Positions 1 to 64,000 of a stretch of DNA of 64,000 nt are shown here, piece after piece (position 1 is the stretch's first letter; every line of letters starts with the position of its first letter). Under the pieces are notes generated by a model that was given only the letters and a program-made list of their open reading frames with translations, ran no database searches and was not told where the DNA came from. Source of the DNA: Neobacillus cucumis (GTDB lineage: Bacteria > Bacillota > Bacilli > Bacillales_B > DSM-18226); the NCBI RefSeq assembly GCF_016107705.1, contig NZ_JAEHGC010000002.1:558001-622000 (forward strand), written 5' to 3'. The translations under genes were made by a program, and so were the position numbers.

Positions 1-1389
1 GGAGCTCCGGTCTATAAAGACGAGAAGCTTTATGTGGATGCCAAAGATAATACAAGAAATTTATGGGCATTTGATCCGGCAACCGGTAGGACATTATGGA
101 AATTTGGTCTTACGGGTATGTTTACACAGCCAATGTCCGTGACGAATGATTCTCTTATTGTCTTGGATGAAAAAAATATTTTTGGAATTGATAAAAATAC
201 AGGATCACAAAAATGGAAGACGATGTACGCAGAGCAGTTTGTTGCTGGCGGACTTCAGACTGTTGTAGGCTCAAGGGGAATGGTTGTCGCATCGGACAAA
301 ATTATTTTGGAGAATTACAATAAAATCAAATTTTTTAATTCAGCAACTGGCCAGCTTATTTCATCAACCATCCAGCTGTCGACCACTACTGGCGGTCCTG
401 GTGTACGACCAATTGGAGTCATCCAAGACACCATATTTGTAACAGAATCTAATCAACTCCTTTATACGTATGCCGTACCAAAACCAACCCAGGCAGATAC
501 AGAAAAGCCAACCGCAACGATCGATTTGGCACCTGTCAATCAGCTTTCGGTTCAGGATGGGAAGAATCAAATTAAAATCCCGGTGATCATAAGTGAAACG
601 GCAGATATGAATGTTACCGTTGTCGACGAAAGTGGCCTTGTAGTACAGACGATCGGATGGGACCGCCATTTGAAGGGTACATCTTATTTTTATTGGGATG
701 GAAAAAACAATCGTGGTTTTAATGTAACTCGGGGCAATTACCATCTTGTTGTCAAGCTCACCGATCTTGCCGGAAACACGAATGTGTATGATGCCCGTGA
801 CAACATCATTCAGATAACAGAAGGTTTCGGTTTAACAGTGAAAAATTCAAACCTGCGCACAGGACCAAGCACACAAAATCCAATCCTATTGACCATTCCT
901 GCCGGTTCAGAGATTACGATAACAGGGGAAACAGGTGATTGGTATCAGGTAACTTATAGTATGGTCACATCGGTGTTGAATGGATATGTCTCCAAGCCTT
1001 TAATCAAGATTCCTTCGAATCAGGAAATTCTTCAGATTGAAAGTGGGAAGACAAGGGTAAACGCCAATGTTCGGACTTATGCCGGGACGCAGTATGATAT
1101 AAAATTCTTGCTTCCGATGAATACGGATATCAAAATTGTATCTGCTCTCGGTGACTGGTATGTAGTAGAGTATAAGAAAGATGCCTATTATTCTGATCAA
1201 GGCTATGTAGCAAAATATATTGTAACCCTTCCAACTGTATCCACTATCGTTTATACCGTTATTGCGGGAGATTCTCTCTGGAAGATCGCCCAGAAGTTCG
1301 GGGTAACGATTGACTCCATCGTTAAAGCCAATAATCTCGATCCTACTCAACCGATTTATATCGGGCAAAAATTGAACATTATAAAATAA
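1..1389 (+). CDS. PQQ-repeat/SH3/LysM cell-wall protein (5' truncated)
   Basis: The frame is open to the first base, so the N-terminus lies outside the window; 462 residues are visible. In order they hold PQQ/beta-propeller type repeats (blades such as LWAFDPATGRTLWKF), a FlgD-like Ig segment (YFYWDGKNNRG, about residue 220), two bacterial SH3 domains (NLRTGPSTQNP near 290; NVRTYAGTQYD near 355) and a C-terminal LysM motif (YTVIAGDSLWKIAQKFGV). SH3b and LysM domains bind peptidoglycan, so this is probably an exported wall-associated protein whose propeller faces outwards. No catalytic domain is visible in this part. A strong hairpin terminator follows 10 bases after the stop. The domain calls are good; the function is unknown. 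Confidence 0.85.
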   Translation, partial: GAPVYKDEKLYVDAKDNTRNLWAFDPATGRTLWKFGLTGMFTQPMSVTNDSLIVLDEKNIFGIDKNTGSQKWKTMYAEQFVAGGLQTVVGSRGMVVASDKIILENYNKIKFFNSATGQLISSTIQLSTTTGGPGVRPIGVIQDTIFVTESNQLLYTYAVPKPTQADTEKPTATIDLAPVNQLSVQDGKNQIKIPVIISETADMNVTVVDESGLVVQTIGWDRHLKGTSYFYWDGKNNRGFNVTRGNYHLVVKLTDLAGNTNVYDARDNIIQITEGFGLTVKNSNLRTGPSTQNPILLTIPAGSEITITGETGDWYQVTYSMVTSVLNGYVSKPLIKIPSNQEILQIESGKTRVNANVRTYAGTQYDIKFLLPMNTDIKIVSALGDWYVVEYKKDAYYSDQGYVAKYIVTLPTVSTIVYTVIAGDSLWKIAQKFGVTIDSIVKANNLDPTQPIYIGQKLNIIK

Positions 1390-1399
1390 AACTCGTCAA

Positions 1400-1426
1400 A
1401 AAGGGGGCCTTGAGCCCTCTTTTTTG
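1400..1426 (+). terminator. Rho-independent terminator
   Basis: GC-rich stem AGGGGGC/GCCCTCT with a five-base loop and a run of Ts, directly after the LysM protein. Confidence 0.85.
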
Positions 1427-1562
1427 AATCCATCTTGAATTTATCAAATTATTATAGTACTTTAATAAACATTAAATATATTAATGATGGTAAAGAATGA
1501 TATTTTTTATTTTCAATGAATAAAAATGAACGTAAATTAAAACTTTTTGGAGGAGCATACTG

Positions 1563-1889
1563 ATGAGTGGAATTTCAATAACACCCGAACCGCCATATTA
1601 CGCAGTGATTTTTTCGTCCCAGAGGACGGATGGAGACAAGGGGTACGCAAAAATGGCGGATAAAATGGTAGAATTAGCTTCTGGGCATCATGGATTCCTA
1701 GGAATGGAAAGTGCAAGAGACGAAGGACTAGGGATTACTGTTTCTTATTGGGATTCTTTAGAATCTATTCAAGAATGGAAGGAAAATTCAGCCCACAAAA
1801 TTGCACAAGAAAAAGGGAAAACAGGGTGGTACAAAAATTTTGCCCTTAGAGTTTGCAGAGTAGAGAGACATAGCTTTTTTGAAATGTGA
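1563..1889 (+). CDS. Antibiotic biosynthesis monooxygenase (ABM) family protein, YqjZ-like
   Basis: A 108-residue protein of the dimeric ferredoxin-like ABM fold. The pattern YYAVIFSSQRTD, then a segment on a whole-molecule Gly-Phe (HHGFLGMESARD), then SYWDSLESIQEWK is typical of the family, which holds small cofactor-free monooxygenases and heme-degrading IsdG relatives. The substrate cannot be read from the sequence. The start is fixed by TTGGAGGAG 8-10 bases upstream. The next gene starts 33 bases after the stop, so the two may be co-transcribed. Closest remembered homologue is B. subtilis YqjZ. Confidence 0.85.
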   Translation: MSGISITPEPPYYAVIFSSQRTDGDKGYAKMADKMVELASGHHGFLGMESARDEGLGITVSYWDSLESIQEWKENSAHKIAQEKGKTGWYKNFALRVCRVERHSFFEM

Positions 1890-1922
1890 AAATCTAGTTA
1901 ATCCAATTGGAAGGGGTAATTT

Positions 1923-2450
1923 ATGAATTTTAATTTGAATGAAGCCATTGAAGTACTGGAACGAACACCACAAACCTTAGAGTATTTTTTATCAGGTTTA
2001 TCGAAAGAATGGTTGCAATCTAATGAAGGTGAAGGAACCTGGAATATCTCTGAAGTGGTCGGGCACCTCATTGAAGGCGAAAAACATGATTGGATTCCAA
2101 GGTTGGAGATCATTCTTCAGGAGGGCGAGGGTAAACCATTTCCTCCATTTGACCGATATTCTCACTTAAAAGAAAATCCTAAAAGACCGATTGAGGAAAA
2201 GTTGCGAGAATTCAGTATATTACGGAAGCAAAATGTTACAAAACTTAAGAATCTCATTGAAAATGAAAGGTACCTTGAATTAACTGGCACACATCCAGCA
2301 TTTGGTAAGGTGAAGGTAAGAGAACTACTTTCGACATGGGTTGTTCATGATTTAACCCATATATCCCAAATTGTACGGGTAATGGCTGAAAGGTACAGGA
2401 TGGATGTTGGTCCTTGGATCGAGTATTTGGGAATATTGAAAAATAAATGA
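1923..2450 (+). CDS. DinB family putative metal-dependent protein
   Basis: A 175-residue four-helix protein of the DinB/YfiT superfamily. Family histidines are visible in [12 protein letters not shown] (about residue 48) and in the C-terminal [15 protein letters not shown] (about 140), the usual three-His metal site. Members include bacillithiol or mycothiol S-transferases as well as many proteins of unknown role, so the exact reaction is open. RBS GGAAGGGGTAATTT precedes the ATG. It sits 33 bases behind the ABM gene and is closed by a strong terminator. Confidence 0.85.
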
Positions 2451-2466
2451 TGATTTTTCTTAAGTT

Positions 2467-2492
2467 AAGAGCTGTCCTGCAGCTCTTTTTTT
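2467..2492 (+). terminator. Rho-independent terminator
   Basis: Perfect 8-bp stem AAGAGCTG/CAGCTCTT, loop TCCTG, then a T-run; closes the ABM-DinB pair. Confidence 0.9.
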
Positions 2493-2726
2493 GTTTAAAT
2501 TTGGGCTAAACAGAGCAACTGGAATTATTGAGTGTATTTTTTAAAAAAAGAAAACCCCATTCGTATAGGTTTAATCAAGAATTTGTTCCGTAAATGGAAT
2601 TAAATTAAGGATTAATTAAGTTAACTTTTATAAATTAATTCTGCAGGAATAACCTGACATGCAAGATTAAATCACATATTTAATCTAATCGAACTGTAAT
2701 GAGGAAATAGAGAGGAAGCGAATAAT

Positions 2727-3251
2727 ATGGAATCTCTTGAATGGTACGCAATACGAGCAACTGGAGTGGTGGCATATCTATTATTATATCTGGCAGCATT
2801 AACCGGACTTTATTCTACGGTTCAAAAAAAACGAAAAAAGAAAATAAATGGCATCCTGCATTTCCATGAGGTGCTTTCCGATTGGTCATTAATTATGACA
2901 TGTGGACATTTAGGGATTTTACTGATTGATTCATATTTCCCATTTAAACTGTCTGAAGTGTTGATTCCATTTGCCAGCGGATATGAAACCATTTCAATGG
3001 CGATGGGGACGATTGGCTTTTATTTTTTCATTTTAACCCTTTTAACATCAAAATTCCGGAAGAAAATTGGGTATCAAAGATGGCAAAAATTGCATGCACT
3101 AAATCCCATTTTGTATATCCTTGTGACTTTACACGGTCTAATGAGTGGGTCGGATTTTCCAGGAACAATTTTGGCTGCTCTTAATCTAGTTCCAATCATT
3201 TTTATGGCCGGAATGTTGCTTTCGAGTAAGAATAAACTAACAGAAGTTTAA
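2727..3251 (+). CDS. Ferric-reductase-like transmembrane protein
   Basis: A 174-residue integral membrane protein with about five hydrophobic helices. Histidines lie in membrane-edge positions (LHFHEVL near 45, CGHLGIL near 61, KLHALNP near 122, TLHGLMSG near 133), the pattern of the ferric reductase/YedZ cytochrome b domain in which paired His bind heme. There is no FAD/NAD reductase domain, so this would be only the heme membrane part, with an unknown electron donor. RBS GAGGAAGCG is about 8 bases before the ATG. No linked partner gene is seen. Confidence 0.7.
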   Translation: MESLEWYAIRATGVVAYLLLYLAALTGLYSTVQKKRKKKINGILHFHEVLSDWSLIMTCGHLGILLIDSYFPFKLSEVLIPFASGYETISMAMGTIGFYFFILTLLTSKFRKKIGYQRWQKLHALNPILYILVTLHGLMSGSDFPGTILAALNLVPIIFMAGMLLSSKNKLTEV

Positions 3252-3375
3252 TATAATCCAACTTGTAAGGTTTGAATGTGATTTTTGTAATAGTTTTTAG
3301 TTTAATAGAATGTTATAATTATGGTTGTTTTAGATGTAATTAAAAATTGGATAAACAACGTACGGAGGTGAAAAA

Positions 3376-3465
3376 ATGGATTACGGTCTTTATGTTATCC
3401 TTGGATTGTTTGTTACCGCTATGGCAGCAACTTCTGTTATGTTTAGTAAGATGATGAAAGAATAG
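3376..3465 (+). CDS. 29-residue single-pass membrane peptide
   Basis: A small gene: ATG preceded at ideal spacing by GGAGGTG, a 29-codon frame encoding MDYGLYVILGLFV followed by an Ala/Met-rich hydrophobic stretch and the charged tail KMMKE, then a perfect terminator immediately after the stop. RBS, frame and terminator together make it a convincing transcription unit. One transmembrane helix is predicted. I do not recognise the family. Confidence 0.65.
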   Translation: MDYGLYVILGLFVTAMAATSVMFSKMMKE

Positions 3466-3466
3466 A

Positions 3467-3492
3467 TAAAAACGGCAGATGCCGTTTTTTTT
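3467..3492 (+). terminator. Rho-independent terminator
   Basis: Stem AAAACGGC/GCCGTTTT with a T-run starting two bases after the stop of the 29-residue peptide. Confidence 0.85.
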
Positions 3493-3607
3493 ATGTTTGA
3501 TAGAAAATTTGAGCAGCGAAAAAGCTTGTTTAAACTAGTGATGATGACTAAACTTTATGAGCAAAGAAGACCTCAAAAAAATGTTCAATACATGAACGGT
3601 TTTTTTC

Positions 3608-4531
3608 TTACATATTTACCTTTTGGTTTTTTATCTTTAAAAATGGAAAATACCTCGAGAATGGAATTTCAGCTAATAACATACCAAACAGGATTAATAG
3701 GCATCCGAAAATGGAGCGGGTTCCCAAAGTTGTTCCATTCCAAAGATAATCAGCTAGTGCAGCAAAAACAGGTTCCATTGAAAAGATTAAAGCCACCTTT
3801 GAAGGACTGGTCGACTTTTGAAAAAAAGTCTGGGCAATGTACGCAAATGCTGTTGCAAAAATACTTGTGATCAATAACGCAATCATCACCATTGGGTGTG
3901 ACAAAATAGTTACATTAAGCGTAGGTTCAAAGAACAATGCAAAAATTCCACTCAAAACCGAAACGGTTATTAATTGGGATAAAACAAGATATAAGACGGA
4001 GGCCTGAGAAGCAAACTTTCCTGTAAAAACCATCTGGAGACCAAAAGCAAATGAACATAAAAGTGCTAACAAATCCCCGATATTTACTCCTGTCATGCCA
4101 GTAAACGCCAATAGGTAAAGTCCAAAAACAGCTAATACAACGCCAATTATTCCTTGAAAGCTAGGTTTTTGCCGTAAGATGAAATATGAAATAATCGGCA
4201 CAAGTGCAACGGCCAAACCTGTTAAAAATCCTGATTTCCCTGGTGTAGTGTGTAATAAACTAAAGGTTTGCAAGGCATATCCTAAAAACAATAATAACCC
4301 AAGAAAAGAACCAATTTTAAATTCAGTGATGAGCATTTTAAGAGAAAACTTTTCTTTCTGTATGAAAAATAGAAAGAAAAAAATCAGTACGGCTGCTAAA
4401 CCAAATCGTAGAAAATTAAAGGAAAATGGATCAATGGTTGCTATGGCTTCTTGGACCACAACAAACGTAATCCCCCAAATGAATGCGATACTCAACAATG
4501 CAGAATTAACAAGCCAACGATTATGAATCAA
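3608..4531 (-). CDS. EamA/DMT family transporter
   Basis: About 307 residues with ten hydrophobic helices in two EamA repeats (first repeat opening FIWGITFVVVQEAI; second from about 150, with STSPSKVALIFSMEPVFAALADY near the end). The family exports metabolites or drugs; the substrate is not predictable. The frame opens at TTG 4540, but AAAAAGGGAG directly abuts that codon, so the in-frame TTG at 4531, nine bases downstream of the RBS, is the better start. It is divergent from a MarR regulator with a palindromic operator between them, a common arrangement for a ligand-induced efflux gene. Confidence 0.85.
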   Translation of the reverse strand: MIHNRWLVNSALLSIAFIWGITFVVVQEAIATIDPFSFNFLRFGLAAVLIFFFLFFIQKEKFSLKMLITEFKIGSFLGLLLFLGYALQTFSLLHTTPGKSGFLTGLAVALVPIISYFILRQKPSFQGIIGVVLAVFGLYLLAFTGMTGVNIGDLLALLCSFAFGLQMVFTGKFASQASVLYLVLSQLITVSVLSGIFALFFEPTLNVTILSHPMVMIALLITSIFATAFAYIAQTFFQKSTSPSKVALIFSMEPVFAALADYLWNGTTLGTRSIFGCLLILFGMLLAEIPFSRYFPFLKIKNQKVNM

Positions 4532-4641
4532 TAAAAACAACTCCCTTTTTTTAGTGGAAAATCAATGCAGTGTGTCTCCAAATAGGTCTGCTCACTTTTC
4601 TATATGTCATTGTTAGGTCATAATGTAGTATATACGAAAAT

Positions 4642-4667
4642 TTTTTTGTTGTAAATACAACAAAAAA
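4642..4667. promoter_or_regulatory. Palindromic operator of the MarR/EamA divergent pair
   Basis: Two perfect 12-bp arms, TTTTTTGTTGTA and TACAACAAAAAA, separated by two bases. It lies 19 bases upstream of the MarR start, between two divergent genes. MarR dimers bind such palindromes, usually to repress their own gene and the neighbour. The binding assignment is an inference from position and symmetry. Confidence 0.7.
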
Positions 4668-4685
4668 TACGAGGAGATCGTTTTT

Positions 4686-5138
4686 ATGAGAGAAATACTA
4701 AGAGAAATTGGAATGATTGCCAGAGCACTTGATTCGATAAGTAATATTGAATTTAAAGCAATCGACCTAACTAAAGGACAATATTTGTACTTAATTCGCA
4801 TATGTGAAAACCCTGGAATCATTCAAGAAAAAGTGGCGGAAATGATTAAAGTGGACCGAACAACTGCTGCTCGTGCCATACAAAAGCTTGAACTTCAAGG
4901 CCTTATTGAAAAAAGAAACGATGAAGAAAATAAAAAAATTAAAAAGCTCTATGCTACAGAAAAAGGCCAGGAAATGTATCCTTTTTTAAAAAGGGAAGGG
5001 GATTATTCAAACAAGGTTGCACTAAATGGATTTTCTCAAGAAGAAATAGAGACAATTCATCATCTACTTCAAAGAGTGAGATCCAATATCGATGTGGAAT
5101 GGGATTATGTTAAAAAAGGGAACAAGAGGGAATATTGA
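4686..5138 (+). CDS. MarR family transcriptional regulator
   Basis: A 150-residue winged-helix regulator. The central part (LTKGQYLYLIRICENPG, then VAEMIKVDRTTAARAIQKLELQGLIEKR, residues about 30-85) is the classic MarR helix-turn-helix with recognition helix DRTTAARAIQKL and a charged wing (NDEENKKIKKL). RBS GAGGAGATC precedes the ATG. Divergent from the EamA transporter, with a palindrome just upstream of its start, so autoregulation and control of the transporter are likely. The inducer is unknown. Confidence 0.9.
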   Translation: MREILREIGMIARALDSISNIEFKAIDLTKGQYLYLIRICENPGIIQEKVAEMIKVDRTTAARAIQKLELQGLIEKRNDEENKKIKKLYATEKGQEMYPFLKREGDYSNKVALNGFSQEEIETIHHLLQRVRSNIDVEWDYVKKGNKREY

Positions 5139-5150
5139 AGATCATTGAAG

Positions 5151-5180
5151 ATGTCTACATTTTAAAAAATGTAGGCATTT
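5151..5180 (+). terminator. Hairpin after the MarR gene
   Basis: Arms ATGTCTACATT and AATGTAGGCAT with one G-U pair, then a moderately T-rich tract; weak terminator. Nothing else is evident up to the permease RBS. Confidence 0.45.
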
Positions 5181-5364
5181 CTAATTTCTTGATTATTCCT
5201 TTTTTTGATAAAGAAGAAAAATAAAAATTATTTATAGGAAGAAATACAATAATCAGGGATTGAACCCGAACGAATGAATATTTAGCCATCATAACGAAAA
5301 CGATAGAGTGAGGAAACAGGCTTTGAAGAAGTTTCTAGCTATCATTTATACGAGGAGATTGAGA

Positions 5365-6741
5365 ATGGATTTTTTTATACCTAGTAGCCAAAAAAATGAA
5401 AGTAAAGATAAGAATTTAAAGTGGTGGCAATTATCGCTAATCGGTGTTGGCTGTACGATTGGCACTGGTTTTTTTCTTGGTTCTACCATTGGCATTGAAA
5501 CAACAGGTCCATCAATTGTATTTTCTTTTTTGTTAGCAGCAATTGGAACTTATATTGTTTATAGTTTATTAGCTAAAATGACTGCTAAGGATCCCCAAGA
5601 AGGATCTTTCTGTTATTATGCTAACAAAGCATACGGGCGATGGGCTGGGTTCAGCTGTGGCTGGAATTATTGGTGTTCAAATATCTTAATCATGGGAAGT
5701 CAACTGACAGCACTCTCTATTCTTTCGAGATTTTGGTTCCCGAATATTCCTCTTTGGATGTTTGCGGCCGGATATGCCATTCTCTCGATTCTTGTCGTCA
5801 TAACGGGCAATAAGGGTTTCGACAAAGTAGAAAATCTATTGGCTGTTATTAAAACAGCTGCGATTGTTATGTTTATTATTCTTGCAGCGGCGGCTGTATT
5901 TGGATGGCTCCATGGAGATGTAAAACATCCTGGTTTTCCTCAATCAGCACAAGGATTTTTTACAAAGGGTTGGAAAGGATTTTGGGCCTCCTTAATTTAT
6001 GCCTTTTACGCTTATGGTGGAATAGAAGTTATTGGCCTAATGGCGGTAAGGCTAAAAAAGAAGGAGGATGCTCCCAAAGCGGGAGTCATTATGTTAATTG
6101 TACTTGTTGTTATTTATATAATTTCACTTGGACTAGCTGTTTATATGGCAGCGCACGGGGCATTTAACGAAAAGGAAAGTCCTTTTGTCACCGCATTAGA
6201 TAAATATCATTTTGGCTTTTTTCCACATGTATTTAATGCTGCGATTATTTTAGCCGGATTTTCAACAATGACAGCATCCTTATTTGGGGTAACGACACTT
6301 CTTGTGACCCTGGCAAATGGTGGGGATGCCCCTAAATTATTTACTAAAAAACTAAAAAATTTTAAGGAGCTCCCTTTACCATCATTGGGCCTTGCTACAG
6401 TCGGTTTAATTGCCTCTATCATAACCGCCTTACTGTTGCCTGGTAAAATTTATGAATATATTACTACCGCCGCAGGAATCTTAATCTTATTTAACTGGTC
6501 GTTTATCATTCTTTCTGCACTTCATATTTTGAAGATAAAAATATGGGGAAAGATAATGGCCTTTATAGGAATCGCGCTTATTCTAGCTGCGGTTAGCGGG
6601 ACATTGATGGAAAAAAATATTCGGATGGGTTTCTTTGTTAGTTTACTCTTTATAGCGATTATTGGTATTGTTTCATTTATTATGCAAAAGATGGTTTGGA
6701 ATAAGAAAGAAGGGCATAATCCGTTAGGAGAGTTCTCATGA
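5365..6741 (+). CDS. Amino acid permease (APC superfamily)
   Basis: About 458 residues with roughly twelve transmembrane helices. The first helix carries the APC substrate-binding signature GVGCTIGTGFFLGS and the second half keeps GFSTMTASLFGVTTLL. It is probably a proton-coupled amino acid importer of the YbxG/AapA type; the substrate is not resolved. The frame extends up to a GTG at 5308, but the only good RBS, CGAGGAGATT, is placed for the ATG at 5365, so that start is used. A G/C-rich hairpin follows the stop. Confidence 0.88.
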   Translation: MDFFIPSSQKNESKDKNLKWWQLSLIGVGCTIGTGFFLGSTIGIETTGPSIVFSFLLAAIGTYIVYSLLAKMTAKDPQEGSFCYYANKAYGRWAGFSCGWNYWCSNILIMGSQLTALSILSRFWFPNIPLWMFAAGYAILSILVVITGNKGFDKVENLLAVIKTAAIVMFIILAAAAVFGWLHGDVKHPGFPQSAQGFFTKGWKGFWASLIYAFYAYGGIEVIGLMAVRLKKKEDAPKAGVIMLIVLVVIYIISLGLAVYMAAHGAFNEKESPFVTALDKYHFGFFPHVFNAAIILAGFSTMTASLFGVTTLLVTLANGGDAPKLFTKKLKNFKELPLPSLGLATVGLIASIITALLLPGKIYEYITTAAGILILFNWSFIILSALHILKIKIWGKIMAFIGIALILAAVSGTLMEKNIRMGFFVSLLFIAIIGIVSFIMQKMVWNKKEGHNPLGEFS

Positions 6742-6758
6742 CATAGTGTCTATTCTGG

Positions 6759-6776
6759 CCCCCTATAAAAAGGGGG
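6759..6776 (+). terminator. Putative terminator
   Basis: Stem CCCCCT/AGGGGG with a six-base A/T loop, then TTGTAATTTT; closes the permease gene. Confidence 0.6.
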
Positions 6777-6851
6777 TTGTAATTTTCCTAAACCAATAAT
6801 GAAATAAATCCCAAATAAACAAAATATGCAGACCTTTAAGGAGTGAAATAC

Positions 6852-7193
6852 ATGTCCGTTTTAGTTTATCAAACATTTGAAATCAAACAGGATAAATATA
6901 AAGAGGCAATAAATAATTTAAGAGAGATTAAAAAATTTAGAAATGATCATTATGATCAAAATGTTGAAATATTAACCCCTGTTACGGGAGAAGACCATAC
7001 ATATTCCTTTCTAACGACTTATGAAGGATTAGCTGAAATGGAATTGCAAGGGAAGAAGATGTTTGAAGATGAGGAGTATATAAAGCTGATTGGAGAATTT
7101 TTTTTAGAAAATATAGTCCAAGGCAGCATGTATACTCAAATTTTTCGAACGTTAAGCGAGAAGGAAAGTGACAAAAAAGGGAATAAAAAATAA
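6852..7193 (+). CDS. Hypothetical protein, possible dimeric alpha/beta-barrel fold
   Basis: A 113-residue soluble protein that I do not recognise by name. The start is taken at ATG 6852 because AAGGAG lies 9 bases upstream; the in-frame GTG at 6843 overlaps that RBS. The pattern (VLVYQTFEIKQDKYKEAIN, then YSFLTTYEGLAEMEL, then MYTQIFRTL) alternates strands and helices in the way of small ferredoxin-like stress/monooxygenase proteins, but no catalytic residues can be assigned. It lies 98 bases upstream of a DUF3231 gene. Confidence 0.6.
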   Translation: MSVLVYQTFEIKQDKYKEAINNLREIKKFRNDHYDQNVEILTPVTGEDHTYSFLTTYEGLAEMELQGKKMFEDEEYIKLIGEFFLENIVQGSMYTQIFRTLSEKESDKKGNKK

Positions 7194-7291
7194 TTCATAG
7201 CCGCACCAAGGACCGGGAAAACTAAAATGGTAGTTCATGAAAGGTGTTTCTGTCAATGAATAAATTTGTTTACACGCTAAGGAGGGCAACA

Positions 7292-7804
7292 ATGGGAATT
7301 TTAAGTGGGAATCCGAAGGAAGAGCCTTTGCATTATGGAGAAGTTTTTGATCTTTGGGCTTCTGTATTAGCGGGAAATGGTATGATTGCAGGGTATCAAA
7401 CAATGATTAACCATGCGGGAGACGAGGATTTAAAAAAATTATTATTAGAAGCACTCGATACGTGTCAGCAAGAAAAAAAGCAAGTAGAGGAATTATTAAA
7501 AGAGAATGGAATTGGCTTACCGCCAGCTTCACCTGAACCACCTGAAGCTTGTTTAGAGGATATTCCAGTAGGAGCTAGAATTCCTGATCCAGCCATTGCT
7601 GCGACACTTTCCGCTGATATTGCTGCCGGTTTAGTGGCGTGCAGTCAAATTATAGGAAAATCAATCAGGGAAGATGTTGCTTTAATGTTTGGCCAAATCC
7701 ATATGCAAAAAGCAGCACTCGGCGCTAAGGTACTCCGATTAAATAAGGAGAAAGGCTGGCTCATTCCTCCTCCATTACACCTAAATAAGCATGGGGACTG
7801 TTAA
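7292..7804 (+). CDS. DUF3231 family protein
   Basis: A 170-residue protein of the DUF3231 family, common in spore-forming Bacillaceae and predicted to form a ferritin-like helical bundle. Typical features are LHYGEVFDLWASVLAGNGMIAGYQTMINHAGDEDL at the start and the Pro-rich linker LPPASPEPPEA before the second helical half (ADIAAGLVACSQI). The single-repeat length fits the short form. The start is ATG 7292, behind TAAGGAGGG; an upstream TTG in frame has no RBS. The function is unknown; many relatives are sporulation-linked. Confidence 0.75.
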   Translation: MGILSGNPKEEPLHYGEVFDLWASVLAGNGMIAGYQTMINHAGDEDLKKLLLEALDTCQQEKKQVEELLKENGIGLPPASPEPPEACLEDIPVGARIPDPAIAATLSADIAAGLVACSQIIGKSIREDVALMFGQIHMQKAALGAKVLRLNKEKGWLIPPPLHLNKHGDC

Positions 7805-7891
7805 ACAATTAACCGATCTTTAGAGCTTTCCCACTCGGGGAGACCTTGAAATATGTCGAGCACAGGTTCTGGTTATGGGTAAAGAATAGAC

Positions 7892-7923
7892 AAAAAGACG
7901 TGTGATTGATGACACGTCTTTTT
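7892..7923. terminator. Bidirectional terminator
   Basis: Perfect 12-bp stem AAAAAGACGTGT/ACACGTCTTTTT between the convergent DUF3231 and GH3 genes. A-run and T-run flank it, so it can serve both strands. Confidence 0.85.
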
Positions 7924-7936
7924 GCAGTAAATTCAA

Positions 7937-10333
7937 TTATTTAGTAAGCCGGTCAAAAGCAACCTTTGGAGCCAAAGCATTGCTTACTTTTTCAACAATC
8001 CTATCCTTTTCTACTTTAAAAGTAGCTGTTCCTTTAATATTTTCTGAGGAAGAACCAACTTTAATAGTATAATTACCTTTTTCAAGGACCCAAGCTGATT
8101 TCTGTTCATCGAAGGAGGCAAGATCCTTAGCATCCAGGTCGAAGGTAAGCAGCTGGCGCTGATGTGGTTTAAGCTCTTTTGTTTTACCAAAGGTTTTTAG
8201 CTCAAGCGCTGGTTTTTCAAGCTTTCCATCCGGTGCGGAGACATAAACCTCGACGACCTCTCTTCCAGAAACCTTCCCAGTATTTTCAACCATTGCCGAT
8301 ACAGTAAGCTTGTCCTTAAATTTTTTCCCTTCATTAATATTTACATGGCTATAGTCAAAATTTGTATAGGAAAGACCGTATCCAAATTCATAGGCAGGTT
8401 TCACATTAAAAGTAGTATTGTAGCGATAGCCTACATAAATATCTTCCTTATACACTACTTGCGTTGGATTGTTCTCAGGCGTTCCAGGGAAATTAGCGGC
8501 TGAAGCTACATCACTATACTTCATTGGGAAGGTTTCCGCCAATTTTCCAGATGGGTTGACTTTTCCAGAAACCACATCGGCAACCGCATTTCCAGCCTCC
8601 TGGCCAGGCTGCCAAGCTAATAGAATGGAGTCAATATGTTTTCGCCAGCTGGCTACTTCGACAGGTCCGCCAATATTAAGAATTACAGCTACTTTTTTGC
8701 CTTCTTTATGGTAGGCATCAGAAACTCTTGTAATCATATCCTGTTCAGAATCTGAAAGAAGGAAATCTCCTTTTTCCACTTTGCGATCCTTACCCTCACC
8801 GGAATTTCGTCCGATGACAATTACACCGATATCGCTATTTAGGGCGGCAGCCCTAATTTCACTATTATCTAACGGCTTTTCCGGGATCTCTGGAACTAGC
8901 TTACCAAATTCAACACCCCATGGACTAGGCTTTATTTTATATTGATCTTGAGAACGTAAGTCATCAATATAAGATTTGTAGCTCGTGAATAATGATTGAT
9001 CCAATTGATAACCGGCCGTTTTTAAGCCATCCGCTATGGAGATAATATATTTAGCATTGACATCTCCACTGCCGGTGCCGCCTTTAATCGTTTCAATTTG
9101 TGTGTTTCCAAATAATGCGACTGATTTTTCTTTGCTGATCGGCAGGGTATTGGCATCATTTTTCAAAAGTACCATACCATCAGCAGCGGCGCTTCTAGCA
9201 ACCTGTGCATGGGCTGCTAAATCAGGTTTATCGCTGTTCTTATACTGTTGGAATTCTGGTGTTTTAATTAGGATCTCCAGAATGTTCTTGATGTTTCTGT
9301 CAAGAATTTTTTCGTCCAATAAGCCATTTTGGACAGCCGTTTTAATGGCATCAGATTGGGAAGCAGAGCCTGGCATAATCATGTCATTACCGGCTTTCAT
9401 TTGCTCAACCGGATCATTTCCGCCAAACCAGTCTGTCATGACAAAGCCTTTGAAGCCCCAGTCTTTCCGTAGGACGTCTGTTAATAAATCTGCGCTTTGG
9501 GAGGTGTAGGTACCATTTAGTTTGTTGTAGGAACTCATGACCGACCATGGGTGACCTTCCTTGACAGCAATTTCAAATCCTTTTAAATAGATTTCTCTTA
9601 ATGCTCGTTGCGAAACAATCGTATCAATGCTGTTTCGGTTCGTTTCCTGGTTATTGGCAACAAAGTGCTTAATAGTTGCACCGATGTCATTCGATTGCAG
9701 CCCGTTCACAGCAGCGGCTGCGATTTTTCCTGTAATCACCGGATCCTCTGAATAATATTCAAAGTTTCGACCGTTTAATGGATTCCGTTGAATATTAAGC
9801 CCTGGGCCAAGAAGGAAGTCCACTCCATATTCTTTCACTTCATTTCCTTGTGCCTTTCCGACTGCTTCGGCAGCATCTGTATCCCAAGTAGAGGCAATCT
9901 CAGTTCCGATCGGGAAGGCTGTAGCATAGTAGGTTTGATTTGTATTTGCCCGTGTTGGTAAGATGCGAAGCCCTGCAGGTCCATCTGCTAGACGAAGCTC
10001 AGGTATACCCAATCGAGGGATTCCATATGTACCACCTACAGCACCTGCTACATCTTCGAAGGCTGGCCTTCCAAATCCGGGCATTCCAACACCAACGACA
10101 AATTTTGATTTCTCGTCCAATGTCATGGCATTGATGACACCATCAATAGAGGCCGCATCTGTTAAGAGGGGGGCTTTAGAAGTATGGCCACTTTGCACGG
10201 TTGTAGAGACAGTAGATGAATGGGTGGTTTGTGCTGATGCTATATCAAATGTTAAACCAGATAGAATTAATGAAGATGTTAGTGTCATGGCGAGCAGTCT
10301 TTGTTTTCGATGTTTTTTAATTTTTTTTAACAA
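7937..10333 (-). CDS. Secreted glycoside hydrolase family 3 beta-glucosidase-like enzyme
   Basis: A 798-residue exported enzyme. Residues 1-35 form a Sec signal peptide (KKHRKQR, a hydrophobic core, ASA-Q). The GH3 N-terminal TIM barrel follows, with KHF (222-224) and the nucleophile Asp301 in FVMTDWFGG; then the C-terminal alpha/beta sandwich (VALFGNTQIETIKGGTGSGDV) and a fibronectin III-like domain (GREVVEVYVSAPDGK). The family releases glucose or xylose from the non-reducing ends of beta-glycans; specificity is not decidable. The start is TTG 10333, 9 bases after GGGGAGG. A cre-like box upstream suggests CcpA catabolite control. Confidence 0.92.
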   Translation of the reverse strand: MLKKIKKHRKQRLLAMTLTSSLILSGLTFDIASAQTTHSSTVSTTVQSGHTSKAPLLTDAASIDGVINAMTLDEKSKFVVGVGMPGFGRPAFEDVAGAVGGTYGIPRLGIPELRLADGPAGLRILPTRANTNQTYYATAFPIGTEIASTWDTDAAEAVGKAQGNEVKEYGVDFLLGPGLNIQRNPLNGRNFEYYSEDPVITGKIAAAAVNGLQSNDIGATIKHFVANNQETNRNSIDTIVSQRALREIYLKGFEIAVKEGHPWSVMSSYNKLNGTYTSQSADLLTDVLRKDWGFKGFVMTDWFGGNDPVEQMKAGNDMIMPGSASQSDAIKTAVQNGLLDEKILDRNIKNILEILIKTPEFQQYKNSDKPDLAAHAQVARSAAADGMVLLKNDANTLPISKEKSVALFGNTQIETIKGGTGSGDVNAKYIISIADGLKTAGYQLDQSLFTSYKSYIDDLRSQDQYKIKPSPWGVEFGKLVPEIPEKPLDNSEIRAAALNSDIGVIVIGRNSGEGKDRKVEKGDFLLSDSEQDMITRVSDAYHKEGKKVAVILNIGGPVEVASWRKHIDSILLAWQPGQEAGNAVADVVSGKVNPSGKLAETFPMKYSDVASAANFPGTPENNPTQVVYKEDIYVGYRYNTTFNVKPAYEFGYGLSYTNFDYSHVNINEGKKFKDKLTVSAMVENTGKVSGREVVEVYVSAPDGKLEKPALELKTFGKTKELKPHQRQLLTFDLDAKDLASFDEQKSAWVLEKGNYTIKVGSSSENIKGTATFKVEKDRIVEKVSNALAPKVAFDRLTK

Positions 10334-10396
10334 ATTTTAAAACCTCCCCTAGAATTGTTTAATGTTGTATCGAGTAGTAAGCTTGTAAGATTTTAT

Positions 10397-10410
10397 CTAA
10401 AGCGCTTACA
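10397..10410 (-). promoter_or_regulatory. cre-like CcpA site
   Basis: On the minus strand the site reads TGTAAGCGCTTTAG, matching 12 of 14 positions of the CcpA consensus TGWAARCGYTWNCW. It lies 64-77 bases upstream of the GH3 start, a plausible place for glucose repression of a sugar hydrolase. Binding is inferred. Confidence 0.55.
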
Positions 10411-10576
10411 ATGTTATTTTATAACGATTGAATATTCTAAATATTGCTTATTTTCTGGATTATATTGTAAATTTCTTCACTTTTTTGTGGTTCATAGGTG
10501 GTTTGACCAGATTTTTTTTAGATAAAGGACGAAAGAGGTGGGTTTTTAGATAATTATCACTATTTTAGTCAATTAT

Positions 10577-10606
10577 AAAAACCCCGGGGCTTTTTAATCC
10601 TCGGGG
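10577..10606 (-). terminator. Terminator of the AhpD-like gene
   Basis: On the minus strand, stem CCCCG/CGGGG then TTTTTATA, 14 bases past the stop of the AhpD-like gene. Confidence 0.65.
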
Positions 10607-10619
10607 ATAATCAACATTT

Positions 10620-10988
10620 TTATTGTTTTATTTGATTGAAATCATTCATTACTTGTTGAACTAATGTTACTGCTTGACTCATCACTGCACCGCCGCCAAA
10701 TGCTGCTGTAACACCTATTGCTTCTAATATTTCTTCCTCAGAACACCCTTGGTCTAGACAGCCTTTCAAATGATAAATGATGCAATATTCATCTTGAGCA
10801 TGAAGACTGATGCCTAATGCAATTAATTGCTTCTCCTTTTGAGTTAAAGTACCTTCCTGAAAACAAATTTCTGTAAATTCATTATACGCCCTTGCCAAAT
10901 TCGGCATTTTCTTAGTAAAGTTGCCAATTCCTTCTTTGTAATCGATTAAAGAGGATACTGATTGATTTTGTAATTCCAATTGGCTCAC
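10620..10988 (-). CDS. Carboxymuconolactone decarboxylase / AhpD-like protein
   Basis: A 122-residue all-helical protein of the CMD/AhpD family. The core reads [15 protein letters not shown], then [37 protein letters not shown]. The CxxxH set (Cys and His in EYCIIYH) resembles the redox or acid-base residues of AhpD-type alkylhydroperoxidases, but the canonical CxxC pair is reduced to one Cys at that site, so peroxidase activity is doubtful. It lies 40 bases behind a 57-residue protein on the same strand and has its own terminator. Confidence 0.82.
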
Positions 10989-11028
10989 TCCTTATTTGAA
11001 TTGAGTTCCAAAGGTGCACTTGCTAATG

Positions 11029-11202
11029 CTAACGACGATGCTGGATAAGGTCAATTGAACCCAATACTATGTGAGCTAATCCAAAACCAAATACAGTATT
11101 TGCAATCATTTTATTGGTTCCTCGTTTCTGTTTTAGCGCATAACCAGTTGCAGTAACCGCTGTACCTAAAACAGTAGGAATGACACCTTCCCTAAAATTC
11201 AT
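11029..11202 (-). CDS. 57-residue hydrophobic protein upstream of the AhpD-like gene
   Basis: A short gene: ATG at 11202 with an excellent RBS (TGGAGGT, 8 bases before). The product starts MNFREGVIPTVLGTAVTATG, followed by a basic stretch KQKRGTNK and a second hydrophobic segment, FGFGLAHIVLGSIDLI, ending HRR. Two membrane-associated helices are likely. It precedes the AhpD-like gene by 40 bases and probably shares its transcript. I do not recognise the family. Confidence 0.65.
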   Translation of the reverse strand: MNFREGVIPTVLGTAVTATGYALKQKRGTNKMIANTVFGFGLAHIVLGSIDLIQHRR

Positions 11203-11474
11203 ACTGTTTTACCTCCAGTATTGTTATCGTTCCTTGAACATTCTCATTTGAGCGTTCAGGAATAGTATTTTTCCGATACAGAGATTAGATACGAGAGAAA
11301 AAATCCCTGTATATTTTCTTAAAGGGTTTACGGGCAAACAACTTATGATGAATATGTAATGGTAAAAATGAAAAATATAAAGGAGTGGGTAAGCTATTGA
11401 AACATTTCCAAATCACTAGTAGTAAGCTTTATAAAAGAAGACTTCAGAATACCATTGATAAGGGGAATAAGCAT

Positions 11475-11645
11475 ATGTCTAATAAACAAGCCATTAATAA
11501 TCAAAAACAAAGCGGGAAGTATCAGCAAGGATCAGGGTCTCGCTATCATGAAGAGCATGCAAGCCATGTCCCAGATTACGGAGCAAATATTGTAGACCCC
11601 AATGCACAAGGTTTAATCAACAACACAAATAATACTAACCAATAA
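11475..11645 (+). CDS. Small hydrophilic Gln/Asn-rich protein (spore-type, unassigned)
   Basis: A 56-residue product, MSNKQAINNQKQSGKYQQ..., ending LINNTNNTNQ: very polar, rich in Gln, Asn, Gly and Ser with no hydrophobic core, a composition like small acid-soluble spore proteins but without a recognised SASP signature. ATG 11475 follows AAGGGG at 9 bases. The same frame is open further upstream (GTG 11385, TTG 11397 behind AAAGGAG), which would add about 26-30 basic residues, so the start is uncertain. A hairpin follows the stop. Confidence 0.55.
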   Translation: MSNKQAINNQKQSGKYQQGSGSRYHEEHASHVPDYGANIVDPNAQGLINNTNNTNQ

Positions 11646-11663
11646 TTAATTTTAATGATTAAA

Positions 11664-11688
11664 AAGGTCATCATTCATTGATGGCCTT
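11664..11688 (+). terminator. Hairpin terminator (weak)
   Basis: Arms AAGGTCATCA and TGATGGCCTT with one G-T pair, but only a short T-rich tail. Confidence 0.5.
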
Positions 11689-11750
11689 ACTCTTTAGTGT
11701 TAATAATATCAGCTGTTCATTCTGAATGACTAAGAAGAGGTGGAGGAAAA

Positions 11751-12716
11751 GTGACGATTGTACGCCTTGGCTTTGTTGCGATGAGCATGGAACTAAAAAA
11801 TGCTTCCCCCTCTCAGACGATGACATATTCACAATTCCAGAAAATAGCAGATAGGGAAGCGGCGATCCACAAATTGGAGAGGATTTCCATATCAAATTTA
11901 CAGCATACATTTAGAATTTTAAAGCATGCTGCAGCTTCTGAGATTCATTTTTATCGGTTAACCTCACGCCTCATTCCTTTGGCGAACCATGAGGAGCTTT
12001 TGGATTGGAATTATATGAAGCCCTTGCAAGAACAGTTGAAGGAAATAGGAAGTTTTGTCAAAAAACATAACATAAGAATTGACTTTCATCCCGATCACTT
12101 TGTCCTGATTAATTCACCCAATAAGGATATTTTGAAAAATTCAATCAGGACTTTAAAAATGCATTACTTATTATTAAAGGGGATGAAAATAGACCCGACA
12201 CATCGTTGTGTCATGCATGTGGGGGGTAATTATAAGGAAACAGAAACCTCCCTTGAACGCTTTATCGATAATTGGATGGAGGTCCCGAGATTCATACAAA
12301 AAACGATCATGCTTGAAAATGATGATACTTCTTTTACATTAGAAGATACACTTTTTCTATGTGAAAAATTAGGGATTCCACTTGTTTTCGATTATCATCA
12401 CCATCTTGTACATCATAAAAATCCAAATTGGGAAGAGAACTGGAGTCAAGTTGTACACACATGGGTGGATTCTCCTCTCCCTATAAAAATGCATATATCA
12501 AGTCCCAAAAGCGAAAAAGAAATTCGCCACCATTCAGATTACATAAATATCGATATGTTTTTCACGTTCCTAAAAGAGATTAAAGGCAGCATTCCGCAAA
12601 TTGATTGTATGATTGAGGCAAAAAGAAAAGATGATTCCTTATTTAAATTAATGGAAGAGATTAAAACGAGAGGCGACATCGAAATGATTGACGGCTCTTC
12701 ATTTTACTTGAAGTAA
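11751..12716 (+). CDS. uvsE: UV DNA damage endonuclease
   Basis: A 321-residue UvsE/UVDE TIM-barrel nuclease, which nicks DNA 5' of cyclobutane dimers and 6-4 photoproducts. Recognisable family segments are VRLGFVAMSMELKNASPS at the N-terminus, SRLIPLANHEELLDW, RIDFHPDHFVLINSP, MHVGGNYKETETSLERF, MLENDDTSFTLEDTLFLCEKLGIPLVFDYHHH and the C-terminal MIEAKRKDDSLFKLMEE. The conserved His, Asp and Glu of these motifs form the metal cluster. The start is GTG 11751 behind GTGGAGG. In spore formers this enzyme repairs UV damage outside photolyase. Monocistronic here. Confidence 0.95.
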   Translation: MTIVRLGFVAMSMELKNASPSQTMTYSQFQKIADREAAIHKLERISISNLQHTFRILKHAAASEIHFYRLTSRLIPLANHEELLDWNYMKPLQEQLKEIGSFVKKHNIRIDFHPDHFVLINSPNKDILKNSIRTLKMHYLLLKGMKIDPTHRCVMHVGGNYKETETSLERFIDNWMEVPRFIQKTIMLENDDTSFTLEDTLFLCEKLGIPLVFDYHHHLVHHKNPNWEENWSQVVHTWVDSPLPIKMHISSPKSEKEIRHHSDYINIDMFFTFLKEIKGSIPQIDCMIEAKRKDDSLFKLMEEIKTRGDIEMIDGSSFYLK

Positions 12717-12754
12717 TTAAGAAGAGCCAATATAAAATAATTTAGATTAATATT

Positions 12755-13687
12755 CTAAAAAAGCGTTAAGACGAAATAAAGAAATGGAAGGGTAAAAATA
12801 CATAGAATGGTGGTAAGTAAGACTCCTAACGATGCAAAGCTTGAATCAGCCCCAAATTTTTCAGAATAAAGAGATATGGTTGGAGCAGAAGGCATTCCGG
12901 ACACAAGGACGGCGATAACCAGTATGGGGAACGGTACAGATAGTTTAACAAAAGGAAGGAGAAGTAAGGGGATGATGAGTAGTTTGATCAACGCCGATTT
13001 CCATAGGTAAATATTTTTTATAAACAAAATCATGTCTTTACTTTTTACATTCGCAATTAACATCCCGATCATCATCATAGAGAGGGGAATGGTCATTTTG
13101 CCAACGGTCTCTAGGCCGCTAGAAATTAGATGTGGCAAACGAATGGGTAGGACAAAAATAATGAGTCCTGTCATTGTGGAGAGAATTCCGGGATTTAAAA
13201 AGATATTTTTCCAATTTATTTGCTCCTTGTTTTTACTAAACAAGTATATTCCATACGTCCAAATGAGAATTAAATACCATAAATTAAACATCGTTAAATA
13301 AACAATACCCTGCTCCCCCAATATAACAAAACTAACTGCGTAACCAATAAAGCCTTGGTTGCCAAAAATAATGAGTCCTTCATATACACTTTTTTGTTTC
13401 TCAGGAAGTATTGCACATCTTCTCATCCAAATCGCCAAGAAAATAGATAAGGTTAGGATATATACAGACAATGATACGAGCCACAAAAATTCTTTTAATA
13501 ACGTAAAAGAGAAGGAAATATCTAATGAGAATAAAATGAGGGCAGGTAAAGTTATATTTAATATCAGTTGTGTAAGCACATTATTAGCATTTTCATTTAG
13601 GATTCCTTTTTTTCTAACGATAAACCCTAAAATTGCCATTCCATATAGGACCAACATTTCCTGGATAAATGCCTCAACAGAATTCAT
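12755..13687 (-). CDS. AEC family transporter (auxin efflux carrier type)
   Basis: About 310 residues with ten hydrophobic helices in two five-helix halves. Typical AEC patches are GFIVRKKGILNENANNVLTQLILNITLPALI, GNQGFIGYAVSFVILGEQGI and VLVSGMPSAPTISLYSEKFGAD. Bacterial members export malate or other small organic acids; the substrate here is unknown. The first ATG (13693) abuts the RBS AAGGAGGG, so the second ATG, two codons on at 13687, is the likely start. It is convergent with uvsE and has no obvious operon partner. Confidence 0.87.
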   Translation of the reverse strand: MNSVEAFIQEMLVLYGMAILGFIVRKKGILNENANNVLTQLILNITLPALILFSLDISFSFTLLKEFLWLVSLSVYILTLSIFLAIWMRRCAILPEKQKSVYEGLIIFGNQGFIGYAVSFVILGEQGIVYLTMFNLWYLILIWTYGIYLFSKNKEQINWKNIFLNPGILSTMTGLIIFVLPIRLPHLISSGLETVGKMTIPLSMMMIGMLIANVKSKDMILFIKNIYLWKSALIKLLIIPLLLLPFVKLSVPFPILVIAVLVSGMPSAPTISLYSEKFGADSSFASLGVLLTTILCIFTLPFLYFVLTLF

Positions 13688-13773
13688 TTTCATCCCTCCT
13701 TCTCTAAAGTATGACCTCTAGATTTGGATGGTTAATCATATTAACAAACTTTCCTAAATAGTGTAATGCAATA

Positions 13774-13810
13774 AAAAACCGATCTTTCATCCTTAGAAAG
13801 ATCGGTTTTT
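13774..13810 (-). terminator. Terminator of the NmrA-like gene
   Basis: Perfect 15-bp stem (AAAAACCGATCTTTC and its complement) with a 7-base loop, just beyond the NmrA-like stop; symmetric enough to act on both strands. Confidence 0.9.
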
Positions 13811-13812
13811 CA

Positions 13813-14685
13813 TTATTTTGTTTGAGAAAGTTCATGCACGATTTCAGTTAATGCCCCGTTAATTGGTGTTGCCGGACGACCGATTAGTTTTTCAAAATCA
13901 TTGCTCTCAACATCTAGTGTACCTTCTCGAATGCTTCTTTGAATGTCTACAAGCATTGGAAGAAGGAATTCCGGTATGCCCGCACCTTTCATAATGTTTG
14001 CATAAGTGGCGTCATCGACCTGCTGCACTGGTACTTCTTTACCTAGGACAGATCCAAGAGCAGCTACTAGTTCTTCCTGTGTTAATACTTTACCGGATAG
14101 TTCGTAAATAGTATTTTCGTGGCCATCACCAGTAAGGACTGCTGCCGCAGCTTCAGCATAATCTTGCTGTGGCGCCCAACCGACCTTGCCATTTCCTGCT
14201 GATGTCACCCATGGAGCTCCTGCAAGGACACCTCGAATGCTAGGTATTTCATTTTCTAAGTACCAGTTATTGCGTAAAAAGGAGTAGGGAATACCTGTTT
14301 TCATGATTGCTTCTTCGGTTGCCTGATGAGTTGGGGCGAACAGATTTTTACTCTCCATTGCATTGCCTAAACTAGTATAGGCAATAAATTTAACAGCTGC
14401 ACGCTTTGCCGCAGTGACCGCATTAGCATGCTGACGAATTCTTGTGTCATTGTCTTTATCGGCAGAAATAAGAAGTAAGCGATCAATTCCAGCAAAAGCT
14501 GAATCTAAGCTCTCCGGCTGATCAAAATCTCCTTGGCGAACTTCTACTCCACGTGCCCGTAAATTTTCGGCTTTCTCCGGATTACGTACACTTACAGCGA
14601 GTTGACTTGCTGGTACAGTTTTCAATAGAGTTTCTACAACCTTAGACCCCAATTTTCCTGTAGCACCCGTAACGAGCATTTTCAT
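13813..14685 (-). CDS. NmrA-type NAD(P)-binding reductase (QorB/azoreductase-like SDR)
   Basis: A 290-residue atypical short-chain dehydrogenase. The Rossmann motif is at the extreme N-terminus (MKMLVTGATGKLGSK), followed by VSVRNPEKAENLRARGVEVRQGDFDQPESLDSAF, FIAYTSLGNA, and GIPYSFLRNNWYLENEIP, which mark the NmrA/QorB quinone reductase group. A NAD(P)H-dependent quinone or azo reductase role is likely. ATG 14685 has the RBS TTGGAGGAA; the longer frame up to 14763 has none. It is divergent from a Rieske remnant and shares no visible partner. Confidence 0.88.
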   Translation of the reverse strand: MKMLVTGATGKLGSKVVETLLKTVPASQLAVSVRNPEKAENLRARGVEVRQGDFDQPESLDSAFAGIDRLLLISADKDNDTRIRQHANAVTAAKRAAVKFIAYTSLGNAMESKNLFAPTHQATEEAIMKTGIPYSFLRNNWYLENEIPSIRGVLAGAPWVTSAGNGKVGWAPQQDYAEAAAAVLTGDGHENTIYELSGKVLTQEELVAALGSVLGKEVPVQQVDDATYANIMKGAGIPEFLLPMLVDIQRSIREGTLDVESNDFEKLIGRPATPINGALTEIVHELSQTK

Positions 14686-14761
14686 ATTTATTCCTCCAAT
14701 TTTTAAAATGTAATTATATTGGTTACCTGTAATCATAATAGTTACTTTACTTGTTTTTGTC

Positions 14762-15055
14762 AATAACGAAATTAATAAAGCTAAAAATGTAAACGAAAAG
14801 AAGGAAATTACGGTTGAAGGGGAAAGTCTGGTTCTCTTCGATCTAGATGAAGGTTATTTTGTTACCTCCAATATTTATACACATAGGAAACAATATTTCA
14901 CCGATGGTTCAATCGAAGAAGGCAGTATGAATTGCCCAAGACACGGTGGGAAGTTTGACATTAAAACAGGTGATCCACTAGCCGGACCTTGCTTTACCCC
15001 TCTGCAAACCTATCTCGTTGACATACGAAAGGACGAAGTTTGGATTGATTTTTAA
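14762..15055 (+). pseudogene. Rieske [2Fe-2S] ferredoxin remnant
   Basis: The frame ending at TAA 15053-15055 reads VNEKKEITVEGESLVLFDLDEG, SNIYTHRKQYFTDGSIEEG, MNCPRHGGKFDIKTG and ends VWIDF: the small Rieske ferredoxin of ring-hydroxylating dioxygenase type. Back to the in-frame stop at 14711 there is no ATG, GTG or TTG before the conserved part. The first ligand motif, normally CxH, reads YTH, so one cluster Cys is lost, while the second (CPRH) is intact. Missing start plus missing ligand indicate a dead gene. Its 5' end lies under the promoter of the divergent NmrA-like gene. Confidence 0.7.
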
Positions 15056-15164
15056 AAAGATAGGAGGCAGTAATTAAACGTGAATGACAGAATTTGGTTT
15101 ATGGAGTTACAAGATTTAGATCTTGAGGATTTAGTACAACTAAAATTGTATATTCGGCAGGGAA

Positions 15165-16345
15165 TTTTGCCAGAAGATTGATAGCCTACGTATTTTTTAC
15201 CGGGAAGCAGGAAGTCCCAGAAATCCTGCGATTTTGCTGCTCCATGGTTTTCCGAGCTCCTCCCATATGTTCCGGAATCTAATTCCTTTTTTGACCGACC
15301 GGTTTTATATCATTGCACCTGATTATCCCGGTTTTGGAAACAGCAGCATGCCTGTTCCCGATGAATTTACCTACACGTTCCATAACATCTCGATTGTTAT
15401 AGAAAAGCTGCTGGATCTGCTTGGCATCAGACAGTCAGTCTTCTATGTTCAGGACTATGGAGGTCCCGTCGTCTTCCGAATTGCTGTTCGCCAGCCGTTC
15501 GATTTATTTAAATCTTTGTGGAAAGACAGAAACCTAACACTGAGGAAGCAGTGGGAACCTTGCCCACCTTTGATTTCACAAAGAAGCAGTATCATACCGG
15601 TGCTTGCTCCCTGGATCTGATCAGCCCGGACAGCTATTTGACGGATCAGCTCTTCCTAGACCGACTGGGAAATGCTCAAAGGGTAAAAGGAACGGCTCTG
15701 CAATGCTCAAGGAAGTGTTTTTATCAAGAAAAGGGTAAAGGAACGGCTGAGCATTGCCCAAGAGAGTGTTTTTATCAAGAAAAGGGTAAAAGGAACGGCT
15801 GAGCATTGCCCAAGAGAGTAGTTTTTTCGTGAAAAGGGTAAAAGGAACGGCTCTGCATTACCCAAGAGAGTGTTTTTATCAAGAAAAGGGTAAAAGGAAC
15901 GGCTCTGCATTGCTCAAGGGAGTGTTTTTATCAAGAAAAGGGTAAAAGGAACGGCTGAGCATTGCCCAAGAGAGTAGTTTTTTCATGAAAAGGGTAAAAG
16001 GAACGGCTCTGCATTACCCAAGAGAGTAGTTTTTTCGTGAAAAAGGTAAAAGGAGCGGCTCTGCATTGCCCAAGAATTCAATTGGAGCTTGTCTATGATT
16101 ATCGAAAAAATATAGAACAATACCCCGTTTGGCAGCAGTATCTGCGCACTAGGAAGCCCCCAGTGACATTATCTGGGGGAAAAATGATTTATTTTCACAT
16201 TGGATGATGCTGTTTTCTATAGTAAGGAACTGTACAATGTGGAAACCCATCTTCTTTGCGGCGGGCACTTCCTTCTCGAGGAGCAGGCTTGGCAGGTATT
16301 ACAGCTGATTGAAAGCTTCTTTTATTCAAGGCTAAGCAAATACAG
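15165..16345 (+). pseudogene. Alpha/beta hydrolase pseudogene (haloalkane dehalogenase/epoxide hydrolase type) split by a tandem repeat
   Basis: Hydrolase pieces appear in order in different frames: KIDSLRIFYREAGSPRNP then LLLHGFPSSSHMFRN, IIAPDYPGFGNSS, VFYVQDYGGPVVFRIAVRQP (nucleophile Asp in QDYGG); after a frame break near 15500, DLISPDSYLTDQLFLDRLGNAQ; then a 395-base repeat array; then IQLELVYDYRKNIEQYPVWQQYL; and after another break near 16195, LDDAVFYSKELYNVETHLLCGGHFLLEEQ (catalytic His in GGHF). No start codon is available upstream. The gene has at least two frameshifts and a repeat insertion and cannot make the enzyme. Confidence 0.85.
15680..16074. repeat. 52-bp tandem repeat array, 7.6 copies
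   Basis: Seven full units (starts 15680, 15732, 15783, 15835, 15887, 15939, 15991) and a partial eighth (16043-16074). All are 52 bp except the second (51). Each begins AGGGTAAAAGGAACGGCT, continues CTGCATT or GAGCATT, then GCCCAAGAGAGT, and ends in one of two tails, GTTTTTATCAAGAAA or AGTTTTTTCGTGAAA. 52 is not a multiple of three, so the units change reading frame and are not a coding repeat. The array sits inside the hydrolase pseudogene, between the codons for GNAQ and IQLEL. Confidence 0.95.
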
Positions 16346-16370
16346 CCCTTCAACCATAGGTTGAAGGGCT
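16344..16370 (+). terminator. Perfect hairpin after the hydrolase remnant
   Basis: 12-bp arms AGCCCTTCAACC/GGTTGAAGGGCT with a 3-base loop, then ATTTGTT. Probably the old terminator of the hydrolase gene. From here to 16575 I see nothing else. Confidence 0.65.
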
Positions 16371-16576
16371 ATTTGTTCAATAATTCATGCCAGAAATGTG
16401 TTGCAGCAACTTAGCAAGTGTCCCTGGTTCTGTCGATTATTACCTTTTTCTATGTTGTATTATACTAGCTACCTTCGTAATGGGAGTTTAAGTCTCAGTT
16501 ATCAAACTGTTAACTTTCATTAACTAAACTGTAAACAAGCATGATATGTTAGATATTCCAAGGTATTCCCCAGCAA

Positions 16577-16615
16577 AAAAGCCGGCAATCTTATTAAGAG
16601 GATTCTTCGGCTTTT
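16577..16615 (-). terminator. Terminator of the ger operon
   Basis: On the minus strand AAAAGCCG ... CGGCTTTT followed by TT, 26 bases past the gerC-type stop. Confidence 0.7.
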
Positions 16616-16640
16616 CTGCTTATTAGACTTAAGATAGTGT

Positions 16641-17714
16641 TTACTTAGTCACCCCATACTCAGTAATCTTTACCTTCACATTAGTTTTAATTGGCAAATC
16701 ACGATAATAAGCTTTATATTTGTTGACATTAAATGATCGGTCATGGATTTTTATGATTTCGCCCAATCCAATTGGATCTACATTTAGTTCTTGGGTTGTA
16801 GCGATAATCTTTTTGAAATCCTTCGTAATTTGCTTCTCCATCTCCTTCTCAAGACCTTGTACCACTTTTTGATTATTTATCGTTCCTTTATGTTCTCTTA
16901 CTACCCCATCGATGGAGATATCAATGCTAATTTTGGGGACTGATCTTGATGTGTCAACTTTATAATGCCTTTTAATCCTCACATTCTCAACAATCGCTGA
17001 ATTTTGCCCATTATGGATGGGGAAGATACCTGAATCAAAGTTCTCTACGAGCGTTTTAAACGCAAAGGTTTGTTTAAAGGGGATTTTTCCAACGTATTTA
17101 TCGCCTTTAAATAAGGCAATTCCATTTATTTTCACTTTCCCATTCTTCATTTTTAATAACGGAAGAAACGGATCTCCCCTCTTTGAAAAATACATATACA
17201 TCATTTGATGAAGATTCGTCTTAGGAATTGTCCCTTTTTTGATGTGTTTTTCCAATAAACTTGAATAGTAAAGACCGGTATCTGTTCCTTGAAATTTTTT
17301 AGTGATATAATCTTTTGCATTGCCTTCGACAACAGCAAGGAGAACTCGGGAACCTATACTTGGTTCTCGATTGAGATAATCAATAAAATTATAAATTCCT
17401 TGCTTCGCCAGCTCTTCACCATAAAAGGCAACTTCCAACTTCCCGCTAAATAAAGGTTTATCGGCCTCGGAATCCAGTTTGGCACGATTCTCCCGTAGAA
17501 GTCTAGAAACGTCTGAAAACGTTTGAGTAGAGATAGATTTATCCGGTTTAAATACCGGTATTGAAACCGTTCCCCTGACATCATTGTCATCTACGTAATC
17601 ATAACCTACAGCTGTAACAAGATCGATATCATCAATAATTTTTTGTTCTGACGAACATCCTGCTAATAAAAGTAAGAAAACCATATTAAAAAAGATCAAT
17701 AGAAGTCTTTTCAT
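16641..17714 (-). CDS. Ger(x)C family spore germination lipoprotein
   Basis: A 357-residue lipoprotein of the GerAC/GerBC/GerKC type, the C subunit of a nutrient germinant receptor in the spore inner membrane. The signal peptide ends in the lipobox LLAGC (Cys19-20), followed by the family opening IDDIDLVTAVGYDY. The body carries RENRAKLDSEADKPLFSGKLEVAFYGEELAKQGI and, near the end, DFKKIIATTQELNVDPIGLGE. Its ATG overlaps the stop of the B subunit gene by 4 bases, so translation is coupled. It is the last gene of the operon, followed by a terminator. Confidence 0.93.
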   Translation of the reverse strand: MKRLLLIFFNMVFLLLLAGCSSEQKIIDDIDLVTAVGYDYVDDNDVRGTVSIPVFKPDKSISTQTFSDVSRLLRENRAKLDSEADKPLFSGKLEVAFYGEELAKQGIYNFIDYLNREPSIGSRVLLAVVEGNAKDYITKKFQGTDTGLYYSSLLEKHIKKGTIPKTNLHQMMYMYFSKRGDPFLPLLKMKNGKVKINGIALFKGDKYVGKIPFKQTFAFKTLVENFDSGIFPIHNGQNSAIVENVRIKRHYKVDTSRSVPKISIDISIDGVVREHKGTINNQKVVQGLEKEMEKQITKDFKKIIATTQELNVDPIGLGEIIKIHDRSFNVNKYKAYYRDLPIKTNVKVKITEYGVTK

Positions 17715-18817
17715 TTATTTTTTTTCACCTTGCTGTAAATGATATGGCTGAAAAATAGAAAAGGAATGTATCCAAAAAATTCGATATATCCTGCAAATGA
17801 AAGTGACTTATTTAATATTTGTATTTGGTCGTGTCCTTTAATAAACATTAGAATAATCAAGGTGACGAACAGCGAAAACAACAAAGCTTTTCGCTGCTTT
17901 ACTCCAAACGCTTGTTTTGCCCCTCTCATAAATGCCCAGTATGCTAATGTAATGTTCGGAAGGATAACTAAAGCCCAGGAGCTGATCCCTATATACTCAA
18001 ATCTTTCAACAAAAGGCATTTCGACTATCTTCCATAAATCTAATGTCGGCCAAAGAATTGTTTTCAGCTGCTCCTCACTATAGAACACAATGGTTACAAT
18101 ATAAGTGGTCAGATAGATTAAAATACTGAATACAACGCCAAATTGAGCCCATTTTTGTGATTTTTCCGGATTCTTAATAAATGGATAATAGATAAACAGG
18201 GCAGAAAATCCAATATAGCTAAGGGACATTTGTTTAGCCGACAACATGATGTCATTTATTGAATGATGAAAAATCGGCAGTAAATTGCCATAATGAGCAA
18301 ATTCCAGTGGGAAAATTAAAGTAAGAATTAAATAAAGCGGCAGCATTACTCCGAAAAAGCAAATACCTGTTACAACTCTAAATCCACCTTCTACGATATA
18401 GTAAAACAAAGGACAAAAAATCACACATAACGATAGTAGACTTAATCTGGGAAACATCCATACTTGAATTACTTCAAAATATGATCGTATGATAACGGTT
18501 GAAATTAACAGGAAATAAATAAGTAAGAAGATATTAAAAAGGTTTCCTATCCACTTCCCAAATATTTTTTTGTTTATGGTGATGATATCTGTCTTTTCCT
18601 TGTTTAGCACACGATACATCATCCAAATTAAAATATTAATATACAGCCCTGATATTATAATCGAAATCCATGCATCATTCCCGGCCCATTTGACGATTTC
18701 TGCTTGAAAAGAAAGAACACCAACTCCAACTTGGATAGAATTTACCAAGAATAAAACAAGATAAGGTGAAACTTGAAATCTTTCCTCAACTGTAGATTGC
18801 ATTACCTCACACACCAA
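17711..18817 (-). CDS. GerB family spore germination permease subunit
   Basis: A 368-residue protein with ten transmembrane helices of the GerAB/APC-related family, the germinant-binding subunit of the receptor. The N-terminal VSPYLVLFLVNSIQVGVGVLSFQAEIVKWAGNDAWISIIISG is characteristic. Order A-B-C matches B. subtilis gerA. The first possible start is TTG 18817, touching the stop of the A subunit; the ATG at 18802 follows GAGGT too closely to be convincing, so the start is uncertain. The germinant is not predictable, though binding sites of this family recognise amino acids or sugars. Confidence 0.93.
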   Translation of the reverse strand: MVCEVMQSTVEERFQVSPYLVLFLVNSIQVGVGVLSFQAEIVKWAGNDAWISIIISGLYINILIWMMYRVLNKEKTDIITINKKIFGKWIGNLFNIFLLIYFLLISTVIIRSYFEVIQVWMFPRLSLLSLCVIFCPLFYYIVEGGFRVVTGICFFGVMLPLYLILTLIFPLEFAHYGNLLPIFHHSINDIMLSAKQMSLSYIGFSALFIYYPFIKNPEKSQKWAQFGVVFSILIYLTTYIVTIVFYSEEQLKTILWPTLDLWKIVEMPFVERFEYIGISSWALVILPNITLAYWAFMRGAKQAFGVKQRKALLFSLFVTLIILMFIKGHDQIQILNKSLSFAGYIEFFGYIPFLFFSHIIYSKVKKNK

Positions 18818-20335
18818 TCACTCATCAACATCTTTTTTTTCCTTCGCTTTTTTAGGATTAAAGCGCAGCGAATTTCCCGTTTGCAGTTTTATTGGTCTAT
18901 TGGGATTAGCTGAGAACGGAAACCTAAAAAATGCGTCTTTTAAATCTTGCATACGAGTAGGATAAATTGGTTCTAAAAAGGGTCTTCCTAATGAAGTCAA
19001 CCGCAGTAAATGTGCCAGCATATAACAAAAACAAATAACGACTCCTAACATACCGTAAAAATTTGCAAATAAAAGAAACGGAAAACGCAGCAAACGTATG
19101 GTGTTACCCATTTGATACACCGGAGTGGTAAATGAAGCCAACGCCGCCAAAGCAACAATAATCAGTAACACATTACTTGTTAATCCTGCTTCAACTGAAG
19201 CTGTTCCAATAACGATCCCTCCCACGATACCAATTGTTTGTCCTACCTTTGTAGGCAGTCTGGCACCAGCTTCTCTCAATAGCTCAATCGTTAATTCAAG
19301 AAAAATAGCTTCTAAAATCGGTGGAAGTGGAACCTCACGTCTGGATGTTATAAGAGTTCCCATCAAATCCTTTGGAATTAATTCATAATGAAACGTTAAA
19401 GTGGCAACGTAAATCGGTGTAATCAGGATCGAAAAACCTACGGCAAATAATCGAATTATTCGAAATGATGAAGCGATAATCGGGTTTAAAAAATAGTCTT
19501 CAAAGGCTGCAAAAAATTCAATTAGTGACGTTGGACTAATTAAAGCATGGGGCGAACCATTTACTAATACCACTACCTTCCCTTCTGAGAGGACGGCAGC
19601 ACAACGGTCCGGTCTTTCCGTATCCACTAACTGCGGGAATAAGGATAAATGATTATCAGAGATCATTTGCGTTATATACGAGCTATCAATGATTTGGTCA
19701 AAATCAATTTCTTTTACACGTTGAAGAACCGTGTTTACATTTTCTTGATTGGCTATTCCTTCGATAAAAATAACAGCAATATTTGTTTTTGATACACTGC
19801 CAATTTCAAATTGTTTTACCGTTAACTCAGCGATGGGCAATCTTTTTCGGATTAAATTTAAATTAATCGACATAGATTCCACAAAAGATTCTTTTGGACC
19901 TACTACAGAAAATTCAACCTCAGGCAGTGAAATAGCACGTGATTGTTTGGATTCTGCCTGGACTAATAAACATGTTACATCTAATTCGTGTAATTGAATT
20001 ACGACATAACCAGTATGAATTTTTGCATTAATAATATTCACATCGCTTGTAATCATTATATTTTCAATGGGTAGAACAGATTTTATGTTCTCTAAAGAAG
20101 TGCCACGAGCTTTATCTAAATGACACATTATGTCTTTATGTAAAATATCAGGATCGACAAGGGACTGATTATACGATATCCAATACTCATGCTCAAATTT
20201 TGGATAGCAGTAGTGAATGAAGTCATCCGAATTCATCGATTTTTTGATTAATTCAAAAAGACTATTTAATGAAGTTAACTCGATTTCTCCCTGGGACTTA
20301 GACTCTCTTAGTTTGAATTTTGGTTTTCTGAACAT
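18818..20335 (-). CDS. GerA family spore germination protein (A subunit)
   Basis: A 505-residue GerA-type subunit. A long hydrophilic N-terminal half (two subdomains, with VTCLLVQAESKQSRAISLPEVE and VAVIFIEGIANQENVNTVLQRV) is followed by about five membrane helices from residue 290 (IASSFRIIRLFAVGFSILITPIYVA, then TSRREVPLPPILEAIFLELTIELLREAGARLP). In B. subtilis this subunit oligomerises into a ligand-gated ion channel. ATG 20335 follows AAAAGGACG. It is the first gene of the three-gene operon, expected to be forespore (sigma-G) controlled; I could not place a convincing sigma-G promoter. Confidence 0.94.
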   Translation of the reverse strand: MFRKPKFKLRESKSQGEIELTSLNSLFELIKKSMNSDDFIHYCYPKFEHEYWISYNQSLVDPDILHKDIMCHLDKARGTSLENIKSVLPIENIMITSDVNIINAKIHTGYVVIQLHELDVTCLLVQAESKQSRAISLPEVEFSVVGPKESFVESMSINLNLIRKRLPIAELTVKQFEIGSVSKTNIAVIFIEGIANQENVNTVLQRVKEIDFDQIIDSSYITQMISDNHLSLFPQLVDTERPDRCAAVLSEGKVVVLVNGSPHALISPTSLIEFFAAFEDYFLNPIIASSFRIIRLFAVGFSILITPIYVATLTFHYELIPKDLMGTLITSRREVPLPPILEAIFLELTIELLREAGARLPTKVGQTIGIVGGIVIGTASVEAGLTSNVLLIIVALAALASFTTPVYQMGNTIRLLRFPFLLFANFYGMLGVVICFCYMLAHLLRLTSLGRPFLEPIYPTRMQDLKDAFFRFPFSANPNRPIKLQTGNSLRFNPKKAKEKKDVDE

Positions 20336-20725
20336 ATTTTTACGTCCTTTTGAAGTTGTATGCTTCGTTGTTTATATTCTCTACATTTATGTTAACTTAT
20401 AAACATTTTGGTGCCTGACACCATCTGTGGACATATTGTTTATTCTGTCCTTTTCCGGTGTACACTTTTTCTTGCAGTTAAAGGATGGCATAAGTAGAAA
20501 AGAAATGTATAAGAGTATTTAGCAAGGTGATGCAGCAGGGCTACCTGTTAACTGCAGAATTAATTTTTTCTTTTTCAATACAATCACACCTTTTTTGAGT
20601 GGTAATGTCAGTATGTTCAAGTTTAATAGATTTCTTGTCATTCTATGCATAATTCTACTTTCTAGTTGAATAAGATGGCAGTAAGCCATATTTCAGTCTA
20701 ATTAGAAGTGTAGAGGAGAAAAAAC
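20336..20725. other. 390-base intergenic region
   Basis: Divergent control region between gerA and the first amine oxidase. It holds the 15-base inverted repeat listed separately. No convincing small gene, riboswitch or terminator was found. Confidence 0.5.
20409..20423. repeat. Short dispersed palindrome TGGTGCCTGACACCA
   Basis: TGGTG/CACCA arms around CCTGA. I remember this motif as common between genes in Bacillus genomes; only one copy is present here, so dispersal is recalled knowledge, not seen. Confidence 0.5.
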
Positions 20726-22210
20726 ATGTTAAATTACGTAATTCCTAGGTTATCCTCTGATCAAATGATTTCAATCATCAGAAATGGACTTAAAAAAACC
20801 AAAACACCCAAGAAGATCATTATTATTGGCGCAGGTATGGCAGGACTGGTCTCGTCCTCTTTGCTTAAGCAAGCTGGACACAATGTTACAATCCTTGAAG
20901 CTACTGATAGGGTGGGAGGGAGGGTCTATACGTTAAGAGGCGATTTAAGGGATGGACAATATCTTGAGGCTGGTGCAATGCGAATTCCTCATACTCATTT
21001 GTTGGTTTTGGAATATATAAAAAAATTCAAACTTCCGGTTAATAGGTTTTTCAATTCGACTCCTAATGACATTATCTATATTAAAGGATCCAAAACTCGA
21101 TTTAAGGCGTATGAACAGAACCCTGATATTTTGAGCTTTCCCGTGTCCCCGCAAGAAAAAGGTAAAACCGCTAAGGAGTTGCTTCAATTAGCAATAAAAC
21201 CGGTGACAGATTTTATTGAACAAAACCCAAAGAGAAATTGGCCTTGGGTCATAAAAGAATTGGATAAATACTCGATGGACACTTATTTGAGATATAACCC
21301 GTTTGGAGTCACATTATCTCCGGGTGCTATAGAAATGATTAAAGTAATTCTTACACTGGAAGGACTTATGGAGCTTTCTTTCTTGGAACTGTTACGTGAA
21401 CTGTTAATCCTATTTACCCCTGATATCACCTTTTATGAAATAACGGGCGGTAACGACCAACTTCCTAAAGCATTTACGACACAATTGAAAGATGATATTT
21501 TTTACGGACAAAAGGTGAGGAAAATTGTCCAGCATGACAACCAAGTAACCATTCATTCTGTCCATAAAATTTTAGAGCCATTTCAAATCACGGGTGATCT
21601 TGCGATTGTGACCATTCCTTTTTCGGTGTTACAATTTGTGGAAATTGAACCACGTAATTCATTTTCTGAAAACAAATGGAAGGCGATTCGTGAACTTAAT
21701 TATGCGGGCTCTACGAAGACTGGCATCCAGTTTAAAAACAGGTTCTGGGAAAGGGAAGGTTTGTATGGTGGGCAATCCGTTACGGATCTCCCTATTAAAT
21801 ATATTCAATACCCGAGTCATAACCTCGGTATACAGGGATCGGGTGTTATTTTGGGGAGTTATACATGGGAGGCTGATGCTGTACCTTGGGACAGTTTGGA
21901 AAATGATGATCGCTTGGAATATGTATTAAAAAACTTGGCTACCATTTTTGGTAAACAGGTGTTTAGTGAGTTTCAAGCAGGAGTGAGCCACAGTTGGGTT
22001 CGATATCCGTATTCTGCTGGGGCATTTACGATGTTTAAACCCGAACAGGTAAAAGAATTAACTCCTTATATATCCACTCCCGAGGGAAGAGTTCATTTTG
22101 CTGGAGAACATGCCTCTACTACCCACGCTTGGATCGAAGGTGCAATCGAGTCCGGAATACATGCTGCATATGAAGTCAATGACTTACCAATAACTTTCAC
22201 TCAGGTTTAA
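20726..22210 (+). CDS. Flavin monoamine oxidase family protein (copy 1)
   Basis: A 494-residue FAD enzyme of the amine oxidase/L-amino acid oxidase family. The dinucleotide motif GAGMAG lies at 35-40, with the ribose-binding Glu58 (TILEATDRVGGRV). The C-terminal FAD motif [28 protein letters not shown] matches L-amino acid oxidases and monoamine oxidases, which oxidise an amine to imine with release of hydrogen peroxide. The start is ATG behind AGAGGAG. A paralogue on the other strand at 24602-26074 shares layout and many motifs. No signal peptide is seen. The substrate is unknown. Confidence 0.9.
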   Translation: MLNYVIPRLSSDQMISIIRNGLKKTKTPKKIIIIGAGMAGLVSSSLLKQAGHNVTILEATDRVGGRVYTLRGDLRDGQYLEAGAMRIPHTHLLVLEYIKKFKLPVNRFFNSTPNDIIYIKGSKTRFKAYEQNPDILSFPVSPQEKGKTAKELLQLAIKPVTDFIEQNPKRNWPWVIKELDKYSMDTYLRYNPFGVTLSPGAIEMIKVILTLEGLMELSFLELLRELLILFTPDITFYEITGGNDQLPKAFTTQLKDDIFYGQKVRKIVQHDNQVTIHSVHKILEPFQITGDLAIVTIPFSVLQFVEIEPRNSFSENKWKAIRELNYAGSTKTGIQFKNRFWEREGLYGGQSVTDLPIKYIQYPSHNLGIQGSGVILGSYTWEADAVPWDSLENDDRLEYVLKNLATIFGKQVFSEFQAGVSHSWVRYPYSAGAFTMFKPEQVKELTPYISTPEGRVHFAGEHASTTHAWIEGAIESGIHAAYEVNDLPITFTQV

Positions 22211-22493
22211 TCAGCCATAAAAAAAGGGTAATAGTGATGTGTGTTTATTCAATTAAAGGGCGCGATTGTGCAATAAAACTTAGATTTTTAGAAGACATTA
22301 TTGCTAAAGCATCCTTTATAAAAAAATTTAACAACTCTTTTTTACCCCCATCTAAAAAAGGACGGGGGTATGTATGATTGAAGTATTAAAATTAAATAAC
22401 TTATTGTAATCTTGACATTTCCTTATTGTGGGTAGTGACAGCTTCGCGGGTAGTACCCCAATATAGAAAGTATGAATATGGAAGGGGAGTAAT

Positions 22494-23010
22494 TTAGAAA
22501 ATGTACCTCAACCGATAGATGGAGAAATCACGACATAAATGAAACAGGGTCATCACTCTTCTTGAAGAAACTAACGTAACCATTAAATCTTTGGGTATTA
22601 ATACATAATGATAGGATAAGAACGCGACATAAATAGGTGTAACCAATATGGAAAAACTGACAGCAAGTAAACGAATGATTCTAAGAACAGAGGACATTTG
22701 CCAATTAATAAAGTAATCATCAAACGCACTAAAAATGCGATTAACGTAGTAGGTCCAATAAGGGCACGAGGAGATCCATCTACTATGATAACGACACTTC
22801 TTTCAGCAAGTGCACCTGCTGCACGGTCCGGACGCTCTGTATCTAGTACCTGAGGAAAAACAGAATTATCGTTATCAGCGATCATCTGCGCAATATACGA
22901 ACTATCGAGAATTTGATAATATTGCACATTACGAGTACGCTGCATAACCGTATTAATGTTTTCTTCATTTGCAATCCCTTCGATATATAAAACAGACACT
23001 TTTGTTTTTA
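22494..23010 (-). pseudogene. GerA family fragment, frameshifted and truncated at both ends
   Basis: On the minus strand the first part reads VSVLYIEGIANEENINTVMQRTRN, SSYIAQMIADNDNSVFPQVLDTERPDRAAGALAE, VDGSPRALIGPTTLIAF; after a frame break near 22738 it continues AFDDYFINWQMSSVLRIIRLLAVSFSILVTPIYVAFLSYHY and IPKDLMVTLVSSRR. These align with residues about 190-350 of the intact gerA gene at 18818-20335. The N-terminal 190 residues and the C-terminal channel end are missing. A decayed second germinant receptor gene. Confidence 0.88.
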
Positions 23011-23150
23011 ATAGAATTCATATTAACATTTCTTTGATTTGAATTAAATTTTAATCGTCGTATTTTTCTTTTTAAAAAATGTATGATTCAACTTCTTAAT
23101 TAGGAGCAGTAGGGCATGATCAAATTGTGCTATAAAAGATTTAAGGAATG

Positions 23151-23199
23151 AACCTGTCCTTTTTTGACAAACTAATTTATAAAAGACAGGTTAGTTTTT
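23151..23199 (+). promoter_or_regulatory. Leader hairpin before the BMP lipoprotein gene
   Basis: Perfect 8-bp arms AACCTGTC/GACAGGTT with a 26-base loop, followed by AGTTTTTG, 33 bases before the GTG start. It may be an attenuator or the end of an upstream transcript. It does not resemble a purine riboswitch that I can recognise. Confidence 0.4.
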
Positions 23200-23231
23200 G
23201 TATTTCATCAATTCTTAGGAGGACTATTAAG

Positions 23232-24302
23232 GTGATAAAGAGAAAAATGGCATTGCTATTAACGTTATTGCTTGCTGCAGGGACCATTCTGGGTGCATGT
23301 GGAAAGGGTAATAACAACACAACTGGCGGTAACAAAAAGAATGGCTTCTCTGCTGGCATGGTTACGGACGTTGGTGGGGTGGATGATAAATCATTCAACC
23401 AATCTTCTTGGGAGGGTCTTCAAGCCTTTGGCAAAGCAAATAACATGGAAAAAGGAAAAGGTGGATATGATTATCTGCAATCTACATCTGATGCTGATTA
23501 TGTAACAAACTTAACGACACTTGCCCGCCAAGGCTTTGATTTAGTATTTGGTATTGGGTTCTTAATGCAAAACGCTGTAGATCAAGTGGCAAAACAACAA
23601 AAGGATACGAATTTTGCCATTATTGATTCGGAAGTGAAAGAGCCTAATGTTGTAAGCATTCTTTTTAAAGAGCAAGAAGCAGCTTTCCTTGCGGGAGTTG
23701 CAGCAGGACTTACAACAAAAAGTAATCATATTGGTTTTATTGGCGGTATGAAAAATGCTGTAATTGAACGTTTCGAATCTGGTTTTCTTGCTGGAGTTAA
23801 AGCAGCAAAACCAACAGCAAAAGTAGAGGTTCAATATGCGGGGGCTTTTGACAAACCAGAGGCAGGTCAAGCAATTGCTTCTAAAATGTATACTTCTGGA
23901 GCAGATGTGGTCTTTCATGCGGCTGGTGGTACTGGTAACGGTCTATTTAAAGAAGCAACGGACCGAAAGAAAAAGAATCCAAATGGTGAAATTTGGGCAA
24001 TTGGTGTAGACCGTGATCAAAGTGACATGGGTCCTGATATTGTTCTTACTTCTGCACTTAAACGTGTGGACGTTGCTGTAAAGGATACTGCTCAAAAAGC
24101 AAAAGATGGAAAATTCCCTGGAGGACAGGATATTCTTTACGGTCTAAAAGAAGATGGTGTAGCATTAGCTCCAATTAATGCCAAGGCAGCAAACAAAGCT
24201 GCTATTGAAAAGGCAGTAAAAGAGTGGACTGATAAAATTAAATCCGGAGCTCTCAAGGTTCCAGGAACTCTTGCTGAATTAAAAACATTTACTGTTAAAT
24301 AG
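23232..24302 (+). CDS. BMP family lipoprotein (nucleoside-binding type)
   Basis: A 356-residue lipoprotein of the BmpA/NupN/Med family, periplasmic-binding-protein fold. The signal ends in the lipobox ILGAC (Cys about 20), followed by a Gly/Asn linker. Family segments are MVTDVGGVDDKSFNQSSWEGL, LARQGFDLVFGIGFLMQNAV, GFIGGMKNAVIERFESGFLAGV, VFHAAGGTGNGLF and WAIGVDRDQ. Homologues capture nucleosides for an ABC importer, but no permease or ATPase gene is adjacent, so this is an orphan binding protein. The start is GTG 23232 behind AGGAGG; the upstream ATG at 23148 lies in the leader hairpin region without an RBS. Confidence 0.9.
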   Translation: MIKRKMALLLTLLLAAGTILGACGKGNNNTTGGNKKNGFSAGMVTDVGGVDDKSFNQSSWEGLQAFGKANNMEKGKGGYDYLQSTSDADYVTNLTTLARQGFDLVFGIGFLMQNAVDQVAKQQKDTNFAIIDSEVKEPNVVSILFKEQEAAFLAGVAAGLTTKSNHIGFIGGMKNAVIERFESGFLAGVKAAKPTAKVEVQYAGAFDKPEAGQAIASKMYTSGADVVFHAAGGTGNGLFKEATDRKKKNPNGEIWAIGVDRDQSDMGPDIVLTSALKRVDVAVKDTAQKAKDGKFPGGQDILYGLKEDGVALAPINAKAANKAAIEKAVKEWTDKIKSGALKVPGTLAELKTFTVK

Positions 24303-24329
24303 TAATCGCTTAAAGCTAATCGTACATTT

Positions 24330-24368
24330 TGAAGAGAAGCTGCCTCCTGTCGGCTTCTCTTCAATTTT
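24330..24368 (+). terminator. Rho-independent terminator
   Basis: 11-bp stem TGAAGAGAAGC/GCTTCTCTTCA then ATTTTT, after the BMP gene. The 230 bases from here to the next stop hold nothing else I can name. Confidence 0.85.
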
Positions 24369-24601
24369 TCGTGGATATTTTTGCATGAAAAATCCACCCT
24401 TCCAATAGTGAAGGATGGATAAACAACAATTTCAAGAATTTAGGGGTTTCTTGAAGTAATTTTATTATGAACTAAATTAAGAAAGTTATTAGTTTTTTCT
24501 TTGAAACAACAAAGAAAATTTATGAAGGTTATTTTTTAAGGGAAAATGCCGAACATATGCCTTCTAGTTCGAACAAAGAAAAATGAACAGGATTCCCGGT
24601 T

Positions 24602-26074
24602 TTATTTCGGTAGGTTATTCACTTCGTTGGCAACTCTTATTCCAGATTCAATCGCTCCTTGCATCCAACCGTGGGTAAGGGTTGTATGTTCACCTGCAAA
24701 ATGAACTCTCCCTTCGGGCAAAGTTATATAAGGAAACAATTCATTTTCCTGGCCCGGATCAAATGCCACAACTGCTCCTGTAGAATAGGGGTTATCGATC
24801 CAACTAAAAGAAGTTCCTCCTATAAATTCAGAATAGACTTGGTCACCGAAAATTTCGGCTAGGTTTTTTAAGGCATATTGAATGCGATCTTCATCTGATA
24901 AACCATTCCATGTTAAAGCTTCATCTGACCATGTATAACTTGCCAAAACAACAGCAGGTCCTTCTTTGCCAATCCCTTGGCTTGGGTAATAAGTGAACCG
25001 AATCGGCAAATCCGTTATAGATTTACCACCATATTGACCATGCCTTTCCCAAAATCTACTTTTAAATTCAATTCCAACTTTTGTTGCTGCCATATAGTTG
25101 ATTTCACGAATTGCTCTGCGTTTATAGTAAGTAAAAGAATGGTAGGGTTCAATCTTCACAAATCGTAACACGGAAAAGGGGATCGTTATGATGGCAAGAT
25201 CACTTGTAATAGAGGAATTTTCTAAGTTGATCTTATCGGTGGAATGGATGGTGACATGATTGTTATGTTGGATCATTTTTGTCATCCTTTGATTGAACCT
25301 GATATTCTCTTTTAATTGGGGCATAAATGCCTTTGGGAGCAGATCCATGCCACCAGTGATCTCATAATATCGATTGGTGCTGAAGGTCGATGCTTCACGT
25401 AAAACTTCAAGAAATGACATTCCCATATAGGCTTCATAGTCAAGGAGTACATCAATCATATCAATTGCGCCATCTGAAAAGGTAGTTCCGTATTGATAAT
25501 GGTACGAATTTAAAAAAGAGCCAAGTGAGGAATTTTTAAATTCTTTTGCTATTAAAGGCCAATTTCTCTTTGGATTTTTTTTAATAAAATTAACAATAGG
25601 CTGGAAAGCTAAATTAAACAGTTCTTCTGCGCTTTTACCCCTTTCATTGGGACGAACCGGAAAGTTTAGAATACTTGGGTTTTGTTCATACATATTGAGA
25701 CGTGTCCGTATTCCATTTATATAAAGAATATCTGTGGTTGTTCGGTTGATAAAAAGGTTTAAGGGTAAACTGAATTTTTTAATATATTCTAAAGTTAACA
25801 AATGAGTATCAGGAATTCGCATGGGACCCGCGTTTAAATAAAGTCCGTTGCTAAAAGGGTCACGGATGGTATAGATACGGCCTCCAACAAGGCTGTTTGC
25901 TTCCAGGATGGTGACGTGATGCCCAGCCTCCTTCAAAAGCGACGCGGCAACAAGTCCTGCAATCCCTGCACCGACAATAGTAATCCTCTTAGGGACTGTC
26001 GATTTTTTAAGACCATTCCGAATAAAGCTAATCATCTGTTGTATGGTTAAGAGCTCGTTTATGTTTTCAGGCAT
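24602..26074 (-). CDS. Flavin monoamine oxidase family protein (copy 2)
   Basis: A 490-residue paralogue of the gene at 20726-22210. Both open with a short hydrophilic extension ([13 protein letters not shown] here, QMISIIRNGLKKT there), then [35 protein letters not shown], and end [38 protein letters not shown]-binding motifs are intact, so it should be active. ATG 26074 follows GGGGAGATGAA. The two copies face each other across the broken gerA fragment and the BMP gene, suggesting an old local duplication. Confidence 0.9.
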
Positions 26075-26254
26075 TTCATCTCCCCTTTATGAAAAGGAAT
26101 ATTACATTGTATTCACTTGGAGAGATGCCTATGTGTTAAAGAGTAAAAATTATCTCAGAATAACTTTGTAACAAAACTGTAAATTTGCTGTGATGTCCCT
26201 GTTATACCTTCCTAGTATATTGGAACTATCAAATCACACGAGGAGGTAACCAAT

Positions 26255-26710
26255 ATGCTAAAAAAATTCATCATGGCGTTTGTCATTCTTGCTTCTTGTG
26301 GCACATTGTTTGCCAACGTTGGTGATAAAGCGGAAGCGGCATCTTATAATTATCATATCAGAGCAATTCAAGTAGCGGAAAATCATATGGGAGTACCTTA
26401 TCGATGGGGTGGAATTTCACCATATGGTTTTGATTGTTCAGGACTTGTGAAATATTCTTATGGAAAAGCAGGAAGAACATTAAACCGTACAGCAGCAACA
26501 ATGTACTATGGCAACGGATATCATGTATCTTCTCTAAAGACAGGAGATTTAATGTTCTTCGCACCATCAAAAGCAAGCAGACCAACACATGTTGCGATCT
26601 ATATCGGATACGGTAAAATGATTATGGCTTCTTCTTCCAAAGGAGTTATGATTACAAAAACAAGCAACCCATACTGGCATGCTAGATATATTGGAGCAAA
26701 ACGAGTATAA
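26255..26710 (+). CDS. Secreted NlpC/P60 peptidoglycan hydrolase
   Basis: A 151-residue single-domain NlpC/P60 peptidase. Residues 1-29 are a signal peptide (KKFIMAFVILASCG..., cleaved near AEAA). The catalytic Cys61 lies in YGFDCSGLV, His112 in RPTHVAIYIG, and a third polar residue is supplied near NPYWHARYIG. The family cuts D-Glu-gamma-meso-diaminopimelate or related stem-peptide bonds. There is no SH3 or LysM targeting domain, so it is a minimal secreted form. RBS ACGAGGAGGTAACC. Monocistronic, with a hairpin after the stop. Confidence 0.92.
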   Translation: MLKKFIMAFVILASCGTLFANVGDKAEAASYNYHIRAIQVAENHMGVPYRWGGISPYGFDCSGLVKYSYGKAGRTLNRTAATMYYGNGYHVSSLKTGDLMFFAPSKASRPTHVAIYIGYGKMIMASSSKGVMITKTSNPYWHARYIGAKRV

Positions 26711-26738
26711 AGATCATTGGAAACGGTGGTCTTTTTTT
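26711..26738 (+). terminator. Rho-independent terminator
   Basis: Eight-pair stem with G-U pairs (AGATCATT/GGTGGTCT) and a run of seven Ts, directly after the NlpC stop. Confidence 0.65.
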
Positions 26739-26939
26739 ATTTTCTGATTTTTTTAACCATAGAAATACATTGTTGAATTATCAGAAAAATTAGAGAAAGT
26801 TTAATTTGACTGTGTTTAATTTCCGTAATAAACTAAGGAAAATTTTATAAAGTAACTCCCATTTTTTGAACCTTTGTAAATAAACAAAGGGGTAAGTGGA
26901 AAGTCCTAAAACATTTATAATCTAAGGGAGAGAAACACT

Positions 26940-27308
26940 ATGATGATTGAAAGTATTTGCCCAAAATGTGGAGAAATAAATAATGTTGAGCATAAAGGGG
27001 AAGACCTTCTATTTGTTACTTGTAAAAACAAACATATCTATGACCATATTGTCATTCCTTATTCCAGAACCGCCGGCATTAAAGATGATCGAAGGAAAAA
27101 ATTAGAGGAAATGATTGTCGAGAAAAAATTTCACCGAATGAGTGATAAATCAACTATCTGTCTACTAATCTTTGAAAATGGGTATGAAATTGAAGGACGT
27201 TCAACAGTTCGCGACATGGCTGATTTTCGAACGATTATTGGAAAAGATAAGGCATATGAACAAGCATTAAAAAAGGCTATGGTTGCATTAGGTGCATACC
27301 TAGTTTGA
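26940..27308 (+). CDS. Zinc-ribbon plus phage Gp49-like domain protein
   Basis: A 122-residue two-part protein. The N-terminus looks like half of a zinc ribbon (SICPKCGEIN, then LLFVTCKNKH; three Cys and a His). The C-terminal half, STICLLIFENGYEIEGRSTV followed by MADFRTIIGKDKAYEQALKKAMVALGAYL, matches the phage N4 Gp49/Sf6 gene 66 family, normally a free-standing small phage protein of unknown role. No other phage gene is nearby, so this may be a domesticated phage domain. RBS GGGAGAG. The domain call rests on motif memory and needs a profile search. Confidence 0.65.
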   Translation: MMIESICPKCGEINNVEHKGEDLLFVTCKNKHIYDHIVIPYSRTAGIKDDRRKKLEEMIVEKKFHRMSDKSTICLLIFENGYEIEGRSTVRDMADFRTIIGKDKAYEQALKKAMVALGAYLV

Positions 27309-27327
27309 TTTAAAAAAAGCATGATCA

Positions 27328-27357
27328 AAAGGGCTAATCCAATTGGAATAGCCCTTT
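27328..27357. terminator. Bidirectional hairpin terminator
   Basis: AAAGGGCTAATCC/GGAATAGCCCTTT with one mismatch, between convergent genes. Confidence 0.75.
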
Positions 27358-27363
27358 ACATTT

Positions 27364-28737
27364 TTATAATGACTGTTCTAGCTCATACCAATAATAACAA
27401 ATCGTTTCCATCCCTTTATCGAAATTCTCAAGGTTGAAATGTTCATTTGGAGCATGGAAATTTTCATCTGGAAGCCCAAATCCCATTAACACAACCGGCT
27501 TTTCTAAAATTTGATCAAAGGTAGCTACGATTGGAATCGAGCCGCCTCCACGTGTATAGGAGGTAGGTACATGGTAGACTTTTTCATATGCTCTCCCAGC
27601 AGCTTGAATTGCTGGATGGTCAAATGGTGTAACAAACGCAGGGCCTTTGTCAAAAAGCGAAACATTTACTGTGACTCCAGGTGGTGTATGTGTTTTGATA
27701 TGTTTTTGCAATAGCTCTACAATTTCATCCGGATCTTGATCTGGAACAAGGCGGCAGGTGATTTTCGTATGCGCTTCCGCCGGAAGGACCGTTTTAATGC
27801 CTTCGCCTTGGAATCCGCCATAAATCCCGTTCACTTCAAGCGTAGGACGAACCCAATTTCTTTCTAATGACGTAAAGCCTTCTTCGCCAAACATTTCCGG
27901 AACCCCTAATTGGTCAATAAAAGACTGATCTGTAATCCCTAGTGATGCATAGGCTGCCTTTTCAGCCGCTGTTAACTCCGCCACTTTATCGTAAAAGCCT
28001 TCAACGGTGATCTGCCCTTTTTCGTTATGGAAGGAATTCACGATCTCGACTAATGCATGAATCGGATTTTGAACCATGCCGCCGTATAATCCCGAATGAA
28101 GATCGCTTTTTGGTCCCTTAACATCAATTTGTACACCGCACAAACCTCTCAACCCATAGCAAATGGCGGGCTTTCCGCGCTCCATCATGCTGGTATCGGA
28201 AATCACAATCACGTCGGAGGATAATAATTCCTTATTTTCCTTTACAAAGAGCGGAAGGTTAGGGCTGCCGATTTCTTCTTCCCCCTCAATCAGGAATTTT
28301 ACATTGATGGGAAGGGTTCCTGTGGTATTAAAGATCGCTTGCAACGCTTTGAGATGCATAAACACCTGGCCTTTGTCGTCACTTGCCCCACGAGCATAGA
28401 TCTTCTCGTCGCGGATTTCTGCTTCAAAAGGAGGGCTATCCCATAATTCAACCGGGTCAACGGGCTGTACATCATAGTGGCCATAAATCATTACAGTTGG
28501 TTTTCCTTCTGCCTTCAACCACTCCCCATAAACGACAGGGTGACCTTTTGTTTCGTAGATTTCGATCTTTTCCATCCCGATTTCTTGAAGGGCATTGGAC
28601 ACCCATTTTGCAGCCTTTTGAACATCCTCTTTATGTTCAGGGAGAGAGCTGATACTTGGAATCGCCAAAAATTCCTTTAATTCCGTTAAATGCTTTTCTC
28701 TGTTTTTTGTAAGGTATGTAATAACAGCTTGATCCAA
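27364..28737 (-). CDS. M20 family metallodipeptidase
   Basis: A 457-residue M20/ArgE-DapE dipeptidase. Metal ligands are visible in VMIYGHYDVQPVDP (His, Asp) and ARGASDDKGQ (bridging Asp), the catalytic Glu pair in IEGEEEIGS, and a further Asp in VISDTSM. The dimerisation domain is RGLCGVQIDVKGPKSDLHSGLYGG. It probably hydrolyses dipeptides in the cytosol, like other Bacillus M20 dipeptidases of this length. The start is TTG 28737, 8 bases behind AGGAGG; no ATG is better placed. Monocistronic. Confidence 0.93.
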   Translation of the reverse strand: MDQAVITYLTKNREKHLTELKEFLAIPSISSLPEHKEDVQKAAKWVSNALQEIGMEKIEIYETKGHPVVYGEWLKAEGKPTVMIYGHYDVQPVDPVELWDSPPFEAEIRDEKIYARGASDDKGQVFMHLKALQAIFNTTGTLPINVKFLIEGEEEIGSPNLPLFVKENKELLSSDVIVISDTSMMERGKPAICYGLRGLCGVQIDVKGPKSDLHSGLYGGMVQNPIHALVEIVNSFHNEKGQITVEGFYDKVAELTAAEKAAYASLGITDQSFIDQLGVPEMFGEEGFTSLERNWVRPTLEVNGIYGGFQGEGIKTVLPAEAHTKITCRLVPDQDPDEIVELLQKHIKTHTPPGVTVNVSLFDKGPAFVTPFDHPAIQAAGRAYEKVYHVPTSYTRGGGSIPIVATFDQILEKPVVLMGFGLPDENFHAPNEHFNLENFDKGMETICYYWYELEQSL

Positions 28738-28911
28738 TAAAAAAACCTCCTAAAATCTTAATTTTTCCAATAAGTTAATTTTGTAACATATTGTTAAATG
28801 TTTCAAGTTGAATTCAGGAGCGAGCAGAAAATGAAATTTTATAAAGCGGATGAAAATCAATATGGTAGAATGGAAAGAGATAACTTTACATGGAAAAATG
28901 AGGGATGAGAC

Positions 28912-29538
28912 ATGAAGGAGATTAAAAATATTTATTGTGTGGGAAGAAATTACGCAGCACATGCAAAGGAATTAAACAATGAAGTGCCTACTTCGCCATT
29001 TCTTTTTTCAAAACCTACTCATGCCTTGGTTGAAGCGAAAGGGCAGAGAATACAGCTGCCTGCAAATCGTGGCTCCATCCATTTTGAAACAGAGCTCGTT
29101 GTAAGGGTTGGGAAACAATATGAGATCGGCATGAAAGTAGACGAAACAATTGATAGTATGGCGATTGGGCTTGACCTAACTTTACGGGATGTCCAAACGG
29201 AATTGAAGAAAAAAGGGCATCCATGGTTGCTTGCAAAGGGGTTTCCAAATTCGGCAGTCGTGAGTGAGTTCATTACTTTTCCTGGGCTTGATGAAGTGGA
29301 AAAGGCTGATTTCATGCTAATGAAAAATGGGGAGAAGGTTCAACAAGGAAACATTAAAAATATGCTTTTTGATTTACAAACCATTTTAGATTTCACCGCT
29401 GAGAATTTTGGTTTGGGTGAAGGGGACATCATTTTTACCGGAACACCAGAAGGAGTCGGACAAGTTTTGGACGGCGATCATCTTTCTTTGGTTTGGGATA
29501 ATAGGGTTCTTGGAGAGTGTTTAATTAAATTAACTTAA
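28912..29538 (+). CDS. Fumarylacetoacetate hydrolase (FAH) family protein
   Basis: A 208-residue FAH-fold enzyme without the long N-terminal domain. Signatures: IYCVGRNYAAHAKELNN, FLFSKPTHALV, HFETELVVRVGK (Glu metal ligands), AIGLDLTLRDVQTELKKKGHPWLLAKGFPNSAVV and DIIFTGTPEGVGQV. Relatives are acylpyruvases, oxaloacetate decarboxylases or hydratases using Mg or Mn; the substrate is not fixed. The start is ATG 28912 after GAGGGATGAG. A hairpin with a T-run overlaps the 3' end of the convergent gene. Confidence 0.88.
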   Translation: MKEIKNIYCVGRNYAAHAKELNNEVPTSPFLFSKPTHALVEAKGQRIQLPANRGSIHFETELVVRVGKQYEIGMKVDETIDSMAIGLDLTLRDVQTELKKKGHPWLLAKGFPNSAVVSEFITFPGLDEVEKADFMLMKNGEKVQQGNIKNMLFDLQTILDFTAENFGLGEGDIIFTGTPEGVGQVLDGDHLSLVWDNRVLGECLIKLT

Positions 29539-29603
29539 TTCCTTTGGGATTTTATTGGTATTGATGTCTGGATTGGTGGCGTTATCGATTTTTAGATTTT
29601 GGG

Positions 29604-29647
29604 TCAGTCCTCCACTGCCTAACGCAGCGGGGGACTGATTCTTTTTT
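29604..29647 (+). terminator. Terminator of the FAH gene
   Basis: TCAGTCC/GGACTGA outer stem with inner CTGC/GCAG, then TTCTTTTTT. It overlaps the last codons of the convergent orf1. Confidence 0.75.
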
Positions 29648-30197
29648 CACCAATGAAAAATGCTCTGCAAAAAAACGATAATAGGAAGAATAGCGAGAGA
29701 CCGATTAACGTAATTCCCAAGTTGACTTGTTGTCCCTTAAGATAATTGTTACAGAGACGAATGGGAGCGTTAGCGTAAAGCCAGCCCATGACAAAAAGCA
29801 TGGAAATTACATTTGCCCAAATGAACCCCTTCACTACAGGAGACAGCCGCCCCCAGCTAAAGGCTAGGGGCAGACCAATCATTAGAGGAGCAGTCAGATA
29901 CTTTGCTAATTCAAATGTAGTACTGTTAAGCGCGGCATCAAGGGATCTCGGCAGAAGCCAAAAGATGCTGGTAAATATAGCAATGAACAGACCAGGAATT
30001 CCATCTGGGTTGTATTGACCCCATTCCGGCTTCCAAACATGTTTCCTGAAGCTGGTTCCAAATAAATATCCAGTAAAAGCTAATAAAGGAATTTGAACAA
30101 CCATTTGGCCAACCATAGTACTTTCAAGACCCGTTCTTACTTGTGGGATACTTAGGGCGGCAATAAGCATAAAGCTAATGAATACAATAGGTTTCAT
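29619..30197 (-). CDS. sNOR-cluster membrane protein (orf1 position)
   Basis: A 192-residue membrane protein with about five helices (PIVFISFMLIAALSIP, VQIPLLAFTGYLFG, GLFIAIFTSIFWLLP, GFIWANVISMLFVMGWLY, LIGLSLFFLLSFF) and a cytosolic basic tail. The ATG directly follows the senC stop (TGA then ATG), so the genes are translationally coupled. Position after a CuA subunit, heme-copper subunit I and senC corresponds to orf1 of the norSY-senC-orf1 clusters known from ammonia-oxidising bacteria. The function of orf1 is not established; assembly or a quinone-linked role is speculation. Confidence 0.6.
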   Translation of the reverse strand: MKPIVFISFMLIAALSIPQVRTGLESTMVGQMVVQIPLLAFTGYLFGTSFRKHVWKPEWGQYNPDGIPGLFIAIFTSIFWLLPRSLDAALNSTTFELAKYLTAPLMIGLPLAFSWGRLSPVVKGFIWANVISMLFVMGWLYANAPIRLCNNYLKGQQVNLGITLIGLSLFFLLSFFCRAFFIGEKRISPPLR

Positions 30198-30806
30198 TCA
30201 TTTCACCCTTAAATTTAATTCCTCGACAACTTTGTCGGGAGAGTTATAATCATATATCTGGATTAACCTGCCTTTAGGATCAATTAAATAAAATGCTGCA
30301 TTATGTTCAAATCCATTTTCAATCGGGATGACAATGACCCCTGCCATTTTTAATAATAACTTCAGTTCCTTTTGGTCTGGAACCGTAGCTATTCTCCAAT
30401 TGACTCCGTCTGCTTCATACAATTCGCGATGGTGTTCAAGCATTTCAGGTGTATCCCGCTTAGGGTCAAAACTAATACTTATAAAATGTAATTTGTCACG
30501 CAGGATCCTTTTTGGAAGGCTCGAATAAATTTTATTAAAATTCATCTCCACTACGGGGCAAACATCTCCACAGGTAGCATAAAAGAACGTAGCCAAAACG
30601 TATTTCCCTTGATATTCAGAAAGGGTAAAGGATTCTCCCTTACTGTCCTCAAAAGTGACATTAGGAACGATGGGACTTTCCTGCAACACATTGATTTTCC
30701 TTGCCTGTTCGGCTGTAAAAGCCCGAAAATGATCGCTATAGAAAAACAAAATGGCTGTGCCTAAGATTGTGAGCCCTATTGTCATGAAGAAATATTTTTT
30801 ATCCAT
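30198..30806 (-). CDS. senC: Sco1/SenC family copper chaperone
   Basis: A 202-residue membrane-anchored thioredoxin-fold protein. One N-terminal helix (YFFMTIGLTILGTAILFF) anchors it outside the membrane. The copper site is complete: Cys79 and Cys83 in YATCGDVCPVV and His168 in GFEHNAAF; SFDPKRDTPEML is the usual third block. Sco proteins load or reduce the CuA centre, fitting the CuA subunit in this cluster. The ATG at 30806 overlaps the end of the subunit I gene by 8 bases; the longer frame up to 30851 runs inside that gene and is unlikely. Confidence 0.92.
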   Translation of the reverse strand: MDKKYFFMTIGLTILGTAILFFYSDHFRAFTAEQARKINVLQESPIVPNVTFEDSKGESFTLSEYQGKYVLATFFYATCGDVCPVVEMNFNKIYSSLPKRILRDKLHFISISFDPKRDTPEMLEHHRELYEADGVNWRIATVPDQKELKLLLKMAGVIVIPIENGFEHNAAFYLIDPKGRLIQIYDYNSPDKVVEELNLRVK

Positions 30807-32286
30807 GTGTCGAAGTTCCAATATCCTCAGTATTGGAAATATTTTTCCCAATCTTGCTGGAGTAGTTAATAAAACGGAAGAAAAATAACAAGAAAATGAC
30901 CATTGCGAAAAATCCGAAGAAAGCAGCTACAATATCTACAGGAGTCCATTCAGGAAGATGCTCAGCCCAGCGTCTTGGAGCACTTGTCTTTCCAGAGAAT
31001 AAGAATGAATAGGTTAATCCAAGGAACGCCAGGAAATACATCCAAAAGATGAATTGGTCAAACTTGCTATCCGTCCGTCCGCCTTCCACCCTTGTCAGGT
31101 AGTACATGAATCCAAGAATCATTGCACAAACTCCCATCCCCATATACATATGGAAATGCCCCGGTACCCATTTGGTGTTGTGCATCACTTCATTGATCAC
31201 GATGGTGGCATCAACAATTGCCGGAATCACCCCAATCACCCAGCCAAATATTGAAAGGTAGAGGAAGGTTGAAGCCACGTCCCACTTAATTCCAGAACGA
31301 TAGATAATCATCAAAGCCCCAAATGCAGTAACAACCAGCACTGGGATTCCATTGATATAGGAAAGAACCTGCCCCAAAATCAGGACCCACTTTGGCATAG
31401 CATAGTCCATCAAAAGATGATGAGGATAGGCAGAAAGCGTTAAAATGGTTGAAAGGTTCCACGCAATTAAAAAGATTTTATTGGATTTCCAAGCCCTGCC
31501 CGTATAGCGGGGGAGTAGCTCATAGACGGCAATAACCCCCATATAAATGGTGGAATTTGCAAGAACATGGCCAAAGGCAAAGGTTAAGTTTTTTGCAAGC
31601 AGTGGATCAATAGTAAAACTTGGTGTGTAAAGGTTAATGAGGCTCATTAAAAGGATGGAAGCACCTGCAATCAGTGCCGTGATGTCAACTATACATACCA
31701 TTGTAGCGGCTACAACTGTTGGAGGAGGACCAAATCCTTCTTTTTTTCCAAGAAGTTGCGGCCAGCCCAACGTTGTAGAGAAGCTTCCATATTTTTTGAT
31801 GATGGCACGTGCGGTTTCTAATAGAAAAATCAAAAACGAAGTTCCAATTACTAACATCCCGCCTAAATAAAGGGCAGCACCAGTTTTCCCCCACACTCCT
31901 CCAGAAATGGCAGGCAGAGGATAAAGGAAGGTCCAGCTACCGGCAAAATCATAGCCAAAGATTGCAATTAGAATCATGGTAACGCCAATAAGGAAAAGAA
32001 TAATATATAGGTGAAACACAGACCTTTTTAAAGGAACGTATTGACTTAAAAAATACCACATGATGGCAGATACGGCGAGTATGGAAGCGCCGATCATACC
32101 GGTTCCATGCAGGGTCATGACTTTATAGAACATGATGGTGTCCAACTTGATAAGGTTTCCTTGGGACAGGAGCATCAGAACACCAGCAATCATCATTAAC
32201 AGTAATACCGCACCACTAATGATAAGTGGAAACACAACACTTTTCTTTGTATTTGGGTTAATTGCAACCCGTAATGTGTTTGTCAT
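30799..32286 (-). CDS. norY: Heme-copper subunit I, nitric oxide reductase type (NorY of sNOR)
   Basis: A 495-residue, about twelve-helix heme-copper catalytic subunit. All six canonical metal-ligand histidines are present: His60 (low-spin heme), His240, His289-His290 (copper B), His377 (high-spin heme) and His379 (low-spin heme, GHFHMYMGMG). Oxygen reductases have Tyr four residues after the first copper B histidine, cross-linked to it; here the segment is FGH240VLAN244, so the residue is Asn. Loss of that Tyr is the hallmark of NO reductases. With norS, senC and orf1 the gene order equals norSY-senC-orf1 of the sNOR family. Annotation pipelines would probably call it cytochrome c oxidase or cbb3 subunit I. 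Confidence 0.8.
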   Translation of the reverse strand: MTNTLRVAINPNTKKSVVFPLIISGAVLLLMMIAGVLMLLSQGNLIKLDTIMFYKVMTLHGTGMIGASILAVSAIMWYFLSQYVPLKRSVFHLYIILFLIGVTMILIAIFGYDFAGSWTFLYPLPAISGGVWGKTGAALYLGGMLVIGTSFLIFLLETARAIIKKYGSFSTTLGWPQLLGKKEGFGPPPTVVAATMVCIVDITALIAGASILLMSLINLYTPSFTIDPLLAKNLTFAFGHVLANSTIYMGVIAVYELLPRYTGRAWKSNKIFLIAWNLSTILTLSAYPHHLLMDYAMPKWVLILGQVLSYINGIPVLVVTAFGALMIIYRSGIKWDVASTFLYLSIFGWVIGVIPAIVDATIVINEVMHNTKWVPGHFHMYMGMGVCAMILGFMYYLTRVEGGRTDSKFDQFIFWMYFLAFLGLTYSFLFSGKTSAPRRWAEHLPEWTPVDIVAAFFGFFAMVIFLLFFFRFINYSSKIGKNISNTEDIGTSTHG

Positions 32287-32302
32287 TTACTAACTCCCCC
32301 CA

Positions 32303-32821
32303 TTATTCATTAACGATAATCTCGCGTTTCATAATGTGGTGGGCTGCACCACAATACTCCAAGCACAATATAGAATAGGTTCCAGGTTTCGTAAATTGAT
32401 AATACACAGTGTTTGTATATTGAGGCATGGCCTGAGTTTGAGCAACAATATTCATTTTATCATCGTATAAACCAAAGCCATGATTGACATCCTTGCTAGT
32501 GACATGAAAGGCAATGTAGTCTCCAACTTTAAAAGTGTCCTTAGATATTTCGAACCCAAATTGCATAGCGGTAACATCGACGTCAACAGGAGTGCCTTTC
32601 GCTGCCGCCCGATGATAAGGCAGTTGTTTTAAGGTAAAAAGGCTTGTAGTCAGCAACGATAAACATACCAATATAAACCAAATATTGCGAATAAAGTATC
32701 CCTTTTTTTGAATCCCGGTATAATCAACTTTTTTATCAGACCGTGCAAAGACAAACAGGAAGACAAAAATGATAAAAAGGCTAAGAAGTAAGGTAATATC
32801 CCAGGCTGCTTGTTGATACAT
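32303..32821 (-). CDS. norS: CuA-containing subunit II (NorS of sNOR)
   Basis: A 172-residue subunit II with two N-terminal membrane helices (DITLLLSLFIIFVFLFVF; FILVCLSLLTTSLFTL) and an external cupredoxin domain. The dinuclear copper A site is complete: His114 (VNHGFGLYD), Cys153, Glu155, Cys157, His161 and Met164 in CLEYCGAAHHIM. It therefore takes electrons from a cytochrome c or equivalent and passes them to subunit I. ATG 32821 has the RBS AAAAAGGGGGA; the longer frame from TTG 32857 has none. The norY start follows 16 bases after its stop, with its own GGGGGGAG. Confidence 0.85.
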   Translation of the reverse strand: MYQQAAWDITLLLSLFIIFVFLFVFARSDKKVDYTGIQKKGYFIRNIWFILVCLSLLTTSLFTLKQLPYHRAAAKGTPVDVDVTAMQFGFEISKDTFKVGDYIAFHVTSKDVNHGFGLYDDKMNIVAQTQAMPQYTNTVYYQFTKPGTYSILCLEYCGAAHHIMKREIIVNE

Positions 32822-32853
32822 ACTAATCCCCCTTTTTAAAAAAATTTTTTTCT

Positions 32854-33030
32854 TCAAGGATGGCTAAGCTTGTGTGCAGCAATAAATTCCTGCCTAAAAG
32901 AATCATACAAAATAAACATAGGAATTACTGTTAGAAAAGTCACAATTATCAGAAAAATAAAGGGATGGATTTCCCTGTTAGTTAGTAGATGAGGGGGTGG
33001 AAGGTTCCACTGATTCTCTATAAGTCCTTT
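32854..33030 (-). other. Reading frame for a single-helix small subunit, no usable start
   Basis: Between the FNT pseudogene and norS an open frame reads GLIENQWNLPPPHLLTNREI, then the hydrophobic helix HPFIFLIIVTFLTVIPMFIL and YDSFRQEFIAAHKLSHP, ending TGA at 32854. Shape and place recall the one-helix small subunits of B-type oxidases. No ATG, GTG or TTG begins the frame; only a short internal ATG exists. Either an unusual start (ATA, CTT) is used behind AAAAGGA, or it is decayed like its neighbour. Confidence 0.35.
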
Positions 33031-33701
33031 TCCTTTATAGATGCCGGAGGGTTAAGGGGGATGTGTGCTGAAGTGATTTCTTTCTTGTTTACAAAATGAA
33101 GAGCTAAACCTGTAAAAACGAATCCACCAATAAAGTTTCCAATTGTGGAACTGGAGGTGAATGCCATAAATGCACCTAATGTCACCATCCAATTACATAA
33201 AATTGCTTTTGTTATAGCAATGCTGATTCCTTCCACACCTAGGCTTTTATACGCGAGAGTTTTTCCTTCCGCCACAGAAATGATTTTTTCAATCATCGGC
33301 CCTTCGGTAATATGTCCCAGTTTTGTTGCAGAGATATAAAATAATCCCCCATACAACAGGCTTCCTAAAAGATTTCCAATAAGAACCTAAAAGAAGTTAA
33401 TATAAACACTTTTACCGGATGTAAGCCCTCTCATTTTAGAGAGTGGCAGCATGGCAAAATTCCCGGTTACCAGCTCTAATCCTAATAATAAAATAAGGAC
33501 AAATCCAACAGGAAAGATAAAGGCACCAACAATCCCCAACCGGGTTTCGATTGAAGCGGTATAAGCGAGAGTCGTGGCGAATCCCAAAAAGGCACCTGAC
33601 AGAATTCCCTTGCTTAAAATGTCCTTCATAGCCAAATTGGATTTATAGGCTCCTGTAGTTGCAACATCCTCTATCAACTGAATCGGTTTAATATAATCCA
33701 A
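33018..33701 (-). pseudogene. Formate/nitrite transporter (FNT) gene with one in-frame TAG
   Basis: Both halves lie in one frame. The first (from TTG 33701 behind AAGGAGGG) reads DYIKPIQLIEDVATTGAYKS and LGLELVTGNFAMLPLSKMRG to YINFF; then TAG at 33387-33389; then VLIGNLLGSLLYGGLFYIS, ILCNWMVTLGAFMAF and STIGNFIGGFVFTGLALHF. FNT proteins usually carry NFFW or similar here, so a TGG to TAG change fits. Intact, it would be a pentameric formate or nitrite channel of about 227 residues. Placed directly upstream of the sNOR genes on the same strand, it suggests a nitrite/NO context. Confidence 0.85.
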
Positions 33702-34082
33702 TCTCCATCCCTCCTTTTTCGTTTGATTTTTATTGTAAAGAGGGTACTTTGTCAAATCAATATTATTTTACAAAAAATTACAATTTACTTATTAACATAG
33801 TATTTATGGTAGAAATTCTGGAGATGATTGCAAATTAAAATTACTGCCAATCCGCTTGAGGATAAAGTGCTATTAATCTATTTGTTTTTTAATAAGTATA
33901 TCGAAGATTTGAATTCTATCTTTATACAATTAGGAATGTGTCGAAAAAAATAGATAATGTATTTTTAAGAAAAAGAGAATTAAAGTGTAATTTTACACTT
34001 TCGGGAATATAATTACATTAAACAGAACGTTCCTTTTTTGACCTTTTGAATAAATAATTATTTGTAAATGGTGGTGATAAAA
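33702..34082. other. Divergent intergenic region, FNT-sNOR side and YfjL-like gene
   Basis: On the minus strand a TTGACA box 17 bases before TAAAAA lies upstream of the FNT start, with TTGTAAT/TTGTAAA direct repeats further up that resemble ResD-type sites. On the plus side a 20-base palindrome is listed separately. No further gene is seen. Confidence 0.35.
33982..34001. promoter_or_regulatory. 20-base palindrome AAAGTGTAA-TT-TTACACTTT
   Basis: Perfect 9-bp arms around two bases, 82 bases upstream of the YfjL-like start. Without a T-run and with such a short spacer it looks like an operator rather than a terminator. Owner unknown. Confidence 0.5.
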
Positions 34083-34745
34083 ATGAAACCTAAGAAAATT
34101 ATTTTCACAATCGTATCGATCGCAATAATTTTTGTAATCGGATATTTCCTAAATGCCTTTTTTGGAAACCCCATCAGCAAAAGAATAGCGGAAAAGGAGG
34201 TCTTAACGTATTTTGAAGAAAAATATAACAAGGACTTCAAAGTTTATTCGTCCAGCTATAATTTTTTAATTCCAGATTACAATATTAAGTTAGGACCAAG
34301 TGATGATAAAGAGACTGTATTTGAAACTTCCAGATATGAATTAACTATGTTTGACGCGTATGGTGCGTATTTAGCTACTGAGGAATTAAAATCTAAATTT
34401 CTAGAGATTCTGGTAAAAGAATTTCCAAAAATCAAATTTACAGTGCAGGCGGAGGAACAGCATCATATAGAAGTTGCGGGTGTTGAATTTGCCTTTTTTT
34501 CTCCAGATCCCCAGACAAGATTAGAAAAGAATTATTTTAATGCAAATATATCGTGGGCTGACACCGGACTTAGCAGGAATGAAACGATAAGGCTGATGGA
34601 TGAAATTGCCCTTAAGGTAAACACCGAACTAAAGGGCATACCCAAAGAACTTAACCTGGAAATTTATGTGAAAGACAAAAAGGGAGATAATGTTATCATT
34701 GAAAGGTTTTATATTAATGGGAAAGCGATTCTTAAAGAAAATTAG
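34083..34745 (+). CDS. Membrane-anchored hypothetical protein (YfjL-like)
   Basis: A 220-residue protein with one N-terminal helix (IIFTIVSIAIIFVIGYFLNAFFG) and an external domain beginning EKEVLTYFEEKYNKDFKVYSS, a pattern I associate with the YfjL-like family of Bacillus. The rest alternates charged strands and helices (TRLEKNYFNANISWADTGLS, LNLEIYVKDKKGDN). No enzyme motif is visible. The start is ATG 34083 behind GGTGGTGAT; the ORF opens 15 bases earlier. Monocistronic. Confidence 0.6.
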   Translation: MKPKKIIFTIVSIAIIFVIGYFLNAFFGNPISKRIAEKEVLTYFEEKYNKDFKVYSSSYNFLIPDYNIKLGPSDDKETVFETSRYELTMFDAYGAYLATEELKSKFLEILVKEFPKIKFTVQAEEQHHIEVAGVEFAFFSPDPQTRLEKNYFNANISWADTGLSRNETIRLMDEIALKVNTELKGIPKELNLEIYVKDKKGDNVIIERFYINGKAILKEN

Positions 34746-34785
34746 ATAATCATAATTTACTTAGTAATATCTTCTAATCGTGTCT

Positions 34786-34810
34786 AAAAAAAGGCCTTCC
34801 TGCGAAGGCA
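34786..34810 (-). terminator. Terminator of the MOSC gene
   Basis: GCCTTC/GAAGGC stem with 4-base loop; the plus-strand A-run before it gives a U-tract on the minus transcript. Confidence 0.75.
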
Positions 34811-34851
34811 TCACTTTGAGTCTGGTAGCCAATAAGTCGAATAACAACCTT

Positions 34852-35418
34852 TTATTGCATCGGATTTGAAAAGTTGTTAATTAGAATCTGTACTTGATCT
34901 CCTTGATGAATTTTACCCGGTCGTTCTACTGCACAAACAATACCTCTTCGCTTAAAGGCTGCACGAACAAAATCTGTTGCTAATTTCGGACGATCCTCAT
35001 ATTGCTGTTGAATAATTTCACCAGGAAACACGCACGGCAGGTTTTGACCCATACAAATCAAGCCTGTACCATTAGGAAAAATAATTCGTGAACCAAGCGT
35101 GAGACATGTAAGCTCAGAGAATCCACTCAACAATAGATTTGCACCTAACCATTCAGGCAGTACCTTCTCAATACCTAATTGTTCAGAAATCTGCCTGCAA
35201 TCTTCTTCAGCCAAAATGGTAATCTGACGGCGATTGAGGATTTCTGTACCTCTAGGATACATGGGCTGACGAGAATCCGCCGGGAAAGTAACTCCAAAGT
35301 GACGATCCCCCGGTATTCCACCAAATTCAAGATTTACCTCAGGAATTCGGCGGGTAACAAAAGTTTCTGGGTTATCCGCTATGAGGATTGCACGTACCTC
35401 TGCCTCTGCAGTTTTCAT
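34852..35418 (-). CDS. MOSC domain-containing protein
   Basis: A 188-residue stand-alone MOSC domain, the beta-barrel of molybdenum cofactor sulfurases and YiiM-type reductases. Key features are FGGIPGDRHFG, RGTEILNRRQITILAEEDCRQISEQLGI, PEWLGANLLLSGFSELTCLTLGSRIIFPNGT and the conserved Cys in GQNLPCVFPG. It may move sulfur or reduce N-hydroxylated compounds with Moco; neither activity can be proved here and no Moco gene is adjacent. RBS AGAGGTG before the ATG. Confidence 0.87.
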   Translation of the reverse strand: MKTAEAEVRAILIADNPETFVTRRIPEVNLEFGGIPGDRHFGVTFPADSRQPMYPRGTEILNRRQITILAEEDCRQISEQLGIEKVLPEWLGANLLLSGFSELTCLTLGSRIIFPNGTGLICMGQNLPCVFPGEIIQQQYEDRPKLATDFVRAAFKRRGIVCAVERPGKIHQGDQVQILINNFSNPMQ

Positions 35419-35673
35419 ATAAGCACCTCTTTGAATATATCGTTATACTGTTGTTGACTCCTAGTAAATTGTAAATTTACCATTTAAAGAGTATTGTAGC
35501 ACTTAAAGGAAGGTTACTCCACACCAAGAAAGATAGAAATTCGGTAAAGCACCGGGGGACATGCATTTTTTCTTTCATCGGTTGTTATCCAATCAAAGGG
35601 TAAAGCGTATATTTTTAAAGATGAACTCGTACTTATGGTCGGAAAAAGGGAAAAACATGGGAGGCGAAGGATA

Positions 35674-36789
35674 ATGGATTTGAATCATGTAAAGAAACAA
35701 CAATTTACAATTGAAAACTATACATTAGAAAATGGGAAAAGCATTCCAGTTACACTTGGATATGAAACCTATGGAGAATTAGATGAGGATAAATCGAATG
35801 TGATTTTAGTCCCTCATTATTTTAGCGGTACAAGCCATGCAGCAGGAAAATACACACCGGAGGACCCATTTCCAGGATACTGGAATGATTTAATTGGCCC
35901 TGGAAAAGCAGTAGATGCTAATAAATTTTTTGTCATAAGCACCGATAACCTTGCCAATGTCCAGGTGAAAAACCCCTATGTGATTACTACAGGACCTAGA
36001 TCTATCAACCCGAAGACAGGTAAAATATGGGGCCTTGATTTTCCGGCTTTCACGTACCGTGATATGGCAGGTATTCAACATGAATTTTTAACAAAACAAT
36101 TAGGAATCAATAAATTATATGCCGTGATGGGTGCTTCAGCCGGTGGATTTATTTCACTGCATTGGGCAGTAAATTACCCTGAAAAAGTGGAACGGATGAT
36201 TGGCGTAATTACTAATCCGCAAAATCCAATTCTTACTTCATTAAATGTGACTCAACATGGGATGCGTGCTATTGCCCTTGATCCCAATTGGAATGATGGT
36301 TTTTATCAGGATGGGAAAGAACCGATAGAAGGCCTTCATCTAGCTGTTCAAATGATGAATACCGGGGCATTCACTCCGGAATTCTATGAAACAACCTATC
36401 CAAGGGATTGCAAAGAGCAAGAACCTTATCAGGATTTCAAAGTGCCAACTTCCTATGAAAAACAGGTTGCACAGGCGATTGAATCTGGTTCAACATTTGT
36501 TGATGCCAGTCATTGGTATTACACGTGCAGGGCAACGATGATGCATGATATCGCACATGCTCATGAATCATTGGAAGCGGCTTTAGAAAAAATTACAGCA
36601 AAGATATTAATGGTATCCTGTACCAGTGATTTATTGCAGCCTACCGTTTATAATCGAGAAATGATTGAAATCATGAAAAAGCAAGAGAAACAAGCGGAAC
36701 TATTTGAATTTGATAGTTTAAAGGGACATTTGGCCGGCATATTAGAAACACATTTGTTTCGTGAGAAAATTGCTGAATTTTTAATTTAG
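35674..36789 (+). CDS. MetX-like alpha/beta hydrolase (homoserine O-acetyltransferase family)
   Basis: A 371-residue alpha/beta hydrolase of the MetX family. The oxyanion region is LVPHYFSGTSHAAGKY, the nucleophile Ser lies in YAVMGASAGGFISLHW, the acid Asp in VSCTSDLLQP, and the His in SLKGHLAGIL. True MetX enzymes have a GxSMGG elbow; here it is GASAGG, and no methionine gene or SAM riboswitch adjoins, so acyltransferase specificity is open. ATG 35674 follows GGAGGCGAAGG; the in-frame ATG at 35635 lacks an RBS. Confidence 0.82.
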   Translation: MDLNHVKKQQFTIENYTLENGKSIPVTLGYETYGELDEDKSNVILVPHYFSGTSHAAGKYTPEDPFPGYWNDLIGPGKAVDANKFFVISTDNLANVQVKNPYVITTGPRSINPKTGKIWGLDFPAFTYRDMAGIQHEFLTKQLGINKLYAVMGASAGGFISLHWAVNYPEKVERMIGVITNPQNPILTSLNVTQHGMRAIALDPNWNDGFYQDGKEPIEGLHLAVQMMNTGAFTPEFYETTYPRDCKEQEPYQDFKVPTSYEKQVAQAIESGSTFVDASHWYYTCRATMMHDIAHAHESLEAALEKITAKILMVSCTSDLLQPTVYNREMIEIMKKQEKQAELFEFDSLKGHLAGILETHLFREKIAEFLI

Positions 36790-36822
36790 GATGTGTTAAA
36801 GGACAATGCTGATTTTGAAAAC

Positions 36823-36953
36823 GTTGATTGGAGCGGAAGGTGCGAGACTCCTGCGGGAGCAAGCGGGACAGGTGAGACCCCACAGGCGCTTAAGCGCCGA
36901 GGATGCTCACCGCCCGCCCCGCGGAAAGCGAGCATCCTGGAGCGGAAATCAAC
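36823..36953. repeat. 131-bp dispersed Bacillus-type repeat, G+C rich
   Basis: A GC-rich island in an AT-rich genome, bounded by GTTGATT and AATCAAC inverted ends and containing GGAGCGGAAGGTGCGAGACT, AGGCGCTTAAGCGCC and CCGCCCGCCCCGCGGAAAGCG. I recognise it as the repeat found between genes in many Bacillus genomes, often near gene ends. It would fold into a strong stem; function unknown. It starts 34 bases after the MetX-like gene. Confidence 0.8.
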
Positions 36954-37042
36954 AAATAAGTTTAACAGAGCATTAATTTAAAGGAGTATTGCTTGTGTTT
37001 TGGTGGAACTAATAGAAAAATAGATGAGAATGAGGTGATTTT

Positions 37043-37183
37043 ATGAGTAAAGCTAAAGGAAAAGGTGGAACAGGGAGAGGAACAGACAAGAAGGGGTGGA
37101 ACCGTTGGCAGGCAAGTGCCAACAAAAAAAAGAGTGCAAAACCTTATACAAGTAAAGGTACAAAAAAGACGGATGTGGAATGA
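37043..37183 (+). CDS. DUF3934 family small basic protein
   Basis: A 46-residue, highly basic protein, MSKAKGKGGTGRGTDKKGWNRWQAS..., ending TSKGTKKTDVE. The Gly/Lys-rich start and the NRWQASAN core are typical of DUF3934, found in Bacillus with unknown role. ATG follows TGAGGTGATTTT. A good terminator 78 bases on suggests a single-gene transcript. Too small for standard gene callers. Confidence 0.75.
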   Translation: MSKAKGKGGTGRGTDKKGWNRWQASANKKKSAKPYTSKGTKKTDVE

Positions 37184-37260
37184 GTCACGGGCGATCGTTA
37201 AGTCTCTTATCCGAAACATAGTGAATGCTGAATAATACATTTTTAATGATCAAACATGTG

Positions 37261-37290
37261 GCGAGCTCCTTAAAAGGAGTTCGCTTTTTT
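37261..37290 (+). terminator. Rho-independent terminator
   Basis: 11-bp stem GCGAGCTCCTT/AAGGAGTTCGC with one G-U pair and a T-run. Confidence 0.9.
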
Positions 37291-37340
37291 CTATTTCAGC
37301 TAAAGGGGACATGTTAGTTAATATTTATCACAATTTATTT

Positions 37341-37781
37341 TTAACGTGAAATCGCTCTTATAAAAAGCTCCTTAAATTTCTCCCGATCTTCAGATGTAAA
37401 TGGTTTTGGACCCTTTGTACGCTTTCCACTTTTTCGAGCCATTGCACTCAAATAACGTGTTTGTAATAATTGGTCAATGTTTTCATTCGTATAAGTATAC
37501 CCAGTATGATGAAGCACCGTACACCCTTTTGCTAAACCTAGCGAAGCTAGACCATAGTCTTGCGTAACGATTAGATCTCCTTTTTCAACTAACTTCATAA
37601 TCCGATAATCGGCAGCATCTGCACCAGAATCAACATAAATGGTTTCTACCCCTGATGGTTGTTCCGCATTCGAAAAATGAGAAAAGCTAGTAACAAGGAT
37701 AACTGGAATTTCAGCCTTCGTACCTTCAGAGATAATGATATCTTTCACCGGACAAGCATCTGCATCAACATATATTTTCAT
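37341..37781 (-). CDS. yqxD: YaiI/YqxD family protein (DUF188)
   Basis: A 146-residue PIN-like DUF188 protein. Signatures are [16 protein letters not shown] at the very start, [39 protein letters not shown] and [16 protein letters not shown] at the end. The acidic residues in [15 protein letters not shown] and TQDYG resemble a nuclease centre, but no activity is established for the family. ATG 37781 has GGGAGCGG upstream; the longer frame to 37841 has no RBS. In B. subtilis yqxD neighbours dnaG; here it stands alone. Confidence 0.9.
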
Positions 37782-37989
37782 CTGTACCGCTCCCGTAAAT
37801 AAGTTTGAGTTGATGATAATGGCAAATTTAGCCTTTGTCAAACGATAAAGATGGTGTACCTAAAATCTTTAAAAAACAGTTATCATTCGTAAAACTTATT
37901 CTGGCATGCTCTCCCAAATAATAGAAAAATATCAATCTATCATGTAAAATTAATTCTATAAATTTTTAAGAATGATAAGGAGAGAGTGA

Positions 37990-39672
37990 ATGAAATCAAT
38001 TTTACTGAAAGCAGGACTGATGACTTCCTTAATATTTCTAGGATGGTCTTATAAAGAGGTTTCTGCGGAGATGTTATGGCCATCCAAATGTGCATCATAT
38101 GAGAAAATAGTACCCAATAAAAATCCCTCTCCTCAGCATATAAACTGCTTATTGACCAATGCAGCTTTAAGTGCAAAAATTCCTCCAGAGGTCTTAAAGG
38201 CTGTTGCTGCAACAGAAAGTGATTGGAGACAATTCGACAGTAAAGGACAGCCATTTAAATCGCAAGATGGCGGCATTGGAATCATGCAAATTACGAATCA
38301 AGTAACCTATAATCAAGAAAAATTAAAAAGTGATATTGTCTATAATATACAGGCAGGCGTCGACATTCTTAACAGTATGTATAATCGTACAGATTTGCCG
38401 AAAATAAAAAGGGCAGGACGAGAGGTCATTGAAAATTGGTATTTCCCTGTAATGGCTTATAACGGTACGAAGCCTGTAAACAGCCCAATTTACAAGGCTG
38501 ACGGAAAGAAAAATCCCAATGCTTATCAGGAAAAAGTCTTTGGACGGATTAAACAAGATAGCTTTTTAGATGAAATAAATTTAGCGCAATTCCCTTTCAC
38601 TAGAGCTGATTTTGAATATATTCCAGGCAGCGACACCAATATTATTTTCAAAAAGAAGGATTACATCCTTTCTTCCCAGATGCATGCATCTAGATATTTT
38701 TTTCAAAAGGGGAACAAGGTAGTTGTAACAAAGGATGATGCTAGGTTACGTTCACAACCAAGTACTAGTGGTAACTTTACAAACCTAAATAAAGGCACCA
38801 CTTTGATCATTGATAGGAATTTCACCTATGATAAGACTTCAACAAGTCAAAACCAATTTGTATGGTACCCGGTTAAATATAAAAGTACAGATCAAAAGCC
38901 AGCAGGATATATTCCTTCTGTATATATCAGTAAAAAGTTGTATGCCCCAATCGTAAACCCTGTAAATGATCATGATCGTGTTTTATCCGGTAAAGCACCT
39001 GCGAATGTCATGATTCGAATTATGAATGGAAGATTGCCGATTGGCCAACTAAAAAAAGCTGATGCAAATGGGTACTATAAGATTACGATTCCTGTCCAAA
39101 AGGCAGGGAAAACCCTTACGGTAACGTATAAAGATTACCTGAACGAGGTAAGTCCATCCACTTCAATCAAAGTAATCGATAAAACACCACCAGTAGCTCC
39201 AAAGGTGAATAGCGTAACAAATAAATCAACTTCTGTTTCCGGTAAAACAGAAGCATATGCAAAGGTGTATGTGAAAATTGCGAAGAAAACGTATAGTGCA
39301 AAAGCGGATCGGTACGGAAAATACAAGGTAGTAATATCTGTGCAAAATACAGGAGTGACGATATCAGTCAAAGTAAAAGACCGTGCCGGTAATATAGGGG
39401 CGGCACGGAAGGTCACCATTAAACGAGTTGCCCCAAACCAACCTACTGTGAATACTGTCAAATACACTTCTAAGAAAGTGACGGGAAAAACGGAGAAACA
39501 TGCGAAGGTAACCGTTAAAATTGGAACAAAGAAATATACAGCAAAAGCAAATACTTATGGAGCTTATAAAGTGAATATCCCTAAGCAGCGAGCAGGCACA
39601 AAATTATATGTTTATGCAAAAGATGCAAAAGGAAAAGTAAGTGCTACAAAAAAAGTGATCGTTTCAAAATGA
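37990..39672 (+). CDS. Secreted SLT-type lytic transglycosylase with SH3 and Ig-like repeats
   Basis: A 560-residue exported wall protein. Signal peptide 1-26 (cleaved near VSA-E). Residues about 60-190 form a lysozyme-like SLT domain with catalytic Glu76 in AATESDW, GGIGIMQIT and FPVMAYNGT. An SH3 domain follows (ARLRSQPSTSGNF near 250), then three Ig-like repeats from about 320, each with a GK-P/TE-A-V-KI pattern and KADxxGxYKVxI core (positions about 333, 415 and 495). The product would cut glycan strands while bound to wall. RBS AAGGAGAG. A perfect terminator follows. Confidence 0.9.
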   Translation: MKSILLKAGLMTSLIFLGWSYKEVSAEMLWPSKCASYEKIVPNKNPSPQHINCLLTNAALSAKIPPEVLKAVAATESDWRQFDSKGQPFKSQDGGIGIMQITNQVTYNQEKLKSDIVYNIQAGVDILNSMYNRTDLPKIKRAGREVIENWYFPVMAYNGTKPVNSPIYKADGKKNPNAYQEKVFGRIKQDSFLDEINLAQFPFTRADFEYIPGSDTNIIFKKKDYILSSQMHASRYFFQKGNKVVVTKDDARLRSQPSTSGNFTNLNKGTTLIIDRNFTYDKTSTSQNQFVWYPVKYKSTDQKPAGYIPSVYISKKLYAPIVNPVNDHDRVLSGKAPANVMIRIMNGRLPIGQLKKADANGYYKITIPVQKAGKTLTVTYKDYLNEVSPSTSIKVIDKTPPVAPKVNSVTNKSTSVSGKTEAYAKVYVKIAKKTYSAKADRYGKYKVVISVQNTGVTISVKVKDRAGNIGAARKVTIKRVAPNQPTVNTVKYTSKKVTGKTEKHAKVTVKIGTKKYTAKANTYGAYKVNIPKQRAGTKLYVYAKDAKGKVSATKKVIVSK

Positions 39673-39675
39673 ACC

Positions 39676-39709
39676 AAAAAAAGTCAATCTTAACTAGATT
39701 GGCTTTTTT
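39676..39709 (+). terminator. Rho-independent terminator
   Basis: Perfect 14-bp stem AAAAAAGTCAATCT/AGATTGGCTTTTTT with a G-U pair; closes the SLT gene. Confidence 0.9.
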
Positions 39710-39762
39710 GATTGGACTAGGTGAGGGACCTGTGAAAGGTATCCCATGCCCCTAGGTGAAAA

Positions 39763-40065
39763 TTAATCATAACGGACCCGATCTTCTCCTTCAATGATTA
39801 GCTCAAGTTCTGTTAAAAAGTTGAGTTCAAGCGGGGCAGGTAAGAGGTTAATAAGTTCCTTGATTTCGATAAGATCTTCTGCCTCTTCGATCGTTAATGG
39901 AGGTTGATCTAAATGCTGATACCAAATCTTTAATTCGTCAATAAACTCATAAAAATGCATCTCGAACCGTTCGGCTATTTCTTCGCTTTCATCCTCGGCA
40001 GCTTTTTTCATTAACTCCCAATCTTCAAGGGCAGTTTCCAATTTTTCTTTAACACGATTGACCAC
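39763..40065 (-). CDS. Acidic hypothetical protein
   Basis: A 100-residue, strongly acidic, helical protein (VKEKLETALEDWELMKKAAED, ERFEMHFYEFIDELKIWYQ, IEEAEDLIEIKELINLLPAPLELNFLTELELIIEGE). I do not recognise the family. GTG 40065 is chosen because CCAGGAG lies 7 bases upstream; the frame runs on to 40125 without an RBS. No membrane helix, no metal motif. Monocistronic. Confidence 0.65.
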   Translation of the reverse strand: MVNRVKEKLETALEDWELMKKAAEDESEEIAERFEMHFYEFIDELKIWYQHLDQPPLTIEEAEDLIEIKELINLLPAPLELNFLTELELIIEGEDRVRYD

Positions 40066-40459
40066 ATCATCACTCCTGGTTTTTGGAAATAGGAAAATTC
40101 GCCAAACGAACATTGAAAATACCAATAACTATTCTAGTTTAAAGTATACAAAAGCAATACCAATAAGACAAAGGTTTAAGAACTGCATTTTTATTTCGAC
40201 AAGTTTCAGCATTTTTAGTAGTGAACCAGTAATACATAAGCGATTAGATTCATAGAAAGTTCGTTGATTTTATTGACTTTGTGAGCCATTAGCTATTGTT
40301 ACTAAGTATTTTCATTCTTGTTAAGTTGAGAGTTTGTCAAATCTTGACCTTTTTTTTAGCTTTCATCACTATCATTTTATTTGTAAAATAAAAAAAAGTT
40401 AAAAAACTAAATGAACTTGTGAACAAATTACTAGAATGATATAAAGGGGATCGAAAAAA

Positions 40460-40594
40460 ATGTACAAGTATACAATTTATGTAAAACATAATGGTAAAGT
40501 TTATCAAACGAACGTAATTGCGGACAAAAACCAAACAGAAGAAGAGGTTCATCGTATAGCAAAAGAACAAGTTTTGAAGCAATGGGCAAATTAA
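40460..40594 (+). CDS. 44-residue hypothetical protein
   Basis: ATG behind AAAGGGGATCG encodes MYKYTIYVKHNGKVYQTNVI..., then a helix EEEVHRIAKEQVLKQWAN. Beta-strand pair plus helix; soluble. RBS, codon use and an immediate terminator support a real gene. Family not recognised. Confidence 0.6.
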   Translation: MYKYTIYVKHNGKVYQTNVIADKNQTEEEVHRIAKEQVLKQWAN

Positions 40595-40620
40595 TTAAGA
40601 ATCCAAGGCTTTTATGTATC

Positions 40621-40644
40621 TAGCTGCCAATGGCGGCTTTTTTT
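40621..40644 (+). terminator. Rho-independent terminator
   Basis: AGCTGCC/GGCGGCT with loop AAT, then seven Ts. Confidence 0.75.
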
Positions 40645-40827
40645 ATTGATCTAAATTTGAATGGTTTGCTCGTAACACGTTAAAAATCATTAAAAGTGAG
40701 TGAAGATTTATTCTTTAAAAGAAGGGTGAACCGAAATATTTGCTTGCCTACTATTAAAATTGAAATAATATCAAGTATTACTATTTTCTTGTTGGAACAG
40801 TATAATCAGGAATGGGAGTTGAGATAT

Positions 40828-41985
40828 ATGAATAAAAAAGACATCGCGAATATCCGAAAGCAATTTAAATTAGATAATTATCGTATGAACATCCGTGAAA
40901 TCTTCAATGTGTATGTTCAAAAAGAATCGGGCGAGATTTACCATCAAGTTTGCCAGCCCTTTCAAATGTTGGAACAGGAAGCACAAGAATTGTTTTTAGC
41001 CAACTTTAAAAAAGTTTTAACAGGTAATCTAGATGCTAAGCTGTTTGAATTGAAATTCCAGCGGGATGTGGAATACAGTACACAAACGATTCTCTTCGAA
41101 GGACTTCAATCGGACTCAGCAGATTGGCAAGATAATATGGTGGAAATTGTTACGAAAATATTTGCTCATGGTGCTTATGAATTTGATACAGTAGTGACAT
41201 TTATCCGGGGGGAATACCGAAAGCCTACCAAGAAGCGGAATCCAGAATCGGAAGAAGGTGGGGATGATGCGGTTTATTCCAACGAATTTATTCTATGCAG
41301 CCTTAATAAAACCGATCATCCGAAAAAAGCCTTGATGTTTGACTATATCGAAAAAGAATATAAGTCCTATCATGTCGTGGATCCGATAATTAATTTAGAC
41401 TCACCTATGTCAGGATTTCTGTTCCCAACGTTTAATGATAATGCTGCAGATGTGAACCATATTCTTTATTGTGCCGGAAAAGCCAATGAGCCAGATGTGA
41501 GATTTATTGAAGAGGTTCTAAATGGTGAAGAGATCATGACTGCTCAGGAAGATAAGGATTGCTTTGATTTTATCTTAAAAGAAGTGATGGGAGACGAAGT
41601 TGAACCTCGGGTCATTTCCAATGTTTATGAGGAAATCGATAAGATGATCCAAGAGAATGCAGAAAAGGAAGAAAGTGAAATTCCAACATTGGATACTCGG
41701 GACATTGAAAGGATCTTAACGGTCAGCGGGGTCGAAAATGTAGAGCCTGCTAAAGTGGAACATGCCTTCAAAGCGATAATCGATGATGAAAAATATGAAT
41801 TCAAAGCAAGCAATTTAGTACCAAAAACGATTAAAATCAATACAAAGCTGGCAGACGTTACGATCAACCCGAAGGACTTGAAATATGTTAAATATATCAC
41901 ATTCGAGGGAAAACGGTGCCTCTTGTTAGAGGTCGATGAAGAAGTAATGGTGGAAGGATTTAAACTGGAATCGGAGACACTTTAG
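40828..41985 (+). CDS. DUF4317 family protein
   Basis: A 385-residue cytosolic protein that opens MNKKDIANIRKQFKLDN, the DUF4317 hallmark, followed by IREIFNVYVQKESGEIYHQVCQPFQMLEQEAQELFLANFKKVLTGNLDAKLFELKF. The middle has EFILCSLNKTDHPKKALMFDYIEKEYKSYHVVDP and the end a DNA- or nucleotide-unrelated beta domain (PKTIKINTKLADVTINPKDL). The function is unknown. ATG 40828 has GGGAG upstream; the frame extends to 40696 but the extra 44 residues have no RBS and low similarity to the family start. Confidence 0.83.
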   Translation: MNKKDIANIRKQFKLDNYRMNIREIFNVYVQKESGEIYHQVCQPFQMLEQEAQELFLANFKKVLTGNLDAKLFELKFQRDVEYSTQTILFEGLQSDSADWQDNMVEIVTKIFAHGAYEFDTVVTFIRGEYRKPTKKRNPESEEGGDDAVYSNEFILCSLNKTDHPKKALMFDYIEKEYKSYHVVDPIINLDSPMSGFLFPTFNDNAADVNHILYCAGKANEPDVRFIEEVLNGEEIMTAQEDKDCFDFILKEVMGDEVEPRVISNVYEEIDKMIQENAEKEESEIPTLDTRDIERILTVSGVENVEPAKVEHAFKAIIDDEKYEFKASNLVPKTIKINTKLADVTINPKDLKYVKYITFEGKRCLLLEVDEEVMVEGFKLESETL

Positions 41986-42035
41986 ATGTGATAACACTTT
42001 TAAACTTTGGTCCATTTAAAGCGCTAATTCCTTAT

Positions 42036-42070
42036 AAGACCTTATTCGGTATCGAGTAAGGTCTTTTTAT
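42036..42070 (+). terminator. Rho-independent terminator
   Basis: 9-bp stem AAGACCTTA/TAAGGTCTT then TTTTAT after the DUF4317 gene. Confidence 0.85.
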
Positions 42071-42187
42071 ATTGTGGGATGTAGAATTAGTTTATGTTGT
42101 AGGTTCATTTAATTGTTTAAGCTATAATTCAATTTCTTCTCAAATCTTAAGGGTATTTGGTAAAATAAGTTAAATGGGGGTGCTTTA

Positions 42188-42463
42188 ATGAAAAGTTTTA
42201 GTTTTTGGTCTTTCGTATTCGCAGTGTTTGGTGTTTTGTTTTTTGGGTCCTCGTATATGTTTCCAGAATTTTTTGAGCCTTTTATGGCATCAGGATTTGG
42301 ATTTCTAATTGTTGGCTCGTTATTTTGTTTCGGAGCCCTATTTAAAAGTGAAAAAGGAAAAGCAAAGTTTTTATCAGTTGCTGCGTTATTTTTCTTAAGT
42401 TCTATCATTGTTTGGAGCGAACCATTTCAAATTGTCCGGGTACTAACCTGGATGAAGAATTAA
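42188..42463 (+). CDS. Small three-helix membrane protein
   Basis: A 91-residue hydrophobic protein with three helices (SFWSFVFAVFGVLFFGSSYM, SGFGFLIVGSLFCFGALF, AKFLSVAALFFLSSIIVW). RBS GGGGGTGC precedes the ATG. No conserved motif that I recognise; possibly of the DUF3953 kind. Monocistronic; its 3' side runs into the 21-bp repeat region. Confidence 0.6.
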   Translation: MKSFSFWSFVFAVFGVLFFGSSYMFPEFFEPFMASGFGFLIVGSLFCFGALFKSEKGKAKFLSVAALFFLSSIIVWSEPFQIVRVLTWMKN

Positions 42464-42558
42464 AGCAGAAGGGATTGGTGTAGATAGCTTAAAAAAGGGG
42501 GATAGTAGTTATGTTTTTCTTAATTAGTAAACAAAGTCAGATATAGGAACATCGACTT

Positions 42559-42663
42559 TTCAAGAGTATTCTTGGCTTATCCGAGAATATTCAACGTTCA
42601 TCCACGAGTATGGCTAGCTTATCCAAGAGTATTCAATGTTCATCCACGAGTATTTCCTGTAAC
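42559..42663. repeat. 21-bp tandem repeat, five units
   Basis: Units start at 42559, 42580, 42601, 42622 and 42643. Shared core TCCACGAGTATTCAAYGTTCA with variants TCCGAGAATATT and TCCAAGAGTATT; alternate units end GGCTTA-like or GTTCA, giving a 42-bp higher order. 21 is a multiple of three and one frame stays open as heptads ([21 protein letters not shown]), but a TAG at 42544 cuts it from the nearest ATG (42511). Probably non-coding. The rest of the gap 42464-42792 is empty. Confidence 0.85.
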
Positions 42664-42792
42664 TGCATATTTCATAATCCCAGCCCCTTGACCATCAAAG
42701 AAAGCGATGCCAAAAATTTTACATACAAAATACAAAAAAATCCATACCAATCATGGTAAACTAACATGAATAGAAATAACTGGGGTGTATTT

Positions 42793-43755
42793 ATGAAAAT
42801 TGGTTTAAGAACAATCAAAACAGCACTGGGTGCGGGGGTTTCCATCTGGATTGCCGAATTGCTTCAGCTTCAGTTTGCTAGTTTCGCCGCTATTATCTGC
42901 ATCCTTTGTATAGAAAAGACGAAAAAGCAGTCGATCCGGTCTTCATTGGAACGATTTGCTGCCTGTACACTTTCTTTGGTTTTGAGTGGTCTGGTGTTTC
43001 GAATGCTGGGATTCAATCCGCTTGTATTTTCGTTATTCATTTTGATTCTCATTCCCTTGTTAGTTAGGCTTCGACTGCAAAAAGGGTTTGTGAATAGCGT
43101 AGTGATTGTTCTTCACATCTTCACGCTTGAGAAATTCACTCTTCCCATCGCTTTAAATGAACTCCAAATCGTCATCATCGGTGTAGGGGTTGCGATTCTG
43201 TTAAACAGTTACATGCCTAACGTAGAAAAAAACCTTAAGGCTACCCAATCATCCATAGAAGAGAAGTTCAAAAAAATATTGTTTGAATATGGAGCCTATT
43301 TGGAAAAAGGGGATCAAGGTTGGGACGGAAAAGAACTATTGGAATTGGAAGAAAATCTTAACGAAGGGAAAAGATTAGCTATTCAATACGATGAAAACCA
43401 ATTGCTTTCCGATAAAAAGGGATATTTTTATTATTTCGATATGAGGGAGAAACAATTTGTTATTTTAAGTCGCATGCTGCCCATTGTATCGTCACTCGAT
43501 GAAGATGTCGTCCAGCGGCATGTATTTGCCGAATTTCTTTACGATATCAGCGCCGATGTGAAGAGTGAAAACACAGCTTACAAACATCTTCAAAAACTGG
43601 AAAGTCAGCACAAAAAAATGAAAGAGCTTGAATTGCCAAAATCCCGCATAGAATTTGAAACTAGGGCATCTGTTTTCCATTTAATGAATGAAATGGAGTA
43701 TTATTTAAAAACCAAAATTAACTATTATGACGAAAAACAGATTGATGTTTCCTAA
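42793..43755 (+). CDS. Aromatic acid exporter family protein (ArAE/DUF939)
   Basis: A 320-residue membrane protein: about five N-terminal helices in the first 150 residues (TALGAGVSIWIAELLQLQFASFAAIICILCIEKTKKQSIRSSLERF is the ArAE signature), then a long helical cytosolic tail (VEKNLKATQSSIEEKFKKIL ... LQKLESQHKKMKELELP). Homologous to B. subtilis YqjA-type proteins; half-size relatives of FUSC/AaeB exporters. The substrate is unknown. ATG 42793 is behind TGGGGTG; the ORF start at 42766 has no RBS. Confidence 0.83.
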   Translation: MKIGLRTIKTALGAGVSIWIAELLQLQFASFAAIICILCIEKTKKQSIRSSLERFAACTLSLVLSGLVFRMLGFNPLVFSLFILILIPLLVRLRLQKGFVNSVVIVLHIFTLEKFTLPIALNELQIVIIGVGVAILLNSYMPNVEKNLKATQSSIEEKFKKILFEYGAYLEKGDQGWDGKELLELEENLNEGKRLAIQYDENQLLSDKKGYFYYFDMREKQFVILSRMLPIVSSLDEDVVQRHVFAEFLYDISADVKSENTAYKHLQKLESQHKKMKELELPKSRIEFETRASVFHLMNEMEYYLKTKINYYDEKQIDVS

Positions 43756-43789
43756 AAGCATCAGCTTTTTACAAGATGGAAGTGGGCAA

Positions 43790-43829
43790 AAGAACCTCAG
43801 TTCAGTAATAAATTACTTATGAGGTTCTT
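43790..43829 (+). terminator. Long hairpin after the exporter gene
   Basis: Outer 10-bp stem AAGAACCTCA/TGAGGTTCTT and inner AGTAAT/ATTACT. No T-run follows, so termination is uncertain. The remaining gap to 44077 is AT-rich with nothing recognisable. Confidence 0.55.
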
Positions 43830-44077
43830 GGATAGATTTAGGTTAAACAACCAAACTGGTAAATCTTAAATTTCTGGGCTTTTCACATAGCACGATCAAG
43901 CAGTTTATTTTAAAAATTTTTTTTGTTTCCTTTGAGGTTCATTAATTTTGTATTGGTACAGATAATTAATAATTCACTATAGAAACACACTGAAAGAAAA
44001 GTTCGTTGTTACTGAAATTCAAATATGAATCCTTCTATAAGAGAGATAACTAGTTTGAAGGGAGAGCTTTTCGTCTG

Positions 44078-44185
44078 ATGGAATACATACCAAATTATCT
44101 GAAGGTACAATTTTATTTAGGAACGATCACTGTGGTAGTGGCCTGTGCTATTGGTATTTGGATTAGAATAAGGAAAGAGAAGTAA
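44078..44185 (+). CDS. 35-residue single-pass membrane peptide
   Basis: ATG 44078, with GGAGAG 11 bases upstream, encodes MEYIPNYLKVQFYLGTITVV, a hydrophobic stretch VACAIGIWI and a basic end RIRKEK. One helix with positive-inside tail. Unrecognised; spacing of the RBS is long, so confidence is modest. Confidence 0.45.
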   Translation: MEYIPNYLKVQFYLGTITVVVACAIGIWIRIRKEK

Positions 44186-44462
44186 TGGTGGATTGAAACC
44201 ACAGGATCATTTTCGTCATGCGGAAATGATAAGGAAGTACATCTTCTTTCCTCCAATAATAGAATCAAAAGTGTTAGTAAATCGAAAATCGTGCCAATAA
44301 TGTTTAAGGGCAAATAAATTCAATTTTTGTCCCTTAACAAGATAAAAGCCTATGATGATCAACTACATCATCATGAGCACCTTATATGTCTAGAACGTAT
44401 TAGTGGTTAAAACTGCACTCAATAAAATTAAACCAACACATTGGCAAACTGTTTTTTAAAAA

Positions 44463-45227
44463 TTAAAATGTGTACGATTCTCCATCATATGGCACTAAAA
44501 CATGAGAAGAGATTCCTTTTTCATTAATAAAGCTCTTCAATTCATCTCTTGATAATGTCCAATGATTGACAGCTTCCATATGGACAGAAATGATTTTAGC
44601 GTTAGGAGCAGCCTTATACACTTCAAAAATGTCATCTTTCCCCATTACCAGAGAACCAAGTTCTAATATTTGATTATCTCCACCATTTACAATAATGATT
44701 TCTGGTTTATGGGTTTCGATTACTTCGTGGATTGGATCATACCAAACTGTATCACCAGCCACATATAACTTTTTTTCAGTTGAGTGTTTGAAGACAACAC
44801 CACATACTTGACCGGCACGTTTTAATAATTTTTCTCCTCTTCCGTGATCACCTTTTGTTTTAATTAATTGGATATTATCAAAAACGGTATCTTCCTGTAA
44901 AACTTCTACATTTTGAAAACCAGCGTTCTTAACTTCTCCAGCATCATTTTCATTTTGTACAAACATTTTTGTACCCTTTGGTAACACCTCTTTGGCTGTA
45001 TCATCCCAGTGATCTAAATGCAGATGTGTGACAATCACAGCATCCACATTATTGATAATACTATCAATGGATGTTGGTAAGTCAACAACTGGATTAAATT
45101 GTTCTTGTCTAATGGTATTAGAAAAGGGCGGATAAGTCCCTTTATCTGCTAAAAATGGGTCAATTAAAAACTTTTTCCCAGCGTATTCAACAACAATTGT
45201 GGCATTACGAATTAGTTGTATATTCAT
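44463..45227 (-). CDS. Metallo-beta-lactamase fold hydrolase (UlaG/UPF0173-like)
   Basis: A 254-residue MBL-fold enzyme. The metal motif is TH68LH70LD72H73WDD, preceded by FLIDPFLADKGTYPPFSN and followed by KGDHGRGE and LYVAGDTVWYDPI (bridging Asp). The last metal His is probably that in ISVHMEAVNHWT. Such enzymes open lactones or phosphodiesters; the substrate here is unknown. It is divergent from an Lrp/AsnC regulator with an inverted repeat between them, which probably controls it. Confidence 0.88.
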   Translation of the reverse strand: MNIQLIRNATIVVEYAGKKFLIDPFLADKGTYPPFSNTIRQEQFNPVVDLPTSIDSIINNVDAVIVTHLHLDHWDDTAKEVLPKGTKMFVQNENDAGEVKNAGFQNVEVLQEDTVFDNIQLIKTKGDHGRGEKLLKRAGQVCGVVFKHSTEKKLYVAGDTVWYDPIHEVIETHKPEIIIVNGGDNQILELGSLVMGKDDIFEVYKAAPNAKIISVHMEAVNHWTLSRDELKSFINEKGISSHVLVPYDGESYTF

Positions 45228-45256
45228 AGTTAAAACTCCTTTTATTTGATTTATGT

Positions 45257-45270
45257 ATAGTTTATACTAT
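45257..45270. promoter_or_regulatory. Inverted repeat between the MBL hydrolase and Lrp-type genes
   Basis: ATAGT-TTAT-ACTAT, 30 bases before the hydrolase start and 75 before the regulator start. Plausible operator for the Lrp-type protein; symmetry is short. Confidence 0.4.
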
Positions 45271-45344
45271 CACCGAATAACATTTACATAGATAAAATCA
45301 AGTCTTTTCGCTGTTTGGCTTGAATTATGAAAGGAGTTGAAAAA

Positions 45345-45755
45345 ATGTTAGATCGAACGGATTTGCGTATCTTGGATGAGTTATCCAAGAACAGTCGGAT
45401 TACCATGAAAGAATTGGGGGAGAAAGTTCATTTGACTGGTCAAGCAGCCGCATCTAGAGTTGCAAAATTAGAGGAAAGTGGGGTAATTGAGGGATATACC
45501 ATTAAAGTCAACCAGGTTAAATTAGGATGGTTTATACATGCATTTATCAATATCTATATAAAAACTACGTATCATGAACCCTATCTTTCTTTTATAAAAA
45601 CACAAGATAATTACATAATTAATAACTTTAAAATAAGTGGAGATAGTTGTTACATTCTCGAATGTAAATTTCCTTCCCATGAACGATTAAATCAATTTTT
45701 AGAAGACTTAAACAAGCATGCAAACTATAAATTATCCATCGTTATAAATAAATAG
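45345..45755 (+). CDS. Lrp/AsnC family transcriptional regulator
   Basis: A 136-residue regulator with N-terminal helix-turn-helix (LDRTDLRILDELSKNSRITMKELGEKVHLTGQAAASRVAKLEESGVIEGY) and a C-terminal RAM-type domain (IKTTYHEPYLSFIKTQDNY, ISGDSCYILECKF). Lrp proteins form octamers and sense amino acids or other small ligands. ATG 45345 has AAAGGAG at 7 bases; the frame's earlier start at 45327 contains that RBS. Divergent from the MBL-fold hydrolase. Confidence 0.92.
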   Translation: MLDRTDLRILDELSKNSRITMKELGEKVHLTGQAAASRVAKLEESGVIEGYTIKVNQVKLGWFIHAFINIYIKTTYHEPYLSFIKTQDNYIINNFKISGDSCYILECKFPSHERLNQFLEDLNKHANYKLSIVINK

Positions 45756-45891
45756 TGCATGGAATAAAACTAGGAAGTTTATGAATATTCACATATAAAC
45801 TTAAGTGCACTTAAGTTCAGGATGGATCGTTATGCAGTTCTTTTTTTTTGTCCTTACGGAACATTTTAGTTTTAAACGGAGGAAATTAAAT

Positions 45892-46353
45892 ATGACAGAA
45901 ATTGCATTCTTAGCATCATCCAAGCCATTTAAAATACCAGATGAAATAGAAGAATACAATAATAGAACAGTTTTTGAAGGTGAGGAAGATTTTATCTTTT
46001 TTTCTGTACAAGAGGTCGATGATGATTGGAAGAAAAAAATTGAAGGATTGTTTTCTATGCCTTACGTTTATAAAGTGGATGGAGTCGGAAATCAGTTATT
46101 TCTTACATACATTGAAAAATATATGGAATTAGGTGATGTGTTGGAAATTTATCAGGTACCAAATCAACACGCATTCGAAGAATATAAACATAGAATGGAA
46201 GAAGAACCTGAGCCGATTGAAGTAAATGTGGGGAGTTTTACCTATCGAACTATTTATGGTTTGTATCAATTAAATTCCAAAGGATGGTTAGAAGATCTAA
46301 GCCGCCGAAGTTATATAACTCATCTTGGCATCACGACATTTGTTAAGTTTTGA
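45892..46353 (+). CDS. Hypothetical protein
   Basis: A 153-residue soluble acidic protein (MTEIAFLASSKPFKIPDEIEEYNN, FSVQEVDDDWKKKIEGLFSMPYVYKVDG, and a C-terminal YGLYQLNSKGWLEDLSRRSYITHLGITTFVKF). I do not recognise the family. ATG 45892 follows CGGAGGAA; the frame extends 87 bases upstream over a T-rich stretch without RBS. No neighbour gives context. Confidence 0.6.
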   Translation: MTEIAFLASSKPFKIPDEIEEYNNRTVFEGEEDFIFFSVQEVDDDWKKKIEGLFSMPYVYKVDGVGNQLFLTYIEKYMELGDVLEIYQVPNQHAFEEYKHRMEEEPEPIEVNVGSFTYRTIYGLYQLNSKGWLEDLSRRSYITHLGITTFVKF

Positions 46354-46550
46354 AGGAAGCGATAATTAAATAAATATTTTTATAGGTTTTTTCACTAGAT
46401 AAACACGATAGTTGAACAAAAATAAGAAGCGATACCCAGATCGACAACTGTTCCCAGACAAAAGAGGCTTATTAATTAGTACAGCCCCCCTGGATAATTC
46501 ATATAAATAAAAAGAAAAATGCTTGTTTAATTGAAAAGGGGTATTCATTT

Positions 46551-46958
46551 ATGTTTCTAGACATGTTGAAGTCTTTTGTAGGTAAGGTAATCAATATTGA
46601 TCGAGGTGGTCGCGGATCTAGGATTGGTAAGTTATTAGATGTTTATGATGATTATTTTGTCCTACTCACTGAAGAAGAAGGGGTCGTTTACTATAATACC
46701 CAGCATGTAAAAAGTTTGACGGAGAATACGAAAGGATACAATATTGTATTTCCTGAAAATTTCGAGTATAAAAAAGCTCATAATTTACTAAGTTTGTTAG
46801 AAAATCAAAAACTCCAATGGATCAAAATAAACCATGATAGTCCAGAAAAAATAGAAGGAATTTTATATGATGTAAATAATGACATTATTTCTTTGATTTT
46901 TAATGATGAAATTGTTCGTATCCCCATGTTCCATCTTCGTAATATCAGAATGGGTTAA
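46551..46958 (+). CDS. CotB-N/DUF2642-like spore coat-type protein
   Basis: A 135-residue protein made of two Sm-like small beta barrels: FVGKVINIDRGGRGSRIGKLLDVYDDYFVLLTEEEGVVYYNTQHVKSL (residues 8-56) and LQWIKINHDSPEKIEGILYDVNNDIISLIFNDEIVRIPMFHLRNI (87-133). This doublet resembles the N-terminal part of the CotB coat protein and DUF2642 proteins of Bacillus, but the Ser/Lys-rich tail of CotB is missing. A spore-surface role is inferred from the family only. RBS AAAAGGGG; a terminator follows. Confidence 0.65.
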   Translation: MFLDMLKSFVGKVINIDRGGRGSRIGKLLDVYDDYFVLLTEEEGVVYYNTQHVKSLTENTKGYNIVFPENFEYKKAHNLLSLLENQKLQWIKINHDSPEKIEGILYDVNNDIISLIFNDEIVRIPMFHLRNIRMG

Positions 46959-46993
46959 ATTGGAGAAATGAACCATTCAGATGAGTTAATAAA

Positions 46994-47022
46994 AATGACC
47001 GCAATGTTGCAGTCATTTTTTA
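46994..47022 (+). terminator. Rho-independent terminator
   Basis: AATGAC-GCAA/TTGC-GTCATT stem with single mismatches, then TTTTTT. Confidence 0.85.
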
Positions 47023-47158
47023 TTTGCTCAAATCATCAAACTTGATTTTGATCGTATTACTTTGCTTAACTCAAAAATATTTTTAGACTGTGCTATAAAC
47101 ATCCAATCAATTAGTAGGAGAAATCATTTAATAGAATTAGAAAGGAGATGATAGGAAG

Positions 47159-47380
47159 ATGAGCAGTAAGGAATTTAACCGTTTTGCTTCTGAACTTGTT
47201 GGTCAAGAAGTAGAAGTGGTCACCAATAACGGAACATATACAGGGACACTAGAGTATGTTGGCAGTGACAGTATTATTCTGATCACTAGAGTAAGAGGCC
47301 GCAGAGTAAGAATGGCCATTCGTATCGCTTTAATCATTGCTCTTTTCAGTCTACTAACTGGAAGCAGGTTTGCTTTATAA
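47159..47380 (+). CDS. Small DUF2642/Sm-like protein with hydrophobic tail
   Basis: A 73-residue protein. Residues 8-48 form one small beta barrel like those of the coat-type gene upstream (ELVGQEVEVVTNNGTYTGTLEYVGSDSIILIT), followed by an Arg-rich stretch RVRGRRVRMAIR and a hydrophobic C-terminus (IALIIALFSLL). Probably membrane- or surface-associated. RBS GAAAGGAGATGATA. A terminator 16 bases after the stop makes it a single-gene unit. Confidence 0.65.
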   Translation: MSSKEFNRFASELVGQEVEVVTNNGTYTGTLEYVGSDSIILITRVRGRRVRMAIRIALIIALFSLLTGSRFAL

Positions 47381-47396
47381 TAAAATTAAAGAGAGT

Positions 47397-47424
47397 TAGC
47401 TGTCCTTTTGCCAGCTATTTTTTT
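47397..47424 (+). terminator. Rho-independent terminator
   Basis: TAGCTG/CAGCTA stem, 9-base loop, T-run. Confidence 0.8.
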
Positions 47425-47518
47425 CATAAAAGAAAAGTTGAATGACTTGATTGTAAAAAATCACTGTGGATTGTTGATCAATTGATGCAGTTCAATTCTC
47501 AATTATTTTTGCGGAGAG

Positions 47519-47550
47519 AAAACACGCATGGAATTCCAAGCGTGTTTTTT
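47519..47550. terminator. Second hairpin, orphan terminator
   Basis: AAAACACGC/GCGTGTTTT with an inner TGGAATTCCA palindrome and T-runs on both strands. It lies between convergent small genes with its own unit boundary; no gene in between. Confidence 0.75.
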
Positions 47551-47680
47551 GTATTTATCCAAGGATGTCCCCAATTGCTGATCTTACTTTCCAAATTGAT
47601 CTGAACCGCTATTTTGAGAATCACCAGCACCACATCTAAACAACCTAGAGACGTCTTTCTCCAGGCTATTTAGGTGAATA

Positions 47681-47944
47681 TTAATTTTGTTTATGATGCC
47701 ATTTTTGTATGTGATCATGATCATAGTGATGGTCGAAATGAGTAGCTCTTCCTCCTCCAAAGCCAATCAATACTCCGAGAGCAAATATACATACAGAATA
47801 GACTAAACGGCGTTTTCTTTTTTGACGAAAATTACTGAATTCAGCTTTTAATTCATTTTTAATTTCATTTTTCAAAGTTTCCCTATTTTCTTCGAGTTGT
47901 TCTTGAGATTGTTCATGAGGCTGTTCTTGAGGTTCATCTGACAC
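47681..47944 (-). CDS. Gln/Glu-rich membrane-anchored small protein with His-rich end
   Basis: An 87-residue protein: an acidic Gln/Glu coiled-coil start (SDEPQEQPHEQSQEQLEENRETLKNEIKNELKAEF), a basic stop (RQKRKRR), one membrane helix (LVYSVCIFALGVLIGFGGG) and a His/Asp-rich tail (HFDHHYDHDHIQKWHH) that could bind metal. GTG start behind AAAGGAGGTGAGGG. I do not recognise the family. Confidence 0.6.
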   Translation of the reverse strand: MSDEPQEQPHEQSQEQLEENRETLKNEIKNELKAEFSNFRQKRKRRLVYSVCIFALGVLIGFGGGRATHFDHHYDHDHIQKWHHKQN

Positions 47945-48007
47945 TTTCCCTCACCTCCTTTATCCAAAATATATGGATAAAAGAACTTTTCATTTCTTAA
48001 AGAATTG

Positions 48008-48256
48008 TTAAATTTTTATGAAATTTTTTATTTTAAGAGGGATTAGAATTTGCTTGAGTTTAAGAGGTGCAAATTGTCTGTCCAAGAGTGAATGATTGAG
48101 GTTGCTGCGTCGAATAAAGTTAGGAATAGTTTCTTGTTTAAACAGGTAGGGAAAGACATCTGACGATAAGCTATCTGCTAAAGAATGCGTTAGTACAGTA
48201 AAGTCGGTCGTTTGCAGTACAAAAAAGGACAGGTAGAGCCCATTTTCCTTGCTCAT
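48008..48256 (-). CDS. Doubtful 82-residue ORF
   Basis: ATG 48256 behind AAAAAAGGATAG opens 82 codons (MSKENGLYLSFFVLQTTDF ... LKLKQILIPLKIKNF). No family is recognised; it may be the remnant of a longer gene or a chance frame. Kept because RBS and length are acceptable. Confidence 0.3.
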   Translation of the reverse strand: MSKENGLYLSFFVLQTTDFTVLTHSLADSLSSDVFPYLFKQETIPNFIRRSNLNHSLLDRQFAPLKLKQILIPLKIKNFIKI

Positions 48257-48315
48257 CTATCCTTTTTTATCATTATAGTCCCATTATAAAAATTTAATAT
48301 TGTTTAGAGTGCTAT

Positions 48316-48474
48316 TTAATCGCGCATTGCTCCTGCCTCACGGGAAGTCATTGCACCTTCGCCTTGGCTAATATCTTTTTGAATTTCTTGTTTTACTTTT
48401 TGTGCATCAGTTCCAGCAAATTCTGGTTTCATAATAGACCCTAAATTCTCTTTAGCTTGTTGATCCTGTGGCAT
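48316..48474 (-). CDS. 52-residue acidic, SASP-like small protein
   Basis: ATG 48474 with CAGGAGGAC upstream encodes MPQDQQAKENLGSIMKPEF, then AGTDAQKVKQEIQKDISQGEG and AMTSREAGAMRD. The EFAGTDAQKVKQ segment resembles the repeat of gamma-type small acid-soluble spore proteins (EFAxETxxQxVKxQN), which store amino acids in spores. The assignment is tentative. Confidence 0.6.
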   Translation of the reverse strand: MPQDQQAKENLGSIMKPEFAGTDAQKVKQEIQKDISQGEGAMTSREAGAMRD

Positions 48475-48663
48475 ACAAGTCCTCCTGAATTTATTATTTA
48501 ATCATCTTATTATTAGCACCGATTAGAGGAATTATGACGGCGATTCTTAAGTTTAATAAAATTCACCACTTTTACCCAAATGACTGGAAAATTGTGTTAA
48601 GATCAAATCGGATAGTCTTATGGACATGAGATTTGTTTGAAAGTAGGAGGAAGATGATTTCAT

Positions 48664-49011
48664 TTGAAAGGTTGTGTTTATTTGGAAACGAAAACTACTA
48701 TACCAAAGAAGCACAGTATAATTAGCTATATTTCTTTTATTATTGGGGTTATTTGCGTTTTTATTGTTTTTGTACCACCGGCAAGAATAGCAAATATCGG
48801 GAATTTAGTTGGAGATTATATAACATTTTTGCTAACAGGTATAGGTATCGTCCTATCTATAATCGGGATAGTGAAGAAAACGGAGAAAAATGTAATTCCA
48901 ATTCTATCGTTAATCCTCTCCTGTTCTTTCTTAATATTCCGAATAATCGTGATTATCTTATTGTTTACTGGTCAAATTGTGAATTCGGTCCATAGTGTGT
49001 ATATTTCTTAA
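48664..49011 (+). CDS. Small three-helix membrane protein
   Basis: A 115-residue hydrophobic protein (HSIISYISFIIGVICVFIVFV, ITFLLTGIGIVLSIIGIV, VIPILSLILSCSFLIFRIIVIILLF) with a DUF4190-like layout. The start is uncertain: TTG 48664 lies 13 bases after AGGAGG, and an in-frame TTG at 48682 has only GAAAGG. No function can be assigned. A terminator follows. Confidence 0.55.
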   Translation: MKGCVYLETKTTIPKKHSIISYISFIIGVICVFIVFVPPARIANIGNLVGDYITFLLTGIGIVLSIIGIVKKTEKNVIPILSLILSCSFLIFRIIVIILLFTGQIVNSVHSVYIS

Positions 49012-49028
49012 TGAATAAACCGGGATAT

Positions 49029-49052
49029 AAAAAGCAGCGGATTGCTGCTTTT
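49029..49052 (+). terminator. Rho-independent terminator
   Basis: AAAAGCAGC/GCTGCTTTT stem followed by CCCTTTTT. Confidence 0.75.
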
Positions 49053-49192
49053 CCCTTTTTCTAAGAATATTTCATTTAATAAGAAGTTATTGAAACACTT
49101 TATCAATCTTATCCGATTTGCAAAATTATCTTTAAAAGATCCTTCACCTAATTTAATCTTTCAATGATACATTGATAAAATCAGGAGGAAAA

Positions 49193-49744
49193 ATGCGAAT
49201 AAAATATATTGTATTATCTGTGTTCATTATTTTAATAGCGTTTATCGGCTATCGAACAATTTCTCTCTATACAGAGGGACGAAGCTATTACTTTAAACAA
49301 ACTGATTCAACCAACCTTTCAAATGAAACTTTTGGAATGGTACGGCTACACGATAATATTCATAACCCAACTTTTGTAAGGCACTATGGAACACCTCTTA
49401 GCAGGGAAAATAATGATTTATACGATTATTATCATTGGGAAGGTGGATTAGAAACGGCTTCTATCATCAATGGAAAAGAAAAAGGGGATATTGTTCGTTT
49501 AATAATTGGGGAAGTCGAAAAAGGTGTAAAAACGAAAACCAGCCTTAAAACATCTAAAGGAATCGAGATTGGTAGTACGAAAAAAGATGTTATTGCTTCG
49601 TATGGTTCAAGTTACTATAAAAGGACAGAACAAGGTGTGGATATCGTCGGATACGTTGACCACAAACTTGGTGCAACGATTGAATTCTGGCTTGTAGAAG
49701 ATGGAAAGGTATCGGAAATACGATTTGATGACACAAGCAGTTGA
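49193..49744 (+). CDS. Membrane-anchored hypothetical protein
   Basis: A 183-residue protein with one N-terminal helix (IKYIVLSVFIILIAFIGYRTI) and an external domain with two related halves: NETFGMVRLHDNIHNPTFVRHYGTP and SKGIEIGSTKKDVIASYGSSYYKR. The second pattern (GIxIGSTxxDVxxxYG) is common in secreted Bacillus proteins of unknown role. ATG 49193 follows CAGGAGGAA. The gap after it (49745-50005) shows only a scrap of dispersed repeat near 49890. Confidence 0.6.
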   Translation: MRIKYIVLSVFIILIAFIGYRTISLYTEGRSYYFKQTDSTNLSNETFGMVRLHDNIHNPTFVRHYGTPLSRENNDLYDYYHWEGGLETASIINGKEKGDIVRLIIGEVEKGVKTKTSLKTSKGIEIGSTKKDVIASYGSSYYKRTEQGVDIVGYVDHKLGATIEFWLVEDGKVSEIRFDDTSS

Positions 49745-50005
49745 CCTAATTTTTCTACTTTCGTTAATGTATATTTTTGAGTAATGACATCTCCGGTATA
49801 TAGGGAGATACCTTTCCATAAAATAATAGGTTCAATCGCTAATTGGAATTCATCAAATTCTAATTTCCTTAATCAATGACTTTTTTCTTGTTGAACAAAC
49901 GGGGCAGGTAGCTTTTTTCCGAGCGGTACATCAGGTAGCCGAATCAGCATAAGTGTTTTGGGATGGGGTGCACATGCTGCTGATTCGTCATCATCATCTA
50001 CTTCC

Positions 50006-50692
50006 TTACTCACCTTTTAATTTAATTCCAACAAACTTCCAACGATCCCTTCCGTTTATAATTTGAAAGTTGATTTCTATTGGAACAGGATATTGAAAGA
50101 TAGGTCCATGATATACAAACGTATGGTACTCGCCGTACTCTCCACATGGGTCTACATCAGAAGGCAATGCTTCCAGCCATTCTTTCGTCAAGGTTTTCCC
50201 TAAAAAATCGGACGACAATTTTGTTGAATCTATGGATATAACGGCAGCTTTCCATCCTTCTTCCACCATTAGTCGAGCTAATGTTTTCGTATTCCGTCCC
50301 CATAATGGCAACAGCAATTCAAATCCGTGTCTCGCGAGTAATTTTTCTTTATAGATCTTGACCTCTTCCAAAAATAAGTCACCATATGCGATTTTCGTGA
50401 CTCCAAAATTTTTCCTGAAATAAACCATGGTGCTGATTAAACCATCTTCAAAATTCTCAGTGGTAAAAACGCTCATTTTTATTTTGTATAGAGGCAATCC
50501 AATAGCTTCCGCTTGTTTTTCAACAAGTTGTTCATCAATGTGATGACTGGTGACGTTACCATTGTTCGTGCAAGTTGTCACTAACGATATGATTTTATAC
50601 CTCTGGTCCTTTAACAATTGATTGACTAAGAAAACGGAGTCTTTACCAGATGAAAAGGCAACAACGATATTTTCAAGGACTGTTTCTTCCAT
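50006..50692 (-). CDS. Diphthine-ammonia ligase family ATPase (ATP_bind_4)
   Basis: A 228-residue PP-loop enzyme. The ATP pyrophosphatase motif is VVAFSSGKDSVFLVNQL, and the C-terminal family motif is LPSDVDPCGEYGEYHTFVYHGPIF. Eukaryotic and archaeal members amidate diphthine on EF-2; bacteria lack diphthamide, so the bacterial substrate must differ and is unknown. RBS is weak (AGGATGAGCCC before the ATG). Monocistronic. Confidence 0.88.
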   Translation of the reverse strand: MEETVLENIVVAFSSGKDSVFLVNQLLKDQRYKIISLVTTCTNNGNVTSHHIDEQLVEKQAEAIGLPLYKIKMSVFTTENFEDGLISTMVYFRKNFGVTKIAYGDLFLEEVKIYKEKLLARHGFELLLPLWGRNTKTLARLMVEEGWKAAVISIDSTKLSSDFLGKTLTKEWLEALPSDVDPCGEYGEYHTFVYHGPIFQYPVPIEINFQIINGRDRWKFVGIKLKGE

Positions 50693-50893
50693 GGGCTCAT
50701 CCTTTCTAAGAAGATGATTAATTCGTTCTTTTTCTATAGTTATTCTACTGTCAAATATATTGTGACGTCTATCCTTTTAAGAGAAATTGGTTCAAATAAA
50801 GGAATTTACATTCTTTTTATTAAAAAACTTCCAATATAGTTCTTTTCGTTAAGGCGAATAATAATAAAAACATGTGTTGGAATAGGGATTTAA

Positions 50894-51589
50894 TTGAAGA
50901 AGCTCGTGTTGCTATCCCTTATTAGTCTATTGTTTCTTTCTGCATTGGCGAAACCAAAGGAGGTCGTGCCCTTTTTACGACCTGTGGCAAAAGGTCTGAA
51001 ACAAAATACGAATGTTCCCGTCATCTTACCTACATACTGGAGTGAACAAGCTCGGAAATCCAAAAAGCATACGTCTGTTAGGTTGAATGCTTATGAAAAT
51101 AGGTACATGATTTATTTTGTATCCCTAGATAAACGTTATCGAGCAAACGATTCAGCATTATTTCATCCGCCTGAGTCTAGTAAAATTGGAGAACTAGCCG
51201 GATATGTTGGAACCATGACAATTAGCGAACGGCCGAGTGATTTTGTTTTTTACAAAAAGAAAGATGGGGCAAGGTTATGGATCCAACCGTGGATTCGATC
51301 GATTATTATCGGTAAGCGTGGCTTGTGGTTCATGCGTTTTGATGGTGATAACGGGGATGAACCCTATCAGCAGGCGGATGAATTGTTTAACGCGATGAAG
51401 AAAGTGAATTGGTTAAAAAACAAAGACATTCATAAAGGGCAAATCTCTATTCGTGGCACGAGACGCGAGACGCGATGCATACCTAGACTTTTCTTGGGAA
51501 ACAAAGGATGGATTTGTTAATCATTTTTTTATAAAGGCCCCATTAAGGAAGCTGTAAAAATGGTCGATAGCCTAAAATCTATTGAATAA
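50894..51589 (+). pseudogene. Secreted hypothetical protein with two frameshifts
   Basis: From TTG 50894 the product has a signal peptide (KKLVLLSLISLLFLSALA) and a domain VPFLRPVAKGLKQNTNVPVILPTYW ... GLWFMRFDGDNGDEP. Near 51466 the unit GAGACGC is repeated in tandem; removing one copy restores DAYLDFSWETKDGFVNHFF. A seven-T run at 51524-51530 then needs one more T to give KGPIKEAVKMVDSLKSIE and stop at 51589. The net frame is zero, but the centre reads a stop at 51518-51520. As it stands the protein is truncated to 208 residues with a foreign tail. Confidence 0.75.
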
Positions 51590-51750
51590 GCGTATAAAAG
51601 TATTCTTTGTAATGAGGAATGCTTTTTATTTTTGTCTAACCTTAATATTCATACAATAAAAATATCATTAAAAGGGATAAAAATTTATTGTAAAACGATA
51701 AATGATATGTTAAATTCAAAATGACCATAAATCAGTGAGGTGTACTTTTT

Positions 51751-52233
51751 ATGAAAAAAGGAACAACATTATTTTTAAAGATTACTGTTATTCTTATTGG
51801 AATCCCAGTTCTTGCATTGTGCATCTTTTTGGTGCCTGAGTTAGGGAATCTTGCAGCAAAATTGGTTCCCGACTTTGCTTTGATCAAATATCTCGTTTTT
51901 CTTGTTTTTTATGCATCAGCGATCCCTTTTTACTTTGCTTTGTATCAGGCTTTCAAACTTTTACACTATATTGATAAAAATAAAGCATTCTCGCAAATTT
52001 CTGTAGAAGCATTAAAGAAAATCAAATACTACGCCATCACAATCAGTACCTTGCACGTGCTAGTCTTGCCGCTTTTTTATCTCTTTGCAGAGAAAGACGA
52101 CGCCCCTGGTGTCATCTTTGTCGGATTGGTTGTTCCTTTTGCTTCCATGGTGATTGCAGTCTTTGCGGCTGTTCTCCAAAAGCTTTTACAAGAGGCGATT
52201 GATATAAAATCAGAAAATGATTTAACGGTCTGA
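51751..52233 (+). CDS. yoaS: DUF2975 family membrane protein (YoaS-like)
   Basis: A 160-residue protein with four helices (FLKITVILIGIPVLALCIFLV, YLVFLVFYASAIPFYFALYQAF, ISTLHVLVLPLFYLF, VIFVGLVVPFASMVIAVFAAVL) and the conserved loop LLHYIDKNKAFSQISVEALKKIKYYA. DUF2975 genes are usually paired with a tiny XRE regulator, as here (10 bases between stop and next start). Order with the following two genes equals B. subtilis yoaS-yozG-yoaT. RBS GTGAGGTG. The function is unknown. Confidence 0.85.
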   Translation: MKKGTTLFLKITVILIGIPVLALCIFLVPELGNLAAKLVPDFALIKYLVFLVFYASAIPFYFALYQAFKLLHYIDKNKAFSQISVEALKKIKYYAITISTLHVLVLPLFYLFAEKDDAPGVIFVGLVVPFASMVIAVFAAVLQKLLQEAIDIKSENDLTV

Positions 52234-52243
52234 GGTGAAAACA

Positions 52244-52465
52244 ATGGCGATAATAATTAATATTGATGTGATGCTGGCTAAAAGGAAAATGAGTGTAACG
52301 GAGCTTTCGGAGAGGGTTGGAATAACGATGGCGAATCTTTCTATATTGAAAAATGGAAAGGCAAAGGCAATTCGATTATCAACTTTAGATGCAATTTGTA
52401 AGGCTTTAGAATGTCAGCCAGGGGATCTTTTAGAATATCGAAGTGATGGAGACACCCAAGAATAA
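52244..52465 (+). CDS. yozG: YozG-like Cro/C1-type regulator
   Basis: A 73-residue single helix-turn-helix protein (MAIIINIDVMLAKRKMSVTELSERVGITMANLSILKNGKAKAIRLSTLDAICKALECQPGDLLEY), all of it one XRE domain. Such proteins accompany DUF2975 genes and probably regulate the operon. ATG 52244 with GAGGTGA is preferred over GTG 52235, which overlaps that RBS. Confidence 0.88.
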   Translation: MAIIINIDVMLAKRKMSVTELSERVGITMANLSILKNGKAKAIRLSTLDAICKALECQPGDLLEYRSDGDTQE

Positions 52466-52518
52466 TAAAGTGGGAATATTTAACATTGAAAGAAAAGAAA
52501 GATTAAGGGGAGTTCATC

Positions 52519-53364
52519 ATGAATATAACCATTCAAAATGTTTCTCAGAAAAAACCTCTGAAGGCTCAAATCATGAGAGCACTAAAACAACTTGTACGTT
52601 TCGGTTGGGAGCAAGCTCTATCCTGTTTGTTTCCTGTCGTTATTTTTGCCTCATTGGCTGTTACAAAAATCATGCCACTTCCCTTCCTGCCAAGGTATGA
52701 CTGGCTGCTTATCATCTGCCTTCTGATGCAGTGGGCGATGGTACGTTCGGGGCTTGAAACACGGGATGAACTAAAGGTAATCATGTTGTTCCACCTTATT
52801 GGCCTTTGTCTTGAACTTTTTAAGGTACATATGGGCTCCTGGTCCTATCCGGAGGAAGGATATTTCAAAATTTTTGGAGTGCCTTTGTATAGCGGATTCA
52901 TGTACGCAAGTGTAGCGAGTTATCTTTGCCAGGCGTGGAGGAGATTAAAGGTTGAATTGGTTAAGTGGCCGCCGTTTTGGGTGGTTGTGCCGCTTGCATC
53001 AGCGATCTATTTGAATTTTTTCACTCACCATTACTGGATGGATATTCGCTGGTGGTTATCTGGTCTTGTAATGCTTGTCTTTTGGAAATCCTGGGTCACA
53101 TATGAGGTGGATGGAACTCGTTATCGTATGCCACTTGCACTTTCTTTTGTGCTCATCGGATTTTTTATATGGATAGCCGAGAATATCGCAACTTTCTTTG
53201 GAGCATGGCAATATCCAAACCAAACCGATGCCTGGAGCATGGTACATTTAGGAAAGGTGAGTTCATGGCTTTTATTAGTGATTGTTAGCTTTCTTATAGT
53301 AGCGACGTTAAAGCAGGTTAAGGGGACAGATTCCACCAGGATAGATGCAGGTGAATTTATATAA
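52519..53364 (+). CDS. yoaT: DUF817 family membrane protein (YoaT-like)
   Basis: A 281-residue protein with about eight helices. Conserved pieces include FGWEQALSCLFPVVIFASLAVTK, CLELFKVHMGSWSYPEEGYFKIFGVPLYSGFMYASVASYLCQAWRR and IAENIATFFGAWQYPNQTDAWSMVHLGKVSSWLLLVIVSF, the DUF817 signature. Third gene of the yoaS-yozG-yoaT trio. ATG 52519 follows AAGGGGAG. The function is unknown. Confidence 0.88.
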   Translation: MNITIQNVSQKKPLKAQIMRALKQLVRFGWEQALSCLFPVVIFASLAVTKIMPLPFLPRYDWLLIICLLMQWAMVRSGLETRDELKVIMLFHLIGLCLELFKVHMGSWSYPEEGYFKIFGVPLYSGFMYASVASYLCQAWRRLKVELVKWPPFWVVVPLASAIYLNFFTHHYWMDIRWWLSGLVMLVFWKSWVTYEVDGTRYRMPLALSFVLIGFFIWIAENIATFFGAWQYPNQTDAWSMVHLGKVSSWLLLVIVSFLIVATLKQVKGTDSTRIDAGEFI

Positions 53365-53456
53365 CTGTTTTAAAGCATTTTGAACTTCGAAATAGAACCC
53401 GATAACATAATAAAGGCCGAATGAATGTCCTGGTGCGTATAGCTGGTAAAAAACTA

Positions 53457-53490
53457 ATCCCACATATTTGTGGGATATTTTTATTTTTTC
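53457..53490 (+). terminator. Rho-independent terminator
   Basis: Perfect stem ATCCCACA/TGTGGGAT, then ATTTTTATTTTTT. In the rest of the gap (to 53721) I see only a piece of a dispersed repeat (TAACGGGGCAGGTTCATGC at 53602). Confidence 0.85.
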
Positions 53491-53721
53491 CTTCATAAAA
53501 AACTATTGTTATTCCCTAATAGTTGCTTAAACTGATCGATCATTCCATCTCTTTTTCAGTTGAAGCAGCATGGGGTTGCAGGTTAATTGAAGAAAGTCAA
53601 GTAACGGGGCAGGTTCATGCAAGATGGATACAAAATTAAAAGAGCAGGTTGACAATAATATAATTGGACACTCATAAACATTACGTTAATCAAGGGTCTT
53701 AGTAAATAAATAAGAATAACC

Positions 53722-54354
53722 TTAATGATGAGCCTTTTCAAGAAATAGTCTTATACCAAAACCTATCAGGATGGTCCCTGTGATTCCTTCAATAATATTT
53801 TGTGTTTTAGGTTTTTTCATAAAAGCACTAATATGATTAATTAAATAGACATAAAGTAAAGACCAAAGGGCAGTCATTACAGTATAAGTGATACCCATTA
53901 TTACAAATGGTAAAAAAGTATTGCTGCCAGGCTCAACGAATTGAGGGAAAAAGGTTAAGAAAAGAATAGCAACTTTGGGATTCAGAAGATCCGTAAGGAA
54001 CCCTTGTTTAAAACAAGATGTGCTTACCATCTTGCTTTTTTTATTCATCTCAACGCTTACTGCTACTTCCTTTTTCTTTAGAGACCATAATGTCTTCACA
54101 CCCAGATAAAGTAAGTAAACAGCCCCCACATATTTAAAGACAGAAAATAATAGTGCTGATTTCACAATGATGGCTGAAAGTCCTAATACTGCAGCAGAAG
54201 TATGGATAAGAAGAGCACAACAAATACCTAACACTGTTTTAAGACCACCGACTTTTCCAGCGGTGATAGTATTTTTTGTAGATATTGCAGTATCAGGACC
54301 AGGTAAAATGATAAAAAAAATACACATAAGAACAAACAAATAAAAGTTTTCCAT
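53722..54354 (-). CDS. LysE/RhtB family amino acid exporter
   Basis: A 210-residue six-helix exporter. The N-terminal FIILPGPDTAISTKNTITAGKVGGLKTVLGICCALLIHTSAAVLG is the LysE signature; GAVYLLYLGVKTLWS and FLTDLLNPKVAILFLTFFPQFV complete it. Family members export lysine, threonine, homoserine or similar. RBS AAAGGAGAT. Monocistronic. Confidence 0.9.
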   Translation of the reverse strand: MENFYLFVLMCIFFIILPGPDTAISTKNTITAGKVGGLKTVLGICCALLIHTSAAVLGLSAIIVKSALLFSVFKYVGAVYLLYLGVKTLWSLKKKEVAVSVEMNKKSKMVSTSCFKQGFLTDLLNPKVAILFLTFFPQFVEPGSNTFLPFVIMGITYTVMTALWSLLYVYLINHISAFMKKPKTQNIIEGITGTILIGFGIRLFLEKAHH

Positions 54355-57318
<2,964 letters not shown>

Positions 57319-57377
57319 AATATAGCCTACTAATTTCTCACATATAGTATGACAAGATGCTATATTGAATGTTGTTC

Positions 57378-57400
57378 AAGCTGTCATTTTGGCAGCTTTC
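57378..57400 (+). terminator. Hairpin after rph
   Basis: AAGCTGTC/GGCAGCTT with loop ATTTT; short T-tract. Same sequence family as the hairpins at 58233 and 60821. Confidence 0.6.
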
Positions 57401-57541
57401 CTTAAATAATAGGAGGCCTTTTGACAATCGGGTAGCTTGGATCCAAGAAGGATTAGTGCTTCTTTTTGTTGAACATTATTGAAGTGACCAATCGCCTAGT
57501 CCAAAACCATTATGAATAAAAATAACAAGGGGGAAATGAAT

Positions 57542-58108
57542 ATGACAGATAGAAATAAGGAGTTGCCACTAGAAGAACGTGAAGAATTACTAAGAGCATT
57601 GAAAGTCCGTTTTGAGGAAAATATGAACCGCCATAAAGGTCTTGAATGGACTAAAGTCCAAACAAAGCTGGAAGCTAATACTGAAAAACTGTGGTCACTT
57701 AATGAAATGGAAAGAACTGGCGGTGAACCAGATGTTGTTGGTCATGATAAAAAGACGGACGAATACATTTTTTATGATTGTTCAGCGGAAAGTCCAATAG
57801 GCCGGAGAAGTATTTGTTACGACCGTGAAGCGCTGGAATCTAGGAAAAAAAATAAACCAGAAAATAACGCAATTGATATGGCTTCTGACATGGGCATTGA
57901 GCTTTTAACAGAAGAACAATACCGCGAGTTGCAGAAACTCGGAAATTTCGATACGAAAACATCGAGCTGGGTGATAACACCTGTTAATATTAGAAAACAC
58001 GGAGGGGCTATCTTTTGTGATCGTCGCTACGACGCTGTCTTTGTTTACCACAATGGGGCAGAATCCTACTATGCTGCCAGAGGCTTCCGTGGCTCTCTAG
58101 TGGTCTAA
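57542..58108 (+). CDS. DUF4256 family protein
   Basis: A 188-residue cytosolic protein. Family segments are LRALKVRFEENMNRHKGLEW, LWSLNEMERTGGEPDVVGHD, YIFYDCSAESPIGRRSICYDREALESRK and FDTKTSSWVITPVNIRKHGGAIFCDRRYDAVFVYHNGAESYYAARGFRGSL. Well conserved in many bacteria but without known function. ATG 57542 follows AAGGGGGAA; the in-frame ATG at 57512 has none. Hairpin terminators stand on both sides. Confidence 0.83.
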   Translation: MTDRNKELPLEEREELLRALKVRFEENMNRHKGLEWTKVQTKLEANTEKLWSLNEMERTGGEPDVVGHDKKTDEYIFYDCSAESPIGRRSICYDREALESRKKNKPENNAIDMASDMGIELLTEEQYRELQKLGNFDTKTSSWVITPVNIRKHGGAIFCDRRYDAVFVYHNGAESYYAARGFRGSLVV

Positions 58109-58232
58109 ATTATACATAGACAACTAATTTGAATTTTAGAACGGATCACCTGAGCATAAATCCTATAGGATTAAATAACTACTGTTGGCCTACATACACC
58201 TTAAGCTAAGGGAAAATATTGTTTAAGATATC

Positions 58233-58261
58233 GGCTGTCATTTAGGCAGCTGATTTTTTTA
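58233..58261 (+). terminator. Rho-independent terminator
   Basis: GGCTGTC/GGCAGCT (with G-U pairs) around ATTTA, then GATTTTTTT; closes DUF4256. Confidence 0.75.
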
Positions 58262-58349
58262 TATGGACTCATAATAGGAGAGGGATATTTCTTTTAGTTC
58301 TTGAATAAAGATGATAAAAAAAGAAGTGGTGAGATAAATAGGACAGAAA

Positions 58350-59147
58350 ATGACGTTCTCTTTAGATAGTAAAATAGAAAAAAGCATAATCGATAGACTT
58401 CGGAGTGAAGGTTGTATTTTTGCTGAAGAAGAAACACAGTTACTGATCTCAGAAGCTAGCAGTGTAGAAGACTTAATGAAAATGGTAGAAATACGTGCCA
58501 GTGGGTTACCACTTGAATATGTACTTGGATTTACAATGTTTTACGGCCAACGGATAATAGTAGAACGGGGGGTTTTTATACCACGCCAACGTACAGTGTT
58601 TCTGGTTAAGCATACAGAAGCACTAACCCGCATTGGTGATATTGTTATTGATTTATGTTGTGGGTCTGGTGCTGTGGGTGCTGTAATCGCAACGGACGTG
58701 AATAAAATTTCATTACACTCCGTTGATATCGATCCAGTCGCAGTAAAGTGTGCCTCCCGTAACATAGCAGACATTGGAGGACACGTTTATAAAGGGGACT
58801 TGTATAATGCATTGCCCTGTTCATTGAGAGGGCGTGTAAACATAATAGTGGCCAACGTACCATATGTTCCTACTGATGCAATAAAGCTGCTTCCTCAGGA
58901 GGCACGCTTATATGAACCAAAAGTGGCACTTGACGGAGGAAAGGATGGACTAGACCTCCAGCGTAAGGTAGCGGAAGGGGCTCCTCGCTGGCTTGCTCCT
59001 GGAGGACATCTTTTGGTAGAGACGAGCAAAAGGCAAGCAGCTAAAACCTTTGAAATCTTTACCAATGCTGGACTAATGACCAAAATAGCGAGGGATGAAG
59101 AATTAGATGCAACAGTTGTTATAGGAACAAATTCAGGCAAAGGGTAA
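58350..59147 (+). CDS. PrmC-related protein N5-glutamine methyltransferase-like protein
   Basis: A 265-residue SAM-dependent methyltransferase. SAM motif VIDLCCGSGAVGAVIA (about 97-112), acidic ribose residue in LHSVDIDPVAVKCASRNI, and the catalytic-loop motif VANVPYVPTDAI. True PrmC has NPPY; the variant NVPY marks the PrmC-related group of uncharacterised Gln/Asn methyltransferases. The N-terminal helical part (LPLEYVLGFTMFYGQRIIVERGVFIPRQRT) recalls the PrmC substrate-binding domain. RBS AGGA at 6 bases. Not in the prfA-prmC operon, so it is not the housekeeping enzyme. Confidence 0.82.
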   Translation: MTFSLDSKIEKSIIDRLRSEGCIFAEEETQLLISEASSVEDLMKMVEIRASGLPLEYVLGFTMFYGQRIIVERGVFIPRQRTVFLVKHTEALTRIGDIVIDLCCGSGAVGAVIATDVNKISLHSVDIDPVAVKCASRNIADIGGHVYKGDLYNALPCSLRGRVNIIVANVPYVPTDAIKLLPQEARLYEPKVALDGGKDGLDLQRKVAEGAPRWLAPGGHLLVETSKRQAAKTFEIFTNAGLMTKIARDEELDATVVIGTNSGKG

Positions 59148-59301
59148 CTACAAAATAAGACCCCTGTTCAAATAACGGGTGCGCTTAAAAGAATGAGATA
59201 TTTAATGCATTGCGAGAATAAGCAAACCTTCGCCCAAATATCTTTTGTTCCATAGGAATATTGTGATTCCTATTCAATCCCTCACTATTTTAATAGGTAT
59301 T

Positions 59302-59526
59302 TTATTTGACCAAGATCTTTTCACTAACAATCCGTACATATCGAACTAAAGTTGAATTGATCATATAATTACCTTGTTCATTGTTCACTTTAAAGTATTT
59401 GTTATGATCCATCTTTTTAATTATTTCTTGTTCAACATCTTCTTTTTTCACTTCTAAATCTTTTATCAATTTTTCGGTTATTATTTCATGATCAAACGTA
59501 TAGCAAACTGTAAATTCCTTCAACAT
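59302..59526 (-). CDS. 74-residue hypothetical protein
   Basis: A small soluble protein (MLKEFTVCYTFDHEIITEKLIKDLEVKKEDVEQEIIKKMDHNKYFKVNN, then INSTLVRYVRIVSEKILVK): strand, charged helix, strand pair. RBS AAAGGAAAA before the ATG. Family not recognised. Same strand as the 59-residue membrane protein upstream, 95 bases away, so perhaps one transcript. Confidence 0.6.
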   Translation of the reverse strand: MLKEFTVCYTFDHEIITEKLIKDLEVKKEDVEQEIIKKMDHNKYFKVNNEQGNYMINSTLVRYVRIVSEKILVK

Positions 59527-59621
59527 TAATTTTCCTTTCTATTATCATGATGATGACAAAAAGAACGTCATCTTTTGAAACAGTACATTTATAAAATTCA
59601 TATATGTTAAGAGATTGGTTA

Positions 59622-59801
59622 TTATTTAGTTTTGCCTTTCAAAGACCTTACACATGATATAGCAATCCATAGTGAAATAATGAAGGAGAGTATACCTGCA
59701 ATTTCATTACTTACCCGATGCTTCTGATTAAAAAAAATTTCATACGTACCATATACAAAACCTAAACAAATTAATATTATGTCATGTATAGAAATCTTCA
59801 T
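59622..59801 (-). CDS. 59-residue two-helix membrane protein
   Basis: ATG 59801 with AAAGGAGTAAAG upstream opens 59 codons: MKISIHDIILICLGFVYGTY, a loop with NQKHRVSNE and a second helix IAGILSFIISLWIAISCV, ending RSLKGKTK. Two membrane helices; unrecognised. A triple TTACAT repeat lies 54-81 bases upstream (see PhoP-like box). Confidence 0.6.
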   Translation of the reverse strand: MKISIHDIILICLGFVYGTYEIFFNQKHRVSNEIAGILSFIISLWIAISCVRSLKGKTK

Positions 59802-59854
59802 TTCTTTACTCCTTTACCCAAATGAAAGAGAAAAGTAAATTCCTTTCGAGATTT

Positions 59855-59882
59855 ATGTAACGATTATGTAACATTTCTGTAA
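59855..59882 (-). promoter_or_regulatory. Candidate PhoP box (three TTACAT-type repeats)
   Basis: On the minus strand TTACAG-5-TTACAT-5-TTACAT, exact 11-bp phasing, matching the PhoP consensus TT(A/C/T)A(C/T)A repeated every 11 bases. It would serve the 59-residue membrane protein gene, or the opposite strand. Inferred from pattern only. The plus-strand region 59883-60046 holds no gene. Confidence 0.45.
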
Positions 59883-60046
59883 TAATTGATATAGTTTTGA
59901 TGAAGTTTTTTAAAATAGATTCTAAAGAATCATTTATTGGATAATTTTGTTATTTAATAGTTCGAAAGTATTATCGATTAATCGATAATTGCTTTAAGGA
60001 AAACTCTTTAACTGATTGGAATTTATTGTGAAAGTAGGTGTTTTTA

Positions 60047-60112
60047 TGTTAATTCCAGAGATAAGTCCTGAAGATTTGAAATTGAAGGTACATAGAGAAA
60101 TTCACTTATGAT
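60047..60112 (+). pseudogene. Rhodanese-like N-terminal fragment
   Basis: ATG 60047 opens only 21 codons, MLIPEISPEDLKLKVHREIHL, then TGA. ISPEDLKLKV is the usual start of a rhodanese sulfurtransferase domain (ISPEELKEKLE). The remainder is absent. Short, so the assignment is tentative. Confidence 0.3.
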
Positions 60113-60216
60113 TGATGGAAAGCATTTTAATGAGTATTATATGTCTAAATTATTATGAGTTTCTTTACTCCGTAAAAGGGAGTATTGATATATTTAAAAA
60201 TGAATGGAGTGTATTC

Positions 60217-60765
60217 ATGATTATCAACGAGAAAGATTTCAATGTGAGAGATTTAACGTACACGATTAGATCTGCGATTAAAAGTGATGCAAAAAACTTA
60301 TCAGAATTAAGATTACAGATTGATGGAGAAACCGAAAATATGGACAGAGAAAAAGGAGAGGCGTTCATTGATCAAACTGGTTTTGAAAAAATAATTGCAA
60401 CGGATACGAACCATCCTAAAAACTTATTTCTAGTTGCAGAGATGGATGGGAGATTAGTAGGGTATTCCCGTTGTGAAGGAAGTGATTTAAAAAGATTCGC
60501 CCATAAAGTGGAATTTGGATTAGGGGTATTGAAGGATTTCTGGGGATATGGGATCGGGAAAAATCTGTTAAAAGAAACGATTTCTTGGGCTGACGGGAAC
60601 GAGATTAAAAAAATTGTGTTATATGGTGTTTTGGAAACGAATGAAAAAGCGATTGAACTCTATAAAAAACTCGGTTTTGAAATCGAAGGTTTAATGAAAA
60701 AAGATAGAATCCTTTCTGACGGAAAATACTATAACACGTATATAATGGGAAGATTTCAAAAATAA
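60217..60765 (+). CDS. GNAT family N-acetyltransferase
   Basis: A 182-residue acetyltransferase with all GNAT parts: YTIRSAIKSDAKNLSELR, FLVAEMDGRLVGYSRCEG, FGLGVLKDFWGYGIGKNLLKETISWADG (acetyl-CoA motif A; the loop is GYGIGKN) and YGVLETNEKAIELYKKLGFEIEG. Similar to ribosomal-protein or antibiotic acetyltransferases; acceptor unknown. ATG 60217 has GGAG at 7 bases; the frame upstream to 60112 lacks an RBS. Confidence 0.9.
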   Translation: MIINEKDFNVRDLTYTIRSAIKSDAKNLSELRLQIDGETENMDREKGEAFIDQTGFEKIIATDTNHPKNLFLVAEMDGRLVGYSRCEGSDLKRFAHKVEFGLGVLKDFWGYGIGKNLLKETISWADGNEIKKIVLYGVLETNEKAIELYKKLGFEIEGLMKKDRILSDGKYYNTYIMGRFQK

Positions 60766-60820
60766 TTCCAAATCTAACTTGTACTTCATCAATTTGTCCT
60801 ACATATATTTTTAGATTTTC

Positions 60821-60838
60821 AGCTGTCATTTGGTAGCT
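60821..60838 (+). terminator. Weak hairpin
   Basis: AGCTGTC/GGTAGCT around ATTT, then GTGCTTTT; 55 bases after the GNAT stop. Confidence 0.45.
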
Positions 60839-60937
60839 GTGCTTTTAAATTCAACCAAACATGGTTAGTGAATCAATGACTTTGGATAGAATTTAATATT
60901 AAGAGTGGATATTAAAAGTAAAGGGGGAGATTTATTA

Positions 60938-61339
60938 ATGTCAGTTATGAATGCAAAAACGTTGGGAATATCAATTAATTGTCAACCTAAAGATGTTTAT
61001 GAGTACATAACAAATCCTGAAAACCTTTCAGAATGGGCAACAACATTTTCTTTTTCAGTCAAAAAGTCTGAGCTCGGTGAATGGATTGTAGAAACTCCAG
61101 AAGGCGAAATGAAAATCGAATATGTAGAAAAGAATGAATTTGGAGTGGCCGACCATTATGTGATCACACCACAAGGGCAAAAAATATATAATCCAATGAG
61201 AGTGTTCCCAAACAGCACTGGATGTGAAGTGATTTTTACTATATTTCAGGTTTCTGGTATGTCTGATGTTAAGTTTTTAGAAGATGCAAAATTGGTTGAG
61301 CGAGATTTAAAAAGCCTAAAAGATGTTATGGAGAAGTAG
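60938..61339 (+). CDS. SRPBCC (START-like) family protein
   Basis: A 133-residue START/polyketide-cyclase-like fold: LGISINCQPKDVYEYITNPENLSEWATTFSFSV, then EMKIEYVEKNEFGVADHYVITPQGQKIYNPMRVFPNSTGCEVIFTIFQ and a C-terminal helix (AKLVERDLKSLKDVM). The fold encloses a hydrophobic pocket; ligand unknown. ATG 60938 follows AAGGGGGAG. Confidence 0.8.
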   Translation: MSVMNAKTLGISINCQPKDVYEYITNPENLSEWATTFSFSVKKSELGEWIVETPEGEMKIEYVEKNEFGVADHYVITPQGQKIYNPMRVFPNSTGCEVIFTIFQVSGMSDVKFLEDAKLVERDLKSLKDVMEK

Positions 61340-61535
61340 AAGTTAATTAAAAGCATTTTCTGATCTAACGGGGCCTTTATTTCAACAGGAGTATAGCCTT
61401 TTTCTTATGCAGCTAACGAGGTCAGGTTATTTTTGTTCTATGCGCTCTGTTGTTAAAGGAAATTATATATTTAATACCTATCATTATTCAACGGGACAGA
61501 AGAATCAAAATTCAAGGATAAAAGGATGTATAGTT

Positions 61536-62105
61536 ATGACAAACAACGTGAAACAGAGAAGAATAATTTTAGATTTAGCAGTTACTTTAGATGGTTTTAT
61601 TGAAGGAAAAAATGGAGAAGTTGATTGGTGCATTATGGACCCTGATATGGGGTTTACTGATTTCTTAAATCAAATTGATACTATTTTATATGGTAGAAAA
61701 AGCTACGATTTATGGGGACAATATATTCCGAAAAATGAAGACCCTGATACCGAAAAGGAAATTTGGAAATTGGTTCATAGTAAAAAGAAATATGTTTTTT
61801 CCAGAACACAAAAAGAGACTAGTGATCAAGCAATATTTATTAATGATAATATTCTTGAAGAAGTAAATAAATTGAAGAAAAAGTCTGGTAAAGACATCTG
61901 GCTATATGGTGGAGCAAGTCTTATTACAACTTTTATAAAGTTGGGACTTGTTGATGAATTTAGATTATCTATTCACCCTGTTGTTTTGGGAGAAGGAAAA
62001 CCGTTGTTTATTGATTTAAAACAGAGGATAAATTTAAAAATGGTTAATACAAAAACATTTTCCTCTGGCGTTGTGCAAATAATCTATCATTGGAATGCTG
62101 ACTAA
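61536..62105 (+). CDS. Dihydrofolate reductase family protein (RibD-C type)
   Basis: A 189-residue protein of the RibD C-terminal/DHFR-like family, related to B. subtilis YyaP/YwjB. Signatures: IILDLAVTLDGFIEGKNGEVDW, DTILYGRKSYDLWGQYIP, DIWLYGGASLITTFIKLGLVDEFRLSIHPVVLGEGKPLF. Probably NADPH-binding; substrate unknown. ATG 61536 follows AAAAGGATG; the frame opens to 61407 without RBS. Confidence 0.88.
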   Translation: MTNNVKQRRIILDLAVTLDGFIEGKNGEVDWCIMDPDMGFTDFLNQIDTILYGRKSYDLWGQYIPKNEDPDTEKEIWKLVHSKKKYVFSRTQKETSDQAIFINDNILEEVNKLKKKSGKDIWLYGGASLITTFIKLGLVDEFRLSIHPVVLGEGKPLFIDLKQRINLKMVNTKTFSSGVVQIIYHWNAD

Positions 62106-62155
62106 AAAATCTTTCACTCCAAGGTAATACTCGACAGTAGTTTCACCCATTAAAA

Positions 62156-62190
62156 TTAAGGGGAATCCATAAATAATGGGTTCCCCTTAA
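62156..62190 (+). terminator. Perfect hairpin after the DHFR-like gene
   Basis: 10-bp arms TTAAGGGGAA/TTCCCCTTAA, no T-run but AT-rich tail. Nothing further is recognised up to 62400. Confidence 0.55.
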
Positions 62191-62407
62191 TATTATGGAA
62201 TTATCAACATTAAATTTTAACAGAGCCGTTCTATTAATTGTTGTAGGAGATTTAGTTTACCCCAAATTTTGTTAATTAACTCAAAACTGCATTTATATAT
62301 TATCCAAAATCTGTTAAAATATTACTAATAAAGGGAGATTACCAGAATGGTTTTGGGTTTGGATTTCTTTTTTTGTAGAGATCAATACCCAAAGGAGGGG
62401 AAGAATT

Positions 62408-62602
62408 GTGTTTTGGATAATGGTGGTTCTATTGTTCGTCATAATAATAGTATTTGAAGAGGCAGCCAGCTATTTTTGGAAGCAATATTTATTTGGTCCC
62501 AGTAATAAAAGTCGAAGAAAATGGATGATGAAGGCTTTAACTTTTCTAAGGAAAAAACCGCAAAAAGAAATACGTGAATTGAAGAAAGAAAAGAGTTCAT
62601 AA
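62408..62602 (+). CDS. 64-residue single-helix membrane protein
   Basis: GTG 62408 behind AAAGGAGGGG; product starts MFWIMVVLLFVIIIVFEEAA (one membrane helix), followed by a strongly basic tail (NKSRRKWMMKALTFLRKKPQKEIRELKKEKSS). Family unknown. A weak hairpin with a T-run lies at 62640-62668. Confidence 0.6.
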   Translation: MFWIMVVLLFVIIIVFEEAASYFWKQYLFGPSNKSRRKWMMKALTFLRKKPQKEIRELKKEKSS

Positions 62603-62694
62603 GCATTGGAAAATCGGAGATAATGGGAGCTTGTGTTCAGGAAGGATTGCTGCGGCGATCTTTTTTTATTTACAACAACTTTACAATAATCTAC

Positions 62695-62741
62695 TTGAAA
62701 GAAGAATATAAGTGAATTATTATATAAGCAGTTAGTTATAT
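62695..62741 (+). promoter_or_regulatory. ars promoter with two overlapping inverted repeats
   Basis: TTGAAA (62695-62700), 17 bases, then TATTAT (62718-62723). Two copies of ATATAA-N8-TTATAT (62706-62725 and 62722-62741) overlap the -10 box, the right place for an ArsR repressor to block polymerase. The arsR start follows at 62770. Assignment from position. Confidence 0.55.
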
Positions 62742-62769
62742 GTTTATGTGTAAAAAATGGGGTGCAATA

Positions 62770-63117
62770 ATGTTAAAATCCACCGTCGATATAGACCAAG
62801 CTGCTAATGTTTTTAAACTATTAGGTGATAAAACACGATTAACCATCGTTGGCATTTTAAAACAACGTGAATGTTGCGTTTGTGAACTGCTCGAAATCTT
62901 TGATACGAGTCAGCCGTCCATCAGCCAACATCTTCGCAAATTAAAAGATGCAGGACTCCTTAAAGAAGAACGAAGAGGCCAATGGGTTTATTATTCCTTG
63001 AATCACCAAAGTGGTTTATATGACCTTATCGATGAAATTTTAAAGCATGTGCCTGAACAAGTGGAAAAAATCAAACAAATTGAAAAAAACAACCCTACGC
63101 TTCGTTGTGGTTGCTAA
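62770..63117 (+). CDS. arsR: ArsR/SmtB family arsenic-responsive repressor
   Basis: A 115-residue winged-helix repressor. DNA-binding helix DTSQPSISQHLRKLKDAGLL; wing EERRGQWVYYSLN. The As(III) site is at helix alpha-3: Cys35, Cys36 and Cys38 in ECCVCEL, matching ELCVCDL of the R773/pI258 type; a further Cys pair ends the protein (Cys113, Cys115). Arsenite binding releases DNA. ATG 62770 has GGGGTG upstream. First gene of the operon with aquaporin and arsC, 31 and 13 bases apart. Confidence 0.92.
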   Translation: MLKSTVDIDQAANVFKLLGDKTRLTIVGILKQRECCVCELLEIFDTSQPSISQHLRKLKDAGLLKEERRGQWVYYSLNHQSGLYDLIDEILKHVPEQVEKIKQIEKNNPTLRCGC

Positions 63118-63148
63118 GCAATTAAATCATCAAGGAGATTAGTACAGC

Positions 63149-63790
63149 ATGAAAAAAAAGTTAATCAGCGAATTTTTAGGAACCTATTTTTTGGTTTTTG
63201 CTGGAACGGGTGCCGTTGTAATCGACGACATTACGAAGAGTTTAACCCATGTAGGTGTAGCTCTAACATTTGGACTTGTCGTTATGGCTTTAATTTTTGC
63301 GTTTGGTCATCTTTCTGGTGCTCACTTTAATCCAGCGGTTACGATTGCATTTTTAATACATGGAGATATAAATAGGCGGGAAGCTATTCCTTATATTGTC
63401 ATTCAAATCATTGCAGGGATTGCTGCAAGTGCAACGTTGTTGGGTTTATTTGGTAATGTCGCAGCGCTCGGCACCACATTACCAAGAGGTTCATGGGAAC
63501 AATCATTTATTTTGGAATTAATCCTTACATTTTTCTTGATGATGGTTATATTCGGGTCAGCTGTTCATGGTAAAGCTGTCAAATCCTTTGCAGGAATTGC
63601 GATAGGTGCAACAGTCGGGTTAGAAGCCATGTTTGCAGGACCGATTTGTGGTGCATCCATGAACCCTGCCAGATCCATTGGCCCTGCACTTGTATCAGGA
63701 ACAACACAGCATTTATGGGTGTATATTGTCGCAACGATAGTAGGTGCAAGTATCGCGGCAGTTATTTATAAACAATTACACGAAAAATAA
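63149..63790 (+). CDS. Aquaporin/MIP channel in the ars operon
   Basis: A 213-residue major intrinsic protein with six helices and both NPA boxes (Asn61 in [12 protein letters not shown], Asn172 in [13 protein letters not shown]). Its place between arsR and arsC is where arsB or acr3, the arsenite pump, usually stands. In Sinorhizobium meliloti an aquaporin (AqpS) does this job: ArsC makes arsenite, which leaves through the channel down its gradient. The same is inferred here. RBS AAGGAGATTAG. Confidence 0.88.
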
Positions 63791-63803
63791 AGGAGAATAC
63801 ATC

Positions 63804-64000
63804 ATGACAAAAAAAACAATCTATTTTCTCTGTACTGGTAACTCTTGCCGCAGTCAAATGGCAGAAGGTTGGGCTAAAAAAATTTTAGGCGATGAATGGG
63901 AAGTTAAAAGTGCTGGACTTGAAGCACACGGATTGAATCCCAATGCCGTAAGAGCAATGAATGAATCTGGGATTGATATATCTAAACAAACATCCGATGT
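63804..64000 (+). CDS. arsC: Arsenate reductase, thioredoxin-coupled (3' truncated)
   Basis: First 65 codons only; the gene runs off the window. The phosphatase-like P-loop [16 protein letters not shown] gives catalytic Cys10, Cys15 and Arg16, as in S. aureus pI258 and B. subtilis ArsC; the Cys82-Cys89 pair lies outside. It reduces arsenate to arsenite with thioredoxin. RBS AAAGGAGAATA, 13 bases after the aquaporin stop, so co-transcribed. Confidence 0.93.

What the first reader, a model, noticed from the sequence alone, without database searches (positions are those of the whole stretch)
29619..32821. norSY-senC-orf1 type NO reductase cluster in a Bacillus-like genome
Seen: CuA subunit, heme-copper subunit I, Sco chaperone and a membrane protein in the order norS-norY-senC-orf1, tightly coupled. 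Subunit I keeps all six ligand histidines but has Asn244 four residues after copper-B His240, where oxygen reductases have the cross-linked Tyr. Known: loss of this Tyr marks NO reductases, and this gene order defines sNOR in ammonia oxidisers. Inference: the cluster encodes an electron-accepting, CuA-linked NO reductase for detoxification or denitrification, and would be mis-annotated as cytochrome oxidase.
Basis: partly seen in the sequence, partly recalled or inferred. Interest (0 to 1): 0.85.

Follow-up and report, generated by a model that had tools for sequence, protein, structure and literature searches.

The report
Bacillus sNOR-type nitric oxide reductase cluster
A spore-forming Bacillus relative carries a four-gene cluster for a copper-containing membrane enzyme that looks like a cytochrome oxidase but most likely turns toxic nitric oxide into nitrous oxide; this enzyme family is already described in Bacillus relatives, so the find is correct but not new.

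Summary
On the minus strand, norS (32303-32821, CuA subunit), norY (30799-32286), senC (30198-30806) and orf1 (29619-30197) lie head to tail. NorY has six ligand His and Asn244 where oxidases have the cross-linked Tyr; among 110 aligned proteins the column is N in 87 of 88 sNOR-like rows (one masked), N in 5 of 5 bNOR, Y in 17 of 17 others. The tree puts it in one sNOR clade (100/99) with an ammonia oxidiser's NorY of the same gene order, apart from bNOR and B-type O2 reductases. Databases call relatives 'cbb3-type cytochrome c oxidase'. It is not new: Heylen and Keltjens 2012 described this cluster in Bacillus azotoformans and Geobacillus ('qCuANOR type II'), and a 2024 survey screened Bacillota for sNOR. 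NO reductase activity remains inferred; an O2-oxidase role has been proposed for Nitrosomonas europaea. Additions here: an Fnr-like box upstream of norS, enriched in Gram-positive relatives though absent from four of the closest; and a neighbouring formate/nitrite channel gene, broken in this window, of a kind known beside sNOR in ammonia oxidisers.

The parts
32303..32821 (-). norS: subunit II, two N-terminal hydrophobic segments and a CuA domain (H114, C153, E155, C157, H161, M164)
   Evidence: COX2 above cut-off; ba3 subunit II chains; motif, hydropathy
30799..32286 (-). norY: heme-copper subunit I, 495 aa, six ligand His, N244 in place of the cross-linked Tyr, 12 long helices in the model
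30198..30806 (-). senC: SCO1/SenC-type copper chaperone (CGDVC at 79, H168), overlaps norY by 8 nt
29619..30197 (-). orf1: hydrophobic protein of unknown function, conserved as the last gene of the cluster
   Evidence: no Pfam; hydropathy; homologue after senC or norY in many loci
32929..32944 (-). Fnr-like box TGTGACTTTTCTAACA (1 mismatch to TGTGA-N6-TCACA), starting 123 nt before the norS ATG; candidate anaerobic control site
   Evidence: not significant in the window alone, enriched across relatives
33018..33755 (-). formate/nitrite transporter (FNT) gene upstream of norS, broken: an in-frame TAG and about 53 residues missing inside, relative to the intact FNT of L003

Best explanation
The cluster encodes a sNOR: a membrane NO reductase of the heme-copper superfamily with a CuA electron-entry subunit. 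Shown here: the genes, the ligands, the Tyr-to-Asn exchange, clade membership and gene order. Inferred: electrons from a membrane-bound cytochrome c (or menaquinol) enter CuA in NorS, pass through the low-spin heme of NorY to the high-spin heme/CuB site, and reduce 2 NO to N2O; SenC loads CuA with copper; orf1 helps assembly or is a third subunit. The upstream Fnr-like box suggests that the operon is switched on at low oxygen, when denitrification makes NO, so the role is NO removal and respiration in a denitrifying or NO-exposed Bacillaceae.
For: N244 column: N in 87 of 88 sNOR-like rows (1 masked), Y in 12 of 12 B-type oxidases, 4 of 4 A-type and 1 unassigned. Tree: sNOR-like one clade 100/99, holding the window and the NorY of a genome with AmoA-type (379.8 bits) and HAO-type (521.6 bits) genes; bNOR a separate clade 100/100 beside the B-type oxidases. 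Same gene order in that ammonia oxidiser and in Ruegeria. nosZ over the cut-off in 7 of 12 relatives' genomes, including those of the five closest loci; NirK-like matches of 185 bits or more in 10 of 12, all below the model's cut-off of 296.3, one of them with a stop inside. Fnr-like box with at most 1 mismatch in 32 of 71 Gram-positive loci against 63 of 591 other upstream regions. An Rrf2-family regulator, closest to NsrR in Ruegeria (100.8 bits, cut-off 182), diverges from the cluster there and, by similarity, in L170. Published: the same cluster in B. azotoformans; first indirect evidence of NO reduction by sNOR in Nitrococcus mobilis, cited in PMC6967387.
Against: No activity was measured here, and none of the passages seen reports a purified sNOR. 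Transcript data in N. europaea were read as pointing to a high-affinity O2 oxidase (PMC6967387, passages). The window's own genome is not held, so its nirK, nosZ or other NORs could not be checked. No denitrification gene was recognised elsewhere in the window, where 19 ORFs, two of them FNT pieces, were searched in Pfam and the rest only seen as translations. The four Neobacillus-type loci L001-L004 have no Fnr-like box within 2 mismatches. An Fnr box would fit a low-oxygen oxidase as well.
Confidence: 0.8

Rival explanations
1. The enzyme is mainly a high-affinity O2 reductase (or works on both gases) that manages without a cross-linked Tyr, scavenging O2 while NO is present.
For: Proposed for N. 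europaea sNOR from its induction under O2 limitation (PMC6967387 passages). CuB-type His ligands are intact, and Tyr248, invariant in 88 of 88 sNOR-like rows and absent from the other 22, lies four residues beyond N244.
Against: The redox Tyr column is N in 87 of 88 rows, and bNOR, with a biochemically studied NO reductase among its members, has N as well. Relatives' genomes hold 6 to 12 COX1-family matches each and several denitrification genes.
Confidence: 0.15
2. It is a bNOR (CuANOR) like the purified B. azotoformans enzyme.
For: Same Asn and CuA subunit, with a senC and a membrane protein next to it.
Against: The tree separates it from 5 of 5 bNOR rows, with 100/100 for the bNOR clade. 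NorY is 495 aa against 560-584 aa for four of the five bNORs (the fifth is cut by its locus end), and NorS has two N-terminal hydrophobic segments, matching published type II, not type I.
Confidence: 0.02
3. The cluster is decaying and not used: the neighbouring FNT gene is broken.
For: FNT has an in-frame TAG and an internal deletion.
Against: All four cluster genes are open, and NorY, NorS and SenC keep their metal ligands. The closest tree row, L005, has an intact cluster with no FNT detected in its 21-kb locus.
Confidence: 0.05

Closest known systems
'qCuANOR type II' of Bacillus azotoformans LMG 9581 (BAZO_04710-04695) and Geobacillus thermodenitrificans, Heylen and Keltjens 2012, PMC3475470
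   Same: Same gene order (cbaB2-cbaA2-senC2-cbaC2), Asn substitution, short subunit I with 12 TMHs, two TMHs in subunit II; NorY 61% identical to Schinkia azotoformans
   Different: Window NorY is in another branch of the Bacillota clade (closest tree row 77%, Bacillus sp. MM2020_4; unnamed proteins reach 82% and 99%); a broken FNT gene lies upstream
sNOR (norSY-senC-orf1) of ammonia oxidisers, e.g. N. europaea NE0683-86, Nitrosospira briensis F822_1803-1806
   Same: Gene order; N. briensis also has a nitrite transporter gene beside the cluster; an unnamed ammonia oxidiser (amo and hao genes) falls in the same clade
bNOR (CuANOR) of Bacillus azotoformans
   Same: CuA subunit, Asn at the Tyr position, senC and a membrane protein nearby
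   Different: Separate clade, longer subunit I, subunit II with one helix fewer plus a 46-aa peptide
ba3/bo3 B-type oxygen reductases
   Same: Fold and ligands; best sequence match among solved structures is Thermus ba3
   Different: Tyr at the position (12 of 12 rows), different clade

Membership tests
sNOR | Heme-copper subunit I with six ligand His | tested here: met
   H60, H240, H289, H290, H377, H379 in 88 of 88 rows
sNOR | Asn in place of the cross-linked Tyr (Table A4 of PMC8756737) | tested here: met
   N244; N in 87 of 88 rows, 1 masked
sNOR | CuA subunit II | tested here: met
   C-x-E-x-C-x3-H-x2-M at 153-164 and H114
sNOR | Gene order norS-norY-senC-orf1 | tested here: met
   order named for ammonia oxidisers in PMC4940428 and PMC4964001
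sNOR | Clade with sNOR of an ammonia oxidiser, apart from other families | tested here: met
   100/99 in a 55-row tree; the genome of L151 has AmoA-type 379.8 bits, HAO-type 521.6 bits. No named Nitrosomonas sequence could be fetched, and no eNOR, gNOR, nNOR, cNOR or qNOR rows were included
sNOR | Reduces NO to N2O | not testable with these tools
   needs enzyme assay
bNOR (CuANOR) | Clade with B. azotoformans BAZO_06399 | tested here: not met
   L111 (contig 42, published coordinates) and 4 others form their own clade 100/100
B-type O2 reductase | Cross-linked Tyr four residues after the CuB His | tested here: not met
   Asn244
cbb3 oxidase | Cross-linked Tyr supplied by another helix | tested here: inconclusive
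   No Tyr at the recalled place (residue 283: T 72, V 16); Tyr287 is not invariant (80 Y, 8 F); Tyr248 and Tyr255 are invariant but on the same helix as His240 in the model. Model coordinates were not measured

The most novel reading that the evidence does not exclude
sNOR may use its own invariant Tyr248 (helix VI, absent from the bNOR and oxidase rows sampled), with Glu256 and Asp359, as a different proton/electron route to the active site, giving an enzyme able to reduce both NO and O2, controlled by Fnr in many Bacilli and historically teamed with a nitrite channel.
Probability: 0.12. Interest if true: 0.6.

Novelty: new member of a known kind. Interest (0 to 1): 0.3.

Why it matters
NO reductases hidden under the name cytochrome c oxidase hide N2O-producing potential in Bacilli. 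sNOR is among the NOR families that a 2024 paper lists as proposed, not characterised. Cultivable Gram-positive hosts with an intact cluster and an apparent Fnr box would be good subjects for the decisive NO-versus-O2 test.

Tried and rejected

Papers: PMC3475470 section 15 read whole and passages; PMC11388526, PMC8756737, PMC6967387, PMC12569097, PMC10472526, PMC4940428 and PMC4964001 passages only; other papers only as search listings. Murali et al. 2024 and Stein et al. 2007 were not seen, only cited in those papers or recalled. A search for Bacillus + Fnr + 'nitric oxide reductase' + sNOR found 0 papers in the held library.

Full report
Observation. The minus strand of the window carries norS (32303-32821), norY (30799-32286), senC (30198-30806) and orf1 (29619-30197), spaced by 16 nt, an 8-nt overlap and a stop codon directly abutting the next ATG. 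Pfam gives COX2, COX1, SCO1-SenC and nothing for orf1. Curated NCBIfam models match only far below their cut-offs: for NorY, CtaD_CoxA scores 51.8 bits against a cut-off of 670.75. NorS bears a full CuA motif and two hydrophobic N-terminal segments. NorY bears all six heme and copper histidines and Asn244.

Family. The homologue search returned 1515 proteins at E of 0.001 or better, of 7999 candidates scored, 120 listed; those of the 120 with an NCBI name are mostly called 'cbb3-type cytochrome c oxidase subunit I' or 'cytochrome c oxidase subunit 1'. A scan of genome contigs confirmed 494 relatives and kept the best 80. In an alignment of 110 proteins (88 sNOR-like, 5 bNOR, 12 B-type oxidases, 4 A-type, 1 unassigned) the column of Asn244 is N in 87 sNOR-like rows (one masked), N in 5 bNOR rows and Y in the other 17. 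The groups were named before the tree partly from this motif; the tree, built on whole sequences, recovers them. The bNOR row L111 is the B. azotoformans gene whose published contig coordinates match (contig 42), and two oxidase rows come from the same genome, where the 2012 paper describes two Tyr-bearing genuine oxidases.

Tree. With 55 rows the 34 sNOR-like proteins form one clade (100/99) holding the window; its sister is Bacillus sp. MM2020_4 (99/96, 77% identity), then Neobacillus drentensis and a relative (100/99). bNOR (5 rows) is a separate clade (100/100) beside the B-type oxidases. A first tree with 50 rows agreed. To tie the clade to ammonia oxidisers I searched 300 genomes drawn from the order of Noviherbaspirillum: 106 had some match, 7 a strong one (E of 1e-140 or better), one of these being the query's own genome. 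One of the other six carries an AmoA-type gene within an amo-like set (379.8 bits) and a hydroxylamine-oxidoreductase-type gene (521.6 bits), so it is an ammonia oxidiser; it has the order norS-norY-senC-orf1 and falls inside the clade. The other five have no AmoA match. No named Nitrosomonas sequence, and no eNOR, gNOR, nNOR, cNOR or qNOR, is in the tree. Where the sNOR clade joins the A- and B-type oxidases is not settled here: it hangs on a long branch (2.0) outside the B-type rows.

Substitute tyrosine. Tyr287 is F in 8 of 88 rows; residue 283 is T or V. Tyr248 (88 of 88; L, M or I in the other 22 rows) and Tyr255 (shared with bNOR and B-type oxidases) are on the same helix as His240. Relative to B-type oxidases, the position of V251 is Y in 12 of 12 oxidases but V in 5 of 5 bNOR and 87 of 88 sNOR-like rows; V316 is S in oxidases and bNOR, V, I, L or A in sNOR-like rows; T320 and Y255 are kept. 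That these positions line the K-type proton path of ba3 is recalled. The altered path fits the table that gives sNOR no predicted proton channel and CuANOR one.

Gene neighbourhood. In 8 of 82 loci (L001-L004, L053, L076, Ruegeria L131, Thermomicrobium L132) a formate/nitrite channel (FNT) match adjoins the cluster, in L053 and L076 only a partial one; L019 has one about 7 kb away on the other strand; the other 73 show none. Of 7 further regions, 2 have one: the ammonia oxidiser's (convergent, just downstream) and that of L076 again. [quoted passage not shown] In the window the FNT gene is upstream and broken by an in-frame TAG and an internal loss of about 53 residues relative to L003. Many Neobacillus, Cytobacillus and Virgibacillus loci show norS-norY with no senC, or neither senC nor orf1, detected, and four strains hold two copies (L002/L051, L003/L025, L004/L063, L005/L029).

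Control. An Fnr-like box with at most one mismatch lies within 300 nt upstream of norS in 32 of 71 Gram-positive loci, in 31 of them starting 74 to 145 nt before the gene; in 0 of 8 proteobacterial loci; L079 was too short to test; the window has one at 123 nt. The rate is 2.2% in random 300-nt stretches and 63 of 591 upstream of other genes in the same loci (Fisher 1.6e-11). Against it: L001-L004, among the closest relatives, have none within 2 mismatches, though L005 does. The loci are related, so the p-value overstates the case; some control regions may share the norS intergenic region, which would work the other way. The consensus is recalled.

Metabolic setting. Of 12 relatives' genomes, 7 have NosZ over the cut-off, including the genomes of the five closest loci L001-L005. 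NirK-like matches of 185 bits or more are in 10 of 12, none over the curated cut-off of 296.3 and one (L033's genome) with a stop inside; N. drentensis (L001) has only a 20.7-bit match and L004's genome only a partial one of 70.7 bits. A GerA-type spore germination gene in the window marks the host as a spore-former.

Verdict. A sNOR in a Bacillaceae-type genome; correct, well supported, already described as a family and in these hosts. The chemistry (NO against O2) is the open question and needs the bench.

Noticed in passing
window 33018-33755 (-): FNT (formate/nitrite channel) gene broken by an in-frame TAG and an internal deletion of about 53 residues; FNT genes sit downstream of the cluster in four Neobacillus-type relatives (L001-L004), seen intact in L003.
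   Followed up: partly
L131, L132, L053, L076, L169: FNT matches next to sNOR also in Ruegeria, Thermomicrobium, two Burkholderiales (partial matches) and an unnamed ammonia oxidiser: a recurrent nitrite or formate channel neighbour across phyla.
   Followed up: partly
window 32929-32944; upstream of norS in 32 of 71 Gram-positive loci: Fnr-like box mostly 74-145 nt before norS; a TATGA-N6-TCACT variant recurs near -110 in the norS-norY-only Neobacillus loci.
   Followed up: partly
L002/L051, L003/L025, L004/L063, L005/L029: Four Bacillus/Neobacillus strains hold two sNOR copies, one with senC and orf1 and one with norS-norY only detected.
   Followed up: no
L132 (Thermomicrobium roseum plasmid): A deep sNOR-like branch with N at the Tyr position, followed by FNT and a gene annotated as cytochrome c oxidase assembly protein, with no senC or orf1 directly after norY.
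   Followed up: no
L019 (record titled Arthrobacter beigongshangensis): sNOR nested among Bacillota sequences; transfer or a mislabelled genome.
   Followed up: no
window 20726-22210 (+) and 24602-26074 (-): Two flavin amine oxidase genes of similar length and family in opposite orientation about 2.4 kb apart.
   Followed up: no
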